NCBI RefSeq assembly: GCF_009740285.1 | Contig: NZ_CP046566.1 | Location: forward strand, 434,001 to 498,000 | DNA: 64,000 bases | Direction of reading: 5' to 3' | DNA from: Phnomibacter ginsenosidimutans | GTDB lineage: Bacteria > Bacteroidota > Bacteroidia > Chitinophagales > Chitinophagaceae | Translations under genes and position numbers: made by a program | Shown: one piece after another, positions 1 to 64,000 of the stretch | Layout: each line of letters begins with the position of its first letter | Position numbering within the stretch: position 1 is the stretch's first letter | The notes under the pieces: model-generated | Told to the model about the DNA's origin: nothing | Databases searched by the model: none | What the model saw: the letters and a program-made list of their open reading frames with translations, nothing else

Positions 1-909
1 CCGCTCTTGCTGCTGAATACGCAACCTTTCGATGCCAGCGAAGTACACGATGTAGAAGCTTTTGGTCCCGTAAGTACCTTGATGCCTTATAATGGTTTAG
101 ACGAAGCCATTGCCCTTAGTAAAATGGGTAAGGGCTCACTGGTGTCTACCATTGTTACGGCCAGCCCTTCCATTGCCCGCAAATATGTGATAGGTGCAGG
201 CACACACCACGGACGCATATTGGTGCTGAATGCCGAATGCGCCAAAGAAAACACCGGACATGGCAGCCCACTGCCATTGCTGGTGCATGGCGGCCCCGGC
301 CGTGCCGGTGGTGGTGAAGAAATGGGCGGCTTGCGTGGCGTAAAGCATTACATGCAAAGGCTTGCAGTACAAGGTTCTCCCAATATGCTTACAGCAGTCA
401 CCGGTCAATACCAACCCGGTGCCGATGGGCAACACTCAGCACAGCATCCGTTCACCAAATACTTTGAAGAACTCAGCGTAGGCGACCAACTCATTACCGA
501 ACCTCGCCTCATTACTGCTGAAGACATTACCGCCTTTGCCGATTTGAGTGGCGATCATTTTTATGCGCACCTCACCGATACCGATTTTACTGATACCGTG
601 TTTACCGGCCAGGTGGCACATGGCTATTTTATTATGAGTGCAGCTGCCGGTTTGTTTGTCGAGAGCTATCAAAAAAATCCGGTGTTGCTCAATTATGGTA
701 TTGATGAATTGCGTTTTACCAAACCTGTGTATCCCGGGGCCAGTATTCACGTTCGTTTTACTTGTAAAGAAAAACTGCCGCAAGAAAAACGGGAAGCCAC
801 TGACATACCACGAGGCATCGTAAAATGGTATGTAGAAATACTGGATGAGCTCAATGAGATTGTAGGTGTGGCTACTATTTTAACCATGGTAAGAAAGCGG
901 GAAGAATAA
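1..909 (+). CDS. paaZ: PaaZ, oxepin-CoA hydrolase / semialdehyde dehydrogenase, 3' part
   Basis: This is the C-terminal 302 residues of a bifunctional phenylacetate-catabolism enzyme; the frame is open through base 1, so the N-terminus lies outside the window. The first ~145 residues match the end of an aldehyde dehydrogenase domain (FGPVSTLMPY region, and a GGPGRAGGGEEMGG stretch). A short linker leads to a MaoC-type hotdog hydratase domain with the SGDHFYAH motif, whose Asp and His are the catalytic pair in E. coli PaaZ, followed by VAHGYF. In the pathway the MaoC half opens the oxepin-CoA ring and the dehydrogenase half oxidises the resulting aldehyde. The next gene, an enoyl-CoA hydratase family member, fits the same pathway. 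Confidence 0.93.
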   Translation, partial: PLLLLNTQPFDASEVHDVEAFGPVSTLMPYNGLDEAIALSKMGKGSLVSTIVTASPSIARKYVIGAGTHHGRILVLNAECAKENTGHGSPLPLLVHGGPGRAGGGEEMGGLRGVKHYMQRLAVQGSPNMLTAVTGQYQPGADGQHSAQHPFTKYFEELSVGDQLITEPRLITAEDITAFADLSGDHFYAHLTDTDFTDTVFTGQVAHGYFIMSAAAGLFVESYQKNPVLLNYGIDELRFTKPVYPGASIHVRFTCKEKLPQEKREATDIPRGIVKWYVEILDELNEIVGVATILTMVRKREE

Positions 910-985
910 CCTGAAGCAGGCGAGTGAGACAGCATTGCCTGCTACCTTTGTATTGTAAATAACGATTGCTGTTGAGCAATCCTAA

Positions 986-1771
986 ATGCTTGCCATTATG
1001 ACTACTTCATCACAAGCTGGCGTGAGGTATCACGTGCACAATCATATTGCTACCGTTCAGTTTCAGCATCCACAGAGCAACTCGCTGCCGGCGCATTTGC
1101 TCAATCAGTTGGCGCAAACATTTCATGCCTTGGGCAATGATGATGACTGCCGTGTGATTATTCTACAAAGCGAAGGCGAGAAAGCCTTTTGTGCCGGTGC
1201 TTCTTTCGATGAATTGATGGCCATACAAACCGAAGCAGAAGGGCTGCAATTTTTCAGCGGGTTTGCCCATGTCATCAATGCCATGCGTAAATGCAATAAG
1301 CTTATCATTGGTCGCATTCAGGGCAAATGTGTAGGCGGTGGTGTAGGTCTGGCAGCAGCTTGTGATTATGCCATTGCGCATCATTCGGCCGATGTAAAAC
1401 TGAGTGAGCTGGCCGTAGGCATTGGCCCGTTTGTGGTGGGCCCTGCGGTAGAAAGAAAAATGGGTACCTCGGCCTTTTCTCAACTGGCCATTGATGCCGG
1501 CAAGTGGCGCAATGCCGAATGGGCCAAGCACAAAGGTTTGTTTGCAGAAGTGTACGACAACATGGAAGATGTGGATGAAGCGGTTCGCCATTTAGCCCAC
1601 ACTTTGGCACACAGCAGCCCCCAGGCCATGGCCGATATGAAGGCGATGTTTTGGAAGGGTACCGAGCATTGGGATATCCTGCTTCGGGAAAGAGCCGCCA
1701 TTAGTGGCAGGCTGGTGCTCAGCGATTTTACCCGCAAAGCCATTGCCGGTTTTAAGGCTGCCCGCAAATGA
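986..1771 (+). CDS. enoyl-CoA hydratase/isomerase family protein
   Basis: A crotonase-fold protein of about 260 residues. The oxyanion-hole motifs are visible: AFCAGASFDEL near residue 68 and GKCVGGGVGLAAACDYA near 113. The first catalytic glutamate of classical enoyl-CoA hydratase (in the GGGCE position) is a glycine here, while the second is present (KLSEL, about residue 141). This pattern is seen in methylglutaconyl-CoA-hydratase-like and PaaF/PaaG-like proteins, so the exact substrate is open. It lies 76 bp downstream of paaZ on the same strand, which suggests phenylacetate or related acyl-CoA catabolism. ATG at 986 and ATG at 998 are both possible starts; the second gives an N-terminus more typical of the family. 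A TACCTTTG box at 943-950 could be a -7 element. Confidence 0.85.
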   Translation: MLAIMTTSSQAGVRYHVHNHIATVQFQHPQSNSLPAHLLNQLAQTFHALGNDDDCRVIILQSEGEKAFCAGASFDELMAIQTEAEGLQFFSGFAHVINAMRKCNKLIIGRIQGKCVGGGVGLAAACDYAIAHHSADVKLSELAVGIGPFVVGPAVERKMGTSAFSQLAIDAGKWRNAEWAKHKGLFAEVYDNMEDVDEAVRHLAHTLAHSSPQAMADMKAMFWKGTEHWDILLRERAAISGRLVLSDFTRKAIAGFKAARK

Positions 1772-1854
1772 TTGCGTAGATTTTTCGGCTTTTTTATAAC
1801 CCTGCGTTATGCGTGGCCTGCCATTTTTGGCGGGCAGCCTAACTTGCGCCTTTA

Positions 1855-2817
1855 ATGAACACAGATATATTAATCAGCAACATTACCAACCCCACGTTGC
1901 TGTTTTTTTTACTGGGCGTTGTAGCTGCTACAGTAAAAAGTGATTTGGAGATTCCGGCGAGTTCTTCGCGGTTTATTTCGTTGTATTTATTGTTTTCTAT
2001 TGGCTTCAGAGGAGGCGAGGAACTGGCGCACAGCGGCATTACCAAAGAGGTGGCTGTTACATTGGCAGCAGCTATTGTGCTGGCCATGCTGGTACCTATG
2101 TATTCATTTTTTATTTTGAAAAGAAAGCTGGCTGTGCCCGATGCAGGCGCCGTTGCGGCAGCGTATGGCTCGGTGAGTGCTGTTACTTTTGTAGCAGCTG
2201 CTACTTTTTTGGAAGGTCGTCAAATAGCCTATGGTGGGCATATGGTTGCGGCCATGGCACTCATGGAAGCGCCAGCTATTATCATTGGAGTGCTGCTCAT
2301 TCGCCGCTATGATAAAGAAGCTGGCAATGCCACTTCTATGAAAGGTGTATTGCACGATGCATTTACCAACGGAAGTGTATTGATGATTATGGGTAGCCTG
2401 CTCATTGGCATCATCAGCGATGAAAAACAGGCCAAGGGTATTGAGCCGTTTACCAGCGATATTTTCAAAGGATTTCTGGCGGTGTTTCTGTTGGAAATGG
2501 GTATGGTGGCAGCCAGGCGTTTTAAGGCTTTCCGGCACTATGGCTGGTTTGTAACGGTCTTTGGTTTGCTGATGCCGTTATTCAATGGATGTATCACTGC
2601 ATGGGCCTCGGGCATGCTGCATATGCAGGAGGGTAACAGATTGATGTTGTCGGTATTGGCGGCCAGTGCCTCATACATAGCTGTACCGGCAGCCATGCGG
2701 TTGGCAGCGCCCAAAGCCGATCCGGGTTTGTACATCCCGATGGCCTTGGGCGTTACGTTTCCGCTGAATATTACCATTGGCCTGCCATTGTATTGGGGCC
2801 TGGTACAAATGACCTGA
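1855..2817 (+). CDS. sodium-dependent bicarbonate transport permease (SbtA family)
   Basis: A 320-residue, almost wholly hydrophobic protein with about ten predicted membrane segments. The opening (NPTLLFFLLG, then KSDLEIP and FSIGFRGG) is the hallmark of the SbtA/DUF897 family, whose studied cyanobacterial members take up bicarbonate with sodium. It is convergent, by 2 bp, with a carbonic anhydrase and SulP transporter on the other strand. That clustering of three bicarbonate-linked genes supports inorganic-carbon transport. No SbtB-like PII regulator is visible next to it. The transport substrate in this organism is inferred from family and context. Confidence 0.88.
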   Translation: MNTDILISNITNPTLLFFLLGVVAATVKSDLEIPASSSRFISLYLLFSIGFRGGEELAHSGITKEVAVTLAAAIVLAMLVPMYSFFILKRKLAVPDAGAVAAAYGSVSAVTFVAAATFLEGRQIAYGGHMVAAMALMEAPAIIIGVLLIRRYDKEAGNATSMKGVLHDAFTNGSVLMIMGSLLIGIISDEKQAKGIEPFTSDIFKGFLAVFLLEMGMVAARRFKAFRHYGWFVTVFGLLMPLFNGCITAWASGMLHMQEGNRLMLSVLAASASYIAVPAAMRLAAPKADPGLYIPMALGVTFPLNITIGLPLYWGLVQMT

Positions 2818-2819
2818 TA

Positions 2820-3452
2820 TTACAGGTCGTCGTATTCGTAAATATGATCGAGATGGGTATTTGCATCCATGGTGACCAATGGTTTTAAAATGCCGTTGGC
2901 AAGGCTGTACACCCAGCCATGCAAAATGGGGCGTTGTTCATGCTTCCACATTTTTTGAATAATAGAAGTTTTAGCAAGGTTGAGTACTTGTTCCTCCACG
3001 TTTAGCTCCACCATTCTGTCTACCCGCTTGTCTTCATCTTCAATGGCGGCCAGTTCATCTTCGTGCAAGCGGTATACATCTTTAATGTTGCGCAGCCACT
3101 TGTTGATGATGCCGAGGTTGTGATGGCTGAGTGCCGCTTTCACACCCCCGCAGCCGTAGTGTCCGCATACAATTACATGTTTTACTTTCAAGTGTACCAC
3201 TGCATATTCCAGTACACTCAGCAGGTTCAGATCGGTGTGTACCACCATGTTGGCAATGTTGCGCTGCACAAAAATTTCACCGGGTGCTGTGCCGGTGATT
3301 TCATTGGCCGGCACACGGCTGTCGCTGCAGCCAATCCATAAAAATTCGGGTGTTTGAATGCCCACCAATCTTTTGAAATATTCAGGATCAGCATCCTTCA
3401 TTTCTTTGGCCCATGCCTTGTTTTCCAGCAATAATTTTTCGTATGATTTCAT
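2820..3452 (-). CDS. can: beta-class carbonic anhydrase
   Basis: A 210-residue enzyme interconverting CO2 and bicarbonate in the cytoplasm. The zinc ligands and catalytic dyad are all present: Cys42, Asp44 and Arg46 in GCSDSRVPA, then His98 and Cys101 in CGHYGCGG. These positions match the E. coli Can numbering closely. The protein begins [15 protein letters not shown], typical of Can. It lies 24 bp downstream of a SulP transporter on the same strand, so the two are probably co-transcribed and couple transport with hydration. Length is normal for the family. Confidence 0.95.
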
Positions 3453-3476
3453 AGTTGAGTTATTTAAAATGAAGGG

Positions 3477-5039
3477 TTAATCGATAACCATTTTGTTGTC
3501 GTGGAAGAAAGATTTTGAAGCAGAATTGCTGAATTTAATGTACACTTTTATGCCTCTGGTTTCTGCATTAATAATAAAGTCATTCACCATGTCAATGATG
3601 TCGCGGTCAATGAAATCGCTTTTAGTAGCATCTACCAGTACAGAAGTGCCATCGGGGATAGATTCCAGAATGCCTTTCATCAATGCTTTGTTGAGAAAAC
3701 TTACTTCCTTGCGGAAACGAATAAGATAACGGTGCTCATCTTTGATAAAGAAAATAGCCGACTTAAAGTTGCTACGCAATACAAAGTACATGCCTACCAC
3801 CATGCCAATTAAAATGCCTATCAGCAAGTCTGACAACAGAATGGCAATTACAGTAATGATAAAGGGTAAAAACTGATCCCAGCCTTTGCGGTAGTGCTCA
3901 GTAAACAACTTAATTTTTGCCAGTTTATATCCTGTAAAAATCAAAATGGCAGCAAGGCTTGCTTTGGGTATCAGGTTGAGATAGTCGGCAAAAAACAACA
4001 CTGATAGCATGAGCAAAATACCATGCATAATGCTGGATAGTTTCGACTTTGCACCGGCACTCACGTTGGCAGAGCTACGCACAATAACCGATGTAACGGG
4101 CAGGCCGCCCAACATGCCGGATACAATATTACCCACGCCCTGTGCTTTCAATTCTCTGTTGGTAGGGCTGATGCGTTTTTGTGGGTCTATTTTATCTACG
4201 GCTTCAATGCTCAGCAAGGTTTCGAGGCTGGCCACAATGGCCAGTGTAATGGCTGTAATCCAAACCTGTGCATTGGTAATGCCCGCAAAACTGGGTGAGG
4301 GCAATGCTGCTACAAAATCTGTTGGTTTGTCAAATACATCCAGCTTTACCAAATGATCGCCAGACAACGCAAACTGCGGAAAAGATTGCAAAAACAATTG
4401 ATTGACGCCAATGCCGGCTGCTACTACAATCAGCGGGCCGGGAATGAGTTGAAAAATCCGCTGCTGTTTAATTGTTTTGGTTTCATACACCAATAAGATA
4501 GCCGTGGCTATGAGTGCAATAATGATGGCACCTGCCGAGATATAATTGAAGGCATTCAACAGTTCCGAAAACGTGTTTTGATTATCGGGTTGAATGAAGG
4601 TTTCATCGCCTTCGGGGTCGGCATCATAACCCACAAAATGGGGCAGCTGTTTCAAAATAAGAATGAGGCCAATGGCAGCAAGCATGCCTTTGATAACGGC
4701 ATTGGGAATGAATTCTCCAATCATACCGGCTTTTAAAAAGCCGAACAACAATTGGAGGCCACCTGCCAGTACTACACTCAGCAGGAAAACACTGTAAGAA
4801 TCTAATTTACCAATGGCACCTGCTACAATGGCGGTAAGGCCCGCTGCGGGTCCGCTTACACTCAGCTGGCTACCGCTGAGTGCTCCAATAACAATGCCGC
4901 CAATAATGCCCGCTACAATGCCGGTCACCGGGGCTGCATCGCTGGCTACAGCTACACCAAGGCATAGCGGCAACGCCACCAAAAACACAACGATGGACGC
5001 AGGTATATCAGCACCTGCATTCCTGAATAAATTTTTCAT
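3477..5039 (-). CDS. SulP family inorganic anion (bicarbonate) transporter
   Basis: A 520-residue membrane transporter with the N-terminal SulP core (PASIVVFLVALPLCLG, then GSQLSVSGPAAG) and a C-terminal STAS domain ending in the DATKSDFIDRDI segment. I chose the ATG at 5039 (MKNLFRNAG) because homologues start just before the first membrane segment; an ATG at 5066 would add nine residues. SulP proteins carry sulfate, bicarbonate or other anions. The adjacent carbonic anhydrase, with only 24 bp between them, and the SbtA-like gene next door point to bicarbonate, in the manner of cyanobacterial BicA. The substrate is inference. Confidence 0.9.
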   Translation of the reverse strand: MKNLFRNAGADIPASIVVFLVALPLCLGVAVASDAAPVTGIVAGIIGGIVIGALSGSQLSVSGPAAGLTAIVAGAIGKLDSYSVFLLSVVLAGGLQLLFGFLKAGMIGEFIPNAVIKGMLAAIGLILILKQLPHFVGYDADPEGDETFIQPDNQNTFSELLNAFNYISAGAIIIALIATAILLVYETKTIKQQRIFQLIPGPLIVVAAGIGVNQLFLQSFPQFALSGDHLVKLDVFDKPTDFVAALPSPSFAGITNAQVWITAITLAIVASLETLLSIEAVDKIDPQKRISPTNRELKAQGVGNIVSGMLGGLPVTSVIVRSSANVSAGAKSKLSSIMHGILLMLSVLFFADYLNLIPKASLAAILIFTGYKLAKIKLFTEHYRKGWDQFLPFIITVIAILLSDLLIGILIGMVVGMYFVLRSNFKSAIFFIKDEHRYLIRFRKEVSFLNKALMKGILESIPDGTSVLVDATKSDFIDRDIIDMVNDFIINAETRGIKVYIKFSNSASKSFFHDNKMVID

Positions 5040-5121
5040 GAATGGAAGAATAAGTGGGAAGATCAAAACCTAATGAGTACATCATTGCCGGTTGAGTAGA
5101 CCGACAATAGAAAATTTACAC

Positions 5122-5421
5122 TCAGGCTTTTGGGGGAGGAATCACGATATCTTCCGCAGGACCTTTCGGTACCATTTCTTTAAGTAATGCGCTGCTACTA
5201 AGCCGGGCTATACATATCCAGTTGAAATGGTCTGCAGGATGCAAAAAACTATGAGAAGCGTACAGAGGTTCCTTGCATTTCTCTTCCAGCAATTGCGGGG
5301 CCTGCTGGTGTACTTCCTCATTTAATGTATTGCTGGCCAGCAACTCGCCAATTTGTGAAATTGGCAGAACCGTGGCGCTGAACACCAGCAACAGCAATAC
5401 AGAAATGATTTTGCGACGCAT
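5122..5421 (-). CDS. small secreted protein of unknown function
   Basis: A 99-residue protein with a basic start (MRRK) and a hydrophobic stretch ending near residue 20, consistent with a signal peptide or a single membrane anchor. The rest is soluble, with two cysteines (around residues 49 and 70) and a proline-rich tail ending PPPKA. I do not recognise a domain. It lies 83 bp upstream of the SulP gene on the same strand and could be read with it, but no functional link is visible. The reading frame is supported by its start, its signal-like N-terminus and the lack of any better frame. Confidence 0.55.
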   Translation of the reverse strand: MRRKIISVLLLLVFSATVLPISQIGELLASNTLNEEVHQQAPQLLEEKCKEPLYASHSFLHPADHFNWICIARLSSSALLKEMVPKGPAEDIVIPPPKA

Positions 5422-5490
5422 AGATGGTTACCGGCAAATATAACCGAGGGTTATCAATGAGATGCTGAAAATTCCCGGTTACGCAGGTAT

Positions 5491-5525
5491 AAAAATAAAA
5501 AAAAGCCGGACTAGAAAATCCGGCT
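5491..5525 (-). terminator. intrinsic terminator of the candidate ncRNA
   Basis: A perfect 7-bp stem (AGCCGGA at 5504-5510, TCCGGCT at 5519-5525) with an 8-base loop. It is followed on the minus strand by a run of T broken by a single A. There is no T run in the plus direction. It lies upstream of the small secreted-protein gene, so it must end a transcript coming from further right, where the only candidate is the structured RNA. Confidence 0.75.
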
Positions 5526-5823
5526 GTGAGCGTGATGAGAAAACAGCCTTAAAAGGACAGGCTAACGGTGTGATGCTTGTCCGTTTGTGTTATGTATTGC
5601 AGGCAGCATGCTAAGTTGAAAATGAGTGGCGGGTAGCCAATAGGGGGTTTAAGGGTAGCCCGCTGCCTGCGTGTTTGTTTGCGGTTATTCGAAGAACTTT
5701 TGTGGTGAAAAGGCCAGGCAGGGACCTTACGGGATCCTACCCCTGGTGGCTTTTCGAAGAATCTTTCAACCGTTCATGGCAGAACCTGTATTGAAAGGGT
5801 TGTGTGAGGGTGTGTTTGTTTTG
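5498..5823 (-). ncRNA. candidate structured RNA (possibly 6S-like), minus strand
   Basis: The 540-bp gap between genes has no convincing ORF but folds strongly on the minus strand. A nested rod can be drawn: 5682-5686 with 5768-5772, 5688-5693 with 5753-5758, 5714-5718 with 5742-5746, and an apical stem 5722-5726 with 5733-5737. The apical stem needs a G-U pair that exists only in minus-strand RNA. A second hairpin has a perfect 9-bp stem (5599-5607 with 5662-5670). An alternative 7-bp stem joins 5763-5769 and 5791-5797. A terminator with a U tract follows at 5504-5525. Upstream, a TTG-18 bp-TACAATTTTG arrangement (5830-5860, minus) could be the promoter, giving an RNA near 325 nt. A rod-shaped RNA of this kind suggests 6S or 6S-Flavo, but identity is unproven. 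I saw no RNase P, tmRNA or SRP signature. Confidence 0.5.
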
Positions 5824-5961
5824 ATGAGACAAAATTGTAGACCGGGCTGCAGGTAATCAACCGTGTTTCTGCGGTATTTTATGCGTAGAAATACGCATAT
5901 TCGGCACTTGTATTCTCCTTTACCTTGCATTAAATCCTAAAACGTTAAAAATCAAAGTTGT

Positions 5962-6417
5962 ATGGCAAAAAAAATCCCGGCTGCACAAGCTTTCACCGCC
6001 TTGGCAGCCAGTAAGCATTCCATTTCCAAAGCCAATGCCGACAAATGGGCAAAGCGCTACCAGAAGTTTGTAAAAGATTTGGCCAAAGCAGTGGCTGCCG
6101 GCACTCCGCCACCTGCCAACACGCCAGAGATGGGCTATGCTTTTTCTTTCAACAAAAAAAGTGTTCAGAAAATCCTGAAAGAATCTGGCGCAGTTGGTTT
6201 GCGCATTTACCCCGGCATTAATGATGATGCAAAACTGACCATGATTCTGGTAGCATTTGATGAAGCTGGCAACAACATTACCTACACCGAGATGCCGGCT
6301 GCAGCCAAAGGCAAACCTACCAAGGGTGTAAAAACAACAGCTGGCGACGATCCGGACGATGGGTTGCTCGATGATGCACAAATGTGCCCGCCTTACCCAG
6401 CACCCGTAGTGCCTTAA
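5962..6417 (+). CDS. conserved-looking small protein, unknown function
   Basis: A 151-residue soluble protein. The first half is lysine/alanine-rich and likely helical (KHSISKANADKWAKRYQKF). The middle contains a possible beta-rich segment (GLRIYPGINDDAKLTMILVAFDEAGN). The C-terminus ends in an Asp-rich stretch and a short Cys-Pro tail (MCPPYPAP). I do not recognise the family by name. It is followed 23 bp downstream by a membrane protein and then a two-component system, so it may belong to that transcription unit. The start ATG is clear because the preceding region is non-coding. Confidence 0.7.
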   Translation: MAKKIPAAQAFTALAASKHSISKANADKWAKRYQKFVKDLAKAVAAGTPPPANTPEMGYAFSFNKKSVQKILKESGAVGLRIYPGINDDAKLTMILVAFDEAGNNITYTEMPAAAKGKPTKGVKTTAGDDPDDGLLDDAQMCPPYPAPVVP

Positions 6418-6440
6418 TTCTTTCGAACAAATTCAGTTGC

Positions 6441-7091
6441 ATGAATATTTTGATCATCAATTTTTTGATGGCAATGACCATCTCGCTGGCCGCTATTACA
6501 GGGGCCGTCAGGTGGCAAAAAATCGATCCGTCCAACAGGCCAATTATTTTGGCCTGGTGGACGGTCGTAATAACAGAAACGGCACAGTTTATCGCCATTT
6601 CTTTTGGGGTTTATCCAAACCCTATTTACAACATTTACATTCTGCCTTTGCTGGCGTTGTTGTTGTTTCAATTCAAAGAATGGGGCGTACTCAATATCCG
6701 TTGGGCCATACTCATCTTTGTAGTGCTGTCGCTGGTATGGGTGGCCGATTTTTTCATCATTGATGGCTACCGTTTTACAGCAAGAAGAAATATTTACCGG
6801 CTGTGTTTTAATCTGGTGATGGTGGTACTGGCAGTTACCAGTATCAACAAGCAAATTATGTCTGAAAGAAAAGTGTTGCTCACCAACCATCGTTTTCTCA
6901 TTTGTATCGGCCTTACGGTGTATTACACCTACCGGGTACTGGTAGATGCCTTTTTTCTGAAGGGCTTCAGCAATGAATTTGTAACCTACCTCAGTAGCTT
7001 CAACCGCTACTTATTACAATTCTATTACCTCATCCTATTTTTAGCAGCCTTATGGATCCCCAGGAAAAAGAATTATATACTGCCATCCTGA
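6441..7091 (+). CDS. integral membrane protein of unknown function
   Basis: About 216 residues with seven or so hydrophobic segments, starting MNILIINFLMAM. The frame is open upstream to 6384, but that extension overlaps the previous gene and is polar, so I use the ATG at 6441. The 3' end overlaps the next gene, a sensor kinase, by 40 bp. Tight overlap with a kinase that has only one membrane helix suggests this protein could be its membrane partner or signal-input component. That is inference from context; no catalytic motif is visible. Confidence 0.75.
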   Translation: MNILIINFLMAMTISLAAITGAVRWQKIDPSNRPIILAWWTVVITETAQFIAISFGVYPNPIYNIYILPLLALLLFQFKEWGVLNIRWAILIFVVLSLVWVADFFIIDGYRFTARRNIYRLCFNLVMVVLAVTSINKQIMSERKVLLTNHRFLICIGLTVYYTYRVLVDAFFLKGFSNEFVTYLSSFNRYLLQFYYLILFLAALWIPRKKNYILPS

Positions 7092-7810
7092 TAGCCACTT
7101 CAATTATTGCTGCTATTCTGCTGTATTTTATTTTTTCCATTATCTGGTATCAAAAAAAATACCGCAGCTTATCCAAGGCTAAAATTTCGGCAGAAATCAA
7201 TACACTGGAAAAAGAACGCCGCCGTATAGCCAGCGATTTGCACGATGATGTAGGTCCGCTATTGTCTGCCGTAAAGCTCCAAATCAATCACCTCGACGGG
7301 CAAAACGAAGAAGAAGCCCAACTCATCCGCAAAAGCAGTCGTTATATTGACGATATTATTAAGCGGATGCGGGAAATCAGCAACGACCTGTTGCCCAATG
7401 TGCTCATTCGCAAAGGGCTGGCTGCGGCCATTCAAGATTTTTTAGGCAAAATGTCGGACAGCTCCGACCTGCGCATCACCTTTACCTGCCCGCAGGAGCA
7501 GCGGGTAGACGGAACCATTGAAGTAAATGTGTACCGCATTGTACAGGAAATTGTACACAACACGGCGAAGCATGCGCAGGCCAAACACTTACAAATTCAA
7601 CTGGTAATAGATGATCATACGCTGCGCCTTGCTTCGGTAGACGATGGCAGAGGTTTTGACTACAAAGAAATGATTGCTAAAAATGGTGGGCTGGGTTTAC
7701 TTAATTTGCAGAGCCGAGCCGAAGTAATGGGTGGCGAATTTGATTTCACTACCGAGAAAGGCAAAGGCACCAGATACCTTTTTGAAATTCCTTTGAATAA
7801 GAGTGTATGA
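7052..7810 (+). CDS. sensor histidine kinase, NarL/DesK type
   Basis: A 252-residue kinase with one N-terminal membrane helix (about residues 10-32). A HisKA_3 dimerisation domain follows, where the DLHDDVGPLLS motif gives the phosphorylated His64. The C-terminal HATPase domain shows the N box (EIVHNTAKHAQA), G1 box (DDGRGFD) and G2 box (GLGLLNLQSRAEVMGG). No periplasmic sensor domain is present, so sensing may depend on the upstream membrane protein, whose gene overlaps it. The gene overlaps the response regulator by 4 bp (ATGA), so the two are translationally coupled. The signal is unknown. Confidence 0.93.
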   Translation: MDPQEKELYTAILIATSIIAAILLYFIFSIIWYQKKYRSLSKAKISAEINTLEKERRRIASDLHDDVGPLLSAVKLQINHLDGQNEEEAQLIRKSSRYIDDIIKRMREISNDLLPNVLIRKGLAAAIQDFLGKMSDSSDLRITFTCPQEQRVDGTIEVNVYRIVQEIVHNTAKHAQAKHLQIQLVIDDHTLRLASVDDGRGFDYKEMIAKNGGLGLLNLQSRAEVMGGEFDFTTEKGKGTRYLFEIPLNKSV

Positions 7811-8484
7811 GTCGTGTACAGCAGGAAATAAAAGTCATCATTGCCGATGACCATGAAATTTTCAGAGATGGGTTCAGATTAATGCTCAGCAAGAGCCCTT
7901 TTATTGCATTGGTGGGCGAAGCAGAAAATGGCAGAGAGCTGGTAAAACTCGTGGAAGCGCATCAGCCAGATGTGGTGATTACCGACATTAAAATGCCCAT
8001 TCTTGATGGCATAGAAGCCACCCGGATGATACGGGAAAAATTTCCTTTCGTAGCCATTATTGGCCTCAGCATGTTTGATGAAGAAGACCTGATTTTAGAA
8101 ATGCTGGATGCAGGTGCTTTGGGCTATCTCATAAAAAATGTAGACAAAGACGAAGTAGCCGACGCCATTCGAACGGTGTACAAGGGCGAACATTATTATT
8201 GCCGCTCCACCAGCCACAAGCTGGCACACATGATAGCCCGCAGCAAAACCCATAGCATGGGCAAAAAAGAAAAGGTGGAATTTTCTGATAAAGAAATTGA
8301 AATCATTCAACTCATTTGCAAAGAACTCACCAATAAAGAAATTGCCGATCAGTTGTTCTTAAGTGTTCGCACCGTAGAAGGCTACCGGCAAAAAATTCTG
8401 GAAAGAATGCAAGTGAAAAATACGGTTGGCTTGGTCGTGTTTGCCATCAACCATGGCTTGTTTGATCCGAAAGCAGCCAACTAA
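7807..8484 (+). CDS. LuxR/NarL-type response regulator
   Basis: A 225-residue DNA-binding response regulator. The receiver domain has the acidic pocket (IIADDHE) and phospho-acceptor Asp60 in VVITDIKMP, plus the conserved Lys in YLIKNVDKDE. The C-terminal LuxR helix-turn-helix is clear (LTNKEIADQLFLSVRTVEGYR). It is coupled by a 4-bp overlap to the preceding kinase, its likely partner. Targets cannot be read from the sequence; the polysaccharide locus or the operon itself are only guesses. Confidence 0.95.
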   Translation: MSRVQQEIKVIIADDHEIFRDGFRLMLSKSPFIALVGEAENGRELVKLVEAHQPDVVITDIKMPILDGIEATRMIREKFPFVAIIGLSMFDEEDLILEMLDAGALGYLIKNVDKDEVADAIRTVYKGEHYYCRSTSHKLAHMIARSKTHSMGKKEKVEFSDKEIEIIQLICKELTNKEIADQLFLSVRTVEGYRQKILERMQVKNTVGLVVFAINHGLFDPKAAN

Positions 8485-8528
8485 TTTCCTTCGGAATTGT
8501 TCTTCTTGTCAACGCATTCAAGCTCCTC

Positions 8529-10127
8529 ATGCAAACAGACTATCTGGTAATTGGCTCAGGTATTGCCGGCCTTACTTACGCCGTAAAAATGGCCAATGCC
8601 AAACCCAATGCCACTGTAACCGTACTTACAAAAACCTTCAGCGATGAAACCAACACCAAATATGCACAAGGTGGCATAGCGGGTGTGTGGGATGAAATGA
8701 AGGATAGCTTCGACAAACACATTGAAGACACGCTGATTGCCGGTGATGGATTGTGCAATACCGATACCGTAAAAATAGTTGTAACCGAAGGGCCAGAACG
8801 CATTCGGGAAATTATTGACTGGGGGGCACAGTTTGATGTAGATGCTGATGGTGAGTATGCATTAGGCAGAGAAGGCGGCCATAGCGAACACCGCATTTTG
8901 CATCATAAAGATGTAACCGGAAAAGAAATGGAACGGGCCCTCTTGCAAAAGGCTGCCAGCTTACCCAACATTCGTATCCTCAATCATTACTTTGTTCTTG
9001 ATCCAATTACACAACACCATTTTGGTTACCTCGTTACCAAAAGTACGCCAGACATTACCTGCTATGGTGTGTATGTACTGAACCTCGAAACACACGCAAT
9101 TGAAACCATTCAAAGCAATATAACGCTGCTGGCTACGGGCGGAAATGGTGCGGTGTACCGCAGCACTACCAACCCTGCCATTGCTACCGGCGATGGCGTG
9201 GCCATGGTGTACCGTGCCAAGGGCCGTATCGAAAACATGGAGTTCATACAGTTCCACCCCACAGCCTTGTACGAAGCCGGATTGCGTGGGCAGTCATTTC
9301 TTATTACTGAAGCGGTTCGTGGCGATGGGGGCATTTTGCGCAATCACAAAGGTGAAGCTTTTATGGAGCGGTATGACGAAAGAAAAGATTTGGCCCCACG
9401 TGACATTGTAGCCCGGGCCATTGATAGTGAAATGAAAATAAGCGGTACCGAACATGTGTATCTCGATTGCCGGCATATTCCATTGGAAGATTTTGTGCAT
9501 CATTTCCCCAACATTTATGAAAAATGCAAAAGCATTGGCATTGATGTAACGCAGCAGATGATTCCTGTGGCACCGGCTGCACATTATAGTTGTGGCGGTA
9601 TTAAAACAGATGAACACGGCCGCACCAGCATCCGCAATTTGTATGCTGCCGGAGAGTGTGCCTCTACCGGCTTGCATGGTGCTAACCGCCTAGCCAGCAA
9701 TTCGCTGCTCGAAGCCATGGTGTATGCACACCGCAGTGCAGTACATGCTATAGAACAAGCGGAGCCCGTAGTGCCGCCTGCCCAAATACCCGACTGGGAT
9801 GCCAGAGGAACCAGCAACCCAAGAGAAATGATTTTGATTACGCAAAGCCTGAAAGAGTTGCAGCTTTTGATGAGTGATTACGTTGGCATTGTACGAAACA
9901 ATGTTCGGTTGCAAAGAGCCATGCGACGGCTTGATTTGTTGCACGAAGAAATTGAAGAGCTTTACCGCACTGCGATTGTTTCGCCACAATTGTGCGAACT
10001 ACGCAATATGATTACTGTAGGTTATCTCATTGTAAAAAGTGCTCAGTTCCGGCACGAAAGCAGAGGGCTCCATTATAATACCGACTACCCTGAAAAATGT
10101 AACCTGGCTCAAAATATTGTGCTCTGA
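8529..10127 (+). CDS. nadB: L-aspartate oxidase
   Basis: A 532-residue flavoenzyme that oxidises L-aspartate to iminoaspartate, the first step of de novo NAD synthesis. The FAD-binding GSGIAG motif is at residues 9-14. Other family landmarks are REGGHSEHRILH, FIQFHPTAL, the SCGGI segment and GLHGANRLASNSLLE, followed by the helical C-terminal domain. Length is normal for NadB. No nadA or nadC is visible nearby. The gene begins 44 bp after the response regulator, and a possible GTG-started acyltransferase gene follows 6 bp after its end. Confidence 0.96.
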   Translation: MQTDYLVIGSGIAGLTYAVKMANAKPNATVTVLTKTFSDETNTKYAQGGIAGVWDEMKDSFDKHIEDTLIAGDGLCNTDTVKIVVTEGPERIREIIDWGAQFDVDADGEYALGREGGHSEHRILHHKDVTGKEMERALLQKAASLPNIRILNHYFVLDPITQHHFGYLVTKSTPDITCYGVYVLNLETHAIETIQSNITLLATGGNGAVYRSTTNPAIATGDGVAMVYRAKGRIENMEFIQFHPTALYEAGLRGQSFLITEAVRGDGGILRNHKGEAFMERYDERKDLAPRDIVARAIDSEMKISGTEHVYLDCRHIPLEDFVHHFPNIYEKCKSIGIDVTQQMIPVAPAAHYSCGGIKTDEHGRTSIRNLYAAGECASTGLHGANRLASNSLLEAMVYAHRSAVHAIEQAEPVVPPAQIPDWDARGTSNPREMILITQSLKELQLLMSDYVGIVRNNVRLQRAMRRLDLLHEEIEELYRTAIVSPQLCELRNMITVGYLIVKSAQFRHESRGLHYNTDYPEKCNLAQNIVL

Positions 10128-10133
10128 TGACTT

Positions 10134-11075
10134 GTGATTGTTAACTGCGTAAAACATCAGATTTTGTATTATTTCTTACTGGCAATTTTTTATAGCTTAT
10201 CTGTTTTGCCCATGTTTATTCTGTATGCATTGGGCGATGCTATCCGTTGGTTGGTGTTTGATGTTATTGGTTACCGCAAGGATGTGGTGTTGCGAAATCT
10301 GGCTAATGCATTTCCTGAAAAATCGGACGCTGAAAGAAAAACCATTGCCAAACAATTCTTTACTGGTTTTATTGATACCTGGATGGAAACCATCAAGTTT
10401 TTATCCATTAGCCAAAAGGGCTTTGAACGAATGATACAGTACGATTACAGCGTGTTGCACAAGCATGCAGCGGCGGGCAATAGTGTGCAATTAATGGCAG
10501 GTCATTTTATGAATTGGGAGCTCACCAACCTTACGTTACCGGTGCACCAGCCATTAGTTTGGGTGGGTATTTACATGCGGTTGAGCAGCAAAGCCATGGA
10601 GCGGTTGTTTAGAAAAATAAAGGGAAGATTTGGCGCCGTGTTAGTGCCTGCCGATGAAGTAAAAACTGACATCGAAAAATATTTAACCAAGCCCTACCTG
10701 CTGGGGCTCGGGGCCGATCAGAGCCCCTCCAAGCCGGCGCAATCTTTCTGGATGTATTTTTTGCAGCAGCCCACTGCTTTTGCACCCGGCCCTGGTAGAA
10801 ACGCCTGCAAGCGACAGTTACCGGTTGTTTTTTTATGGATAGAAAGAAAACAGCGTGGCCGTTATGTTTTTCATGTGGAAGAAATGTTTGAGTCTGCTGC
10901 CGGGCTTACACCAGAAACACTAACGGTGGCGTATGTAAAACGCTTGGAGCAGGTAATCTGCATGCAGCCTGCTAATTATTTGTGGTCGCACAAGCGATGG
11001 AAGCATGCATGGAAACCTGAGTATGCACCTTTATGGATAGACAAAGAGCCATATCCGCCGGCAGATGCCTGTTAA
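10134..11075 (+). CDS. LpxL/HtrB-family lipid A acyltransferase
   Basis: A 313-residue membrane-anchored acyltransferase of the LpxL/HtrB superfamily, expected to add a secondary acyl chain to lipid A or an ornithine-type lipid. The catalytic HX4E motif is visible as His124-Glu129 (GHFMNWE), and ADQSP and LWSHKRWKHAW are further family blocks. The best start is a GTG at 10134, 6 bp after nadB; no ATG lies before the first membrane segment. The next gene is a clear paralogue, so this is a tandem duplication. Which acyl chain each adds cannot be told. Confidence 0.9.
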   Translation: MIVNCVKHQILYYFLLAIFYSLSVLPMFILYALGDAIRWLVFDVIGYRKDVVLRNLANAFPEKSDAERKTIAKQFFTGFIDTWMETIKFLSISQKGFERMIQYDYSVLHKHAAAGNSVQLMAGHFMNWELTNLTLPVHQPLVWVGIYMRLSSKAMERLFRKIKGRFGAVLVPADEVKTDIEKYLTKPYLLGLGADQSPSKPAQSFWMYFLQQPTAFAPGPGRNACKRQLPVVFLWIERKQRGRYVFHVEEMFESAAGLTPETLTVAYVKRLEQVICMQPANYLWSHKRWKHAWKPEYAPLWIDKEPYPPADAC

Positions 11076-11168
11076 AATTTGGGCTGAATAAGCTTTCTTC
11101 CGAAAGCCATTGCTGACAATGCCGTTTGATGTGCTCATCTTTGCGGGCTTTCATCCACTTATTTCAAC

Positions 11169-12086
11169 ATGGATCGTTTGGTATATGGTTTAATGTATGC
11201 TGTATCGTTGCTGCCATTGCGGGTGCTGTATGGTATTAGCAGCTTGGCGGCATTTGTATTGCACCGTATTGTCAGGTATCGAAAAGATACGGTGATGGAA
11301 AACGTAGCACAGGCATTTCCGCATCAATCATTGGCCTACAGAAAAAAAGTGGCAGCTGGTTTTTACCGACACTTTACCGACAACTGGGTTGAAACAATCA
11401 AGCTGCTCAGTATGCCGGAAGCAGCTTTAAAAAAACGCATCACCGGAAATTTTGAAGTGTTTGATGAGTTGCATAAAAATGGCAAAACGGCCAGCATTCT
11501 TGCAGCGCATTTTTTTAATTGGGAATGGTTGAGTGCTGCACTTAGTCTCAGGCAGTCACTACCTTGTATTGGTGTTTACATGCCCATATCCAGCCAGCCT
11601 GTAGACTCTTTGTTTAAGCGTATTCGCGGCAGGTTTGGAGCTCACCTTATGCCTGCACCTGCACTTGCCAAAGCCATCATTGGCTGGCGCAACAAGCAGT
11701 ACCTCATTGGCCTTGTGGCGGATCAGAGTCCTTCCAATCCGGCCAATGCTTATTGGCTCAATTTTTTGGGGCGGCCTACCGCTTTTGTAACCGGGCCCGA
11801 ACGCAACGCACAGGTGTTTAATCAGGTGCCAGTGTACACAAGGGTTACATGCCCTAAGCGGGGCTATTATCATTTTGAGTTTACAGTGCTATCGCTTACA
11901 AACGAAGAAATGCAAACGAAAGGTGAGCTTACCAAAAGATTGGTTAGGCATATTGAAGCAGATATTCAAACGCATCCGGAAACCTATCTGTGGAGCCATC
12001 GTCGCTGGAAGCATGCATGGGATGCATCATACCAACGACTTTGGATTGATGATGCGGCACCGGCAGCTGTTTCAACTCAGGATTGA
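11169..12086 (+). CDS. LpxL/HtrB-family acyltransferase, tandem paralogue
   Basis: A 305-residue paralogue of the preceding gene, sharing block order throughout: an N-terminal membrane segment, YRKDTVMENVAQAFP, the catalytic HX4E (His114-Glu119 in AHFFNWE), ADQSPSNPA, GPERNA and LWSHRRWKHAWD. Expected role is acyl transfer to a lipid A precursor at the inner membrane. The 93-bp gap between the two paralogues holds a short perfect hairpin (11092-11107). The 3' end overlaps by 10 bp the convergent metallophosphoesterase gene. Confidence 0.92.
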   Translation: MDRLVYGLMYAVSLLPLRVLYGISSLAAFVLHRIVRYRKDTVMENVAQAFPHQSLAYRKKVAAGFYRHFTDNWVETIKLLSMPEAALKKRITGNFEVFDELHKNGKTASILAAHFFNWEWLSAALSLRQSLPCIGVYMPISSQPVDSLFKRIRGRFGAHLMPAPALAKAIIGWRNKQYLIGLVADQSPSNPANAYWLNFLGRPTAFVTGPERNAQVFNQVPVYTRVTCPKRGYYHFEFTVLSLTNEEMQTKGELTKRLVRHIEADIQTHPETYLWSHRRWKHAWDASYQRLWIDDAAPAAVSTQD

Positions 12087-13204
12087 TGATTGGCAGAAAG
12101 TGACTGCGCCAACTCTTGCAACGACATTTTTTCTAACACGGTACGAATTGCCTGTTGGTGTTGCATTTCCCATTTTATCAGCCGTATTTCTCCTTCGTGT
12201 ATTTCTATTCCGGTTATGTTGCCATCGCTAAAACAGCAGCAACCAGTATTGAAATAACCGGGTATCAGGTTGGCAAAATCTAATTGTACATAATCGTACT
12301 CCTGCCTGCGGCGTGGAATTTCTTTGTCGAGTTGGCGCAGCTTTTCATTGTCGCCATTGGCAGCGGCCAGTTGGCGCTGTAGCAGCAAGCGTTCCAAATG
12401 CGTAAGGGAGGCAAATACCGGCTGATGGGTGTGGCCCGTAATCAGCGCCAGCCCCGGCTGTCGGCTGCTCCATTGGTACATCATATTGTTGTGCAGACTT
12501 TTCAGCATTTTGCTGGCAGCAGGTGTGTTGGTATTGATGCGGAGAAAGGCTTGCAGTGGCCCCCATATATAGGTTACAAAAGCGGCACTCAACCAGTTGC
12601 CATCGCTGCTGGCATCGCCCTGGTGGCCATGGGTACACAGTATGTGCATGGCAGGTGCTCCGGGCTGTTGGTATTGCAGGAGCAGTCCTGGTAGTATGGG
12701 TACTGCTTTGCCATACATCTGTTTGAGGTATTGCGCCGCCAGTGGATCGAAATGCCAGAACACATCATGATTGCCATACACTTTTACAAAAGCCTGCCGG
12801 TTGATAAATGGCTTTTCTGCGGCAAACGTTTCCTTGTTGTATTTGAGAATGGAGAAAATATTGTTTTCCCAAAGCTCTTCACTATCGCCCAAATTCACGT
12901 ACGTATATTGCTGCTGCTCATAAAAGTGAAGCGCAGCCAGATAGGCCGGTTCGTTGCTGGCAAAATCGTCAGCACCATTGCGTTTGCCTTTGTGATGGTC
13001 TGAAAATAAAATGATGCGACTGACATCGTTAATCTGCAGTATTTTTTTGGTATCAGCAAGCTGTGCTTGTTGTAATGCTGACAACGAGCTAAATACCGCT
13101 TCTTGCTTGGGCGACGACGAAAAACGATTGGCCAGCCAGGTCACCGGCTTGGTCAGCAATTGCTGTAAAAATGATCGAAGTCCGCGGAATAGCGAGATTG
13201 TCAT
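12077..13204 (-). CDS. metallophosphoesterase
   Basis: A 375-residue calcineurin-like phosphoesterase. All five metal-binding motifs can be seen in order: DHH at 69-71 (FSDHHKG), GD at 106-107 (LGDSEELWE), GNHD at 144-147, a THGHQGD block and the GHTHQP block. The first ~55 residues are amphipathic and may be a membrane-association or linker segment. The fold resembles UDP-2,3-diacylglucosamine hydrolase, and the convergent neighbours are lipid A acyltransferases, so a lipid A role is possible but not shown. There is no signal peptide. Confidence 0.9.
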   Translation of the reverse strand: MTISLFRGLRSFLQQLLTKPVTWLANRFSSSPKQEAVFSSLSALQQAQLADTKKILQINDVSRIILFSDHHKGKRNGADDFASNEPAYLAALHFYEQQQYTYVNLGDSEELWENNIFSILKYNKETFAAEKPFINRQAFVKVYGNHDVFWHFDPLAAQYLKQMYGKAVPILPGLLLQYQQPGAPAMHILCTHGHQGDASSDGNWLSAAFVTYIWGPLQAFLRINTNTPAASKMLKSLHNNMMYQWSSRQPGLALITGHTHQPVFASLTHLERLLLQRQLAAANGDNEKLRQLDKEIPRRRQEYDYVQLDFANLIPGYFNTGCCCFSDGNITGIEIHEGEIRLIKWEMQHQQAIRTVLEKMSLQELAQSLSANHQS

Positions 13205-13262
13205 GATGCCGTTTCGTTGTGTGGGTATAGAAAATTACAAATCATTTGCATTGCTTGCGCAT

Positions 13263-13295
13263 AAAAAAAGGAATACCATCTGGCATTCCTTTTTT
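13263..13295 (-). terminator. bidirectional intrinsic terminator
   Basis: An 8-bp stem with one mismatch (13270-13277 with 13282-13289) is flanked by seven A on the left and six T on the right, so it could work in both directions. It sits just past the stop of the META-domain gene on the minus strand and upstream of the phosphoesterase gene. Confidence 0.65.
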
Positions 13296-13313
13296 AGTAT
13301 TGGTAAAATATGG

Positions 13314-14360
13314 TCAGTCTGCTTTCAAACGGACAATGATTTGTGCGCCACGTTTCAATTGCAATTCACCCGCAGTAAATTCAAACGCATCAGATTGCTC
13401 CAGCAATTTGAACAGCCGCTGCTCTTCTACCAATTTATTGGGGCAAGCCATCATAGTGCTACCCAATTTTGAAAAACGAACGGTACCGGCATTGGCTGTA
13501 GTAAACTGAATCGTCGCGTCGCCAAAAAAATTATTACAGCCACCATTGCCGCTGATGCGGCCTGCTACTTTGTCAAATTTTACAAAGGCACCACTGCCCA
13601 GCAACATACTGATACCTTTGTTGTCCTCAATTTCTTTTACAGTATAGCGGCTGTCGGTCAGCATCGCTTCATAGTTGATGTTGGCGGGTGTTGTAGGAAT
13701 GGCTTCCATTGCAGGCTTTGTTAGTATGACAAATACCTGCCCTGCTTTATCCATCATATACAGATTGCTTCCCTTTACTTCCCATTGTGTGGCCTTTGTG
13801 AAAGCTTGCATCAATGCGGTTTCGTGATCCATATTGTTGCAGGCCATTTTGGTACTCATCAGTGGTCCGGTTTTTACTGTACCGTCTTTGGCTATCTGTA
13901 TTTTACCCCATATACTGTTACATACCTTTGCTTGAATTGTACTGTCGCCAATTTTTACAGTAAAGTCTAACTCCTGCACAGATAGCAATACATTATTCAC
14001 CAGCAGTTCTTTTATTATCCATTCGCCTTTCATGCCTTGTACGTTGGGTGCCACCGGTGTTTTACTCAGCACCTTTACCAGTTTGCGTTCTATGCTGCTG
14101 CCATCGGCCGGTGGATTAGCTATTTTCTTTTCAGTGATTTGCAAAGTGTAGTTGTACCCGGCTTCATGTGTAAAGCCTTTGATGCCGCCGTACATCCGTT
14201 GCCATTTACCCTTGTTGCTGTATCGGTACTGCAGGCACTGCATGGGTGCTACGCCAGTACAGCTGACTGTGTTGGGATGTATGTAAATTGTTTTTACCTG
14301 TGCCACTACAGGCAGTGAAAAAACAATTGCCAACGTAGCGAATAACCATTTTAAAGTCAT
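13314..14360 (-). CDS. secreted META-domain protein (DUF4377 plus META repeats)
   Basis: A 348-residue exported protein with a signal peptide ending near VVAQ (residue 21). A DUF4377-like segment follows (CTGVAPMQCLQY). Then come two META/HslJ-like domains, the second with GNGGCNNFFG and the STMMACPN motif, the first with a degenerate version (STKMACNN). META domains occur in heat-shock HslJ and in envelope lipoproteins of unknown mechanism. It stands alone, with a terminator just past its end. Function beyond envelope localisation is not known. Confidence 0.85.
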   Translation of the reverse strand: MTLKWLFATLAIVFSLPVVAQVKTIYIHPNTVSCTGVAPMQCLQYRYSNKGKWQRMYGGIKGFTHEAGYNYTLQITEKKIANPPADGSSIERKLVKVLSKTPVAPNVQGMKGEWIIKELLVNNVLLSVQELDFTVKIGDSTIQAKVCNSIWGKIQIAKDGTVKTGPLMSTKMACNNMDHETALMQAFTKATQWEVKGSNLYMMDKAGQVFVILTKPAMEAIPTTPANINYEAMLTDSRYTVKEIEDNKGISMLLGSGAFVKFDKVAGRISGNGGCNNFFGDATIQFTTANAGTVRFSKLGSTMMACPNKLVEEQRLFKLLEQSDAFEFTAGELQLKRGAQIIVRLKAD

Positions 14361-14480
14361 ATCCAGTGTTTTTTGCGTGATACAAATTGTTTGATTCTTT
14401 TAGAAGAACACAAGCATTAGATGTAATAAGACAGGCATTTGTACACTACAAAATGTTAATGCCTGCCTTGTGAAAACCTG

Positions 14481-15711
14481 TTAAAAAAAACTGTAGCTGT
14501 AACCTGTCAATGTTTTGGCGGCTTTTGCAATACGCAGCCTACACTTTGATGTAAATCTTTTTCTGTCGAGCAGATAAGCAATGAACCAATACATGCTTAC
14601 AATGAGCACGGCATATAAGAGGGAGCCATTTCTCGGGTCGGCGCTGATGGGATCACATACGTTTTTGTAAAACCAGTTGAAGGCAGAGGTGTACACCACT
14701 TTGCCATCGTCAGCCACATGGTCTGTCCAGCGAAACATGGCTACTACCCGTGGCAAAAATCCACTGAGCACGAAAATGAACAATGGATTTTTGCCAAACA
14801 CATCAAAGAACTTACTCCATGCACCGCTGGCCTGCCTGAATTCGATCAGGTAAATGAACACGCCAATGGTCATAGTGGCGAGGCCGGTGGTGTACAGCAC
14901 ATAGCTGGAGGTCCATATTTTTTTATTGATGGGAAAAAGTTCGCCCCACATCAGTCCACCCAATGCCATTACAATACCGGCCAGCAGCAGGTTGCTCAGC
15001 ATTTCATAGTTCTTTCCTTTTTGCTGAATGTATTGGCCAACAAAATAGCCAAACACAACCTGCACCACGGCAGGTAAAGTGCTGCCCAATCCTTCGGGGT
15101 CGAAGGGTACGCCTTCGCCTTTGTACACATGGGCTACACCCATCAAATCTATATCGAGTTGAGTGCCAAAAAAGCCTTGCAAGCTGTATGGATCGCCACT
15201 GGCACCAAATGCTACGGTGATAATCCAATACAAAAGCAGCAGGGTACAACTCAGAAAAAAAGTGAGTTTGGTTTTGGTAAAAAAGACAAGAATGCTGGCA
15301 AACAAATAGGCCAATGCAATGCGCTGCAAGACGCCCAGTATTCTAATGCCCGACTCAGGATTGCTTGGGTCTACCCAATGTTTGAAAACCAAATGATCAT
15401 CGCTCCATTTAATGAAAGGGCTCCAGTTGAGGAACAAGCCAATGATGAAGATGAGCACAAAGCGTTTGAGCACTTTCTTCCAAAATTCTGAAGGACCTGC
15501 CTGTTGTAAGCGGGGCATTACAAAAAGCCATGGCATTGCCTACGGCAAACAGGAAAAAAGGAAATACCAAATCGGTAGGGGTGCAGCCATGCCAGGGTGC
15601 ATGTTTTAGCGGGCCATAAATGTGTCCCCAACTGCCGGGGTTATTCACCAAAATCATGAGGGCAACCGTAGCTCCTCTGAATACATCCAGCGAGTAGTAA
15701 CGTTCTTTCAC
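14481..15711 (-). CDS. HGSNAT-like membrane acyltransferase (DUF5009), frameshifted
   Basis: A multi-pass protein related to heparan-alpha-glucosaminide N-acetyltransferase. The N-terminal part reads [16 protein letters not shown] and [17 protein letters not shown]. The continuation ([14 protein letters not shown] onward) lies one frame away. Removing one base from an A5 run at 15522-15526 (plus strand) joins them smoothly into ~409 residues, the usual family length. I take the GTG at 15711 (MKERYYS) as start; a TTG at 15747 is the other option. Family members acetylate sugar amines or move acyl groups across membranes. It is divergent from the polysaccharide locus, so sugar acetylation is plausible. 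Confidence 0.85.
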
Positions 15712-15865
15712 AGCAGGCAATTTGATAAGATGGACTAATGTAAGCAATGATAGAAGATAATGACCTGCCTACGCTCATGTAAATTAGCGGCAACGGTAAG
15801 TAATTTAGTGTCGGTAAATAGCCGGTGGCGGCGCTGTTCATTTCTGCACTACCTGCGTTTAATTG

Positions 15866-15873
15866 TATGTTTG
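15866..15873 (+). promoter_or_regulatory. candidate -7 element of the rfbB promoter
   Basis: TATGTTTG matches the Bacteroidetes -7 consensus TAnnTTTG exactly and lies 16 bp before the rfbB start codon. No clean TTTG is found at the matching -33 distance, so support is partial. The site is in the divergent region shared with the acyltransferase gene. Confidence 0.4.
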
Positions 15874-15889
15874 CAAACCTTTCTAATTT

Positions 15890-16951
15890 ATGCAATACCA
15901 AAAAAGCATCATCATCACCGGCGGAGCTGGTTTTATAGGCAGCCATGTAGTTCGGCTGTTTGTCAATAAATATCCTCATTACCGTATCATTAATTTGGAT
16001 GCACTCACTTATGCAGGCAATCTCGAAAACCTAAAAGACATTGAGCAGGCCGCCAATTATGTGTTTGCGCAAATCAATATTCTGGATGCAGCGGCTTTGC
16101 AGCAATGCTTTACAGAATACGGCGTAACCGATGTGATTCACCTGGCTGCCGAAAGCCATGTAGACCGCAGCATACTTAGTCCGTTAGATTTTGTGTACAC
16201 CAATGTAATTGGCACAGTAAACCTGTTGGAGGCTGCCAAAAAACAATGGGCCAATGCTTTTGAAGGAAAGCGTTTTTACCATGTAAGTACCGACGAAGTA
16301 TATGGCGCTTTGGGTGACACAGGCTTTTTTACCGAAGACACCCGCTACGATCCGCATTCGCCATACAGTGCCAGCAAGGCCAGCAGCGATCATTTTGTGC
16401 GGGCCTACGGCGATACGTTCGGCTTGCCCACGGTGATTTCTAACTGCAGCAACAACTACGGGCCCAATCATTTTCCCGAAAAACTGATTCCGCTATTCAT
16501 CAACAACATCATTCACAACAAACCGCTGCCAGTATATGGCGATGGCGGCTACACCCGTGACTGGTTGTTTGTAAAAGATCATGCCACTGCCATTGATTTG
16601 GTGTTTCACCAAGGCAGGCAGCACGATACCTATAATATTGGTGGCTTCAACGAGTGGAAGAACATAGACCTGGTGAAACTGCTGTGCCAGCAAATGGACC
16701 AGCGCTTGGGCCGTACACCCGGCACCAGCGAGCAGCTGATTACCTATGTAAAAGACCGGCCCGGCCACGACCGCCGCTATGCCATTGATGCCAGCAAAAT
16801 CAACAAAGAATTGGGTTGGTATCCCAGCGTTACATTTGAAGAGGGCCTCAGCCAAACCATTGACTGGTACCTCAGCAACAGCGAGTGGCTCAATAATGTA
16901 ACCAGCGGTGAGTACATGAAATACTACGACACACAGTACAAAAACAGATAA
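15890..16951 (+). CDS. rfbB: dTDP-glucose 4,6-dehydratase
   Basis: A 353-residue short-chain dehydrogenase-type enzyme converting dTDP-glucose to dTDP-4-keto-6-deoxyglucose. The NAD-binding GGAGFIG is at 11-17. The catalytic Thr-Asp-Glu triad is at 134-136 (HVSTDEVYG), and the YxxxK pair is Tyr159/Lys163 (SPYSASKAS). It opens a run rfbB-rfbC-rfbA with gaps of about 20 bp. Its product is the substrate both for RfbC and for the FdtA/FdtB pair found further along this locus. Confidence 0.97.
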   Translation: MQYQKSIIITGGAGFIGSHVVRLFVNKYPHYRIINLDALTYAGNLENLKDIEQAANYVFAQINILDAAALQQCFTEYGVTDVIHLAAESHVDRSILSPLDFVYTNVIGTVNLLEAAKKQWANAFEGKRFYHVSTDEVYGALGDTGFFTEDTRYDPHSPYSASKASSDHFVRAYGDTFGLPTVISNCSNNYGPNHFPEKLIPLFINNIIHNKPLPVYGDGGYTRDWLFVKDHATAIDLVFHQGRQHDTYNIGGFNEWKNIDLVKLLCQQMDQRLGRTPGTSEQLITYVKDRPGHDRRYAIDASKINKELGWYPSVTFEEGLSQTIDWYLSNSEWLNNVTSGEYMKYYDTQYKNR

Positions 16952-16969
16952 CGCAGATTTGAACAACGC

Positions 16970-17521
16970 ATGGAACTGATTGAAACTCCGCTGAAAGATT
17001 GCTGGCTCATCAAAAACACCATTATTGGTGATGAAAGAGGGTACTTTCTAGAATCGTTTAACCACCGGAAATTTTCGAACCTCACAGGTTGGGAAGGGCA
17101 ATTTGTACAAGACAATCAGTCGGCTTCGGGCTACGGTGTGGTGCGGGGCTTACATTTTCAGCGGGGCGAATTTGCACAGGCAAAACTGGTAAGGGTACTG
17201 CTGGGTAAAGTGCTCGATGTAGCGGTAGACCTACGATCCGACAGCCCATCTTACGGCATGTCTTTTTCGGTAGAGCTCGATGAAAGCAACGAGTATCAGC
17301 TGTTTGTACCCCGTGGTTTTGCCCACGGCTTTTCTGTACTTACAGAAAAAGCAGTTTTCTTTTACAAATGCGATAATTATTACAACAAGGCCTCGGAGTC
17401 GGGCATTCATCCATTCGACCCCACACTGAATATTCAATGGAAGATTGACCCTGCTACCGCCATCCTTTCAGCAAAAGACAAGGAGGCGCAAAGCTGGCAG
17501 CAATACCTGGCCGAATTATAA
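16970..17521 (+). CDS. rfbC: dTDP-4-dehydrorhamnose 3,5-epimerase
   Basis: A 183-residue cupin-fold epimerase. Landmarks are ERGYFLESF, the catalytic His62 in RGLHFQ, and VPRGFAHGF. It lies 18 bp after rfbB and 20 bp before rfbA. In the usual rhamnose pathway it is followed by the reductase RfbD, which I do not find anywhere in the window. Either rfbD is elsewhere or RfbC feeds a different sugar. Confidence 0.96.
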
Positions 17522-17541
17522 ACACCACAAAAAGCAAGGTT

Positions 17542-18399
17542 ATGAAAGGGATTATATTGGCCGGCGGTTCCGGCACCAGGCTTCACCCCATTACCCGGGG
17601 CATCAGCAAGCAGCTTATGCCAGTGTACGACAAGCCGATGATTTACTATCCGCTCAGCATTCTCATGTTAGCCGGCATTCATGAAATCTTAATCATTACC
17701 ACTCCTGAAGATCAGGCGCAGTTTCAGCGGCTGCTCGGCGATGGTAGTCAGGTAGGCTGCCGCTTTGAGTATGCCGCACAGGAATTGCCCAACGGACTGG
17801 CACAGGCTTTTGTGATTGGCAAAGAGTTTATTGGCAGCGATAAAGTGTGCCTCATTTTGGGCGATAACATTTTTTATGGCAGTAAGCTCAGTACACTGGT
17901 CAGTTCATTTACCGATGTAAAAGGCGCCGCTGTATTTGCCTACGAAGTAAGCGACCCCGAACGCTATGGCGTGGTAGAGTTTGATGCAGATTTCAACGCC
18001 ATCAGCATTGAAGAAAAACCGCAGCAACCCAAAAGCAATTATGCAGTTCCCGGTTTGTATTTCTACGATAATGATGTGGTGAACATAGCCGCCAACATCA
18101 AGCCCTCACCCCGTGGCGAATACGAAATAACCGACGTAAACAACGAGTACCTCCGCCGCGGCACCCTCAAGGTGGGTGTAATGGACCGTGGTACCGCCTG
18201 GTTGGATACGGGTACTTTCGATAGCCTGCACGATGCCACCGAGTTTGTACGAGTGATAGAAAAACGTCAGGGACTCAAAATTGGCTGTATCGAAGAAATA
18301 GCCTGGCGCAAAGGGTTCATCAACAGGGCGCAGCTGGATGAGCTGGGCAACCAGCTGGCCAAGAGCGGGTACGGCCAGTATTTGCTGCGGCTGAAATAG
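17542..18399 (+). CDS. rfbA: glucose-1-phosphate thymidylyltransferase
   Basis: A 285-residue nucleotidyltransferase that makes dTDP-glucose from dTTP and glucose-1-phosphate. The nucleotide-binding motif GGSGTRLHP is at residues 8-16, followed by [12 protein letters not shown]. Other family blocks are [20 protein letters not shown] and the [10 protein letters not shown] segment. Length is standard for the short-form RmlA. It is the last of the three-gene dTDP-sugar run and supplies the substrate of rfbB. Confidence 0.97.
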
Positions 18400-18458
18400 C
18401 CTGCATGCTGCAACTGCATAAAGCCCCTACCTTTGGCACTTCTGTTCGAGACACCCCT

Positions 18459-19517
18459 ATGAACAAAACCCTTCATTTTGGCCTGATTGGCTGTGGACGT
18501 ATTGCTGCCCGACACGCTGACATTATGCAGCAGTATGGCAAGCTGGTTGCCGTTTGCGATATCGACGAGCCCAAGGCCATTGCCTTAGCCGCTGCTCACG
18601 GAGCACAATCATTTACCTGTCATACCAATATGCTGTCGGCTATGGCCGGCCAGCTGGATGTGGTAGTCGTTTGTTCGCCAAATGGTTTGCATCCTCAGCA
18701 TAGCATCGATAGCCTGCAGAGTGGTTGCCATGTGCTTTGTGAAAAGCCCATGTCGTTTACCCGCGAAGAAGCCAATGCCATGATGGACGCAGCAGAAACC
18801 GCCGGCAAACAATTGTGGGTGGTAAAGCAAAACCGCTACAACCCGCCGGTAATGGCCGTGAAGCAATTGCTGGAAGAAGGGAAACTCGGTAAGATTTTAA
18901 ACGTGCAACTCAACTGTTTCTGGAACCGTCCGGAAAGCTATTATGCCAATTCGTGGAAGGGTACCCTCGACCTTGACGGCGGTACATTGTATACGCAGTT
19001 CAGTCATTTCATTGATCTGCTGGTTTGGTTCTTCGGGCCTTTTCACCCAAGCTATGTGCAGCTGGCCAATTTGCAGCATCAGGGGGTAATTGAGTTTGAA
19101 GATACCGGCATAGTAGCCGGCCATTTTGATTGCGGCGCCATGGGCAGCATTCATTATACGGTGAATGCCTACCGGCAAAATATGGAAGGTTCCATTACCA
19201 TTTTTGGCGAAAAGGGGACTATAAAAATTGGCGGTCAGTACCTCAACGAGCTGGATTATCAGCAGCTGGAAGGTGAACCCATTACAGGCTTGCCCGCCGG
19301 CAACCCGCCCAACCAGTATGGCAATTATACCGGTAGCATGAGTAACCACCCGTTGGTATACGAAGCCATTACCGGGCTTTTGCTGAAAAACGGCCACGGC
19401 CAATTGCTCAATACCAGTGCAGAGGCCGCCGAAGCTGTGGCTGTCATTGAAAACATCTATTGTATGGCGGGCCGCAGTTTTAAGCCACTGCAGCCAGCAC
19501 AGGTGGCGTCGAGGTAG
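18459..19517 (+). CDS. Gfo/Idh/MocA-family nucleotide-sugar dehydrogenase (WbpB/WlbA-like)
   Basis: A 352-residue NAD(P)-dependent oxidoreductase. The Rossmann motif GLIGCGRIAARH opens the protein. The conserved catalytic region is CEKPMSFTREEA, and KQNRYNPPV recalls WlbA/WbpB, which oxidise the C3 of UDP-GlcNAcA-type sugars. I use ATG at 18459 (MNKTLHFG); the open frame runs upstream to 18405 but that extension overlaps no conserved sequence. Located between the dTDP-sugar genes and the export porin. A role in making a 2,3-diamino-uronic sugar is possible, but the matching aminotransferase is not clearly identified here. Confidence 0.87.
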   Translation: MNKTLHFGLIGCGRIAARHADIMQQYGKLVAVCDIDEPKAIALAAAHGAQSFTCHTNMLSAMAGQLDVVVVCSPNGLHPQHSIDSLQSGCHVLCEKPMSFTREEANAMMDAAETAGKQLWVVKQNRYNPPVMAVKQLLEEGKLGKILNVQLNCFWNRPESYYANSWKGTLDLDGGTLYTQFSHFIDLLVWFFGPFHPSYVQLANLQHQGVIEFEDTGIVAGHFDCGAMGSIHYTVNAYRQNMEGSITIFGEKGTIKIGGQYLNELDYQQLEGEPITGLPAGNPPNQYGNYTGSMSNHPLVYEAITGLLLKNGHGQLLNTSAEAAEAVAVIENIYCMAGRSFKPLQPAQVASR

Positions 19518-19518
19518 C

Positions 19519-19550
19519 TTGCTGCACCTTTACCTTTAGTCCTATATTTG
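19519..19550 (+). promoter_or_regulatory. candidate promoter for the export porin gene
   Basis: TTG at 19519-19521 and TATATTTG at 19543-19550 are separated by 21 bp. The second box is a perfect match to TAnnTTTG. The start codon of the porin gene lies 93 bp further down. This suggests the polysaccharide locus has an internal promoter here. Confidence 0.5.
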
Positions 19551-19643
19551 TCTCCGTAGAAAACTTGCCGCACCACATATCAACGGGCTTGTTTTTCAAC
19601 GCCTTGCATACCAATTTTTCTTTTTTTCGTTTGAAATACCGGC

Positions 19644-22097
19644 ATGAAACTAACTGGCATTTTACTCCTCACCATGCTTCAGCTGACGCTGGCCACAGCA
19701 AGCTTTGGCCAATCATTGAATGCAGATAACCTGCGCAATGTTGAAGTATCTACCATTTCCGATGAAGACATTAAAGCCTACTATAACAAGGCCTTGTCTA
19801 CCGGGCTTTCTGAAGAACAAATGTTTGCACTGGCCATACAGCGGGGCATGCCCGAAGTACAGGTGCAAAAGCTGAAAGACAGATTGGCCACCCTCAATTT
19901 GGGTGCCGGCAAAAAAACTGCTGCTACAACAACTGCCGCATCAGGCACTAATCCGGATAAAAAAATATCACCTGAATCTGCTGTTTCAGGCAAAACAAAA
20001 GTGGCGAGAGACAGCAGCATTTTTGGCGCAGAATTGTTTGGTGAAGTAAGCAATGTTTTTGAGCCCAACTACAAAATTGCTACGCCATCGGGGTACGTGC
20101 TCGGCCCTGGCGATGAATTGCTGGTGCAGGTATTTGGCTACAGCGAACAGAACTATAACCTGAAAGTAACGGCCGAGGGATTTGTGTACATTCAAAACGT
20201 TGGACCCATACAAGTAGCAGGTTTGAGTGTAGATGAGGCTGGCACGAAGATTAAAAACAAGCTTGGCGCCACCATTTATAAAGCTATCCGCACTGGCCAA
20301 ACAAAAGTATCTGTTACGCTGGGGCAAATCAGAAGCATACAAGTAGCGGTGATGGGGCAGGCCAGCAAGCCCGGTAACTATACTGTGAATTCGCTGACGA
20401 CATTATTCAACCTCTTGTATTTGTGTGGTGGCCCGTCCAACAATGGCAGCTTCCGCAAAATTGAACTCATTCGTGGCGATAAAGTGTATCGTACGGTTGA
20501 CTTGTACAGCTATCTGTTGCGAGGCGACCGAAAGGACAATGTGTTGCTGCAGGATCAGGATATCGTACGGATTCCTTACTACGACAGCCGTGTATCAATT
20601 GAGGGCGAAGTGAGAAGAACCGGAAAGTTTGAAATGCTGCGCAATGAAAATCTCGACCAATTGTTTACCTACTGCGGCGGCTTTTCAGACAGTGCCTACA
20701 GGTCTGCTGTAAAAGTGATACGCATATCAGACACGGGCAGAATTTTGGCCGATGTTCCGGCAGCCAGCTTTGCCGCATTTACACCTCACTCGGGCGATGC
20801 CATTCGGGTAGGTAAAGCGCTGGCGAAGTACAACAACCGTGTCACTATTCGTGGTGCTGTGTACCGCCCCGGCGATTTTGAATTGAAGCCCGGTATGCAG
20901 TTGGTTGAATTGATTGCCCTTGCCGGCGGACTAAAACCTGATGCCTACAAAGAACGTGGTGTAATTGCCCGCTTGAAAGAAGACCAGACCGCAGCGAGTG
21001 TTTCCTTTCATGTAGGTAATATTAATTCAGGTAAAGAATCAATCAAACTTATCAAAGAAGATATTGTAACCATTGCCAGCATCTTCGATTTGAAAGATGC
21101 GCAAACCATAGATGTGCAGGGCATGGTAAGAACACCAGGCAAATTTCAGTTCCGTGAAAATTTGAGTATCAAAGATGCCTTGCTGTTGAGTGGTGGCTTT
21201 GCTGATGGTGCAGATTTATCTTCAATTGAAATCTCCCGCCGCATGGCATCCGTAGATGTTTCTTCAGATACCTATCGTCAGGCTGAAGTAATTCGGGTTG
21301 ATTTAAAAGGTGGACTGGAAGGCGCTGCTGCCAATGTGATTTTACAACCCTTTGATGTCATCATGGTTCGGGCAAAAGGTGGCTATGAAAAGCAACGTTC
21401 CGTGTATCTGTCAGGCCAGGTGGTAACGCCCGGCATTTATCCATTAGGCAGTTCTAAAGAAACCATTTCACAAATTATTGCCCGTTCGGGTGGTTTCAAA
21501 GGCAGTGCCGATAGCAGCTCTATCAGTATTCGCCGCGTAGCCAGTTTCGGCCTTAGTAGCGAAGAACGACAAAAAGCTGTTGAGCGTTTGCTCATGATTA
21601 GCAGAGATAGTTTGTTGGCCGATCCTGAACTGCGGCGTAAATACCTGAACGAGATTGATTTTTTGAGTGTGAACGTAGAGAAAATCAAAGACAATCCTGG
21701 GGGTCCGGAAGATTTGATTTTGGAAGATGGCGATTACATTGAAGTAGCCCGGGCATCAAATTTGGTGCGGGTGAGTGGCGAAGTATACCATCCGGGTTTG
21801 TTGCCTTTTGAAGAAGGGGCGAATGCACATTATTACATCAAACGTTCGGGCAATTTTACCAGTAATAGCCGCAAGGCCAAAGCCTTTGTTGTGTATCCTG
21901 ATGGCCGGGCCAAATCAGTGAAACGTTTCTTGTTCTTTAAATCTTATCCTGAGGTTACACCCCGCAGCGAAATCTTCATTCCTTCGAAAGACAAGGATGG
22001 CAAGAAAGGTTTGTCAACAGGCGAATGGATTGCCATTTCTTCCGTGGTGGCTACATTGACGACGCTGGCTGTTACGGTTATTAATGCGCTGAAATAA
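19644..22097 (+). CDS. polysaccharide export outer-membrane protein with multiple SLBB domains
   Basis: An 817-residue Wza-type exporter. A signal peptide ends near SFGQ (about residue 23). A coiled, helical N-terminal region precedes the polysaccharide-export domain (YVLGPGDELLVQVFG, about residue 150). Six SLBB-like repeats follow, each with a G-x-V/A-x-x-P-G core (for example GEVRRTGKFE, GAVYRPGDFE, GMVRTPGKFQ, GQVVTPGIYP, GEVYHPGLLP). The C-terminal ~20 residues are hydrophobic and could cross a membrane. It should form the periplasmic and outer-membrane channel for the polymer made by the neighbouring genes. It is much longer than E. coli Wza because of the SLBB repeats. Confidence 0.93.
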   Translation: MKLTGILLLTMLQLTLATASFGQSLNADNLRNVEVSTISDEDIKAYYNKALSTGLSEEQMFALAIQRGMPEVQVQKLKDRLATLNLGAGKKTAATTTAASGTNPDKKISPESAVSGKTKVARDSSIFGAELFGEVSNVFEPNYKIATPSGYVLGPGDELLVQVFGYSEQNYNLKVTAEGFVYIQNVGPIQVAGLSVDEAGTKIKNKLGATIYKAIRTGQTKVSVTLGQIRSIQVAVMGQASKPGNYTVNSLTTLFNLLYLCGGPSNNGSFRKIELIRGDKVYRTVDLYSYLLRGDRKDNVLLQDQDIVRIPYYDSRVSIEGEVRRTGKFEMLRNENLDQLFTYCGGFSDSAYRSAVKVIRISDTGRILADVPAASFAAFTPHSGDAIRVGKALAKYNNRVTIRGAVYRPGDFELKPGMQLVELIALAGGLKPDAYKERGVIARLKEDQTAASVSFHVGNINSGKESIKLIKEDIVTIASIFDLKDAQTIDVQGMVRTPGKFQFRENLSIKDALLLSGGFADGADLSSIEISRRMASVDVSSDTYRQAEVIRVDLKGGLEGAAANVILQPFDVIMVRAKGGYEKQRSVYLSGQVVTPGIYPLGSSKETISQIIARSGGFKGSADSSSISIRRVASFGLSSEERQKAVERLLMISRDSLLADPELRRKYLNEIDFLSVNVEKIKDNPGGPEDLILEDGDYIEVARASNLVRVSGEVYHPGLLPFEEGANAHYYIKRSGNFTSNSRKAKAFVVYPDGRAKSVKRFLFFKSYPEVTPRSEIFIPSKDKDGKKGLSTGEWIAISSVVATLTTLAVTVINALK

Positions 22098-22133
22098 CCA
22101 GCAAGAAATTTCATTGATAAATCAAACGCATGC

Positions 22134-23942
22134 ATGTGTGGCATAGCCGGAATAATTGATTTTGCAGGCCGGCCTGTTTTACAGGAAGAGCTGCAGCGAA
22201 TGACCGATGCCATAGCACACCGCGGTCCTGATGGGGAAGGTTTTTTTGTAGATGGCGCAGTTGGTTTCGGGCATCGTCGCCTGTCTATCATCGACCTGAG
22301 TAATGCCGCTGCACAACCCATGACCCGCTTTGGGCTGACCATTACTTACAACGGTGAAATTTATAATTACATTGAGCTGCGTCAAGCGTTGGAAAAGCAA
22401 GGCATTGCGTTTACCACACAGTCAGACACAGAAGTAATACTGGCCGCTTACCATTACTGGGGCAAGGATTGTGTACAGCGGTTTAACGGCATGTGGGCCT
22501 TTGCTATTTACGATGCCAGCAATCGAGAAGTGGTTTTAAGCAGAGACAGGTTTGGTGAAAAGCCCTTGTATTATACGCAACACCGCGGGAGATTTCTATT
22601 TGCATCTTCACTGAGGGCACTTTTGCCTATTACTGGTGCCCGGCTTGCCAACACCACCGTAGTAATGAATTATTTGCTGCATGAAAAAGCAGAGCCATTG
22701 CAGCAAAGTTTTTTCAAAGGCTACCATAAGTTAGATGCTGGACATTTTTTAATCATTAATATCCGTTCGGCTGCAGCAGCAATGCCTGTGCGTTATTACC
22801 AGCTTCCGCAATCTCAGCATTCAGCATGTTCATTGTCCAATGCATCTGAAGAACTCAGTTTTTTGATGCAAGATGCCATTGCCATTCGTATGAGGAGCGA
22901 TGTAGCAGTAGGTGGCACATTGAGCGGTGGCATTGATAGCAGTTATGTGGCAGCTGAAGCGTCTGCTGTGGCTCGTGCCAAACAGTTGCCTGCTTTTGCT
23001 TCGTTTACGGCAGGTACCATGGAGTCGGCAACCAATGAATTGCCTTATGCAAAGCAAATGGCGGATCATTGTAAGCTTCGGCTATTTACCACAGTGCCAA
23101 CAGAAGAAGATTATATGACAGCGCTGCTGCCTGTAGTGCTGGCACAGGAGGAGCCCATACAATCGCTTAGTGTGGTGATGCAATATGCTGTTATGCAGTT
23201 GGCCCATCAAAGTGGTTTGAAAGTGCTGCTCGATGGTCAGGGTGCAGATGAATTATTCCTTGGATATCCTGTTCATCTGGGCGTTGCTATGCGGCAGCTT
23301 TCATGGCCAAAGGCCATCGGGTTGGCCATGCAAAGCAAAACAAAGTACGGGCTATCAGCAAGTTTACTGGCACAACTGGCATTGTATCATGCGCATCCCT
23401 TGCGCAAGGCTAAGAGGCAGCAGGGCCGTTGGTCGGCAGTAATGCCAAATCAAGTCTTGCAGCAAGCAACGATTGAGCAAATTGCAGCAATGGATGTTGC
23501 GGTACAACAATCTGTACAGTCGTATCAGGTGTATGATATGGTAGCCGGTAATTTGCCTGCACTGCTTAGGCACGAAGACCGGAATGCCATGGCTTTTTCT
23601 ATAGAAACAAGATTGCCCTATCTTGATTATCGGCTGGTAGAATGGGCATTGCAACTACCGCTGCAAGCAAAAATAAATGAGGGCTGGTCGAAGTACATTC
23701 TGCGCTTTACCATGCAAGAAAAGGTGCCCGCCGCAATTGCATGGCGAAAAGGGAAGATTGGGTTTGAGCCACCTGCTTTGCAAGAGCGAATCATTAGAAA
23801 ATTGCTTGCACCTGAAAGCTTGCAGCAACGCGGTTTGAGGCTGCTGCCCAATGCACCCATTCATCAACTTTCGACACCTATGCGTTGGCGTTTACTTAGT
23901 CTTCAACTTTGGGCTGAAACATTTGATGTTACATTTGAGTAG
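22134..23942 (+). CDS. asnB: glutamine-dependent asparagine synthase family amidotransferase
   Basis: A 602-residue two-domain enzyme. The N-terminal glutaminase has Cys2 as nucleophile (MCGIAGI), which fixes the start codon at 22134, and the RGPDGEG and YNGEIYNY blocks. The synthetase domain carries the ATP-pyrophosphatase loop SGGIDSS at 264-270. Family members make asparagine, but copies inside polysaccharide loci, such as P. aeruginosa WbpS, are proposed to amidate uronic acids. Placement between the export porin and Wzz favours the second role. The sequence alone cannot decide. Confidence 0.9.
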   Translation: MCGIAGIIDFAGRPVLQEELQRMTDAIAHRGPDGEGFFVDGAVGFGHRRLSIIDLSNAAAQPMTRFGLTITYNGEIYNYIELRQALEKQGIAFTTQSDTEVILAAYHYWGKDCVQRFNGMWAFAIYDASNREVVLSRDRFGEKPLYYTQHRGRFLFASSLRALLPITGARLANTTVVMNYLLHEKAEPLQQSFFKGYHKLDAGHFLIINIRSAAAAMPVRYYQLPQSQHSACSLSNASEELSFLMQDAIAIRMRSDVAVGGTLSGGIDSSYVAAEASAVARAKQLPAFASFTAGTMESATNELPYAKQMADHCKLRLFTTVPTEEDYMTALLPVVLAQEEPIQSLSVVMQYAVMQLAHQSGLKVLLDGQGADELFLGYPVHLGVAMRQLSWPKAIGLAMQSKTKYGLSASLLAQLALYHAHPLRKAKRQQGRWSAVMPNQVLQQATIEQIAAMDVAVQQSVQSYQVYDMVAGNLPALLRHEDRNAMAFSIETRLPYLDYRLVEWALQLPLQAKINEGWSKYILRFTMQEKVPAAIAWRKGKIGFEPPALQERIIRKLLAPESLQQRGLRLLPNAPIHQLSTPMRWRLLSLQLWAETFDVTFE

Positions 23943-24027
23943 ATATGAAATCAATCAAGTTCATTTGCAACTACAGGCATCCATACCAATGGATTCCTTT
24001 AAAAATGGGTAAAACAGTATTTGCCCG

Positions 24028-24060
24028 TTTGACAATGCTTTAAACAGTTTTACATTTTTG
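24028..24060 (+). promoter_or_regulatory. candidate promoter for wzz
   Basis: TTTG at 24028-24031, a 19-bp spacer, then TACATTTT(TG) from 24051. Seven of eight bases fit the Bacteroidetes -7 consensus, and the spacing is ideal. The wzz start codon is 18 bp past the box. Confidence 0.5.
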
Positions 24061-24077
24061 CAGCTAATTATACACTT

Positions 24078-25118
24078 ATGCAAACATTGATTCAAAAAAC
24101 AGAAGCGTTATTCGGTCCATCAATTGGGTACCTGCTGAGGCGTTGGTATTGGATATTGCTTTCTGGTTTGCTAATTGGGCTATTGGGTATATTACTGGCC
24201 TGGGTGGCTAAGCCCAATTACATTTCCCGCCTTTCTTTTTCGGTGGATGAAGACAATGGGATTGCCAACAACTTTGGTAGTCTTGCTGCTTCTTTCGGAC
24301 TGGACCTGGGCTCTCCGGGAGGTGTTTTTGCCGGTGAAAATATTATAGAGCTCGTTAAGTCGCGTCGTATTATTGAAGGAGCACTATTGAGTCCCACCAC
24401 TTACAATGGAAAGCAGTTGCCGCTGGTAGAGTATTATTTACAGCAAAACCCCGATGAGGGCAAGAAGAAGCGTCCTGTTTATAGCTTGCAGCAAGCCCGT
24501 AGCAACTATTCCAGAGAGCAAGACAGTTTGCTGGGTGTGATATATAAAGGGCTGGTAGAAGGAGGATTATATGTAGGAAAAGTTGATAAAAAACTAAGCA
24601 TCATAGAAATACAGGCAACGACAGGTAACGAAAAATTTTCAAAAGAGTTTACAGAAAACCTGATGGCAGAAATATCCAGGTTTTATGTAGATAGTAAAAC
24701 ATCGCGGAGCAGAAATAACGTGGCCTTGTTGCAAAAAAAAGCCGATTCTATCAGGAGTGTTTTATACGGTTCTATTTCGGCAAGGGCGGCTATACTGGAT
24801 GCTAATATGAACCCGACTTTTCAGGCCCCAATGGCGGGGGTACAACGTAAGCAAACCGATATGGCTGTACTTTCGGCAGCCTACGGCGAAATATTGAAAA
24901 ACCTGGAAGGGGCTAAATATGCCTTGTCTAAAGAAACCCCGTTGGTACAAATTATTGATGTGCCCATTTACCCACTCAAAATGAAAAAGCCAGGCAGGTT
25001 GATATACGGACTTGCTGGCGGTTTTATTGGTTCAATTTGCGCAGCTTTTTTCTTGTATTTCATGCTTATGCTTAAGCGGATTGGCAGCTCTCCGAAACAG
25101 CCATTGGTGGAGTTATAA
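24078..25118 (+). CDS. Wzz-family chain-length determinant
   Basis: A 346-residue inner-membrane protein with one membrane segment near residues 22-44 and another near 305-330. They flank a periplasmic, partly coiled domain (RNNVALLQKKADSIR). The PLYPLKMKKPGR-like segment before the second helix (here IYPLKMKKPGR) is typical of the Wzz proline-rich motif. There is no C-terminal tyrosine-kinase domain, so it is the short type. It should set the modal length of the polymer made by Wzy. A well-formed promoter lies directly upstream. Confidence 0.88.
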   Translation: MQTLIQKTEALFGPSIGYLLRRWYWILLSGLLIGLLGILLAWVAKPNYISRLSFSVDEDNGIANNFGSLAASFGLDLGSPGGVFAGENIIELVKSRRIIEGALLSPTTYNGKQLPLVEYYLQQNPDEGKKKRPVYSLQQARSNYSREQDSLLGVIYKGLVEGGLYVGKVDKKLSIIEIQATTGNEKFSKEFTENLMAEISRFYVDSKTSRSRNNVALLQKKADSIRSVLYGSISARAAILDANMNPTFQAPMAGVQRKQTDMAVLSAAYGEILKNLEGAKYALSKETPLVQIIDVPIYPLKMKKPGRLIYGLAGGFIGSICAAFFLYFMLMLKRIGSSPKQPLVEL

Positions 25119-25143
25119 TCATGAACGATAAAGGCATCAAATA

Positions 25144-26034
25144 ATGTACATCAGGAAAATTTTTCCGCCACTGATAATCCTAATTATGTGTATGGGTAAA
25201 TCAATAGCTGTTGATGCGCAACAACTATTGATGGCTATGGAAAATCTTCCACCGGCTTCTGTTGCTTTTCAGCAGAAGGAAAAAATTACTTCTATACCGG
25301 TTTTGTATGCGTCCGATTTCGATCCGGAAGATGATGGGACAGCAGATGAATCATTATTGAAGCAAGCCGTTGCAAAAAAAATTCCTGATATCAATTATAA
25401 GGGTGTAGCTGTGCTCGATTGGGAAGAGCCAGGCTTTACTGTATTGGAAAAGGGTGATGCGCAATCTGTTTTGTTTCAGGAAACACTCAAAAAATATCTA
25501 CGCTTATTAGCTTTGTGCAAGCAGCTACGGCCAAAGGCAAACTGGGGTTATTATGGCATCCCGTTTACCAGTTATTGGGATAGTGCAATGGTTGTCAATA
25601 CGAATAAGCAGATAGCACCACTTATACAAGCAGTGGATGTGTTGCTGCCCAGCCTTTACAGCTACTACCCACAAGGCACACCACAAACAAATAACCAGGC
25701 TTATTTTGCTGCCAATGCTTCGGCTATGGCACAGCTGGCACAGCAAGTGAAAAAAAAATGGTACGTGTTTATATGGCATAGGTTTCATCCATCAAATGAG
25801 CAAAGCGGGTTGATGCTAATACCAAAAGCAGAGTTAGCACAACATTTACTTTGGATGAAGAAAGCCGCCGTACAAAATTCTATGGAGGGTTTTATATGGT
25901 GGGGTGCTGATGATTATTATTATAAAACAGGAAGCGCCGCCCTGAAACGGGAAGTAGGAAAAAAGTCATTTGTAAAGTACTGGAACAATACGATTACCAT
26001 TTACGGGGCACTTATTAAAAAGCAATTAAACTAA
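25144..26034 (+). CDS. secreted GH56-like (hyaluronidase-fold) hydrolase
   Basis: A 296-residue protein with a signal peptide ending near VDAQ (residue 25). It resembles hyaluronidases of glycoside hydrolase family 56. GVAVLDWEEPG (88-97) parallels the family's catalytic DWE, giving Asp92 and Glu94. LRPKANWGYYGIP (129-140) parallels their RPxxxWGYY block, and LLPSLYSYYP and FIWWGADD fit later blocks. GH56 is mostly known from animals, so a bacterial copy inside a polysaccharide assembly locus is unusual. It lies 25 bp after wzz and 18 bp before wzy. A role in trimming or releasing the polymer is inference. Assignment is by eye and needs a profile search. Confidence 0.6.
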   Translation: MYIRKIFPPLIILIMCMGKSIAVDAQQLLMAMENLPPASVAFQQKEKITSIPVLYASDFDPEDDGTADESLLKQAVAKKIPDINYKGVAVLDWEEPGFTVLEKGDAQSVLFQETLKKYLRLLALCKQLRPKANWGYYGIPFTSYWDSAMVVNTNKQIAPLIQAVDVLLPSLYSYYPQGTPQTNNQAYFAANASAMAQLAQQVKKKWYVFIWHRFHPSNEQSGLMLIPKAELAQHLLWMKKAAVQNSMEGFIWWGADDYYYKTGSAALKREVGKKSFVKYWNNTITIYGALIKKQLN

Positions 26035-26052
26035 CCTTACTTTTTTATCAGC

Positions 26053-27330
26053 TTGATTACGGGTACTACATACCAACCAGAAATACCAACTACAGAAAGA
26101 AAAAAACTGGAAGCATTTTTTTCCATCTTTTTTCTGTCCCTTTTTTTTGCATACCCGCTTTCTACTTTCATTACTAAGTATGTTTTGCCTTCGTCAAATA
26201 TTGTTTCTGTATTAGCAAGGGCATGGGTGCTCATACTCGGGCTTAGAGCAATTTATCTTAATCTGAAATGGAAGACAGGCTTGTACGGCACCCCTTTTTT
26301 AATCTTTCTGTTTTTGTGGTGTGTCTACAGTGTTCGCATTGCGTATGATACTATTTTGAATGCTCATGAACTTGGCTCCAGTCCTGCATTGTATTTCAAC
26401 TTTGCAATATTGCTCAGTTTTATTACTACCATTGGCTGTTTTACCAAAGTGGCTTTTTGGAAATGGAAGCATTTTGTTAAGGTGCTGTTTATGGTGCTGA
26501 TAATCTTAAATGTGCTGATAGTTATCAGCGTTGTAACTGCACCTACGGATTATATCATTGAACGAGGATTTCGATTTGAAGGAAACGAAAGGCTTAACCC
26601 AATTACATCTGGAATGATTGCAGCCTTCTTACTAGTGCTGATTTTTGTAAAAGTGCACAATGGTCAAATATCAAAAAAGACGGCCTTATTTTTCTTGTTA
26701 CTGGCGGCATTGAGTGTAGTTAATCTCGTAACTACATTATCTAAGGGCCCCATCTTATTTGCTGTCCTTAGTATGCTGTTTATTTTATTCCGGCTGCTGA
26801 CGAAAGGAGCATTGAAAACAGTTGCCATAATAGCAGTAGGTGTAATTGGGGTGGGCTCTATTATGAGTTATTTCGGAATTGTAGACATAGTGAATCTTGT
26901 GTTAGAAAGGTTTATTGGTATTGGCGAAAGAGACGAAAGTACAGCTGAAAGAATTTTGCTTTATAGCAATGCGTGGAAGCAGTTTTTAGCTGCGCCATTA
27001 ACCGGCGATTTTTTGGAAGAAAGAGTATTGCGCATTTACCCGCACAATATGATATTGGAAGCATTGATGGCATTGGGAATTTTCGGCGGGCTATTGTTCC
27101 TGCTTTATTATATCATCAGCAGTTTGCGCATTGTTATAGTTATACTTCGTACAAATGTGCACATCGTTTCACTCATTGTATTTTACGGGTTCATATCCAG
27201 TATGATTAGCGGCAGCTTGAGTATGGGTCCGGAAATATGGTATTGTTTTGCTTTTGCCCATGTATTCTATCATCAATATTTAATCAACAGGCAGGCGCAA
27301 ACAGCAGTCCTCCATTGTGTGTCATCGTAG
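26053..27330 (+). CDS. Wzy-type polysaccharide polymerase / O-antigen ligase family
   Basis: A 425-residue membrane protein with ten or more hydrophobic segments and a large loop between late helices, the layout of Wzy and O-antigen ligases. Within the loop is the NPITSGM and LSKGP region; IYPHNMILEALMALGIFGG near residue 330 is the characteristic Wzy_C/O-antigen ligase block. The only reasonable start is a TTG at 26053, 18 bp after the preceding stop. Neighbouring Wzz and Wzx make a Wzy-dependent pathway the natural reading. Confidence 0.88.
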   Translation: MITGTTYQPEIPTTERKKLEAFFSIFFLSLFFAYPLSTFITKYVLPSSNIVSVLARAWVLILGLRAIYLNLKWKTGLYGTPFLIFLFLWCVYSVRIAYDTILNAHELGSSPALYFNFAILLSFITTIGCFTKVAFWKWKHFVKVLFMVLIILNVLIVISVVTAPTDYIIERGFRFEGNERLNPITSGMIAAFLLVLIFVKVHNGQISKKTALFFLLLAALSVVNLVTTLSKGPILFAVLSMLFILFRLLTKGALKTVAIIAVGVIGVGSIMSYFGIVDIVNLVLERFIGIGERDESTAERILLYSNAWKQFLAAPLTGDFLEERVLRIYPHNMILEALMALGIFGGLLFLLYYIISSLRIVIVILRTNVHIVSLIVFYGFISSMISGSLSMGPEIWYCFAFAHVFYHQYLINRQAQTAVLHCVSS

Positions 27331-27382
27331 TAGCAAAGTCTCTGTGTCAAAAAAAACAACAAGTTGCCCTTTCCATCATTGA

Positions 27383-28729
27383 ATGAACCACATGCTTTCT
27401 AAAATTAAACACGAAATAAAAACCGGCAAGCTGCGAAAGGAAATCAGCGATTCTCCTTTTGTAAAAAGGTTTTTCGGCGTGTTTATTTTGGATGTACTGG
27501 CAAAGGGTTCTATGTTCCTTTTTTTGCCGCTGTACCTGCGGTTAATGACGAAAGAAGAATTCGGTACGTTTTCGTATTTGCTCTTTGTAATAATGAACAT
27601 TGCTTACTTCATAAAGCTGGGTATGGATACAGCACAGGCAAAGCTTTATTATGACTATGAAGGAGTAGAAAGGAATAAACTATTATTCAATATCAATTTG
27701 CTTACTATCGTAGTATTTATACTGCTGTACGGTGGCTTGATTTTGTCGGGGTTCGATCTTTTTATATTTGAAAAAATTGGGGTTGAACAGGACTTGTATA
27801 CAAGTGTTCGCTGGTTTGTTGTTATTTATGTGTTTGCTTTTATTCAGCAAATCATGTTGCAATCGTATCTGGTAGCCGATAACAAGGCAAGTAAGTTTCA
27901 GGTGTACAATTTGGTGAAAGTGCTGGCCATGAGTATTGGCGCTGTGTTGGTATTGTATTTTTTTGCCAGCAACAAAATCAGCAACCGCCTCTTGGTAGAA
28001 TCTGTTTCGGCAGTATTGGTTTTTGCTCCACTTACTGCTTATTTCATCAGGCAAATGAAGCCTGTGATAGACAGACAAATGTTACTCAAATCAATACATA
28101 TTGGCTTGCCCATGCTTGGCAGTGTATTTGTCGGTTTTGTGTACAGCTTTGTAGATAAATATTATTTGCAAAAAGCACATGGTTTTGGTGATGTGGCAGT
28201 GTACAGCCTGGCTATATTTTTAACCACACCGGTAAACCTCATTTTCAGTTCTTTTAATCTGCTTTGGTTCTCTAAATTTTTTCAGGAAAAAGATGCGCAA
28301 CGCAATTACCGACAAACCAAAAAAGTGTACCTGATTATGTTGGCGGCATTTTCTGTGTTGTTTGTGGGTTTATGGGTTGCCGTTATATTGGCGGTAAAAT
28401 TTCAGTTGATTGATGCGTCGTACCAGCCGGTTGCCATATTGCTGCCTTTTATTTTTTACTACAAAGTGTTAGAAAGCTTATCCAATTTATACACCAATTT
28501 TTTGGTGCAGGGTGAGCAAACCAAGCTCATCTTTCGCATTACCATGATTGTAAGCGGTTTGGCATGGCTGTCTTTCGCCTGGCTTATTCCGGTATATGGG
28601 TATCTGGCCGCAGCCATTATTTTATTTGTGATGGAATTATTCCGTACTGTCTGCCTTGTATTTTTTGCCCGTAAAATTGTGTTCGGCAGCAGCAAAGTAT
28701 CGCTGCATCAAAACGGAGGTTTGGCGTGA
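27383..28729 (+). CDS. Wzx-type polysaccharide flippase
   Basis: A 448-residue protein with 12-14 hydrophobic segments of the MOP/MATE-like polysaccharide transporter family. The opening FILDVLAKGSMFLFLPLYLRLMT and the following EEFGTFSYL are typical of Wzx. It should flip lipid-linked repeat units across the inner membrane to Wzy. The stop overlaps the next gene's GTG start by 4 bp. Confidence 0.9.
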   Translation: MNHMLSKIKHEIKTGKLRKEISDSPFVKRFFGVFILDVLAKGSMFLFLPLYLRLMTKEEFGTFSYLLFVIMNIAYFIKLGMDTAQAKLYYDYEGVERNKLLFNINLLTIVVFILLYGGLILSGFDLFIFEKIGVEQDLYTSVRWFVVIYVFAFIQQIMLQSYLVADNKASKFQVYNLVKVLAMSIGAVLVLYFFASNKISNRLLVESVSAVLVFAPLTAYFIRQMKPVIDRQMLLKSIHIGLPMLGSVFVGFVYSFVDKYYLQKAHGFGDVAVYSLAIFLTTPVNLIFSSFNLLWFSKFFQEKDAQRNYRQTKKVYLIMLAAFSVLFVGLWVAVILAVKFQLIDASYQPVAILLPFIFYYKVLESLSNLYTNFLVQGEQTKLIFRITMIVSGLAWLSFAWLIPVYGYLAAAIILFVMELFRTVCLVFFARKIVFGSSKVSLHQNGGLA

Positions 28730-29853
28730 AGCAACAAGACGTACTTATATTTCATAACATTCTCTGGAGCCACTATACTGGTGTTGTTTTTGGCCGGTTG
28801 TCTACACTTTTGGCGCAGCACAACGGTCGTTTATTTGTGGTACACGTGGCCGACTCAATGCACAGCCGAAAAGGTATAGGAGAAATTGATAAAAGATATC
28901 ATCAGTATCCTTATCAGGTGCTGTTTCCAGGCTCAATAGAAAAGGTAGGCAAATGGCAACAGCTGGTAGCAGGTGGAAAAATACTGCTGTCGTCAAAAGC
29001 CACCGATGTGATGGTTTTCGGATACGATTTGCCGGTGTATGTGTTGGCTATTTTGCTGGCGCCATTGCTGGGCAAAAAACTGCATGTGGTGGCCGATGCA
29101 ACTGCTTACGACCGGCCCCGCCATCCGCTTAAAGAAAAGCTAAAAAAGTTATTGCTAAAAAGAGCTACAACGGTTATTTGCTACGGGCAGTCGCACAGGC
29201 AGTACCTGCAGTCGCTGGGTGTACCCTTGCACAAAATTGCTATTCGCCTGCAGGCTACAGATAATGATCAAATACGACAATTGTATCAGCAATGGAAAAG
29301 CAATGCTGAAAATGCTGAACCTGCTTCCCGGCCCAGCTTTATTTTTATAGGCCGCCTTATCGAAGAAAAAAATTTGTTTATCCTCTTGCAAGCCTTTGCC
29401 CAACTGAAGAGTAACTGGGTACTCAAGTTGGTTGGTGCTGGTGTGTTGGAGCATTCGCTCAAAGCGTATTGCAAGAAACATCAAATAGAAAATGTAGTAT
29501 TTGCAGGAGCACTACCACTGGCAGCAGCAGTAGCTGAGCTGGCAGCATCCGATGTATTGGTGCTGCCCAGTGTATCCGAAACCTGGGGCCTTGTAGTAAA
29601 TGAAGCCATGCTCTGCGAAAAGCCGGTCATTGTTTCGCATCATTGTGGCTGTGCACTGGAGTTGGTGCAGCATGGGCACAATGGGTATATTATCAATCCT
29701 AACGATGTAGGTGATTTAGCCGCTGCCATGCAAAAGTTTGTTTCGGGCGAAGCAGACATGCCTGCCATGGGGGCCGCATCGCTGGCTATAGTAAAAGATT
29801 TTACACCAGAAAAAGCGGCATCGCAGATATTTGCGGCTATATCAGAAAATTGA
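28726..29853 (+). CDS. glycosyltransferase family 4
   Basis: A 375-residue GT-B glycosyltransferase. The C-terminal domain has FIGRLIEEKN, LVGAG, and the donor-binding block LPSVSETWGLVVNEAM with the usual pair of glutamates. The GTG start at 28726 overlaps the Wzx stop (GTGA) and is preceded by GGAGGT, one of the few Shine-Dalgarno-like sites in this window. It is likely to add one sugar of the repeat unit; donor and acceptor are unknown. Confidence 0.92.
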   Translation: MKQQDVLIFHNILWSHYTGVVFGRLSTLLAQHNGRLFVVHVADSMHSRKGIGEIDKRYHQYPYQVLFPGSIEKVGKWQQLVAGGKILLSSKATDVMVFGYDLPVYVLAILLAPLLGKKLHVVADATAYDRPRHPLKEKLKKLLLKRATTVICYGQSHRQYLQSLGVPLHKIAIRLQATDNDQIRQLYQQWKSNAENAEPASRPSFIFIGRLIEEKNLFILLQAFAQLKSNWVLKLVGAGVLEHSLKAYCKKHQIENVVFAGALPLAAAVAELAASDVLVLPSVSETWGLVVNEAMLCEKPVIVSHHCGCALELVQHGHNGYIINPNDVGDLAAAMQKFVSGEADMPAMGAASLAIVKDFTPEKAASQIFAAISEN

Positions 29854-29862
29854 TTTTGCTGC

Positions 29863-30234
29863 ATGGCACACCTTATTTCGCTGCTTACCAATACCGATGC
29901 AAGGGGCAACCTTACGGTCATCGAAAAAATTTTTCCTTTCGATATCAAACGCATTTTTTACATCTATGGGGTCGATAGTTCCGTTCGTGGTAAGCACCGG
30001 CATCATCTTACCCGCCAGGCAGCTATTTGTATAAAGGGTTCTTGCAGGGTGTCTAATCAATCGGGCAAGGGTCTGCCTGTTCAAGAATTTATACTCGATC
30101 ATCCTTCTGTTTGCCTCATGATTGAACCCGAAGATTTTCATTGGATGGATCAATTTTCGCCAGATGCCATACTCATGGTGCTGGCTTCTGAATACTACGA
30201 CCCCAAGGATTATATATTTGAACCTTATGAGTAA
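29863..30234 (+). CDS. fdtA: dTDP-4-oxo-6-deoxyhexose 3,4-ketoisomerase (FdtA/QdtA type)
   Basis: A 123-residue cupin of the WxcM-like group. The active-site region RGKHRHH (42-48) matches the RGxHAHK histidines of FdtA, and the [10 protein letters not shown] opening is typical. It converts dTDP-4-keto-6-deoxyglucose, the RfbB product, to the 3-keto isomer. The product is the substrate of the aminotransferase encoded next, which overlaps it by 8 bp. Whether the output is the gluco (QdtA) or galacto (FdtA) isomer cannot be read by eye. Confidence 0.88.
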
Positions 30235-31341
30235 ACTCAATATCCCCTACGAAGATCTTAGAAAGGTGAATGAACCTTTTGAGGCTGAGTACCGGCAGGT
30301 GTTTGATACATTGCTCCAATCGGGGTGGTACATATTGGGAAAGCAGGTGCAGCAGTTTGAGCAACAGTTTGCCAGCTACTGCGGGGCGCAGCATTGTGTG
30401 GGTGTGGCCAACGGTTTAGATGCATTGATACTGGCACTGAAAGCATTGCAGCTGCCGCCCGGCTCAGAAGTATTAGTGCCTTCCAATACCTACATTGCTA
30501 CCATACTGGCCGTAACACAGCTGGGTTTAAAGCCTGTTTTGGTAAGCCCCGATATTCGTACATACAATATTGACCCTGCATGTATTGAGGCCAGCATAAC
30601 TGCTCACACAAAAGCCATTCTTGTAGTGCATTTGTATGGCAAGTGCTGCAACATGCAGCCCATTATGGAGCTGGCCCGTCAGCATGGTTTGTATGTGGTG
30701 GAAGATTGTGCACAGGCGCATGGTGCTAAGTATTTCGGGCAAATGACCGGCACGTTTGGACACGCCAGCGGCTTTAGTTTTTACCCCACAAAAACCTGGG
30801 CGCACTGGGCGATGCTGGTGCAGTAACTACCAACGATGCAGCTATAGCCGATGCTATAAAAATGCTGCGCAACTACGGCAGCCGCACCAAGTATTACAAC
30901 GAAGTGGCAGGCATGAACTCGAGGTTGGATGAAATGCAGGCAGCATTTCTCAGCATAAAGCTAAAACACCTTGATGCAATTACGCAGCACAAGCAGACCC
31001 TGGCAGCATTTTATTTGAAACATTTACATCCTTCACTCATACTGCCTGTGGTAGAAGAAGGATATGTGGATGTGTACCATATTTTCAACATTCGTACGGC
31101 ACACAGAGATGCATTGAAAAGCTATTTGCTGGAAAACGGAATTAAAACAGAAATACACTACCCGGTGGCACCTCATGCACAAAAAGCCATGAAGGGAATT
31201 TTAGACGGACAATATTGCCCCATTGCTGAAGCAATTCATAACAGCACATTGAGTTTGCCTATTTCTTTTGGCACCTCATTGCATGAAGCCGGTATTGTTG
31301 TTGAATTTGTAAACCGCTTTATCAACCAGCACCCGGCATGA
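30227..31341 (+). CDS. fdtB: dTDP-3-amino-3,6-dideoxyhexose transaminase (DegT family), frameshifted
   Basis: A PLP-dependent aminotransferase of the DegT/DnrJ/EryC1 family, about 371 residues when repaired. Start is ATG 30227, overlapping fdtA by 8 bp. Family blocks include [31 protein letters not shown], and the PLP lysine Lys189 in FYPTK. Directly after that lysine the frame breaks. Adding one A to the A5 run at 30790-30794 restores [11 protein letters not shown] and joins to KMLRNYGSR. With FdtA it makes a dTDP-3-amino-3,6-dideoxy sugar. An acetyltransferase (FdtC) is not seen nearby. Confidence 0.87.
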
Positions 31342-32030
31342 AATTAAAACACTACAGTTTTTTTAATTCTGGTGTAAAAGCCATTAATACCCGCGATAAC
31401 TGGGATAGTGTGCGGCTTGATGAATCGGAGCGGGATTACTACATACCCGGCACTATTGAAGCTTTTGAACAGTTGCCCAGCGTAATCAATAGTAAGCCAT
31501 TGGCAACATGGATTGCCCACCAGATGGCTTTGATAAATGCCCGGGCTCTTTACTCTATTGGCTGCGGAGTGGCTTATGTAGAGTACAACTTAAAAAAAAC
31601 AGCGGGTATCCGTGTGGCGGTATCAGACTTTACCCCGTCGGTGATGCGGCTGCAGGCATTGCAGGTGTTTGATGAAGTTGTTGAACTGGATATTACTACC
31701 CAAGACCCCGCCATTTCGCCCGGCACTGTGCTGTACCTCGGCCGCATTGATACTGAACTTGCCGATGCACAACTGCAGCAAATTTTCGCCCGGCTTCATC
31801 AGTTGAATGTGCAACATATTTGTATGGTACCTGCGCAGCTGCTTACCCCCAAAGCAGCGCTGATAGAAGCCTACGTGTTGCTGAAAAGCATACTGCAGCG
31901 GCGCCCCCGCACTTTTTGTGGCTACAACAGGTCACTGGGTTTATTCCGGCAGCTGGCAGCCCGGTATTATCAACTCACTTTTCATACGGTAGAAGGTAAG
32001 CCCGTGTTTTGGCTGCACAAAAAAGATTAG
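31338..32030 (+). CDS. putative SAM-dependent methyltransferase-like protein
   Basis: A 230-residue soluble protein overlapping the fdtB stop by 4 bp. [16 protein letters not shown] near residue 75 resembles the motif I glycine loop of class I methyltransferases, followed by a [13 protein letters not shown] acidic-loop-like segment. Later motifs are weak, so it may be a diverged or inactive member. Its place among glycosyltransferase and sugar genes suggests sugar modification, but that is context only. Confidence 0.6.
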
Positions 32031-32031
32031 C

Positions 32032-32979
32032 ATGTTACATTTCTGTACCTATTTCGATAGTGGCTTTTTACCCAAGGGCTTAGCCCTCATCGATTCATTA
32101 AAAGCCCACACCCCCGATTTTTCAATAACCATACTGGCACTGGACGACAAGGCATATACCGAACTGGAAAAAGAAAAGATCCGGTGATTGAACTTATTGG
32201 CCTGCAGCAATACAAAGATTATTTCGATATAGACGAATCGAAGTATGCCGATAAAAAGCAGTTTTACTTTTCTATTACGCCCAATATCTGCCTGTATCTT
32301 TTTGAAACCAGGCCGGAGCTCAACCGCATTTTTTACCTAGATGCAGATTTGTATTTCTTTCAGTCGGCCAACATATTGCTGCAAGAAATGGGGGAGCACA
32401 GCATCCTGATATGTTCGCATCATTTCAACCCATTGCATCAGCTTATTGCTACCCATTACGGTCATTTCAATGTGGCTATCAATGGTTTTGTAAACAATGA
32501 GGAAGGCCTGCAATGCCTGCGCAGCTGGAAGCAGGATTGCGAAAGCTTGGTACCCGGGTATGCCGGGCTATCCGCACAGTTTTTTCAGCGATCAGATTTT
32601 TTTAGATACATGGCCGTCGAAATATTCCTCGTTGAAAATTGTGACAAACAAAGGCATCGACGTGGCCCCCTGGAACCTCAATAACATCCGCATTACCCGG
32701 CGCAACGGTGTGTTTTTAGCCAATGGCGAACCGCTGATGGTGTATCATTTTTCTTCGTTGGTAAAAACCGGCACAAACACCTGGAAAACCAACACCGCCA
32801 AATTTTTTGTGTCGGTAAAAGGGGATGTGCTGGCATTGTACAAGCAATACATCCAGCAGATTGAAGGCTATGGCTACGAAAACCGCATTGTACAAACACT
32901 GAATTTTAAAGCAGGAAGTTTGAGGCGATTGGTACAAAAAGTATCTGGCAAACTGTTTAATGAATTTGTGGAAGTATAA
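32032..32979 (+). CDS. glycosyltransferase (GT-A fold, DxD), two compensating frameshifts
   Basis: About 315 residues when repaired. It opens MLHFCTYFDSGFLPKGLAL and has the metal-binding DAD in FYLDADLYFF. The frame is lost at an A-rich stretch 32168-32177 (one A missing) and regained at the T6 run 32580-32585 (one T extra). The repaired protein then reads SDQIFLDTWP and later IDVAPWNL, both expected in this family of nucleotide-diphospho-sugar transferases. The two errors cancel, so start and stop are in the same frame. It should add one residue of the polymer repeat unit. Confidence 0.78.
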
Positions 32980-33138
32980 AGACATGTCAGATTAGAGGCA
33001 GAAATAATTCATACCCCATAAAGGGGATGATGCTGTATGGAGTCGCTGCCTATCTTTACGCCCCAAATTCTACTGGGGAGGTTGGCTACAAACGATAGTA
33101 TTTCTGGCAGTCGTCCTACTCGAATCAGTAAAAAACTC

Positions 33139-34128
33139 ATGGCAACAAAGCACTCTATATTGCTCACAGGCGGCGCAGGCTTTATTGGCACACACATACT
33201 TTCCATGTTTCCTGACACGCAATTTGTAGTAACCGATATACAGTCGCCACAGCAAAAGCAGCCCAATACCATTTACATAAAAGCCGATGTACGAAGCGAA
33301 GCCGATATGCTGCCCATATTTGAGCAGCACCGGTTCGATTGTGTGCTGCACCTGGCTGCCGCCCACAAAGATTTTGGCGTAGAGCAAGAAGAATATTTTG
33401 AAGTAAACGAAAACGGTACAGCGCTGGTAAGCCAGTTGGCTGGTCAGTATGGCATCAAAAAGTTCATTTTCTTTTCATCGGTAGCCGTGTATGGCGATTG
33501 TAACACGCCCACCACCGACAAAACACAGCCCAATCCAAGCAACGATTATGGAGCCTCAAAGCTGGCAGCCGAGCAGGTACTCAACCGATGGTGGCAGCAA
33601 GATGAAAGCCGCACTGTCATCATCATTCGCCCGGCACTGGTGTTTGGAGAAGGCAATGTGGCCAATATGTTTCGGTTGATTGATCAAATAAATAAGGGAC
33701 TGTACTTCAACGTGGGCAAGGGCGACAATATCAAATCCATTGCCTACGTAAAAAATCTGGTTGAGGTAACCTGGTACCTGCTGGAATATCAGCAAAGCGG
33801 CATTCACATTTACAACTACGCCGATCAGCCACATCTTCGTACCGCCGAAATTGGCCTTACCATTGCTGCCGCTTTGGGCAAACCCAAGCCCAAAAGTATT
33901 CCAATGGGCTTACTGCTCATGATGGCTAAGCCATTTGACCTGCTCATAAAAATGTCGGGCAAAGACCTGCCCATTTCCAGCCACCGGGTAAAAAAGTACG
34001 GCACCCAAACCTACCATCAGGCACAGCAAATTTTTGCAGACGGCTTTAAGCCAAAATATACAACTCGGGAAGGTCTGGCAAAAATGGTAGCCTGGTATAA
34101 AGAAAGTGTTCAAAAAAATGGCAAATAG
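33139..34128 (+). CDS. NAD-dependent epimerase/dehydratase
   Basis: A 329-residue extended short-chain dehydrogenase. The NAD-binding GGAGFIG follows the start MATKHSILLT. The catalytic Tyr-Lys pair is in NDYGASKLA, with SSVAVYG preceding it. The open frame reaches 33037 but that extension has no conserved content, so I use ATG 33139. Substrate is unknown; it probably modifies a nucleotide sugar of this locus. The 160-bp spacer upstream contains a TATCTTTA box at about 33051 that could be a promoter element. Confidence 0.88.
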   Translation: MATKHSILLTGGAGFIGTHILSMFPDTQFVVTDIQSPQQKQPNTIYIKADVRSEADMLPIFEQHRFDCVLHLAAAHKDFGVEQEEYFEVNENGTALVSQLAGQYGIKKFIFFSSVAVYGDCNTPTTDKTQPNPSNDYGASKLAAEQVLNRWWQQDESRTVIIIRPALVFGEGNVANMFRLIDQINKGLYFNVGKGDNIKSIAYVKNLVEVTWYLLEYQQSGIHIYNYADQPHLRTAEIGLTIAAALGKPKPKSIPMGLLLMMAKPFDLLIKMSGKDLPISSHRVKKYGTQTYHQAQQIFADGFKPKYTTREGLAKMVAWYKESVQKNGK

Positions 34129-34137
34129 CTGCACCGC

Positions 34138-34889
34138 ATGACTGTATCCATCATTACCGTCTGCTACAATAGCAGCCAAACAATAGCCGATACCCTGCAA
34201 AGTATTCGCCAGCAAGATTACCCTCATATAGAATCGATAGTGGTAGATGGCGGCTCTACCGACGGTACCATGAACATGGTGGCCCAATATGCAGATGTGG
34301 TTACCAAATCTGTGTCGGAGCCCGACAAGGGCATTTACGATGCCATGAACAAAGGCCTGACCATGGCAACCGGCGATATCATTGGTATTTTGAACTCCGA
34401 TGATATGATGGCTTCGCCACACAGCATTAGCCAAATTGTGGCAGCTTTTCGGGAGCAACCCAATGGTTGTGTGTATGGAGATCTGGTGTATGTGCAACAG
34501 CAAAACACCCAACAAATTGTTCGGTATTGGAAATCGGGAAAAGGAACTGCCCGGAAATTTTATTTCGGATGGATGCCGCCGCACCCAACATTCTATGTAT
34601 CGAGGCAGGTGCTCAATACTTGCGGCCAATATGATTTGCGGTTTCCTGTGGCAGCCGATTATGAGTACATGCTGCGGGTAATGGTGAAGCACGGTGTAAA
34701 AGCCGTATATGTGCCCGAAGTATTGGTAAAAATGCGCCTCGGTGGATATTCCAACCAATCCGTCAATAGCCGTAAACGCTCTTTTTCGAAAATCACGAAG
34801 CATGGCGGGTAAATGATTTGAAACCATATTTCTTTACAGTCTGGTTGAAAATAGCCCGCAAATTCAAACAGTATTTAGCAAAACCTTGA
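34138..34889 (+). CDS. glycosyltransferase family 2, frameshifted near the end
   Basis: A GT-A inverting transferase of ~250 residues. It has [11 protein letters not shown] at the start, the [10 protein letters not shown] block and NSDDMM as the metal-binding motif, then AADYEYMLR and [10 protein letters not shown]. As written it stops at 34812. Adding one T to the T5 run at 34782-34786 continues it with [15 protein letters not shown] to a TGA at 34887. That tail is the normal ending of this subfamily (a lysine-rich amphipathic end), so I use the longer span. It lies 9 bp after the epimerase gene. Confidence 0.88.
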
Positions 34890-34926
34890 AAAGTATACCA
34901 GCAATTATAACCTTACCGCCTACCTC

Positions 34927-36039
34927 ATGAAAACAGCACTCATCACCGGTATTACCGGGCAAGACGGCGCCTATCTGGCCGAATTATTACTCAGCAAAGG
35001 CTACCACGTTCATGGCGTAAAACGCCGCAGCTCCATGTTCAATACCGATAGAATTGACCACCTCTATCAGGACCCCCACGAATCGAATGTGCATTTTAAG
35101 CTGCACTACGGCGACCTTACCGATAGCACCAACCTCATCCGGATTATACAGGAAGTGCAGCCCGACGAAATTTATAACCTCGCTGCGCAAAGCCATGTAA
35201 AAGTGAGCTTTGAAACGCCGGAGTACACCGCCAATGCCGACGCCATTGGAGCCCTGCGTATTCTGGAAGCCATCCGCATTTTGGGGCTCACTAAAAAAAC
35301 GAAGTTTTACCAGGCCAGTACCAGCGAACTCTACGGTCTGGTGCAGGAAGTGCCCCAATCTGAGCGGACACCTTTCTATCCTCGTTCGCCTTATGCAGTG
35401 GCTAAATTGTATGCCTACTGGATTACAGTAAACTACCGCGAAGCCTATGGCATGTTTGCTATGAATGGCATTCTGTTCAACCACGAAAGTCCGCTGCGGG
35501 GCGAAACCTTTGTAACCCGCAAAATAACCCGGGGTGTGGCCCGCATTGCCTTGGGCATGCAGGACAAAATCTTTTTGGGCAACCTCGATGCGCAACGCGA
35601 CTGGGGCCATGCCAAAGATTATGTAGAAGCCATGTACCTGATGCTGCAGCAAGAAACAGCGGAAGATTATGTGGTGGCCACCGGCATTACCACTACCGTT
35701 CGGGAGTTTGTACGCATGGCATTTGCCGAAGCTGGTATCGAACTCGAATTCAGCGGCAGCGGTGCCGACGAAAAAGCAGTGGTGAAAGCCGTAGCATCGC
35801 CCGACATTAAAGTGCAGCCCGGTACAGTAGTTGTGGCTATTGATGCCGCTTACTATCGCCCTACCGAAGTAGACCTGCTAATTGGCGACCCCATCAAAGC
35901 CAAAACGCAACTCGGATGGGAACCTAAATATGATTTACCAGCTTTGGTAAAAGAAATGGTGGCCAGCGATCTGGCTTTGTTTCGCCGCGAAAAGTTGCTG
36001 AAAGACCAAGGCTTTCAGGTGTTAAATCAGTACGAATAA
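34927..36039 (+). CDS. gmd: GDP-mannose 4,6-dehydratase
   Basis: A 370-residue enzyme that makes GDP-4-keto-6-deoxymannose. It shows [15 protein letters not shown] at the N-terminus, then [12 protein letters not shown], the STSELYG block and the YxxxK pair in [13 protein letters not shown]. Length and block order are standard. The next gene, 15 bp downstream, encodes the partner that completes GDP-L-fucose. The polymer therefore probably contains fucose or another GDP-6-deoxyhexose. Confidence 0.96.
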
Positions 36040-36054
36040 ACCGCCGCCAACAGC

Positions 36055-36984
36055 ATGGAAAAGCAAGCGAAAATTTTTGTGGCCGGCCATCGGGGCTTGG
36101 TGGGTTCGGCTATTTGTAAAAAGCTACAGGAAGAAGGCTATACCAATTTGGTGCTGCGTACATCTGCCGAATTAGACCTGCGCCAGCAGGATGCGGTGGC
36201 CGCATTTTTTGCCAGCGAAAAGCCGGAGTATGTATTTGTGGCAGCGGCAAAAGTGGGTGGCATCATTGCCAACAGCACTTACCCAGCCGAGTTTTTGTAC
36301 CAAAACCTGGCCATTCAAAACAACATCATTCACCAGGCTTATGTGCATGGTGTAAAAAAGTTATTGTTCCTGGGTTCCAGTTGCATCTACCCCAAGCTTT
36401 GCCCACAGCCTATCAAAGAAGAATACCTGCTGACAGGCCCGCTGGAGCCCACCAACGATGCCTACGCCATTGCCAAAATAGCGGGCATCAAAATGTGCGA
36501 TGCTTATCGCCAGCAATATGGTTGTCATTTTATTTCGGCGATGCCCACCAATATGTATGGGCCTAATGACAATTTTGATTTACAAAATAGCCACGTACTA
36601 CCTGCACTCATCCGCAAAATGCATACCGCCAAAGTAACCGGGCAACCCCATGTAACCATTTGGGGCACGGGCACACCTAAGCGGGAGTTTTTGCACAGCA
36701 ATGATTTGGCAGCTGCCTGCCTGCACCTGATGCTGCATTTTGATGAACCCGGCCCCATTAATATTGGCACTGGCGAAGACCTGAGCATAGCCGAACTGGC
36801 GCAAATGGTAAAAGAAGTGGTAGGCTTTGAAGGCCAACTTGAATTTGATACCACTAAGCCCGACGGCACTCCCCGCAAACTGCTTGATGTTAGCCGTATT
36901 CACGCCTTGGGTTGGAAACATCACATTGAACTACGCGACGGCATCAGCGATGTGTATGCACTGGTAAAGCCAGTTTTAAGTTAA
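36055..36984 (+). CDS. fcl: GDP-L-fucose synthase
   Basis: A 309-residue epimerase/reductase converting the Gmd product to GDP-L-fucose. It shows [12 protein letters not shown], the AAKVGGI block, LGSSCIYPK and the catalytic YxxxK in AYAIAKIAG. It forms a pair with gmd. No transcription terminator is obvious after it, but the next 140 bp are non-coding and may hold a promoter for the following epimerase. Confidence 0.96.
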
Positions 36985-37022
36985 CGTGTGCTCATTGTTA
37001 CAGCCGCTAAAAGTCAAGGTTG

Positions 37023-37030
37023 TATTTTTG
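37023..37030 (+). promoter_or_regulatory. candidate -7 element upstream of the uronate epimerase
   Basis: TATTTTTG fits TAnnTTTG exactly. The nearest upstream TTG (36995-36997) is 25 bp away, which is long, so only the -7 box is well supported. The gene starts 95 bp downstream. Confidence 0.35.
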
Positions 37031-37125
37031 CCGACTTCGTTCATGTGCAGTCGTTAGCCTGGTGATAACCGAATAGTAGCTAATGTTGGCTGGGCCGCAT
37101 TTGGTCGAATAACCAAATTGTATCT

Positions 37126-38187
37126 ATGAAAGTATTGGTGACCGGGGCGGCTGGTTTTATTGGTTATCATCTTACCGAAAGATTGCTCAAAGACGGGCAT
37201 GAAGTGGTAGGGCTGGATAGCCTCAACGATTATTATCCGGTTGAGCTCAAACACGACCGGCTGCGGCAGCTGGGCATTGCTATTGGCCACGAGCATAACG
37301 GCGACCTGCTGCAGAGTAGCCACTATACTTCCTTTCAGTTTATACAAATGAAGCTGGAAGACCGTGAACCTTTGCAACAACTCTTTGCACAGTTTGCTTT
37401 TGATGCGGTTGTCAATCTGGCTGCACAGGCCGGAGTTCGTTACAGCATCACCCATCCGTACAATTACATTGATGCCAATATTGTGGGCTTCATGAACATA
37501 TTGGAATGTTGCCGCCACCACAATATCGGGCACCTGGTATACGCCAGCAGCAGTAGTGTGTACGGGTTAAATGAATCCATTCCTTTCCGGCCCGATCAAC
37601 CTGCTGATCATCCTGTAAGCTTATATGCTGCCAGCAAAAAGGCCAACGAAATGATGGCCCATGTGTACAGCCATTTGTACAAAATACCTACTACGGGGCT
37701 TCGCTTTTTTACTGTGTATGGCCCCTGGGGCCGGCCCGATATGGCGCTGTCGTTATTTACCAAAGCCATTGTAGAAAACAAACCCATCGACGTGTTCAAC
37801 CATGGCAACATGGAACGTGATTTTACCTATGTAGGCGATATCGTAGAAGGCGTGGTAAGAGTGCTACAACATCCGGCAAAGCCCAACCCTGATTGGGATG
37901 CAGCTCATCCCGAATCGGATAGCAGTTCAGCTCCATACCGTATTTACAACATTGGCAACAATGCACCGGTAAAACTGACTGAATACATCGAGGCCATTGA
38001 AAACAAACTGGGAAAAAAGGCCATCAAAAACATGCTGCCCTTGCAACCCGGCGATGTGCCCCGCACCTTTGCCGACGTACAATCGCTGATGAATGATGTA
38101 GGTTACAAGCCTACCACACCTGTATCGGAAGGTGTAGGTCATTTTATCGATTGGTATCTCCGTTACTATCAAGTGCATTTGTCTTAG
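37126..38187 (+). CDS. UDP-glucuronate 4-epimerase-like NAD-dependent epimerase
   Basis: A 353-residue epimerase with [10 protein letters not shown] at the N-terminus and [13 protein letters not shown], a segment characteristic of UDP-glucuronate/UDP-galacturonate epimerases. ASSSSVYG, the YAASKKANE block and [13 protein letters not shown] also fit that group. It would supply galacturonate units. Together with the asparagine-synthase-like gene it makes an amidated uronic acid in the polymer plausible; that link is inference. Confidence 0.9.
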
Positions 38188-38208
38188 TACTTTTCCAGCC
38201 GGGCACAC

Positions 38209-39399
38209 ATGGCAAAAATTGCAATCATACTGGGCAGGCTGGTAATAGGTGGTACCACTATGGATACCTTACAGGTAGCCCGTCATTTGCAACAAGAACA
38301 TGAACTGCTGCTGATAACCGGCGGTGGCCAAAAAGACGAGTTCGAAGCCGCCTATCTCACAGAGCATTTACCTTCTATCCGCCACGAAAGAATACAAGGT
38401 TTTGGCGGGAGTATTCAGCCCTGGCAAGACTGGCAATCGTACCGCCAGCTGCGCAAAGTACTGCGCCGTTTTCAGCCGGATATCGTACATACACATACCG
38501 CCAAAGCAGGGCTCGTAGGCCGTTTGGCGGCAGCCGCCGAAAAAGTGCCTGTCATTGTGCACACCTATCATGGCCTGCTGTTTCATGGATATTACAAGCC
38601 TTGGATAAGCCGGCTGATGGTACGCATGGAACGCTGGCTGGCTGCAAAAACTACCCGCATCATTGCCCTCAGCAATATGCAACGGCAGCAAATAGTAGAA
38701 CAGTACCGCGTTTGTTCACACGAAAAAATTGCCGTGGTGCCACTTGGCATTGAGCTGGCCGCTTTTCAGGAGCAACGGGAGGAGAAGCGCCGCTATTTCC
38801 GCAGCAAATACAAATTGCCCGATTCGGCCATTGCCATTGGCATTGTGGGCCGAATTGTACCCATTAAAAACCATGAGCTGTTTATACAAACCGTAGCATT
38901 GCTTCAAAAGGCTCGTCCCCGGCTTCGTTTTTTTGTGGTAGGCGATGGGCATTTGCGCCGCAAACTGCAGCAAACCTGCACCCAGCTTGGTATAGATCAG
39001 GCCTATTTTCCTGAAGAACCCCGCCTGGCAACTGTTGTTTTTACTTCTTGGATTACAGAAGTAGATAAAGTGATGGCAGGACTGGATATGATAGTGCTCA
39101 CATCGCACAACGAAGGCACTCCGGTTTCGCTGATGGAAGCTCAGGCTGCCGGTAAGCCGGTGGTGAGCACCAAAGCCGGCGGCATCGACGATATTGTTAT
39201 TGATGGAAAAACCGGCTTCACTGTGGCCGAGCATCAACCCGAACAGCTGGCGGAAGCCATAATAAAGATTGCAGACCAGCCTTTATTAATGCAAGCCATG
39301 GGCGATGCCGGGCAGGCAATGGCAGAGCAACAGTTTAGAAAAGAACGCCAAGTGAATGATTTGAATAAGCTCTACCTGAGCTTGCTGGCAAATCATTAA
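38209..39399 (+). CDS. glycosyltransferase family 4
   Basis: A 396-residue GT-B transferase. The N-terminal domain begins AKIAIILGRLVIGG and contains VHTHTAKAGLVGR and VHTYHG. The C-terminal domain has GIVGRIVPIKNHEL and the donor-binding NEGTPVSLMEAQAAGKPVV. It lies 21 bp after the uronate epimerase and is the last gene of the polysaccharide locus before a 150-bp gap. I see no initiating (WcaJ/WbaP-type) transferase in the window, so the first step is encoded elsewhere. Confidence 0.93.
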   Translation: MAKIAIILGRLVIGGTTMDTLQVARHLQQEHELLLITGGGQKDEFEAAYLTEHLPSIRHERIQGFGGSIQPWQDWQSYRQLRKVLRRFQPDIVHTHTAKAGLVGRLAAAAEKVPVIVHTYHGLLFHGYYKPWISRLMVRMERWLAAKTTRIIALSNMQRQQIVEQYRVCSHEKIAVVPLGIELAAFQEQREEKRRYFRSKYKLPDSAIAIGIVGRIVPIKNHELFIQTVALLQKARPRLRFFVVGDGHLRRKLQQTCTQLGIDQAYFPEEPRLATVVFTSWITEVDKVMAGLDMIVLTSHNEGTPVSLMEAQAAGKPVVSTKAGGIDDIVIDGKTGFTVAEHQPEQLAEAIIKIADQPLLMQAMGDAGQAMAEQQFRKERQVNDLNKLYLSLLANH

Positions 39400-39548
39400 A
39401 CGCAATATGCAGTACTTATCTTTGTGTTTAACTTACCATGGATTTTTTAAAACAATTTGTCGCATTACCTTGTATAGGTATTTGTCACACTAAGGCCTTG
39501 CTTTTGTAACTGTGCGACTGGTGGTTAGAAAATCAAAAACAGAGAGCC

Positions 39549-40427
39549 ATGGATGCGTTTACTATTAAAGACCTCGAAAATTTATCCGGCATTAAAGCCC
39601 ATACCATACGGATTTGGGAGCAGCGGTATACATTTTTGAATCCGCAGCGAACGGATACCAACATCCGTTATTACAACAACCAAGAGCTAAAAACGCTGTT
39701 GAATGTGGCCCTGTTGAATAAATACGGGTTCAAAATATCGCACATCGATAAGATGAACCCTGAGGAAATGAAGGAGAAAATTCTTTCCTTATCACAGGTG
39801 CAGGCGCAACAAGAACGCATCATCAATGAGCTCATTCAAGCCATGATAGACTTGGATCTCGACAGTTTTGAAGAGATTCTCGACAATTTTATCATGGCAC
39901 GGGGTATTGAAAAAACCATCACCCAAATCATTTTCCCCTTCCTCGAAAAGATTGGTATTCTGTGGATTACCAACCATATTAACCCAGCGCAAGAGCATTT
40001 GGTAACCAATATCATTCGCCAAAAACTCATAGTAGGTATAGAAAGCACGGGTTCGCATTTCCGCAGCGACAAAGCATTGCTTTTGTTTTTGCCCGAGGGT
40101 GAACACCATGAGCTGGGCTTGTTGTTTATTTACTACCTGCTCAAAAGCCGTGGCGTAAAAGTGTGGTACCTGGGTGCCAACGTGCCGCTGAAAGATTTGG
40201 AATATGTAGTGAGTATGAAAAAGCCCGATTACGTGTATGCTCACCTTACCTCAGTGGCCCATAATTTCAATTTCGATCGCTTTTTGCAGGCCTTTAGTAT
40301 CAAAATGCCGGGCCAAAAGCTCATCGTTTCCGGTCAGCTTACACAAAACTACAAGAAGAAGCTGCCAGGGGCTATCCAAATGAAATCCTCGCTTTCGGAA
40401 GTAATGGAGTACATAGCTATGCTGTAA
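39549..40427 (+). CDS. MerR-family regulator with B12-binding domain (CarH/LitR-like)
   Basis: A 292-residue regulator. Residues 1-70 form a MerR winged helix (TIKDLENLSGIKAHTIRIWEQRY). The middle and C-terminal parts match the cobalamin-binding module of CarH/LitR photoreceptors. The W-x9-EH motif is Trp139/Glu149/His150, and an ExHxxG motif at 185-190 supplies His187, the expected lower axial ligand of adenosylcobalamin. In known relatives the dark form represses carotenoid genes and light releases it. Here it sits directly upstream of an ECF sigma factor and the crt cluster, so the same logic is likely. A TATCTTTG box (39417-39424) lies 125 bp upstream. Confidence 0.9.
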   Translation: MDAFTIKDLENLSGIKAHTIRIWEQRYTFLNPQRTDTNIRYYNNQELKTLLNVALLNKYGFKISHIDKMNPEEMKEKILSLSQVQAQQERIINELIQAMIDLDLDSFEEILDNFIMARGIEKTITQIIFPFLEKIGILWITNHINPAQEHLVTNIIRQKLIVGIESTGSHFRSDKALLLFLPEGEHHELGLLFIYYLLKSRGVKVWYLGANVPLKDLEYVVSMKKPDYVYAHLTSVAHNFNFDRFLQAFSIKMPGQKLIVSGQLTQNYKKKLPGAIQMKSSLSEVMEYIAML

Positions 40428-40449
40428 ACCAGCACGTTAGACATAAATT

Positions 40450-40479
40450 AAAAAGCCGGGCCTGTGCTCCGGCTTTTTT
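40450..40479 (+). terminator. intrinsic terminator after the B12 regulator
   Basis: A stem of AAAAAGCCGG (40450-40459) with CCGGCTTTTTT (40469-40479) and a 9-base loop; the flanking A and T runs make it usable in both directions. It separates the regulator from the sigma-factor gene. Confidence 0.75.
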
Positions 40480-40534
40480 AATGCCCTGCTGTAAAATCTT
40501 GTTTTATCTTTTTTTGTTTTTTTTAAACAAAAAG

Positions 40535-40567
40535 TTTGGAAAGCTGAACAAGAGATGTTTAACTTTA
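40535..40567 (+). promoter_or_regulatory. candidate promoter for the ECF sigma gene
   Basis: TTTG (40535-40538), a 21-bp spacer and TAACTTTA (40560-40567). Seven of eight bases match the -7 consensus. The sigma-factor start codon is 29 bp past it. This is a likely target for the upstream B12 regulator, though no operator motif was recognised. Confidence 0.45.
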
Positions 40568-40596
40568 TATCCTAATTATTAAACACTCTTTGTGCT

Positions 40597-41097
40597 ATGT
40601 CTACGGTAGAATTTGATCAGTTGTTGTTGGATAATGCAGACTTTCTCCGGCCATTCGCGGTTACGCTTACCCGCGACCATGAGACAGCCAACGACCTATT
40701 GCAAGAAACAATGTACAGGGCGCTGGCCAACAAGGAAAAGTATAATGTTGGCACCAACATCAAAGCATGGTTGTACACCATCATGCGAAACATTTTCATC
40801 AACAATTATCGTAGAAAAGCCAAGCAGCATACCATTTTTGATAGCACCCCCAACGAATTTTTACTCAACTACAATCAATCTGTAGTGGCCAATCCTGCTG
40901 AGGGTAACATGAAGTTGAAGGAAATCAACAAGGCGCTGGAAAGCCTTCCGGAAATATTCAAAAAGCCATTCATGCTGTACTTCGATGGATACAAGTACCA
41001 TGAAATTGCCGATATGCTGCAGGAGCCGCTGGGTACCATTAAGAGCCGCATACACTTTGCCAGAAAGCTCTTAAAAGCCCATCTGGAACGTCATTAA
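40597..41097 (+). CDS. ECF-type RNA polymerase sigma factor
   Basis: A 166-residue sigma-70 family factor. Sigma region 2 is in NDLLQETMYRAL followed by NIKAWLYTIMRN. Region 4 is in LPEIFKKPFMLYFDGYKYHEIADMLQ, split here as two blocks, with the recognition helix TIKSRIHFARKLLK. No anti-sigma gene is adjacent. It lies between a CarH-like regulator and the carotenoid genes, echoing the litR-litS-crt arrangement of Streptomyces. The inference is that light relieves repression of this sigma factor, which then activates the crt genes. Confidence 0.92.
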   Translation: MSTVEFDQLLLDNADFLRPFAVTLTRDHETANDLLQETMYRALANKEKYNVGTNIKAWLYTIMRNIFINNYRRKAKQHTIFDSTPNEFLLNYNQSVVANPAEGNMKLKEINKALESLPEIFKKPFMLYFDGYKYHEIADMLQEPLGTIKSRIHFARKLLKAHLERH

Positions 41098-41126
41098 GCG
41101 GTTTCAACTTTTTTCAACTATTTTCC

Positions 41127-41163
41127 ATGTCCCGTTAAACAAAACTGACGGGACATTTTTTAT
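41127..41163 (+). terminator. strong intrinsic terminator immediately upstream of crtI
   Basis: A perfect 9-bp stem (ATGTCCCGT at 41127-41135, ACGGGACAT at 41148-41156) with a 12-base loop and a T-rich tail. Only about 18 bp separate the tail from the crtI start, leaving no room for a separate promoter after it. Either crtI is read from a promoter overlapping this hairpin, or the hairpin acts as an attenuator. Confidence 0.75.
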
Positions 41164-41180
41164 TATACAAAGCCAACACG

Positions 41181-42665
41181 TTGAATAAGAAAGCAGTAGT
41201 AATAGGAAGTGGATTTGCAGGAATGTCGGCTGCCAGTTTTTTGGCCAAAAGCGGCTGGCAGGTAACGGTGGTAGAAAAACATACCCTGCCGGGTGGCCGG
41301 GCACGCAAGTTTGAAGTGGATGGTTTCACCTTCGACATGGGCCCCAGCTGGTACTGGATGCCCGATGTGTTTGAACGCTACTTTGCCAGTTTTGGCCACA
41401 AAGTGGAAGACTATTACAAGCTTATTCGCCTCGACCCATCGTACCGGGTGTACTGGCCCGACGACCACTGGGATATACCGGCAACCTACAGCGAACTGGC
41501 CGCTATGCTCGAAAGCGTAGAGCCGGGTGCAGCAGCTGCCTTAGACAAAGTGATGGCAGAAGCAGCGTACAAGTATGAAATCGGCATCAATAAACTGGTG
41601 TATAAACCTGGCCAAAGCATAGCCGAGTTTTTAGACAAAGACTTACTGAAGGGGGTATTTCGACTCGATGTTTTTACTTCCATCAAAAAGCATTTTGGCA
41701 AGCATTTCAAACATCCCAAAACAAGAGAGTTGCTGGAGTTTCCGGCCCTGTTTTTGGGTGCCCTGCCCGAAGATACGCCTGCCTTATACAGCCTCATGAA
41801 CTACGCCGATATTAAAGGAGGCACCTGGTTTCCGGAGGGGGGCATGTTTAAGATTGCCGAAGGCATGTACAAAATGGCGGTAGAGCTGGGGGTGCAATTT
41901 CTGTTTGAGCACGATGCACAATCAATTGATGTAACAGGCAAGCAAGCCAGGTCGGTAATGGCTTTGCACAAAGGCACACCCGTTGTATTGGAAGCCGATG
42001 TAGTGGTGAGTGGTGCCGATTATCATTTTACTGAAACCAAACTGCTGCAGCCGCAATACCAGAGTTACAGCAGCAGCTACTGGAACAGCCGGGTGATGGC
42101 GCCCAGTTGTTTGTTGTACTATGTAGGCCTCAAGAAAAAGGTGCCGGGTCTCAAGCATCATTCACTGTTTTTTGATACGGCTTTTGCGCCCCACGCACAA
42201 GACATTTATGCTACGCCCCGCTGGCCAAACAAGCCGCTGTTTTACGTAAGTGCCACTTCTGTAACCGATGCCACCCAGGCACCTGCCGATGGCGAAAACC
42301 TGTTCTTTTTGATACCGGTAGCAACAGGGTTGGAGGGTGACGATGAAGCGTTGCGCCAACGCTATTTTCAGCAAATCATAGAGCGTTTTGAAGAGCGGCT
42401 GGGTACAACCATCAAAGACGATATTGTGTATTACCGCTCCTTTGCCCTCAGCGATTTTGTGCACGACTACAATGCCTTTCGTGGCAATGCTTACGGACTG
42501 GCCAATACACTCATGCAAACAGCTATTTTAAAACCTGCAGCCAAGAGTAAAAAGATCAGTAACTTGTATTATACTGGTCAGCTTACTGTGCCCGGCCCTG
42601 GTGTACCACCCAGCCTTATCAGCGGCGAAGTGGTAGCCACTCTCATCAACCAAAATTTTAGCTAA
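41181..42665 (+). CDS. crtI: phytoene desaturase (CrtI family)
   Basis: A 494-residue FAD-dependent desaturase turning phytoene into lycopene or neurosporene. The FAD motif VVIGSGFAGMSAAS, with HTLPGGRARKFEVDG, opens the protein. The C-terminal block TVPGPGVPPSLISG is the family signature. The start must be a TTG at 41181, since no ATG or GTG lies between the upstream terminator and the FAD motif. It is the first gene of the carotenoid operon. Confidence 0.95.
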   Translation: MNKKAVVIGSGFAGMSAASFLAKSGWQVTVVEKHTLPGGRARKFEVDGFTFDMGPSWYWMPDVFERYFASFGHKVEDYYKLIRLDPSYRVYWPDDHWDIPATYSELAAMLESVEPGAAAALDKVMAEAAYKYEIGINKLVYKPGQSIAEFLDKDLLKGVFRLDVFTSIKKHFGKHFKHPKTRELLEFPALFLGALPEDTPALYSLMNYADIKGGTWFPEGGMFKIAEGMYKMAVELGVQFLFEHDAQSIDVTGKQARSVMALHKGTPVVLEADVVVSGADYHFTETKLLQPQYQSYSSSYWNSRVMAPSCLLYYVGLKKKVPGLKHHSLFFDTAFAPHAQDIYATPRWPNKPLFYVSATSVTDATQAPADGENLFFLIPVATGLEGDDEALRQRYFQQIIERFEERLGTTIKDDIVYYRSFALSDFVHDYNAFRGNAYGLANTLMQTAILKPAAKSKKISNLYYTGQLTVPGPGVPPSLISGEVVATLINQNFS

Positions 42666-42740
42666 CTCATCAAACCGAATGCTCGATTGATTGTTACAAT
42701 GCCTTCAATCTTCATCCGATAAAAACCAAGGCACTCAAGT

Positions 42741-43578
42741 ATGATGCAATTGTTTCACCAGGTAAGCGAAATCTGCAGCCGAGTAACCACGGAGCGATAC
42801 AGCACTTCGTTTAGCAGTGCTATCCGATTGTTGCATCAGGACTGCGCGGCAGCCCATTCACAATATTTACGGTTTTGTTCGCTTTGCCGATGAAATAGTA
42901 GACACTTTTCACGACTTCGATAAGCAGCAATTGTTTCAGGAATTTAAAAAAGAAACCTACGCAGCTTTGGAAAGAGGCATCAGTCTCAATCCCATATTGC
43001 ATAGCTTCCAGCTCACGGTCAATCAATACCATGTAGACCGCCATTTGATAGAAGCTTTTTTCTATAGCATGGAGCTCGACCTGAGCAGAAAAGTTTATGA
43101 TGCCAGTGGCTATCAGCAATACATTTATGGCAGTGCAGAAGTGGTAGGCCTCATGTGCCTGCAGGTGTTTTGCGATGGCGATAAAAACTTGTACGACAAA
43201 CTAAAAGATCCGGCCCGCAGTTTGGGCGCCGCCTTTCAGAAAGTGAATTTTTTGCGGGATGTGAAAGCCGATTATGAAGGCATGGACCGGGTGTATTTTC
43301 CCGACTGCGATTTCCGCAATTTCACCAACGAAGAAAAGCGCCAGATTGAGGCCGATATTGAAGCAGATTTTAAAGATGCTTACCAAGGTATCATTCAGCT
43401 GCCCATGAAAGCAAGGTTTGGTGTGTATGTTGCCTATAAGTATTATCTCTCGCTGTTCAAAAAAATAAAGCGGCTGGAAGCCCGTCGTATTTTGGAAGAA
43501 CGCATCCGTATACCCAACTATGGCAAAGCCATGATTGTGGCCAAAGCAGGCCTGCGCAGCCAGTTCAATATTTTATAA
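42741..43578 (+). CDS. crtB: phytoene synthase, frameshifted near the start
   Basis: A ~278-residue prenyl synthase condensing two GGPP to phytoene. The N-terminal block (MMQLFHQVSEICSRVTTERY, then STSFSSAI) is in one frame from ATG 42741. The rest (PIHNIYGFVRFADEIVD onward) is one base off. One extra base somewhere in 42838-42850 explains this; unlike the other frameshifts there is no long homopolymer. Both Asp-rich motifs are present, DEIVD and the RDVKADYEGMD block. It is 76 bp after crtI and 55 bp before idi. Confidence 0.9.
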
Positions 43579-43632
43579 GTTTTCTTTTTGGGTAAGGGCA
43601 TGCATGTTGCTGCTTTTGCCTTTGTTTGCATT

Positions 43633-44172
43633 ATGATTCAAGCATCGCCCGACGTAATACTGGTAAATGAGCAAGATGAACCCATAGGTACCATGGAAAA
43701 AATGGCGGCTCATCAGTCGCCTCATTTGCACAGGGCTTTCAGTATTTTTTTGTTTGATAAACAACAACGCATGTTGCTGCAGCAACGGGCCCACAGCAAA
43801 TACCATAGTGCCGGCTTGTGGACCAACACCTGTTGCAGTCATCCTTACCCCGGTGAGCCTGTAGCTGATGCTGCCGCCCGTCGGCTGAAAGAAGAAATGG
43901 GTATTAGTGTGCCCGTTGAAAAAGCTTTTCATTTTACTTATCAGGCCAGCTTCGACAATGGCTTGTACGAATATGAATTTGATCACGTGTTCATTGGTGA
44001 AATTGATGATGCTACCATCGAACCGGATCCGGCAGAAGTAGCCGCTTACACTTTTCGTTCCATTGAAGAAATCAATGCCGACATGGCTACTTCGGCACAC
44101 AAGTACACAGAGTGGTTTAAGATAGCACTGCCATTGGTAGCACAACACCTGAAAGCAAATACGCCTGCATAA
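43633..44172 (+). CDS. idi: isopentenyl-diphosphate delta-isomerase, type I
   Basis: A 179-residue Nudix-fold isomerase interconverting IPP and DMAPP, feeding the carotenoid pathway. Active-site cysteines are in LWTNTCCSHP. The Nudix-like helix is in EPVADAAARRLKEEMG, and the second catalytic block is YEYEFDHVF. I use ATG 43633 (MIQASPDVILVNE) because the upstream in-frame TTG 43588 and ATG 43600 add non-conserved hydrophobic residues. It is co-directional with crtB and crtD. Confidence 0.92.
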   Translation: MIQASPDVILVNEQDEPIGTMEKMAAHQSPHLHRAFSIFLFDKQQRMLLQQRAHSKYHSAGLWTNTCCSHPYPGEPVADAAARRLKEEMGISVPVEKAFHFTYQASFDNGLYEYEFDHVFIGEIDDATIEPDPAEVAAYTFRSIEEINADMATSAHKYTEWFKIALPLVAQHLKANTPA

Positions 44173-44206
44173 CTGCAAATAAGTTAGCAATAAAAACAAT
44201 TAGGAG

Positions 44207-45709
44207 ATGAGTAGCAAAGGCCGGGCAATCATTGTGGGAGCAGGCATCGCCGGATTGGCTACTGCTATTCGCCTGGCAGTGCAAGGCTGGCAGGTGCAAG
44301 TGTTTGAAATTAACAGCTATCCTGGTGGTAAACTCAGTTGGTTTGAGCAAGATGGTTATGCATTTGATGCGGGCCCTTCTTTGTTTACCCAGCCGCAATA
44401 CATTGAAGATTTGTTTGCTCTCGCCAACGAACCCATTCAGGATTATTTTCAATACGTACAGTCAGACGTAGCCTGCCGCTATTTTTTTGCCAATGGCAAA
44501 CAAGTAACCGCTTGGGCCGATCATAGCAAGTTTGCTGCAGAAATGGAAACCCAACTGGGCGAACCTGCTGCCAATGTACACGCCTATCTGCAACGCTCCG
44601 CTACCACCTACAACAAGATTGGAAAACTGTTTGTAGAAAAAAGCCTGCGCCACTGGCGTCAGTTTAGCTGGAAGGAAGTGGCCACAGCCATAAAGCACAG
44701 CAGCAAGAGCTTGCTTATGAGTAGTTTGAATGCCTACAACGAGCAGGCATTTACGACGAAAGAAGCTGTGCAGATGTTTAACCGCTACGCCACCTACAAT
44801 GGCAGCAATCCTTATAAGGCGCCGGGCATGCTCAGCCTCATTCCGCACCTCGAATTGAATGTAGGCACCTTCTATCCTAAAGGCGGCATGATTAGCATTA
44901 CCAATGCGTTGCATCGGTTGGCCGAAAAGAAAGGCGTTCAGTTTCATTTCAACAGCAAAGTCGATCGCATTATAGAATCTGCCGGCAAAGCAGAAGGAGT
45001 AGTAGTGAATGGCCGCAACATCATGGCTGATTTAATTGTGAGCAATGCCGACGTTTATTTTACTTACAAGCATTTGCTGCGCAATGAACTGGCAGCAAAA
45101 AAAGTATTGAAACAGGAACGCAGCAGTAGTGCCCTTATTTTTTACTGGGGCATCAAAACATCCTTTCCACAACTGGGTTTACACAATATCTTCTTCAGCG
45201 ATAACTATGCCGAGGAGTTTCGGCATCTGTTTCAAACCAAATCCTTTTACCCCGACCCAACCGTGTACATCAACATCACTACCAAAATGGAAAGTGGACA
45301 GGCACCCGAAGGCAAGGAAAATTGGTTTGTGATGATCAATGCGCCGGCCAATGTAGGCCAGCCTTGGAGCGAATGGATTCCGGAAGCCCGGCAGCGCATC
45401 ATCAGCAAACTGAGTGCACAACTGCAGTGCGATGTAGAAGCTCTCATCGAAACAGAAGCAGTGCTCGATCCCGTAACCATTGAGCAACGTACGGCCAGCT
45501 ATATGGGTAGTTTGTATGGCACCAGTAGCAACAGTCGTATGGCGGCATTTTTGCGCCATGCCAACGATAGTGCACAAATACAAGGGCTTTACTTTGTAGG
45601 TGGAAGTGTGCATCCGGGTGGTGGTATTCCGCTGTGTATGCAAAGTGCAGCTATCACCGTCAATCTTATTCAAAAACAATACAAGTTGAAGCATGTTGCC
45701 CATCACTAA
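44207..45709 (+). CDS. crtD: CrtI-family carotenoid desaturase (CrtD-like)
   Basis: A 500-residue FAD desaturase, paralogous to crtI, with AIIVGAGIAGLATAIRLA at the N-terminus, SYPGGKLSWFEQDGYAFDAGPS, and the C-terminal GGSVHPGGGIPLCMQSA signature. Co-occurrence with a CruF hydratase suggests it is the 3,4-desaturase acting on 1-hydroxycarotenoids (CrtD). The symbol is given on this context. The 3' end overlaps cruF by 17 bp. Confidence 0.82.
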   Translation: MSSKGRAIIVGAGIAGLATAIRLAVQGWQVQVFEINSYPGGKLSWFEQDGYAFDAGPSLFTQPQYIEDLFALANEPIQDYFQYVQSDVACRYFFANGKQVTAWADHSKFAAEMETQLGEPAANVHAYLQRSATTYNKIGKLFVEKSLRHWRQFSWKEVATAIKHSSKSLLMSSLNAYNEQAFTTKEAVQMFNRYATYNGSNPYKAPGMLSLIPHLELNVGTFYPKGGMISITNALHRLAEKKGVQFHFNSKVDRIIESAGKAEGVVVNGRNIMADLIVSNADVYFTYKHLLRNELAAKKVLKQERSSSALIFYWGIKTSFPQLGLHNIFFSDNYAEEFRHLFQTKSFYPDPTVYINITTKMESGQAPEGKENWFVMINAPANVGQPWSEWIPEARQRIISKLSAQLQCDVEALIETEAVLDPVTIEQRTASYMGSLYGTSSNSRMAAFLRHANDSAQIQGLYFVGGSVHPGGGIPLCMQSAAITVNLIQKQYKLKHVAHH

Positions 45710-46403
45710 TTTCGCCGGACTGTCGCAGCCCGTTCGGGAAAAATGGGCCTTCATCATTGCGCTTGCTTTTCATGTGTCGGGCTTCATCGCCATTGGCATT
45801 TTCAAGAGTACATTTTTCATCAGTCTTACCTGGCTCAACTTGTTAGTCTGTCTCGCCTTGGTGCTGTGGACGCAGCCCGACAAAAACCGCTGGTTTTGGT
45901 GGTACGCCATTGGCGCTGCAGTTATTGGTTTTGGCACTGAATATATCGGCGTTACCACCGGATTGTTGTTTGGCAATTACAGCTATGGCAGTGTCATGGG
46001 TTGGGGTATCAATGGCGTTCCGTTGCTCATTGGTGTACAGTGGTTGGTGACTACGTACTGTGTAGGCGTGGCCATGCACATGCTGCATCATTGGCTGCTC
46101 AACCGGCCCAATAGCCGTGCCGCTCAAATGCCCAAAATTTGGCAGGCCTTGTCTGTCGTGTTAGATGGTGCTATGCTGGCGGTGCTATTCGATTGGGTGC
46201 TAGAACCCGTAGCCGTATCCTTGGGCTATTGGCAGTGGGCCGGCGGCGAAATCCCGCTATTCAATTATCTTACATGGTACCTCGTCAGTGTGGTTATCTT
46301 GGTCTTGTTTCATCAATTCCCTTTTCGCAAACAAAACCTCTTCGCTGTGCATTTGTTACTCATACAGTTCATGTTCTTTTTGCTACTGCGAACGGTGGGA
46401 TAA
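45693..46403 (+). CDS. cruF: carotenoid 1,2-hydratase (CruF, DUF422 family)
   Basis: A 236-residue, seven-helix membrane protein. GTEYIGVTTGLLFGNYSYG is the clearest family signature, along with VVLDGAMLAVLFDWVLEPVA. CruF adds water across the terminal double bond of an acyclic carotenoid end, giving a 1'-hydroxy group. Start ATG 45693 overlaps the desaturase end by 17 bp, suggesting coupling. Confidence 0.88.
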   Translation: MLPITNFAGLSQPVREKWAFIIALAFHVSGFIAIGIFKSTFFISLTWLNLLVCLALVLWTQPDKNRWFWWYAIGAAVIGFGTEYIGVTTGLLFGNYSYGSVMGWGINGVPLLIGVQWLVTTYCVGVAMHMLHHWLLNRPNSRAAQMPKIWQALSVVLDGAMLAVLFDWVLEPVAVSLGYWQWAGGEIPLFNYLTWYLVSVVILVLFHQFPFRKQNLFAVHLLLIQFMFFLLLRTVG

Positions 46404-46464
46404 AAAGTCGGAAAGACAGGAGACGGTAGTCCGAAGACCAAAGACAAATCTTTTCGAACTTGTG

Positions 46465-46496
46465 AACTCGTAAACTAATCAACTCGTAAACTAATA
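46465..46496 (+). repeat. 16-bp tandem repeat, two copies, in the cruF-crtZ spacer
   Basis: The unit AACTCGTAAACTAATC occurs at 46465-46480 and again at 46481-46496, the second ending in A. It follows a stretch of the degenerate GGAAAGAC/GTCCGAAGACC type found in other spacers of this window. Together they make up the 96-bp gap between cruF and crtZ. Confidence 0.7.
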
Positions 46497-46499
46497 CAT

Positions 46500-46985
46500 A
46501 TGCATTGGTCACTTTGGATACTCATTACACTCGGTACATTTTTCGCCATGGAAGGCATTACCTGGGCCACGCATAAATACGTGATGCATGGTTTTTTGTG
46601 GTACCTCCACGAAGACCACCACAATCCCCGTGGCCATGTGTTTGAAAAGAACGATGCCTTCTTCCTCATCTTCGCCATTCCCAGCTGGCTCTGCATCATG
46701 CTCGGTTTGCAAAACGGTGTGTATTGGGCGGCCGCCATTGGCTTCGGTATTGCCATGTACGGCTTTGCGTATTTCCTGGTGCATGATGTCATTATTCACC
46801 AACGCTTCAAATGGTTTACCCGCAGCAATAACATATACGTTCGCACCATTCGGTGGGCACACAAAATGCACCACAAGCACATTGGCAAAGAAGACGGCGA
46901 AAGTTTCGGCATGCTCTACGTAGCCAAAACCTACTGGGATAAAGTACGTTCCGACAGGCAACGACAGCAGGCATCCAAAGCGTAA
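46500..46985 (+). CDS. crtZ: beta-carotene hydroxylase
   Basis: A 161-residue di-iron membrane hydroxylase. All histidine motifs are visible: HKYVMH at 25-30, HEDHH at 37-41, HDVIIH at 95-100 and HKMHH at 121-125. It hydroxylates the 3-position of a beta ring, here probably the single ring made by CrtY. Membrane helices lie between the histidine boxes. Length is normal. It is separated from cruF by a repeat-type spacer but remains co-directional. Confidence 0.96.
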   Translation: MHWSLWILITLGTFFAMEGITWATHKYVMHGFLWYLHEDHHNPRGHVFEKNDAFFLIFAIPSWLCIMLGLQNGVYWAAAIGFGIAMYGFAYFLVHDVIIHQRFKWFTRSNNIYVRTIRWAHKMHHKHIGKEDGESFGMLYVAKTYWDKVRSDRQRQQASKA

Positions 46986-47027
46986 TTATTTTGTGCACAA
47001 GCTGCAGTAATCCTATTCAACTTCGTT

Positions 47028-48206
47028 GTGTCACTCCCTTCAACTTCTGGTAATCCTATTCAGCAGTTCGACCACATCATACTCGGTGCCGGTTGTGCGG
47101 GTTTGTCGTTGGCGGTACGCATGGCAGCTGAGCCTCGTTTGGCACAACAAAAAATATTAGTCATCGATAAAGCCCCCAAAGCAGGCAACGATCGTACCTG
47201 GTGCTTTTGGGAAAAACAACCTGGTTACTTTGAGCATTTGGTGCACCACAGCTGGCAGCAATTGTGGGTGAAACATCCGCAAGGCGCATTGCCCTTGCAG
47301 CTCGATGGCTATGCGTACAAAATGATTCGCAGCATCGATTTTTACAAGCATGGCATGCAGCAGTTGGCAGCTGCGCCCAACGTGCAACTGCATTATGGAA
47401 ACGTACAATCAGTAGATGCAACAAACGGTGTCATTACCACCGATGGCGGTACTTTCAAAGCCACACATATTTTCTCATCGGTACTGCTGCAAGAGCCAGT
47501 GATGCAGCCCGATGAGTTTTACCTCCTGCAACATTTTCGCGGTTGGTTTATTGAAACCGAAGAAGATGTGTTTGATGAAGCCGCCGCCGACCTCATGAAC
47601 TTTCGGGTAAGTCAGGAGCACGGATGCGCATTTATGTACGTGCTGCCACTTAGCAAGCGAAAGGCACTGGTAGAATACACGTTGTTTACCGAAGAAGTAC
47701 TCACCGATGTGCAGTACGATGCGGGTCTGCAGCAATTCATGCAAGCCGAATTGAAGCTGCACATCTTTCACATCAGCGAAGTGGAAAACGGTATCATACC
47801 CATGACCAACCTCCGCTTTCCTGCACAAGAAGGTTGTGTTACTTACATTGGTACTGCCGGTGGCCGTACCAAAGCATCTACTGGATACACCTTTCAGCAC
47901 ATACAGCAGCACAGCGAACAACTTGTAAAAGCCTTGCTCAACAATCAAACTACGGCATTGTCCATGCCACAGCGTTTTCATTTTTACGACAGTGTGCTGC
48001 TGCAAATTTTGCATGAGCGAAAGTTGCCCGGTGCCGATGTCTTTTTCCAATTGTTTCAGCGCAATCCTGCGGCCCGTGTACTCCGTTTTTTAGACAACCA
48101 AACAAGCCTGTGGCAGGAGCTGCGCCTCATGAACACCACGCCGTGGAAACATTTTGTGCCCGCCGCCCTGCAGCAGCTGCGGCACCTGCGCCGCAAAGTC
48201 GGCTGA
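47028..48206 (+). CDS. crtY: lycopene beta-cyclase
   Basis: A 392-residue flavoprotein cyclising lycopene ends. The FAD/NAD-binding block DHIILGAGCAGLSLA begins near residue 15, followed by APKAGNDRTWCFWE, typical of CrtY. YIGTAGGRTKASTGYTF later in the protein is a second signature. The start is GTG 47028, with no better ATG. Together with CruF and the CrtD-like desaturase it implies a monocyclic carotenoid, the saproxanthin/myxol type. Confidence 0.94.
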   Translation: MSLPSTSGNPIQQFDHIILGAGCAGLSLAVRMAAEPRLAQQKILVIDKAPKAGNDRTWCFWEKQPGYFEHLVHHSWQQLWVKHPQGALPLQLDGYAYKMIRSIDFYKHGMQQLAAAPNVQLHYGNVQSVDATNGVITTDGGTFKATHIFSSVLLQEPVMQPDEFYLLQHFRGWFIETEEDVFDEAAADLMNFRVSQEHGCAFMYVLPLSKRKALVEYTLFTEEVLTDVQYDAGLQQFMQAELKLHIFHISEVENGIIPMTNLRFPAQEGCVTYIGTAGGRTKASTGYTFQHIQQHSEQLVKALLNNQTTALSMPQRFHFYDSVLLQILHERKLPGADVFFQLFQRNPAARVLRFLDNQTSLWQELRLMNTTPWKHFVPAALQQLRHLRRKVG

Positions 48207-48265
48207 CCTTTGTCACCCAACAAGTCGGCGTTTTTTCGGAGCATTGCGGCCACAACGCCGTTCTT

Positions 48266-49672
48266 ATGATTGCCCAACCAACTACTGCCGGCCTGCAGCA
48301 GGCACAAGCATCCTTCTTACAACAGTACCCCGAATTTAGCAGCACCCAACTGCTCGATGACATGCGGGGCACGGAGTACAACCGCCTCGATGCACAGGGC
48401 CATTTGTACCTCGATTACACCGGCGGCAATTTGTATGCTGCTTCACAAGTGCAGCGGCATCTGGAACTGTTGCAGCAATCTGTGTTTGGTAATCCGCACA
48501 GCACCAATCCTACGTCGCAATTGGCCGGCAAGCTGATAGATGAAACACGCCAGTACATCATCGATTATTTTCAGGCGCATGATTATCACCTCGTCTTTAC
48601 CGCCAACGCTTCACAAGCATTGAAGATTATTGGCGAGGGCTATCCCTTTCACAACAACGGACATTTTTTGCTGCTGTTCGACAATCACAACTCTGTGAAC
48701 GGTATACGGGAGTATTGCAAAATGAAAGGCGCTTCGCATACCTACAGCCCGGTAGATATTGAAGACCTGCGGGTGAATGAAAACCAGCTGCAGCAATACC
48801 TCGAAGCTCATCCTGATAAAACAAACAAGCTCTTTGCATTTCCGGCACAGTCCAATGTATCGGGTGTGCAGCACAGTTTGGAATGGATTGACAAAGCCCA
48901 TGCGTTGGGTTGGGATGTGTTGCTCGATGCAGCAGCATTTGTACCCAGCAATCGCCTCAATTTATCGGTGGTGAAACCAGAGTTTGTGTCGATGTCGTTT
49001 TATAAAATATTCGGTTACCCAACCGGTTTGGGAGCTTTGTTTGTACACAAAAAAGTATTCGATAAGCTGCACAAACAATGGTTTGCCGGCGGCACTGTCA
49101 AGTTTGTGAGTGTGAGCAGCGACAACTTTTTCCTCGCCGAAAACTATGAACGTTTTGAAGACGGAACCCTCAACTACCTCGGCATTCCGGCACTCAAAAT
49201 AGGCTTCGAGCACATCCATCATATTGGTATCGATACCATTCATAACCGGGTGAGTATGCTTACGGGTTGGTTGCTGCAGCAGCTGCAAAGCCTGCGCCAC
49301 AGCAATGGCGAAGCATTGGTGCATGTATTTGGCCCCAAAGACACCTCAGCCCGTGGCGGTACCATCATTTTCAATGTATTTGATAGTGCGGGTGTGGCAT
49401 TGCCCTACCTGCAGGTGGAGGCCGATGCCAACCGCGAAAACATTTCGCTTCGTACAGGTTGCTTCTGCAACCCTGGCATCGACGAAATCAACAACTGCAT
49501 CAGCACCGATGAGCTCTCGGCCTATTTTACCAGCCGCTCTGGTGGCGATTTTCAAGACATGATTACTGCCCTCGGCCGCATGCGGGGCGCCATCCGCATT
49601 TCGCTGGGCCTCGCCAGCAACTTTGCCGATGTGTACCGCTTTGTGCAGTTTTTAAAGCAGTACTTGAAATAG
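48266..49672 (+). CDS. class V PLP aminotransferase (MOCOS-N / cysteine-desulfurase-like)
   Basis: A 468-residue fold-type I PLP enzyme. The start is ATG 48266; the open frame reaches 48110 but overlaps crtY. Landmarks are LYLDYTGGNLYA, FGNPHSTNPTS, VFTANASQALKIIGE and the PLP lysine in MSFYKIFGYPTGLG, and a cysteine-bearing RTGCFCNPG near the end. These features resemble the N-terminal domain of molybdenum-cofactor sulfurase rather than kynureninase. It begins 59 bp after crtY, so it may be the last gene of the operon, yet no role for it in carotenoid synthesis is known to me. Confidence 0.82.
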   Translation: MIAQPTTAGLQQAQASFLQQYPEFSSTQLLDDMRGTEYNRLDAQGHLYLDYTGGNLYAASQVQRHLELLQQSVFGNPHSTNPTSQLAGKLIDETRQYIIDYFQAHDYHLVFTANASQALKIIGEGYPFHNNGHFLLLFDNHNSVNGIREYCKMKGASHTYSPVDIEDLRVNENQLQQYLEAHPDKTNKLFAFPAQSNVSGVQHSLEWIDKAHALGWDVLLDAAAFVPSNRLNLSVVKPEFVSMSFYKIFGYPTGLGALFVHKKVFDKLHKQWFAGGTVKFVSVSSDNFFLAENYERFEDGTLNYLGIPALKIGFEHIHHIGIDTIHNRVSMLTGWLLQQLQSLRHSNGEALVHVFGPKDTSARGGTIIFNVFDSAGVALPYLQVEADANRENISLRTGCFCNPGIDEINNCISTDELSAYFTSRSGGDFQDMITALGRMRGAIRISLGLASNFADVYRFVQFLKQYLK

Positions 49673-49752
49673 ACGGGAAGTCGGGAAGACCGAAAGTCCG
49701 AAAGTCCGGAGTTGGTAGTCAGGAGATCGGAGAAATAGTCATGCTGACGATG

Positions 49753-49892
49753 GAAGCATCTCTGGCATCGAATACGGAAAGTCGGAAAGACCGGAAGTCG
49801 GGAGTGGGAAGTCCGAAGTACGTAGATGAGCAACCAAAGTCAACCACACCACTCTACGTCACCTCTCCTGTGGAGAGGATGGGTGAGGTAAA
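49753..49892 (+). repeat. ~135-bp direct repeat, left copy
   Basis: This segment is closely repeated at 50847-50979. The matching core runs from GAAGCATCTCT through GGGAGTGGGAAGTCC and GTAGATGAGCAACCAAAG to CTCTACGTCACCTCTCC. It contains a perfect 6-bp hairpin, CTCTCC with GGAGAG. The two copies differ by scattered substitutions and small gaps. They bracket the Xre and membrane-protein genes. The first 80 bases of this spacer (49673-49752) hold only degenerate AAGTCCG-type sequence. Confidence 0.7.
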
Positions 49893-49918
49893 TAAAGTCG
49901 GAAAGACCGGAAGTCCGA

Positions 49919-50000
49919 AGACCGTAGAAGAACCACCAAATTCAACCATCCCAATCTACGTCACCTCTCCTGTGGAGAGGACGGGAGAGGTTAATAAAGT
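49919..50000 (+). repeat. partial third copy of the same repeat
   Basis: A diverged copy of the last ~80 bases of the flanking repeat. It shares CCGTAGA, CTACGTCACCTCTCC, the CTCTCC/GGAGAG hairpin and AGAGGTTAATAAAG. It lies just inside the left copy, so the element occurs three times within 1.2 kb. Confidence 0.65.
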
Positions 50001-50044
50001 TGGCAAGTCCTAATGTCCGTAGTCTGTTGTCTGTCGTCCTTTCC

Positions 50045-50245
50045 TCAATCTCCCTCTTCCAACTGAAACACTGTTTCTACCGGAACCTGAAACAGGCGGG
50101 CAATTTTCAGCGCCAGCACGGTGCTGGGCACGTATTTGTTCAGCTCCATGGCATTGATGGTTTGTCGGCTTACGCCAATTTTTTCCGCCAAATCGGCCTG
50201 CGTCATGTTGTGAATGGCTCGTTGTACTTTAATGGTGTTTTGCAT
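50045..50245 (-). CDS. Xre-family helix-turn-helix regulator
   Basis: A 66-residue protein that is essentially one HTH_3 domain: TQADLAEKIGVSRQTINAMEL, split by the turn at IGVS, and the ending PSTVLALKIARLF. Start ATG 50245 (MQNTIKVQR) is clear; the open frame beyond it overlaps the next gene. It is 11 bp downstream of a small membrane protein, a common pairing in bacteria. It probably represses its own operon; a pair of inverted repeats lies upstream of the membrane-protein gene. The pair sits between direct repeats. Confidence 0.88.
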   Translation of the reverse strand: MQNTIKVQRAIHNMTQADLAEKIGVSRQTINAMELNKYVPSTVLALKIARLFQVPVETVFQLEEGD

Positions 50246-50256
50246 GGTGGTAGGGT

Positions 50257-50694
50257 TTAGTCTTTGGCAGAACGGTTGCTGTACAACAGGTATAAAAAGC
50301 GCAGCAAAAAGAAAATCAGAATCGTCAGCATGTTGTGAATCATGAACGAAAGAAAGTCGCTGCCATACACCGCCCAAATACCGATGATGGTAAAAATGAA
50401 ATTGGCCAGAATAGCCCAATGCCAGGAGCGTAGCCGTAGCTGCTGAATAAATTCATCTTCCTTTTTGGTTCGGGCAAAGCTCATAAAGAGCAAGGCGAGG
50501 ATGGTACCGCTCAGCGCAATTTCGTCGGTAAAGTTCTGGTTGCCGGTAAACAGATTCCGATCCGTACCCTTGTACGAGAGCCAGGCAAATTCAAAATCGT
50601 TGTACAGGTTCATAAAGCCGAGGATGGCAAAAGGAACCAGGAGGCCCAAACCAATGAAGAAGAACCGGTGGGGCAAAGTCAGTTGCTGTTTCAT
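50257..50694 (-). CDS. small membrane protein paired with the Xre regulator
   Basis: A 145-residue protein with four hydrophobic segments. Start ATG 50694 (MKQQLTLPHRFFF) is chosen since the upstream in-frame extension reads through repeat DNA. The middle loop contains NLFTGNQNFTDEIAL, and RTKKEDEFIQQLRLRS forms a charged cytoplasmic loop. I do not recognise the family name. It is transcribed ahead of the Xre gene, with 11 bp between them. Paired genes of this layout are often a membrane sensor or partner and its regulator. Confidence 0.75.
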   Translation of the reverse strand: MKQQLTLPHRFFFIGLGLLVPFAILGFMNLYNDFEFAWLSYKGTDRNLFTGNQNFTDEIALSGTILALLFMSFARTKKEDEFIQQLRLRSWHWAILANFIFTIIGIWAVYGSDFLSFMIHNMLTILIFFLLRFLYLLYSNRSAKD

Positions 50695-50707
50695 GAGTAA
50701 AGATTTA

Positions 50708-50743
50708 TTTACCAAATGTAAAGTATATTTTACAAATAGTAAA
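50708..50743 (-). promoter_or_regulatory. paired inverted-repeat operator, probably for the Xre regulator
   Basis: Two copies of TTTAC-N5-GTAAA occur at 50708-50722 and 50729-50743. Their centres are 21 bp apart, two helical turns, which suits binding of two dimers to one face of DNA. They lie 14-49 bp upstream of the membrane-protein start codon, where a promoter should be. No other sequence of this pattern was noticed in the spacer. The binding protein is inferred. Confidence 0.55.
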
Positions 50744-50846
50744 TAATGGTAGTCAAAAAAGTGTAAAAAAGTCCGATAGACCGGAAGTCCGAAAGTCGGG
50801 GGGTGGTGGTAGTCAGTAGTCCGTAGAAGGGGGGAAGCTGTGAAGC

Positions 50847-50979
50847 GAAGCATCTCTAACATCGACGTCGGAAAGTCTGTAAGTCGGGAGTGGGAAGTCC
50901 TGAGTCCGTAGATGAGCAACCAAAGTCAACCACACCACTCTACGTCACCTCTCCTATGGAGAGGACGGGTGAGGTTAAA
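50847..50979 (+). repeat. ~135-bp direct repeat, right copy
   Basis: Matches 49753-49892 over nearly its whole length, with the same order of blocks and the CTCTCC/GGAGAG hairpin (here with CTA in the loop). Between the copies is about 950 bp holding the Xre/membrane cassette. The arrangement suggests either duplication of a repeat or insertion by recombination between repeats. Confidence 0.7.
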
Positions 50980-51224
50980 ATCCGAAAGACGGAAAGACCG
51001 AAAGTCAGAAAGTCCGGAAGAAGAGAAGATGAAGCCCTGAGCTTGCCGAAGGGCGGCAAGTATGAAAGACCGGAAGACGGAAAGAAAAGTAGTTATAATT
51101 CGGTTTTGACTCGCCGAACTAACATCTAACATCTGTCATCCAACATCTCTCAACTACCATCCATCAACCACCAACTACCAACCATTTTCCCCTGTTAGCC
51201 AGCGTAATCTGCGGGTAAAAACGA
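50980..51224. other. low-complexity spacer without genes
   Basis: This stretch continues the degenerate GAAAGAC/CCGAAAGTC pattern to about 51085. It then has short A/C-rich tandem words such as AACATCT and ACCAACT up to 51185. I see no ORF with coding character and no RNA fold of note. The leucine-operon promoter begins at its right end. Confidence 0.6.
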
Positions 51225-51257
51225 TTTGTGCCAAAGGGGGTGAAACGGCTACATTTG
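51225..51257 (+). promoter_or_regulatory. leucine operon promoter
   Basis: TTTG (51225-51228), a 21-bp spacer and TACATTTG (51250-51257): a full match to both Bacteroidetes promoter boxes, the best in the window. The leuC start lies 106 bp downstream. I looked for a leucine-rich leader peptide or attenuator in that leader and saw none. Confidence 0.65.
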
Positions 51258-51363
51258 CGGCCGTTCGATGTTTTTAAGTATTGAGATTTATTGGTTGATA
51301 TTTTTTCAATAATATCTCCTGAAGAATGGAAAAACATCAAGAATCATTCAAACCGTTCGCATA

Positions 51364-52768
51364 ATGAGTAATCAAGCTACAACGCTGTTCGACAAAGTAT
51401 GGGATGCCCACGTGGTGCGTAAAATTGAAGATGGCCCCGATGTATTGTTCATCGACCGCCATTTTATTCATGAAGTAACCAGCCCCGTTGCTTTTTTGGG
51501 ACTGGAACAACGCGGCATTGGCGTTTTGTACCCCGAACGCACTTTTGCCACCGCCGACCACAATACACCCACCATCAACCAGCACTTGCCCGTGCAAGAT
51601 CCGCTGAGTGCCAACCAGCTCAAGGCCCTGGAAACCAACTCTGCCAAATACGGCATTTCGCACTGGGGCCTAAACAACCCTAAAAATGGTATTGTACACG
51701 TGGTAGGTCCCGAAAACGGCATTACCCTGCCGGGCATGAGCATTGTGTGTGGCGACTCGCATACTTCCACCCACGGCGCCTTTGGTGCCATTGCGTTTGG
51801 CATTGGTACTTCCGAGGTAGAAATGGTGCTCTCTTCGCAGTGCATCATGCAGCCCAAGCCGAAGAAAATGCGTATCAGCGTCAACGGACAGCTGCAAAAA
51901 GGCGTAGTACCCAAAGATGTGGTGCTCTACATTATCAGTCAGCTCACCGCTGCCGGTGCCACCGGATACTTTGTAGAATTTGCCGGCGATGTGTTTGAAA
52001 ACATGACGATGGAAGGCCGCATGACCGTGTGCAACATGAGCATCGAAATGGGCGCCCGTGGCGGTATGGTTGCTCCCGATGAAACCACTTTCAACTACAT
52101 ACAGGGCCGCGAAAAAAGCCCCCAAAGGCGAAGCCTGGGACAAGGCGATGGCCTACTGGAAAACGCTGAAAACCGATGCCGGCGCCAGCTTCGACAAAGA
52201 ATATCAGTTTGATGCGGCCAATATCGAACCCATGATTACCTACGGCACCAACCCGGGCATGGGCATTGGCATCAGCCAAAGCATTCCTACCGCCGAAGCC
52301 ATTGGCAGTGGTCAGGCCAGCTTCGATAAATCGATGGCATACATGGGATTTCAGCAAGGCGAAGCCATGATGGGCAAAAAAGTAGATTATGTGTTTGTAG
52401 GCAGCTGTACCAACGGCCGCATTGAAGATTTCCGGGCCTTCGCTTCGGTGGTTAAGGGCCGTAAAAAAGCCGATCATGTAACCGCATGGATTGTGCCTGG
52501 TTCGCACATTGTAGAAGCGCAGATTCGGGAAGAAGGCATTTACGATATTTTGACTGAAGCAGGCTTTCAGCTGCGTCAGCCCGGCTGCTCTGCTTGCCTG
52601 GCCATGAACGACGATAAGATACCTGCCGGTAAATATGCCGTCAGTACCAGCAACCGCAACTTCGAAGGTCGCCAGGGCCCCGGTGCCCGTACGCTGCTCG
52701 CCAGTCCGCTGGTAGCTGCTGCCGCTGCCGTAACCGGCGTAGTAACCGACCCGAGGGAATTGCTGTAA
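51364..52768 (+). CDS. leuC: 3-isopropylmalate dehydratase large subunit, frameshifted
   Basis: The aconitase-family large subunit (about 467 residues when repaired) for isomerising 2- to 3-isopropylmalate. The N-terminal part has [11 protein letters not shown], the [18 protein letters not shown] block and [14 protein letters not shown]. After YIQGRE the frame breaks at an A6 run (52112-52117). With A5 it continues [11 protein letters not shown]. Iron-sulfur ligands are in VGSCTNGR and in [10 protein letters not shown]. The rest of the protein is intact, so a sequence error is likely. First gene of the leu operon. Confidence 0.94.
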
Positions 52769-52885
52769 GGCTGAAAGCCGAAAGCAAAAGGCTAAAGGCA
52801 AAATCTCCGTGTGCCTCTGTGCGGACCTCCTTCACCTCTGTGGTAAAAAAATCAGACATCACAAATCAGACATCCGAAATTCTTT
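52769..52885. repeat. text-like repeat spacer between leuC and leuD
   Basis: It is built of words such as GCTGAAAGCCGAAAGC, CTGTGCGGACCTCC and AATCAGACATC, which recur in the spacer at 62.9-63.2 kb. The spacer lies inside an operon whose other gaps are as short as 20 bp, so it looks inserted or expanded. Confidence 0.5.
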
Positions 52886-53482
52886 ATGGCTTACGATAAA
52901 TTCACCGTGCTTCAATCATCAGCAGTACCCCTGCCTATTGAAAACGTAGACACCGACCAAATCATTCCTGCCCGTTTTTTGAAAGCCACCGAACGCAAAG
53001 GTTTTGGCGACAACTTGTTTCGCGACTGGCGATACAACAACGACGATTCGCCCAAGCAAGACTTTGTGCTCAACAATCCCATCTACAGTGGTAAAATACT
53101 GGTAGCGGGCAAAAACTTTGGTAGTGGCAGCAGCCGCGAACACGCCGCCTGGGCCATTTACGACTATGGTTTCCGTTGCGTTATCAGCAGCTTCTTCGCC
53201 GATATTTTCAAAGGCAACTCACTCAACATTGGCATTTTGCCCGTGACGGTGAGTGCCGAATTTCTCGACAAGATTTTCAAAGCCATTGAAGCCGATCCGA
53301 AAACGGAAATCAAAGTAGACCTGCCAGAGCAAAAAGTAACGATTGTAGCTACGGGCGAACAAGAATCGTTCGACATCAATGGCTACAAAAAACACAACAT
53401 GATGAACGGTTTCGATGACATCGATTACCTGCAATCAGCTAAAGAAGACATCAAGGCATTTGCTGCCCAATCGCTGTATTAA
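52886..53482 (+). CDS. leuD: 3-isopropylmalate dehydratase small subunit
   Basis: A 198-residue swivel-domain subunit. It opens with [20 protein letters not shown], split here at VPLP, and has [24 protein letters not shown] and a normal C-terminus. It pairs with LeuC to form the isomerase. It ends 20 bp before the isopropylmalate-synthase-like gene. Length and motif order are standard. Confidence 0.97.
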
Positions 53483-53502
53483 CAGCACTTACAACCCACG
53501 GC

Positions 53503-55022
53503 ATGAAGAAGCATATCGAAATCATGGACACCACGCTCCGCGATGGTGAACAAACCAACGGCGTCTCTTTCTCTCCATCCGAAAAGCTGACCATTGCGCA
53601 GCTCTTGCTGGGCGAAGTAAAAGTGGACCGTGTGGAAATTGCTTCTGCACGGGTATCGGAAGGCGAACTGGAAGCCGTGAAAAAATAACGGGCTGGGCAG
53701 CTGCTAATGGCCTGCTCGACCGCATTGAAGTGCTCACGTTTGTGGATGGCGATGTATCTATCAAATGGATGGAAGAAGCCGGCGCTAAAGTGATGAACCT
53801 GCTCACCAAGGGGTCGCTCAACCATTTGCAACACCAGTTGAAAAAAACACCGGCGCAGCATTTTCAGGAAGTAGGCGAAGTGCTGGCTTTGGCCGCCAAG
53901 CGGGGCATCACCGCCAATGTGTACCTCGAAGACTGGAGCAACGGCATGCGCAACAGTCCGGACTATGTGTACAGCTACCTCGACTTCTTAGCGACACAAC
54001 CGGTAAAACGGATTTTGCTGCCCGATACGTTGGGCGTACTCATTCCTTCGGAAACCTACGACTACCTCAGCGCTATTGTGCAACGCTACCCCGGTATCCA
54101 TTTCGATTTTCATGGGCATAATGATTACGACCTCGGCGTAGCCAATGCCCTCGAAGCCATTAAAGCTGGCGTAGATGGCCTGCACCTCACGGTAAATGGC
54201 ATGGGCGAACGGGCAGGAAATGCCCCACTGGCCAGTGTGATAGCCGTGTTGAATGATTATGTGCCCACCGTAGAAACAGCTGTGGTTGAAAAATCATTGT
54301 ACTCGGTGAGCAAACTCGTTGAAACCTTCTCCGGATTTAGGGTAGGGCCCAACAAACCCATTGTGGGCGAAAACGTATTTACCCAAACAGCGGGTATACA
54401 TGCCGATGGCGATAAGAAAAACAATCTGTACTTCAACGATTTGCTGCCGGAGCGATTTGGCCGCAAACGGAAATATGCACTCGGCAAAACTTCGGGCAAA
54501 GCCAATATTGAAAACAACCTGGCGCAGCTGGGCATTCAATTGGCCGACGAAGATTTGAAGCGGGTAACACAACGCATCATCGAACTGGGCGACCGTAAGG
54601 AAACCGTTACTCAGGCTGATCTGCCTTACATCATCAGCGATGTGCTGGACAGTGCCAGTGTGATTGAAAAAGTGAAAGTAGAGAACTATGTGCTCACCCA
54701 TAGCAAGGGCCTCAAGCCATCTGCTACTGTACAAATTGTATTCAACGACGAAGTGTTTGAAGAAAATGCACAGGGTGATGGCCAGTACGATGCGTTCATG
54801 AACGCCATTAAAAAAGTATACATCAAAAAGAAACTACCGCTGGCTGTGCTCACCGATTATGCGGTGCGTATTCCGCCTGGTGGAAAAACCGATGCCCTCT
54901 GCGAAACCATCATTTCCTGGGAGCATAACGGAAAGGAATTTAAGACCCGTGGCCTCGACAGCGACCAAACCGTTTCTGCCATCAAAGCCACGAAGAAAAT
55001 GCTGAATTTGATTTGGGAATAA
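53503..55022 (+). CDS. isopropylmalate / citramalate synthase family enzyme, frameshifted
   Basis: A DRE-TIM metallolyase of ~506 residues when repaired. The N-terminal 61 residues hold the catalytic [15 protein letters not shown]. The frame then hits a stop at an A6 run (53680-53685); one more A gives [16 protein letters not shown] and joins the main body. That body has [14 protein letters not shown] (metal ligands), [13 protein letters not shown] and a C-terminal regulatory-type domain. Within leuC-leuD-X-leuB it is most simply the leucine-pathway synthase, but Bacteroidetes also have CimA-like members, so leuA versus cimA is open. Confidence 0.9.
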
Positions 55023-55167
55023 GCTGAAGGCAAAAGGAAATAAGGAATAATAAATAAGCAATAAAGAATAAGGAAGTAGAGCCGCAGGTTGAAAACGCTT
55101 CACCAACTTTGGAACTTTTGAACCCGTGGAACTCCCGAACATTCAAACACAAACATCAACAACAGCA

Positions 55168-56241
55168 ATGGCAACAAAACACATAGCAGTAGTACCCGGC
55201 GATGGTATTGGTAAAGAAGTAACGGCGGTAGGTAAAAAAGTATTGGAAAAAATTGCGGCGAAATATGGCCACACATTTACCTACGAAGAAGCGCTGATTG
55301 GCCACGTAGCAATTGAAGCCACCGGCGATCCGTTGCCTGCCGATTCATTAGAAATCATGCGCAACAGCGATGCGGTGTTGTTTGGTGCCGTAGGTCATCC
55401 CAAATACGACAATGATCCTTCGGCCAAGGTACGCCCCGAGCAAGGCCTGCTGAAAATGCGCAAGGAACTGGGCTTATATGCCAACCTTCGCCCCATCAAA
55501 TTATTTGATGAACTGCTCGATGCCAGCAGCATCAAACCCGAAATTTTACGTGGTGCCGATATCTTGTTTTTCAGAGAGCTCACTGGTGATGTATACTTTG
55601 GCAAACGGGAACGTATTGAAGACGGCGAGGCCGCTTACGATACCATGATTTACTACAAGTACGAAGTAGAACGCATTGCCCGCAAGGCTTTTGAAGCAGC
55701 CATGACCCGTGGTAAAAAACTGATGAGTGTAGATAAGGCCAATGTGCTGGAGAGCAGCCGCATTTGGCGGGAAACGGTACTCGAAGTGGCCAAAGACTAT
55801 CCTGAAGTAGAACTGGAACACCAGTTTGTAGATGCAGCCGCCATGCTGCTCATCAAAGACCCCCGCCGTTTTGATGTGGTGGTAACCGGCAACCTCTTTG
55901 GCGATATCCTTACCGACGAAGCCTCGCAAATTGCAGGCTCTATGGGCATGCTGGCTTCTGCTTCTGTAGGCGATGGCACGGGTGTATACGAACCCATCCA
56001 TGGCTCAGCCCACGACATCACTGGCAAAGGCCTGGCCAACCCCATGGCTTCTGTGTTATCTGCCGCACTGCTGCTCGATATTTCCTTTGGCATGAAGCAG
56101 GAATCGCTGGATGTGATTAACGCCGTAGATGCTGTGCTCAAAGCCGGCTTCCGTACCCGCGACATTGCCAACGCCGATACGCCTGCCGACAAGTTGCTCG
56201 GCACCGATACCATTGGTGAAGAAATCTTAAACCGCCTCTAA
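55168..56241 (+). CDS. leuB: 3-isopropylmalate dehydrogenase
   Basis: A 357-residue NAD-dependent decarboxylating dehydrogenase. VVPGDGIGKEV opens the protein, with the substrate-binding KMRKELGLYANLRP, FRELTGDVYFG, the DKANVLESSRIWRE block and VVTGNLFGDILTDEA. ATG 55168 (MATKHIAV) is the start; an in-frame GTG at 55126 would add a non-conserved extension. The 145-bp gap before it holds A-rich, repeat-type sequence. A strong terminator follows the stop. Confidence 0.96.
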   Translation: MATKHIAVVPGDGIGKEVTAVGKKVLEKIAAKYGHTFTYEEALIGHVAIEATGDPLPADSLEIMRNSDAVLFGAVGHPKYDNDPSAKVRPEQGLLKMRKELGLYANLRPIKLFDELLDASSIKPEILRGADILFFRELTGDVYFGKRERIEDGEAAYDTMIYYKYEVERIARKAFEAAMTRGKKLMSVDKANVLESSRIWRETVLEVAKDYPEVELEHQFVDAAAMLLIKDPRRFDVVVTGNLFGDILTDEASQIAGSMGMLASASVGDGTGVYEPIHGSAHDITGKGLANPMASVLSAALLLDISFGMKQESLDVINAVDAVLKAGFRTRDIANADTPADKLLGTDTIGEEILNRL

Positions 56242-56262
56242 GGGTAAATGATAGAAGTTTGC

Positions 56263-56297
56263 AACCTGTGAGGTTTCAAGGCCTCACAGGTTTTTTT
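56263..56297 (+). terminator. leucine operon terminator
   Basis: An 11-bp perfect stem (AACCTGTGAGG at 56263-56273 with CCTCACAGGTT at 56282-56292), an 8-base loop and a run of T to 56297. Confidence 0.85.
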
Positions 56298-56329
56298 ATT
56301 TTTTCAAACTGACATAACCAGCGTTTCAT

Positions 56330-56902
56330 ATGGATATAAGTGCCGTACTCACCATTACGTTTACTCTCTTTGCGGTCATTGATATCATCGGTTCTGTGCC
56401 GCTGCTGGCTTCGCTTAAGCAAAAAATGGGGGGCATCAACGAGCTCAAAGCCACACTGATTTCCGGCGGCCTCATGATCCTGTTTTTGTTTGTAGGAGAG
56501 CCATTTTTACAATTGTTGGGTATAGATGTAAAATCTTTTGCCGTAGGCGGTTCCATTGTCATTTTTATCCTCGGGCTGGAAATGGTTTTGGGCCACGAGT
56601 TTTTCAAAAGCGATGGCGACCCTAAGTCGGGTACGGTGGTGCCCATTGCTTTTCCACTGATTGCCGGTAGTGGTACGCTTACCACTATCATTTCATTGCG
56701 GGCCAACTACGATGAAATTCCGGTACTGTTGGGTATTCTGGTCAACCTCATTTTCATTTACCTCGTACTGCACAGTCTCGATTTTATTACCAAACTGTTG
56801 GGCCCCGCAGGCATGCTGGCCATCCGCAAGTTTTTTGGGGTAATATTGCTGGCCATTGCGGTAAAAATCTTTGCAGCCAACGCTCCCGGCCTGCTGAGCT
56901 AA
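56330..56902 (+). CDS. MarC-family integral membrane protein
   Basis: A 190-residue protein with six hydrophobic segments. The family blocks FAVIDIIGSVPLLASL, GGSIVIFILGLEMVLG and PIAFPLIAGSGTLTTII are all present, the last being the most conserved MarC motif. MarC proteins were once linked to antibiotic resistance but their function is not settled. It lies after the leucine operon terminator and 48 bp before a tRNA gene. Confidence 0.92.
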   Translation: MDISAVLTITFTLFAVIDIIGSVPLLASLKQKMGGINELKATLISGGLMILFLFVGEPFLQLLGIDVKSFAVGGSIVIFILGLEMVLGHEFFKSDGDPKSGTVVPIAFPLIAGSGTLTTIISLRANYDEIPVLLGILVNLIFIYLVLHSLDFITKLLGPAGMLAIRKFFGVILLAIAVKIFAANAPGLLS

Positions 56903-56950
56903 GGGGTGTTGGCTCTTTAGCGTAATTGTTGCACATTTGCAGCCCGCTAC

Positions 56951-57022
56951 GGCTTCGTAGTACAATGGATAGTATAAGAGTTTCCGAAGCTCCAGATCCA
57001 GGTTCGATTCCTGGCGAGGCCA
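56951..57022 (+). tRNA. tRNA-Arg (anticodon CCG)
   Basis: A full cloverleaf can be drawn. The acceptor stem is GGCTTCG with CGAGGCC (7 bp), the D stem GTAC/GTAT, the anticodon loop TTCCGAA with anticodon CCG, and the T arm CCAGG-TTCGATT-CCTGG. The last pair of the anticodon stem is mismatched. CCA is not encoded, as usual in Bacteroidetes. It decodes the arginine codon CGG. A terminator follows 8 bp later. Confidence 0.93.
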
Positions 57023-57030
57023 CAAGAATA

Positions 57031-57055
57031 AGCCAGCTACACAGCTGGTTTTTTT
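57031..57055 (+). terminator. tRNA-Arg terminator
   Basis: The stem CCAGCT/AGCTGG (57033-57038 with 57043-57048) is extended by a G-U and an A-U pair and has a 4-base loop. A T run follows to 57055. Confidence 0.8.
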
Positions 57056-57126
57056 GTTTCCGAAACTCCGGATGCAGGTTCCCTGTCTGCTTGACGCAGT
57101 CAGGCAGGGATTCCTGGCGAGGCCAC
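57056..57126 (+). pseudogene. partial tRNA-Arg copy split by a 27-bp palindromic insert
   Basis: After the terminator the sequence repeats the tRNA from the anticodon loop to the 3' end (TTTCCGAA...GGTTC, then GATTCCTGGCGAGGCCAC) with a few changes. The 5' half is absent. Between GGTTC and GATTCC, in the T loop, sits a 27-bp insert (57082-57108) that is an imperfect palindrome starting CCTGTCTGC and ending CAGGCAGG. The insert resembles a REP-type mobile palindrome. The copy cannot make a tRNA. It looks like an integration or duplication scar at a tRNA 3' end. Confidence 0.75.
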
Positions 57127-57135
57127 AACTTTTTT

Positions 57136-57160
57136 AATCAGCCTGCATGGCTGATTTTTT
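57136..57160 (+). terminator. second terminator after the broken tRNA copy
   Basis: An 8-bp stem, AATCAGCC (57136-57143) with GGCTGATT (57149-57156), a 5-base loop and a T run. Its presence suggests the whole tRNA-terminator unit was once duplicated. Confidence 0.75.
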
Positions 57161-57177
57161 GCTTAAAAGCCGATACT

Positions 57178-57911
57178 TCAATCTTCTATCACCAATCGGC
57201 ACACCGTTGTAGCAGGGTAAGCGGCCCATTTCATGAAATGAAAACCGGTGGCGGCATCGCTGCCCACAGCACTGCTGTAAGAAGCATCAGAAAAAAGACG
57301 TTGCCGTATATCGCCAGCACATGTTCAATCGAATTGTTGCCATCGATACCGCCGTTATTGGTACCATTATCTGTCGATGCCCGCCAGCGTTTGGTGGCCG
57401 GATTGTAGCTCATGCGGCAGCTGCCAAATACAGATACACCTGTACTGTTGGCATCAAAACTGCTCATCGATACAATCGCCAAACAGCCTTCTTCATCGGC
57501 ACAGGCATCGGTAATAATATTATCAGGGATAGCAATGCTGCTGCCTGTTGGGTGCGACGCATTCAGCTCCCACACATAGCGGCGCTTTTCCACAGTACTG
57601 CTGGTAAAAGTGCTGCTGCCATTCACCGATTTCAACCGTACAAACTGGTTCATGTTGGCCAGCTCTACCCAATCGGTATTTTGCATGAGCCAAAACGATT
57701 GCGTGTCTGTATCAAACACCATCAAACCAGTAGCGGCATTGAGTATGTTTTTACGTTGTGTGCTGGTCATGCGGGGCATTAGCAATCCCCGGCTGTTGTC
57801 TTCAATGTCCAATGCAGCACTGGCATCAGGCTTTGTGGTGTTGATACCCACTGGCTGCGCCAACAAGTTGCTGCAATACAAAAAGCATAGAATGGTAATT
57901 ATTTTTTTCAT
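57178..57911 (-). CDS. secreted protein with Bacteroidetes surface-fibre-like N-terminus, frameshifted
   Basis: About 244 residues when repaired. A signal peptide (MKKIITILCFLYCSNLLAQ) is followed by PVGINTTKPDASAALDI and RGLLMPRMTSTQR, then ATGLMVFDTD, a pattern common at the start of Bacteroidetes surface and tail-fibre-like proteins. As written the frame ends in an odd hydrophobic tail. One more base in the A6 run 57291-57296 (plus strand) gives SDASYSSAVGSDAATGFHF and a stop at 57178, which reads as real protein. The start is the ATG at 57911. Function is unknown. Confidence 0.7.
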
Positions 57912-58080
57912 GGGAAAAGGGAAGAGATAGTAGCTATAAAGAAACGGGATTGCCAACAGCCCCACAATGGGCCATTAGGCGTATGGCGGCAAGAGATCTA
58001 TACAAATGCTGGCTGAAAGAATCTTTTTCTACTGCATCTTGCATGCCTGTTTACCATTGCTCCGCAACCATCATTTGTAT

Positions 58081-58772
58081 ATGAACTGTAGAAAAACCGC
58101 TTGTTTGTGGATGACCACATTGCTGATGTTAATCGTCTCGCAGGCAGGCGCACAACTGGGTGGCCGGCATGGCTTTTACAGCAGCCATCGATTTCCTGTA
58201 CAATCTTTTCAACCCGCCCAACTGTTTTTTGCAGGCGATTCTTCCTGGGTGGGTTTTATCTCAATTGCCGGTAATGCCAACGCCGACAACGGCTACATCA
58301 ATGAACTGGCGTTTGTTTCCAGCTTACCCAATGATACCACAGCCGTGCTGAAAGGCAGCTCCGTGATGCGGTTGCAACTGGCCGATAGCATTCGCTACAT
58401 TCAACTGAAAGAAGGTGGCAAACTGGTCTTTCAGCAAATGGGGCACATGAGTTTTCTGATGCGGATTTTGTACGAAACCCCAAAGGTGCTGCACACCTGT
58501 TTGTACAGAGACAGCTGGGAAATACTCTCCTCGAAAACTGCCGCCAAAGAGAGCTACAATACTTTTTTTGTACTCAAAGACAAAGGCCCTGTGCAGGCCG
58601 TGCAGGGCGTAGCTATGTATAGTCCCAAATTTGCGGCCCGCAGAAGTGAGAAAGCCTTCGTCAAAATGTTTGCTGCCCACCCGGCTATTGTAGAAAGGCT
58701 TACGCAAAAGGACTTCTTTTTGATGCGGCAGGTATGCAACAACTCCTGCAGCAATACAGCGAAGCACAATAA
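58081..58772 (+). CDS. secreted protein of unknown function, probable frameshift near the end
   Basis: About 230 residues when repaired. A signal peptide ends near QAGAQ. The body contains NGYINELAFVSSLPND and KLVFQQMGHMSFLMRILYE; no domain is recognised. In the given frame the last 45 residues are rich in Cys, Asn and Leu and look unlike protein. Adding one A in the A4 run 58706-58709 gives KGLLFDAAGMQQLLQQYSE and a stop at 58770. I prefer that version, but evidence is only sequence character. The ATG at 58081 is chosen over an in-frame ATG at 58006 because it starts the signal peptide. Confidence 0.6.
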
Positions 58773-58924
58773 GCTTGCTGCCCAATTGCCTGCTGTTTTT
58801 TTACCTGCTGTGGAAACAGGTAAGATTTTCATCTTAGCATTACAACCATTGGCGTAGAAAATAACTCTTGTAATGTAGGTGCAATGGTCTATTTAACTAA
58901 CTTAACAGCATAAATACCTGACCG

Positions 58925-59425
58925 ATGAAGAAAATCCTGTTGATGATGAGTCTGGCACTCACCAGCTTTTTGGCGCAAGCTCAAAACGACCTGCCCGATT
59001 GGGACGCCATTCGCTTGCAAGTAAAAGAAGATTACAACGCCACCGCCAACCGGGCTGCCTGGCAGGCCGCTGCTTATTTGCTCACCCACCCCATCGACAA
59101 AGAAGACAAACTGCGGGGCAGTGCTACCCGCTATGTCATTGAATGGATGACCGGCTCACCCGATTATTCTTTTACCATTGATGCAAAAGCCATGCGATTT
59201 GCCAAAGACAACGATGATTGGATGGCCCTGTTTTTGGCTGGCATGGTATATTATGCTGTATCCAACAATGCGCCCAAAGCCGATCCGAAACTGGTTACAC
59301 TCGAAGCCTGTAAACAAGTGGTGGCTTATGCCAAAAATCCGGAGAACCGCATCCGACCCAACGCCGAATTCAAAAAAATGATCAAGGCGGCCGACGAAGG
59401 CAAGCTGAGCGAATACCTGAAATAG
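58925..59425 (+). CDS. small secreted protein of unknown function
   Basis: A 166-residue protein with a clear signal peptide (MKKILLMMSLALTSFLAQAQ). The mature part is mostly helical, with AAAYLLTHPIDKEDKLRG and IRPNAEFKKMIKAADEGKLSEYL, resembling repeat-like helical scaffolds. No named domain is seen. It begins a run of four small exported proteins on the plus strand. Confidence 0.75.
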   Translation: MKKILLMMSLALTSFLAQAQNDLPDWDAIRLQVKEDYNATANRAAWQAAAYLLTHPIDKEDKLRGSATRYVIEWMTGSPDYSFTIDAKAMRFAKDNDDWMALFLAGMVYYAVSNNAPKADPKLVTLEACKQVVAYAKNPENRIRPNAEFKKMIKAADEGKLSEYLK

Positions 59426-59467
59426 CACTAGCACGTATATACATTGATGCAACCTAAACAAAACATT

Positions 59468-59929
59468 ATGAGAGTCATTGCTTTGATGCTAATGGCCGCA
59501 GTCCTCACCGGATGTGCCGCAAAACGAAAGTCAGCCACAACGGCCACGGCCAGTACCTCCGGCGATAGCCGCACAGTAGCAGTCACTATGTTGAACAACA
59601 ACACATACCTGCTTGCTACGGCCAGTGCCGATGAACGGTATGCTTTCAGTAAAGATTTTCCGGTGAAAGTAGGCGGTGGTTTTGGAGAAGGCCCCCTCAA
59701 CGAACGCCGCTTTTTAAATGCATTGCTGGGCCCCGAAGGCCAACTAGTGCATTACACCCGCATGGGCAGTTGCTGCGGTTTTACCACACCCAATAGTCCC
59801 ATGGGTACCGGCCTGCTCGATCGCTACAAAGTATACTGGGAAGGAGCTACAGACACCAGCTATCTCTATCTCAACATGTACGACAAAGCCGATCTCTTCA
59901 TTCCCAAAGGCTTTACTGCAAAGCAGTAG
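59468..59929 (+). CDS. small lipoprotein of unknown function
   Basis: A 153-residue protein with a lipoprotein signal: MRVIALMLMAAVLTGC, where the Cys is the expected lipidated residue. The mature part has HYTRMGSCCGFTTPNS, GLLDRYKVYWEG and YLNMYDKADLFIPKGF. Proteins with these last blocks are common in Bacteroidetes and are sometimes labelled, without good support, as 2-dehydro-3-deoxyphosphooctonate aldolase. I would not transfer that name. ATG 59447 is an alternative start. Confidence 0.78.
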   Translation: MRVIALMLMAAVLTGCAAKRKSATTATASTSGDSRTVAVTMLNNNTYLLATASADERYAFSKDFPVKVGGGFGEGPLNERRFLNALLGPEGQLVHYTRMGSCCGFTTPNSPMGTGLLDRYKVYWEGATDTSYLYLNMYDKADLFIPKGFTAKQ

Positions 59930-59982
59930 GGCCAATGATGAATGTCATAAGACCAGCCTGCTGAAAACAATAGTTTGGCGGC

Positions 59983-60567
59983 ATGAATCTCTTCCAGACT
60001 ATTGCTGTATACAGCATCTCAATCATTACCTGCAGCATGTGCTGCAGCAATTCTTCATTGGCACAGGCACAGCCCATCGATTCAACCTCCCGTCATTGGC
60101 AGGCTGGTGCTGAACTGGATGTATTGCCCTATGCTACCGGTGGTTATTTTGCTGCAGGGTGGGTGGGCAAAAAACAGCTGCGGTTGAGAAGCCTGTATGC
60201 AGTTGTGAACAAACCTTCTTTTTTATTGCCAGATGGTTTTGCTGCTTACAAAATTCAATCGGCAGCCGTGTTGGTAGATTATTTCAGGAAGCCCAACTGG
60301 CAAGGCTTTTGGGTAGGCGCTGGTTTGGTGTATTGGAACAACGAACTACGGACTGATGCAAATCAATCTACCGGACAATTCAACTTGTGGCTGGCCAATG
60401 GCAGCATGGGCTATCACTGGCGTTTGGGCAAGCGGTTCTATATTTCGCCATGGGCAGGCATGAGTATGCGTATAGCTGGAGCCAAGGCCGTAGCGGCAGG
60501 TCCGCTTTCGTACAAACCACCCTTTCTCAACCCCGAGTTGTCTGTAAAGGGCGGTATTATTTTGTAA
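59983..60567 (+). CDS. putative outer-membrane beta-barrel protein
   Basis: A 194-residue exported protein with a signal peptide ending near SLAQAQ. The mature sequence alternates hydrophobic and polar residues with aromatic-rich strands (AGAELDVLPYATGGYFAAGW, LVYWNNEL, GYHWRLGKRFYISPWAGM), as in small outer-membrane barrels. The C-terminus (ELSVKGGIIL) is a possible closing strand. No family name recognised. Confidence 0.7.
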   Translation: MNLFQTIAVYSISIITCSMCCSNSSLAQAQPIDSTSRHWQAGAELDVLPYATGGYFAAGWVGKKQLRLRSLYAVVNKPSFLLPDGFAAYKIQSAAVLVDYFRKPNWQGFWVGAGLVYWNNELRTDANQSTGQFNLWLANGSMGYHWRLGKRFYISPWAGMSMRIAGAKAVAAGPLSYKPPFLNPELSVKGGIIL

Positions 60568-60633
60568 CTGCAATACGGTAGCACCCGCAGTGCATGATTG
60601 GATGCTGTATTTTCATGCTACAACACATTATCC

Positions 60634-61068
60634 ATGAACATGCGTTTCACTTTCTTACTGATGGCTTTCGGCCTCTGCACTACTTTGTTGGCTCAACAAA
60701 CACCTGCCGAAAAATTTGTAGCCAACTTAGCACAGCAAAAAAACAAATGGCTGATAGCCCAACGCTACGACAGTCTGCGCAACATACTCGATGCCCGCTG
60801 CCTCTATGTGCACAGCAACGGCTGGACGCAAAATGCTACCGAAGTAATTGCAGACATGCAATCGGGTAAACTCCGCTATCAAAAAATACACTTTTCCGAT
60901 GTACAGGCCCGCCAGTTTGAAAGCATGGTGATTGTAACCGGCAAAGGACAGTTTGAAGGCAACATGCAGGGCAAAACCTTCGCCATACAATTGGCATTTA
61001 CCGAAGTATATGTAAAACGCAAAGCCAGTTGGAAACTGGTGAGCCGCCACGCCTGCAAAATCGAGTAA
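60634..61068 (+). CDS. secreted NTF2-like (DUF4440) protein
   Basis: A 144-residue protein with a signal peptide (MNMRFTFLLMAFGLCTTLLAQ) followed by an NTF2/SnoaL-like fold: RYDSLRNILDARCLYVHSNG, VIADMQSGKLRY, and VYVKRKASWKLVSRHACKIE at the end, where the beta strands of DUF4440 are expected. The start ATG 60634 begins the signal; the frame extends to 60598. Function unknown; such proteins bind small ligands. Confidence 0.82.
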   Translation: MNMRFTFLLMAFGLCTTLLAQQTPAEKFVANLAQQKNKWLIAQRYDSLRNILDARCLYVHSNGWTQNATEVIADMQSGKLRYQKIHFSDVQARQFESMVIVTGKGQFEGNMQGKTFAIQLAFTEVYVKRKASWKLVSRHACKIE

Positions 61069-61129
61069 GCAGCGGGCATTGTTGCTTGTATTTTCGCAGC
61101 TTTCATTGTATACAGAACAATCAGCCAAT

Positions 61130-61900
61130 ATGGATTTACAGATTTCGCAGCAGCACTTTTTGGTATGTGGAGCCTCGGGTGGTTTTGGCAAAGCCATCGC
61201 CGAAACCTTGTTGCAGGAAGGGGCGCAAGTAACTGCTGTGGCCCGCTCAGCCGACAAGCTACAAGCCTTGCAAACAGCCTATCCGAAGCAAGTAAAAACT
61301 GTGGTGGCCGATGTGACTTCGGAAGAAGGTTTGCAAATAATTACTACAGCAATACAACAGCCGTTGCATGGCATGTTGCTCAATGCAGGTGGCCCGCCGG
61401 CCATGTCGGCACTCGAAGCCACACTGCCCGATTGGGATAACGCTTATGCATCTGTGCTGCGTTGGAAAATTGCATTGTTGAAAGCTTTGCTGCCTGCCAT
61501 GCAGGCACAACAATACGGCCGCATTGTAAGCATCGAAAGTGTAAGCGTAAAACAGCCTGTTGAAAATTTGGTATTGAGCAATGCCATTCGCATGGCGGTG
61601 GTGGGTTATCTCAAAACATTATCGCAGGAAGTAGCAGGGCAGGGCATCACCATCAACATCATGGCGCCGGGCTATCATGCCACCGATGCCATGAACCGCT
61701 TGTTCGATAAAAAAGCAGTTGTAGCAGGTATTAGCCGCGAAGACGCCGCTGCGGCAATGGCACAACAGATACCGGTAGGCCGCTTGGGTACGGCTACAGA
61801 ATTTGCTTCACTGGCGGCATGGTTGTTTAGCCCGCACAGTGGTTTTGTAACCGGACAAACCTTTGCCATAGAAGGCGGTTTGTACAAAGGCAGTATGTAA
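61130..61900 (+). CDS. short-chain dehydrogenase/reductase family protein, atypical active site
   Basis: A 256-residue protein with the NAD(P)-binding CGASGGFGKAIAE near the N-terminus and LNAGGPP (the NAG-type motif). The catalytic serine is in IVSIESVSVKQP, but the usual YxxxK is replaced by LVLSNAIRMAVVGYLKT, so the Tyr is missing. This is a known SDR subgroup, whose activity is uncertain. ATG 61130 is used; the frame is open to 61079. It is convergent with the aldose epimerase gene. Confidence 0.88.
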   Translation: MDLQISQQHFLVCGASGGFGKAIAETLLQEGAQVTAVARSADKLQALQTAYPKQVKTVVADVTSEEGLQIITTAIQQPLHGMLLNAGGPPAMSALEATLPDWDNAYASVLRWKIALLKALLPAMQAQQYGRIVSIESVSVKQPVENLVLSNAIRMAVVGYLKTLSQEVAGQGITINIMAPGYHATDAMNRLFDKKAVVAGISREDAAAAMAQQIPVGRLGTATEFASLAAWLFSPHSGFVTGQTFAIEGGLYKGSM

Positions 61901-61907
61901 GGTTTGC

Positions 61908-62843
61908 TTAAGTAAGCTGCACAAATTCGTACGAACAGCTAAAGCCAATTCTTTCATCGGGCTCCAGCTCTATCAGGCCCATGCGGTTGTTGAATACATC
62001 GGGTGCAGCACTCAGGTTTTCAATAGCAATACTTTGCCGGTGCGGTGGCGTGTACACCTGTAAGTACGGGTAATTTTCATTGGCATAAATGCAAATGGCG
62101 TTACCACTGTGTGGGTCTTGCAATACGCATGCCGGCTCCTGGCTGCTGCGGGTGAGCAAAAAGCAATTGTCGAGTTCGGTATTTGCCAGCATGGCGCCAT
62201 CGGTAAAGCGCTGATCGGGTTTGAGCACACCGGTAGGAATCAAGGCAGCATCAAATTCGAGTATCGTATCGGTGGCTATTTGCAAGTGCAAATCATTTAC
62301 ACTATTGCCCAATTTAAAATACGGATGCCAGCCATCAGCCAGTGGTATAGTGCTGCTGTGGCGGTTGGTTACTTCTGTGTTGATGGCAATTTTTCCTGAC
62401 TGCAGGGTGTATGTAACCGTCATGTCGAACGGGAAAGGATAGCCTGCATCTGTAGCGTTGTAGCGGTGCTGCAAAATAGCCATGGCCGGATCGTCTGTGG
62501 CTTCGTGGTGCAGTATCTCAAAGGGCACATTGTACAGCAAGCCATGCAAAGCTGCATCGTTGAGGATGAACTTGCCAATTTTGTATTGAGTGCCTTCGTA
62601 TTCGTACAACTGCTGGTTGAGCCGGCATACATAAGGCGACAACTTGCAACTCCTGAAACCTTTGGCTTCGGCATGGGCCACAAAATCTTCGGGGCTGTCG
62701 TAGCCATCAATCAGTTCGATGGTGCTGCCGTTTACATGCTGTGTCCAGCGGTTGAGCAGGGCGCCATGTGCCGGCCAAATTTCGGCGGTTGTGCCTTCGG
62801 CAGACAGCGTAACGCGGCCCTCGTGTATGCTTACATAGTTCAT
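61908..62843 (-). CDS. aldose 1-epimerase family protein
   Basis: A 311-residue galactose-mutarotase-like protein. Typical blocks are ALHGLLYN (catalytic His), ADGWHPYFKLG (second His), and a Glu near the C-terminus in GLIELEPDE. It interconverts alpha and beta aldoses. Start ATG 62843 (MNYVSIHEG) is chosen since the upstream extension is repeat DNA. Confidence 0.88.
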   Translation of the reverse strand: MNYVSIHEGRVTLSAEGTTAEIWPAHGALLNRWTQHVNGSTIELIDGYDSPEDFVAHAEAKGFRSCKLSPYVCRLNQQLYEYEGTQYKIGKFILNDAALHGLLYNVPFEILHHEATDDPAMAILQHRYNATDAGYPFPFDMTVTYTLQSGKIAINTEVTNRHSSTIPLADGWHPYFKLGNSVNDLHLQIATDTILEFDAALIPTGVLKPDQRFTDGAMLANTELDNCFLLTRSSQEPACVLQDPHSGNAICIYANENYPYLQVYTPPHRQSIAIENLSAAPDVFNNRMGLIELEPDERIGFSCSYEFVQLT

Positions 62844-62859
62844 GCCGTAAATGTACGAG

Positions 62860-63180
62860 TGGGAAATTGAGATAGGACGCGGATTTTTGATGGGACACGG
62901 ATTTTCACGGAAACAAAAAATACAAGGCTTAAAGCTGAAGGCCGAAGGCCAAAAGCTAAATCCTCTGATAGCTCTGTGCCCTCTGTGCGACAAAAACCTC
63001 CGACGCAAAAAGCTAAAGGCCGAAAGCTACAAGCAAACCCTCTGTGCCCTCCAAATCTCTGTGCGAAACATACACTCATTTGCCGAAGGCAAATAACCCT
63101 CCATGCCTCGTTGCGAAAACACTTATTGTAACTCAAATCAGAAATCAGCCATCAGAAATCATACATCAGACATCAATCCT
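62860..63180. repeat. intergenic spacer of text-like degenerate repeats
   Basis: Words such as GAAGGCCGAAGGC, AAAGCTAAA, CTCTGTGCCCTCTGTGCGA, and ATCAGAAATCAG are repeated with changes. The same words appear in the leuC-leuD and leuA-leuB spacers. I see no coding frame; the ORFs reported in it have no protein character. The spacer separates the divergent aldose epimerase and gpsA genes. Confidence 0.55.
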
Positions 63181-63207
63181 TGTTTTCTTTGCAGCAAAGT
63201 GAGGAAT

Positions 63208-64000
63208 ATGCAGATGGGAATTATTGGCGGCGGCAGCTGGGCTACCGCACTGGCCAAATTGCTGACAGACAACGGACATGCCATTCACTGGTGCCTGCGC
63301 AGCGAAACGAGTATTGCGCATTTGCAAAAACGCCGCCACAATCCGCATTACCTCAGCAGTGTGTATTTCAATCCGGAATTGCTCACACTCAGCACCGATG
63401 CGGCCGCTACCATTGCCGCCTGCGATACCGTTTTAATCTGTGTGCCGAGCTCTTACGTACTGGAAACATTTCAGTATTTACCAGCTACAGCGTTCGAAGG
63501 CAAGCGGGTCATCTCTGCCGTCAAAGGCATTTTACCCACCGAAAAATTTCAGCTGCTCAATGAGTGGCTGCACGAAAAATTTGCGCTGCCCACCGAACAT
63601 TATTTCACCATCATGGGCCCCTGCCATGCCGAAGAAGTAGCGGCTGAAAAACTGTCGTACCTTACGTTTAGCGGTGAAGATGTGCCTGCTGCCACAGCCA
63701 TTGCAGCCATGTTCAAAACCGACTACCTCAACACCGTGGTGAACCACGACATCTGGGGTACGCAATATGCCGCTACGCTCAAAAACATTTACGCCGTCGG
63801 TGCCGGCATTGCCCATGGCCTGGAGTATGGCGATAACTTTTTGAGTGTGTACATCGCCAATGCCGCTGATGAATTGGTGCATTTTATCCGCAAAGTGATG
63901 GAGCTGAAACAAGCACCTGATGCCGGTAAAATCAACTACTCCAGCAGCGTGTACCTCGGCGATTTGTTGGTAACCTGCTACTCGCTGTACAGCCGCAACC
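63208..64000 (+). CDS. gpsA: glycerol-3-phosphate dehydrogenase, 5' part
   Basis: 264 residues of an NAD(P)-dependent enzyme making glycerol-3-phosphate for phospholipids; the frame runs past the window end. It starts MQMGIIGGGSWATALAK with the Rossmann glycines, and has VPSSYVLETF, AVKGILP, MGPCHAEEV and TLKNIYAVGAGIAHGL, which includes the catalytic Lys. ATG 63214 is an alternative start. Confidence 0.94.
   Translation, partial: MQMGIIGGGSWATALAKLLTDNGHAIHWCLRSETSIAHLQKRRHNPHYLSSVYFNPELLTLSTDAAATIAACDTVLICVPSSYVLETFQYLPATAFEGKRVISAVKGILPTEKFQLLNEWLHEKFALPTEHYFTIMGPCHAEEVAAEKLSYLTFSGEDVPAATAIAAMFKTDYLNTVVNHDIWGTQYAATLKNIYAVGAGIAHGLEYGDNFLSVYIANAADELVHFIRKVMELKQAPDAGKINYSSSVYLGDLLVTCYSLYSRN

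Follow-up and report, generated by a model that had tools for sequence, protein, structure and literature searches.

A palindrome-bearing dead tRNA-Arg copy in Phnomibacter ginsenosidimutans and a probable family of tRNA-linked GIY-YIG nuclease elements in Bacteroidota

We studied positions 434001-498000 of the single 4.37-Mb contig of Phnomibacter ginsenosidimutans; we call this stretch of 64,000 nucleotides the window. It contains an intact gene for tRNA-Arg(CCG) and, downstream, an incomplete copy of that gene, each followed by a terminator-like hairpin (Table 1). The copy corresponds to the 3' part of the tRNA from the anticodon loop on, and 41 of its 44 nucleotides are identical to the gene if an insert of 27 nt is excluded. 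A repeat search found both parts of the copy as direct repeats (56980-57005 with 57056-57081, at 88% identity, and 57006-57025 with 57109-57128, at 100% identity). The insert (57082-57108) splits the T loop precisely, with GGTTC before it and GATTCC after it. We will call the interrupted copy dead.

Table 1. Features at the tRNA-Arg(CCG) locus (positions in the window).
Feature	Start	End	Strand	Identified by
Intact tRNA-Arg(CCG)	56951	57023	+	ARAGORN
First terminator-like hairpin with T run, separating the tRNA from the dead copy	57030	57056	+	By eye
Left part of dead tRNA copy, from the anticodon loop to C56 (T loop), last letters GGTTC	57056	57081	+	Alignment, direct repeats
27-bp palindrome inside the T loop of the dead copy	57082	57108	.	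Genome pattern search, fold
Right part of dead tRNA copy, from the T loop to the 3' end (GATTCC...GCCAC)	57109	57126	+	Alignment, direct repeats
Second terminator-like hairpin with T run, 3' of the dead copy	57136	57161	+	By eye

The insert is a palindrome, and together with the T arm of the dead copy it folds into one long hairpin. It is imperfect: the folded stem has one wobble pair and one bulge, and a search for inverted repeats, at the settings that we used, returned no pair for it. This tandem arrangement had been described in the original prediction, and the alignment, the fold, and the repeats confirm it, as does inspection by eye for the two terminators. The arrangement had also been taken for the mark of a tRNA-targeting integrase, and this part was not supported. 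We noticed no integrase by eye among the open reading frames around the copy; the segment between the tRNA and the copy (57024-57055) contains none and is too short to encode one; and what sister units have in common is a gene for a GIY-YIG nuclease. The Arg(CCG) unit in the window has no nuclease gene.

We searched the whole 4.37-Mb genome for CCCTGNCTGNNTGACGCAGTCAGGCAGGG, a 29-mer that spans the palindrome, leaving three positions free and allowing at most 3 mismatches. All eight matches were exact and identical to each other, and the reversed control gave none. The palindrome does occur elsewhere in the genome, then, and each of the eight matches falls in the T loop of a 3' tRNA copy that follows an intact gene: one for Arg(CCG), four for Leu(GAG), and three for Leu(CAG). 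The Leu(GAG) copies belong to four tandem units of 130 bp, whose later segments differ from the first at 2, 4, and 0 of 103 positions. The Leu(CAG) copies belong to three tandem units of 347 bp with identical 320-nt segments, and each unit encodes an 81-amino-acid GIY-YIG protein (PF01541). Neither the 103-nt nor the 320-nt segments contain an integrase, for which both are too short; the 320-nt ones carry the GIY-YIG gene. The dead copy in the window has exactly the palindrome of the nuclease-bearing Leu(CAG) units in this genome, and its unit may be served in trans by the Leu(CAG) nuclease. A looser palindrome pattern gave three additional sites, with no tRNA in the surrounding 2.1 kb, and the long 27-bp form was found in tRNA copies only. 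The absence of tRNAs from the 3-kb surroundings of the other three GIY-YIG genes in the genome counts against reading these units as tRNA-linked nuclease elements.

We compared these loci across 10 genomes of the genus, including G000, which contains the window. The Arg(CCG) locus was readable in eight of them (G005 and G008 were left out). The palindromic Arg(CCG) copy is present in 2 of the 10 genomes, G000 and G002, and is absent from the ~330 nt after the tRNA in G001, G003, G004, G006, G007, and G009. G002 has three palindromic units, and its contig begins inside the array. A stem resembling that of the first terminator in the window (AAGCCAGC...) is present in all three. Between G000 and G006, 97.8% identity ends precisely at the end of tRNA-Arg(CCG) and picks up again 1.1 kb on. 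In this gap, just after the palindromic copy, lies a gene (57231-57965, - strand) that is also found in G002, along with the Arg(CCG) array; the stretch with this gene is missing from G006, which has no Arg(CCG) array either. Because the palindromic copy varies among close relatives, it is not merely an old fixed duplication. This bears out the original view that the 3' copy is of a mobile character, and the arrangement is not conserved in many relatives, as an old tandem duplication might be.

The nuclease-bearing Leu(CAG) unit is present three times in G000 and once each in G002, G003, G005, and G006. None lies beside the Leu(CAG) gene of G001 or G004. In G002, as in G000, nuclease-free units have the palindrome in common with a nuclease-bearing one. 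(At this locus, only ~210 nt were visible in G009, and G007 and G008 were left out.) The Leu(GAG) array of G000 is absent from G002 and G006. In these two genomes, the terminator after the single Leu(GAG) tRNA is the same as that within the units of G000, and just past it the homology with G000 stops, which points to duplication of native DNA there. Since the Leu(GAG) units hold a native terminator, we dropped the general claim that the element always supplies its own tRNA end and terminator. To judge from these sequences, the number of units changed recently. The Leu tRNAs of G005 (L207), G003 (L208), and G001 (L272) have another type of 3' copy, with a different hairpin (GGATCGCC...GGCAATCC) ahead of the 3' end.

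Among G000, G002, G005, and G006, dN/dS for the nuclease is 0.040-0.107 in five of the six species pairs and 0.34 in the closest pair; pairs involving G003 were saturated. These ratios indicate that the nuclease is under purifying selection. The palindrome is identical at 27/27 positions among G000, G005, and G006 and at 25/27 in G003. For instance, the nucleases of G000 and G005 differ at 25 of 46.7 synonymous sites and the palindrome is unchanged (27/27).

We also searched for GGTTC-palindrome-GA more widely. It was found in 9 of the genomes of 59 relatives (the reversed control had 0 matches) and in at least 117 stretches of a species collection. Among the 117 listed stretches, 63 have an intact upstream tRNA that shares at least 13 identical nucleotides at its 3' end, another 17 have less than 400 nt of upstream sequence, and 37 have neither; some of the 37 are plainly chance matches. 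By their phylum labels, 79 of the listed stretches are from Bacteroidota, and 12 have no label. A GIY-YIG frame lies within 400 nt in 33 of the 117, and in all 33 it is on the same strand. T-loop palindromes are also found in 13 listed loci that we take to be from Patescibacteria-type candidate phyla (L051, L053, L054, L057, L068, L071, L073, L076, L085, L124, L127, L138, and L139). A matching tRNA is present in 9 of these 13, and none of the 13 has a GIY-YIG gene within 400 nt, which counts against an element that includes the nuclease. In another genome, G028 (L244-L259), the perfect 20-mer CCTGCCTGCCGGCAGGCAGG occurs at many sites, mostly with no nearby tRNA, and several sites are within similar longer flanking repeats. 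In G028, CCTGCCTGCCGGCAGGCAGG is a dispersed repeat of its own.

Starting from the nuclease instead, we ran a profile of 16 nuclease proteins (A1) on 59 genomes of the order (Chitinophagales) and on 99 genomes of the phylum. From the order, we took the best 60 distinct places outside the P. ginsenosidimutans genome, with ~1.2 kb per side where the contig allowed; from the rest of the phylum, we obtained 67 further loci. A tRNA on the same strand lies within 500 bp of the nuclease in 46/60 order loci (within 200 bp in 44/60) and in 58/67 loci outside the order, and no locus in either set has a tRNA on the opposite strand only. The 14 order loci that lack a tRNA within 500 bp include 6 at contig edges, and the 9 such loci outside the order include 4. 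Because A1 was made from tRNA-linked proteins, these proportions describe this nuclease family only, not all GIY-YIG genes. As a control, we examined 20 regions that together contain 23 of the 29 listed matches to Y1 transposases (PF01797, Y1_Tnp; 8 of the 9 genomes searched), and these had no tRNAs in 44,820 nt. Several of the Y1-transposase genes (L383, L384, L392, and L398) are ringed by repeated palindromes of their own, unlike those studied here.

We sorted the palindromes at these loci into types and considered a palindrome to be inside a tRNA copy if there was tRNA sequence on both sides, with at most 2 mismatches per 10 nt per side. By this definition, 25/60 order loci and 24/67 loci from the rest of the phylum have a typed palindrome inside a dead tRNA copy. 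Any typed palindrome, inside a copy or not, is present in 41/60 and 38/67 loci, respectively, and in 0/20 of the control regions, which likewise contain no palindrome of the type in the window. In both sets, more than half of the loci lack a typed palindrome within a tRNA copy, and this counts against the element reading.

The loci have two layouts that mirror each other: tRNA, nuclease, and 3' copy, or 5' copy, nuclease, and tRNA. Arrays of tRNA copies are common; for instance, L346 has eight 5' copies of tRNA-Asn. Some palindromes interrupt the T, D, or anticodon loop, and others take the place of an entire arm; replacement of one arm of the cloverleaf is frequent. Some break points recur. 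If we give the last position kept and the position at which the tRNA resumes, these are 28|46 for Val; 27|45 for Met, Ala, Pro, and one Arg; 37|48 for Met; 50|59 for Asp; 22|23 for Arg; and 63|65 for Leu. At L255 (G028:C103:16600-18700), a 5' copy of tRNA-Leu with a palindrome in its D loop lies upstream of an intact tRNA-Leu(GAG), which mirrors the layout in the window. ARAGORN gives odd labels to some of the arm-swapped copies, such as 'Stop tta' (L325, 1419-1506, and L336, 965-1040) and 'aata' (L335, 1457-1535), and such copies could pass for suppressor or stop-codon-reading tRNAs in genome annotation. The original observation is real and is more general than first noted: on sequence grounds, the architecture and its mirror form recur across the phylum, and palindrome type is linked to nuclease lineage.

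The nuclease is a single-domain protein of about 81 amino acids. PF01541 was found in 6/6 proteins that we scanned. Y, Y..G, R, H, and E are invariant across all 16 aligned nucleases; these are presumably the catalytic residues of GIY-YIG nucleases. Among solved structures, the profile is closest to the UPF0213 proteins 1zg2 (1.8e-11) and 1ywl (4.5e-10), followed by SLX1 (6seh; 1.2e-4) and the I-TevI domain (1mk0; 4e-4). The names under which the UPF0213 and SLX1 structures are listed are silent on tRNA-linked elements, and the SLX1 chain, at 324 amino acids, is longer than the nuclease here. Since SLX1 is named as a structure-specific nuclease, recognition of a hairpin by a related nuclease would fit, by analogy. 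As to the source of the nuclease, we rejected a close phage origin: 14 phage records match it at all, each at under 40% identity.

To compare the palindromes with the nuclease tree, we used palindrome types that were fixed from order loci already seen, and we applied them unchanged outside the order. The types were assigned by regular expression, which misses real cases. (L311 and L314 were typed as TCTGCC at first and then not placed, though by eye they are of the CCTG kind, and L318 was untyped; we left all three so.) Palindromes near but not inside tRNA copies were included in the first typing and left out of the counts of changes on the tree. The nuclease alignments are short (79 columns for the first tree), and many forks are unresolved.

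Palindrome type changes 5 times on the order tree (least possible 4, shuffled 10.5; 25 typed of 46 rows) and 5 times on the tree from outside the order (least 3, shuffled 10.0; 23 typed of 57 rows). In both sets, 0 of 200 shuffles were as low. On the same rows, tRNA identity changes 13 times in the order (least 11, shuffled 17.7) and 10 times outside it (least 7, shuffled 15.6), again with 0/200 shuffles as low in both. Since tRNA identity tracks the tree too, the elements have in part been inherited slowly and vertically at fixed tRNA loci. Host family changes 14 times in each set; 0/200 shuffles were as low in the order (least 8, shuffled 18.0) and 34/200 outside it (least 7, shuffled 15.4), so host family follows the nuclease tree within the order and hardly at all outside it. 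These comparisons indicate that palindrome type tracks the nuclease tree more than the host. The replaced arm, with 7 changes in the order (least 4, shuffled 10.4; 0/200) and 9 outside it (least 3, shuffled 11.9; 7/200), is a weaker label than palindrome type. In the first tree, the Arg(ACG) locus L345, whose anticodon arm has a TCCCG palindrome, falls among Val elements, and three Arg(ACG) elements with CCTG-kind palindromes (L311, L314, and L316) are placed in a different supported clade.

Because palindrome type tracks the nuclease tree, we conclude that the palindrome belongs to the element. The original prediction had suggested that it may be a separate mobile element that struck an already dead copy. 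That idea was not supported: in this genome the palindrome lies at one position in copies of three tRNAs, across the phylum palindromes are found within tRNA copies next to nuclease genes, and their type follows nuclease lineage. With the palindrome as part of the element, no chance second insertion and no integrase is needed. Plain co-inheritance suffices to explain the link between palindrome and nuclease, so the link places the palindrome in the element and does not imply that the nuclease reads it.

The family has much in common with SegB of phages T4 and T6. According to PMC13096335, SegB is a free-standing GIY-YIG homing endonuclease whose gene lies beside tRNA genes and which cuts within them, at the motif RAWTSGAAC. 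As described there, it causes the tRNA region to be amplified in tandem through recombination, and does so in trans as well; this amplification aids the phage against tRNA-cutting defence (PMC13096335). The paper makes no mention of palindromes, T-arm, T-loop, or T-stem. On the other strand, the motif reads GTTCSAWTY. We take this to be the T loop of tRNA genes, where the palindrome in the window sits. Among the 63 tRNA-matched listed loci, the two flanks of the palindrome together spell the reverse complement of RAWTSGAAC at 60 of 78 sites, which means that the palindrome sits inside the motif. At these sites it splits the T-loop motif of the dead copy, and the adjacent intact tRNA keeps the motif.

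The likeness to SegB is one of gene neighbourhood and motif. A GIY-YIG gene, with conserved residues, lies beside its presumed target tRNA gene, and the tRNA region is amplified in tandem. Unlike SegB, the element here is chromosomal, its nuclease has a single domain, and it comes with dead, arm-altered tRNA copies and with lineage-specific palindromes.

We think that these loci are probably tiny, selfish, tRNA-linked nuclease elements that act like phage SegB, and our best reading of the copy in the window is that it is a nuclease-less member of this family. A full unit would consist of an intact tRNA gene, a same-strand gene for the ~81-amino-acid GIY-YIG nuclease, and then, beyond the nuclease gene, a dead copy of part of that tRNA. 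The palindrome typical of the nuclease lineage would be inserted in a loop of the dead copy or would replace an arm. Given the precedent of SegB, and the structural relatives SLX1 and the I-TevI domain, we infer that the nuclease may break the DNA of tRNA genes, either at an arm (for the type in the window, at the T loop) or at the palindrome in the dead copy. Recombination between neighbouring tRNA copies would mend the break, and the unit would thereby be amplified or spread; the intact tRNA would keep the host alive as this happens. Transfer, action in trans, and the exact role of the palindrome are likewise predictions of this proposal.

A broader version is possible, and we offer it tentatively. 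The elements might be phylum-wide arm-swapping mobile elements, with one nuclease and one palindrome family per lineage. Redundant tRNA copies would be killed by replacing an arm with the element's own hairpin and would then serve as sites for recognition, cutting, and amplification. Nuclease-free units would be mobilised in trans, and dispersed palindromes would be by-products.

Alternatively, the palindromes might be independent of the nuclease. REP/RAYT palindromes and Rickettsia palindromic elements are short, repeated, and partly dispersed, and REP-like palindromes could enter hairpin loops, with dead copies merely tolerant of them and the nuclease a bystander of tRNA duplication. The same palindrome families are indeed found away from tRNAs, at the three further sites in G000 and at most of the G028 sites that we looked at, and Patescibacteria-type loci among those listed have the palindrome without a nearby nuclease. 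We still consider this explanation unlikely, given that palindrome type tracks the nuclease tree in two separate sets, that the long form is confined to tRNA copies in its own genome, and that the Y1-transposase regions contained none of this type. Also, the palindromes here differ from REP/RAYT and Rickettsia elements in that they are in tRNA arms beside GIY-YIG genes, with no adjacent Y1 transposase in the regions examined. We rejected REP/RAYT as the spreading agent on account of the same Y1_Tnp regions.

It is quite improbable that a tRNA and its flank were simply duplicated in tandem and then decayed, with no mobile behaviour. The native terminator in the Leu(GAG) units and the clustering of tRNA identity on the nuclease tree agree with plain duplication, but it does not account for one 27-bp palindrome in three tRNAs, for presence and absence within one genus, or for a conserved palindrome and a nuclease under purifying selection. 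Another idea is that the host benefits, with dead tRNA copies and the nuclease acting as decoys for invaders that use tRNA genes, be they phages or integrating elements. Wide retention, purifying selection, and the reported advantage that SegB-driven amplification gives to phages would agree with such a function, but patchy presence among species of one genus and varying numbers of units fit selfish turnover better, and we regard a decoy as very unlikely.

tRNA-targeting integrases (tyrosine integrases) typically leave an attL/attR pair in which a tRNA is followed by a copy of its 3' end, and work by Williams from 2002 is said to place the crossovers of these integrases in T and anticodon loops. 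Integrative elements of this kind resemble our loci in that 3' copy. Our loci differ in that we saw no integrase, that the units measure 0.1-0.35 kb, that mirror 5' forms exist, and that the dead copy contains a palindrome. Although the break in homology between G000 and G006 at the exact end of tRNA-Arg(CCG) would also suit a lost island whose dead 3' copy was later hit by an unrelated mobile palindrome, we set this explanation aside as hardly credible, because the tandem units are too short for an integrase, three tRNAs have the palindrome at one and the same position, 5' copies lie upstream of intact tRNAs in the mirror form, and the gene that recurs is a GIY-YIG nuclease.

We found no description of such tRNA-linked elements in searches of one open-licence library, and a family of tRNA-linked nuclease elements with lineage-specific palindromes is apparently undescribed so far. 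The pairing of nuclease lineage and palindrome type makes recognition directly testable in vitro. The elements are a candidate route for the spread of short palindromes in Bacteroidota genomes, and they would account for many partial tRNA copies. If our preferred reading is true, then SegB-like free-standing nuclease elements, a kind known from phages, have made a home on chromosomal tRNA genes across a whole bacterial phylum, and they live there in units as small as 0.1-0.35 kb.
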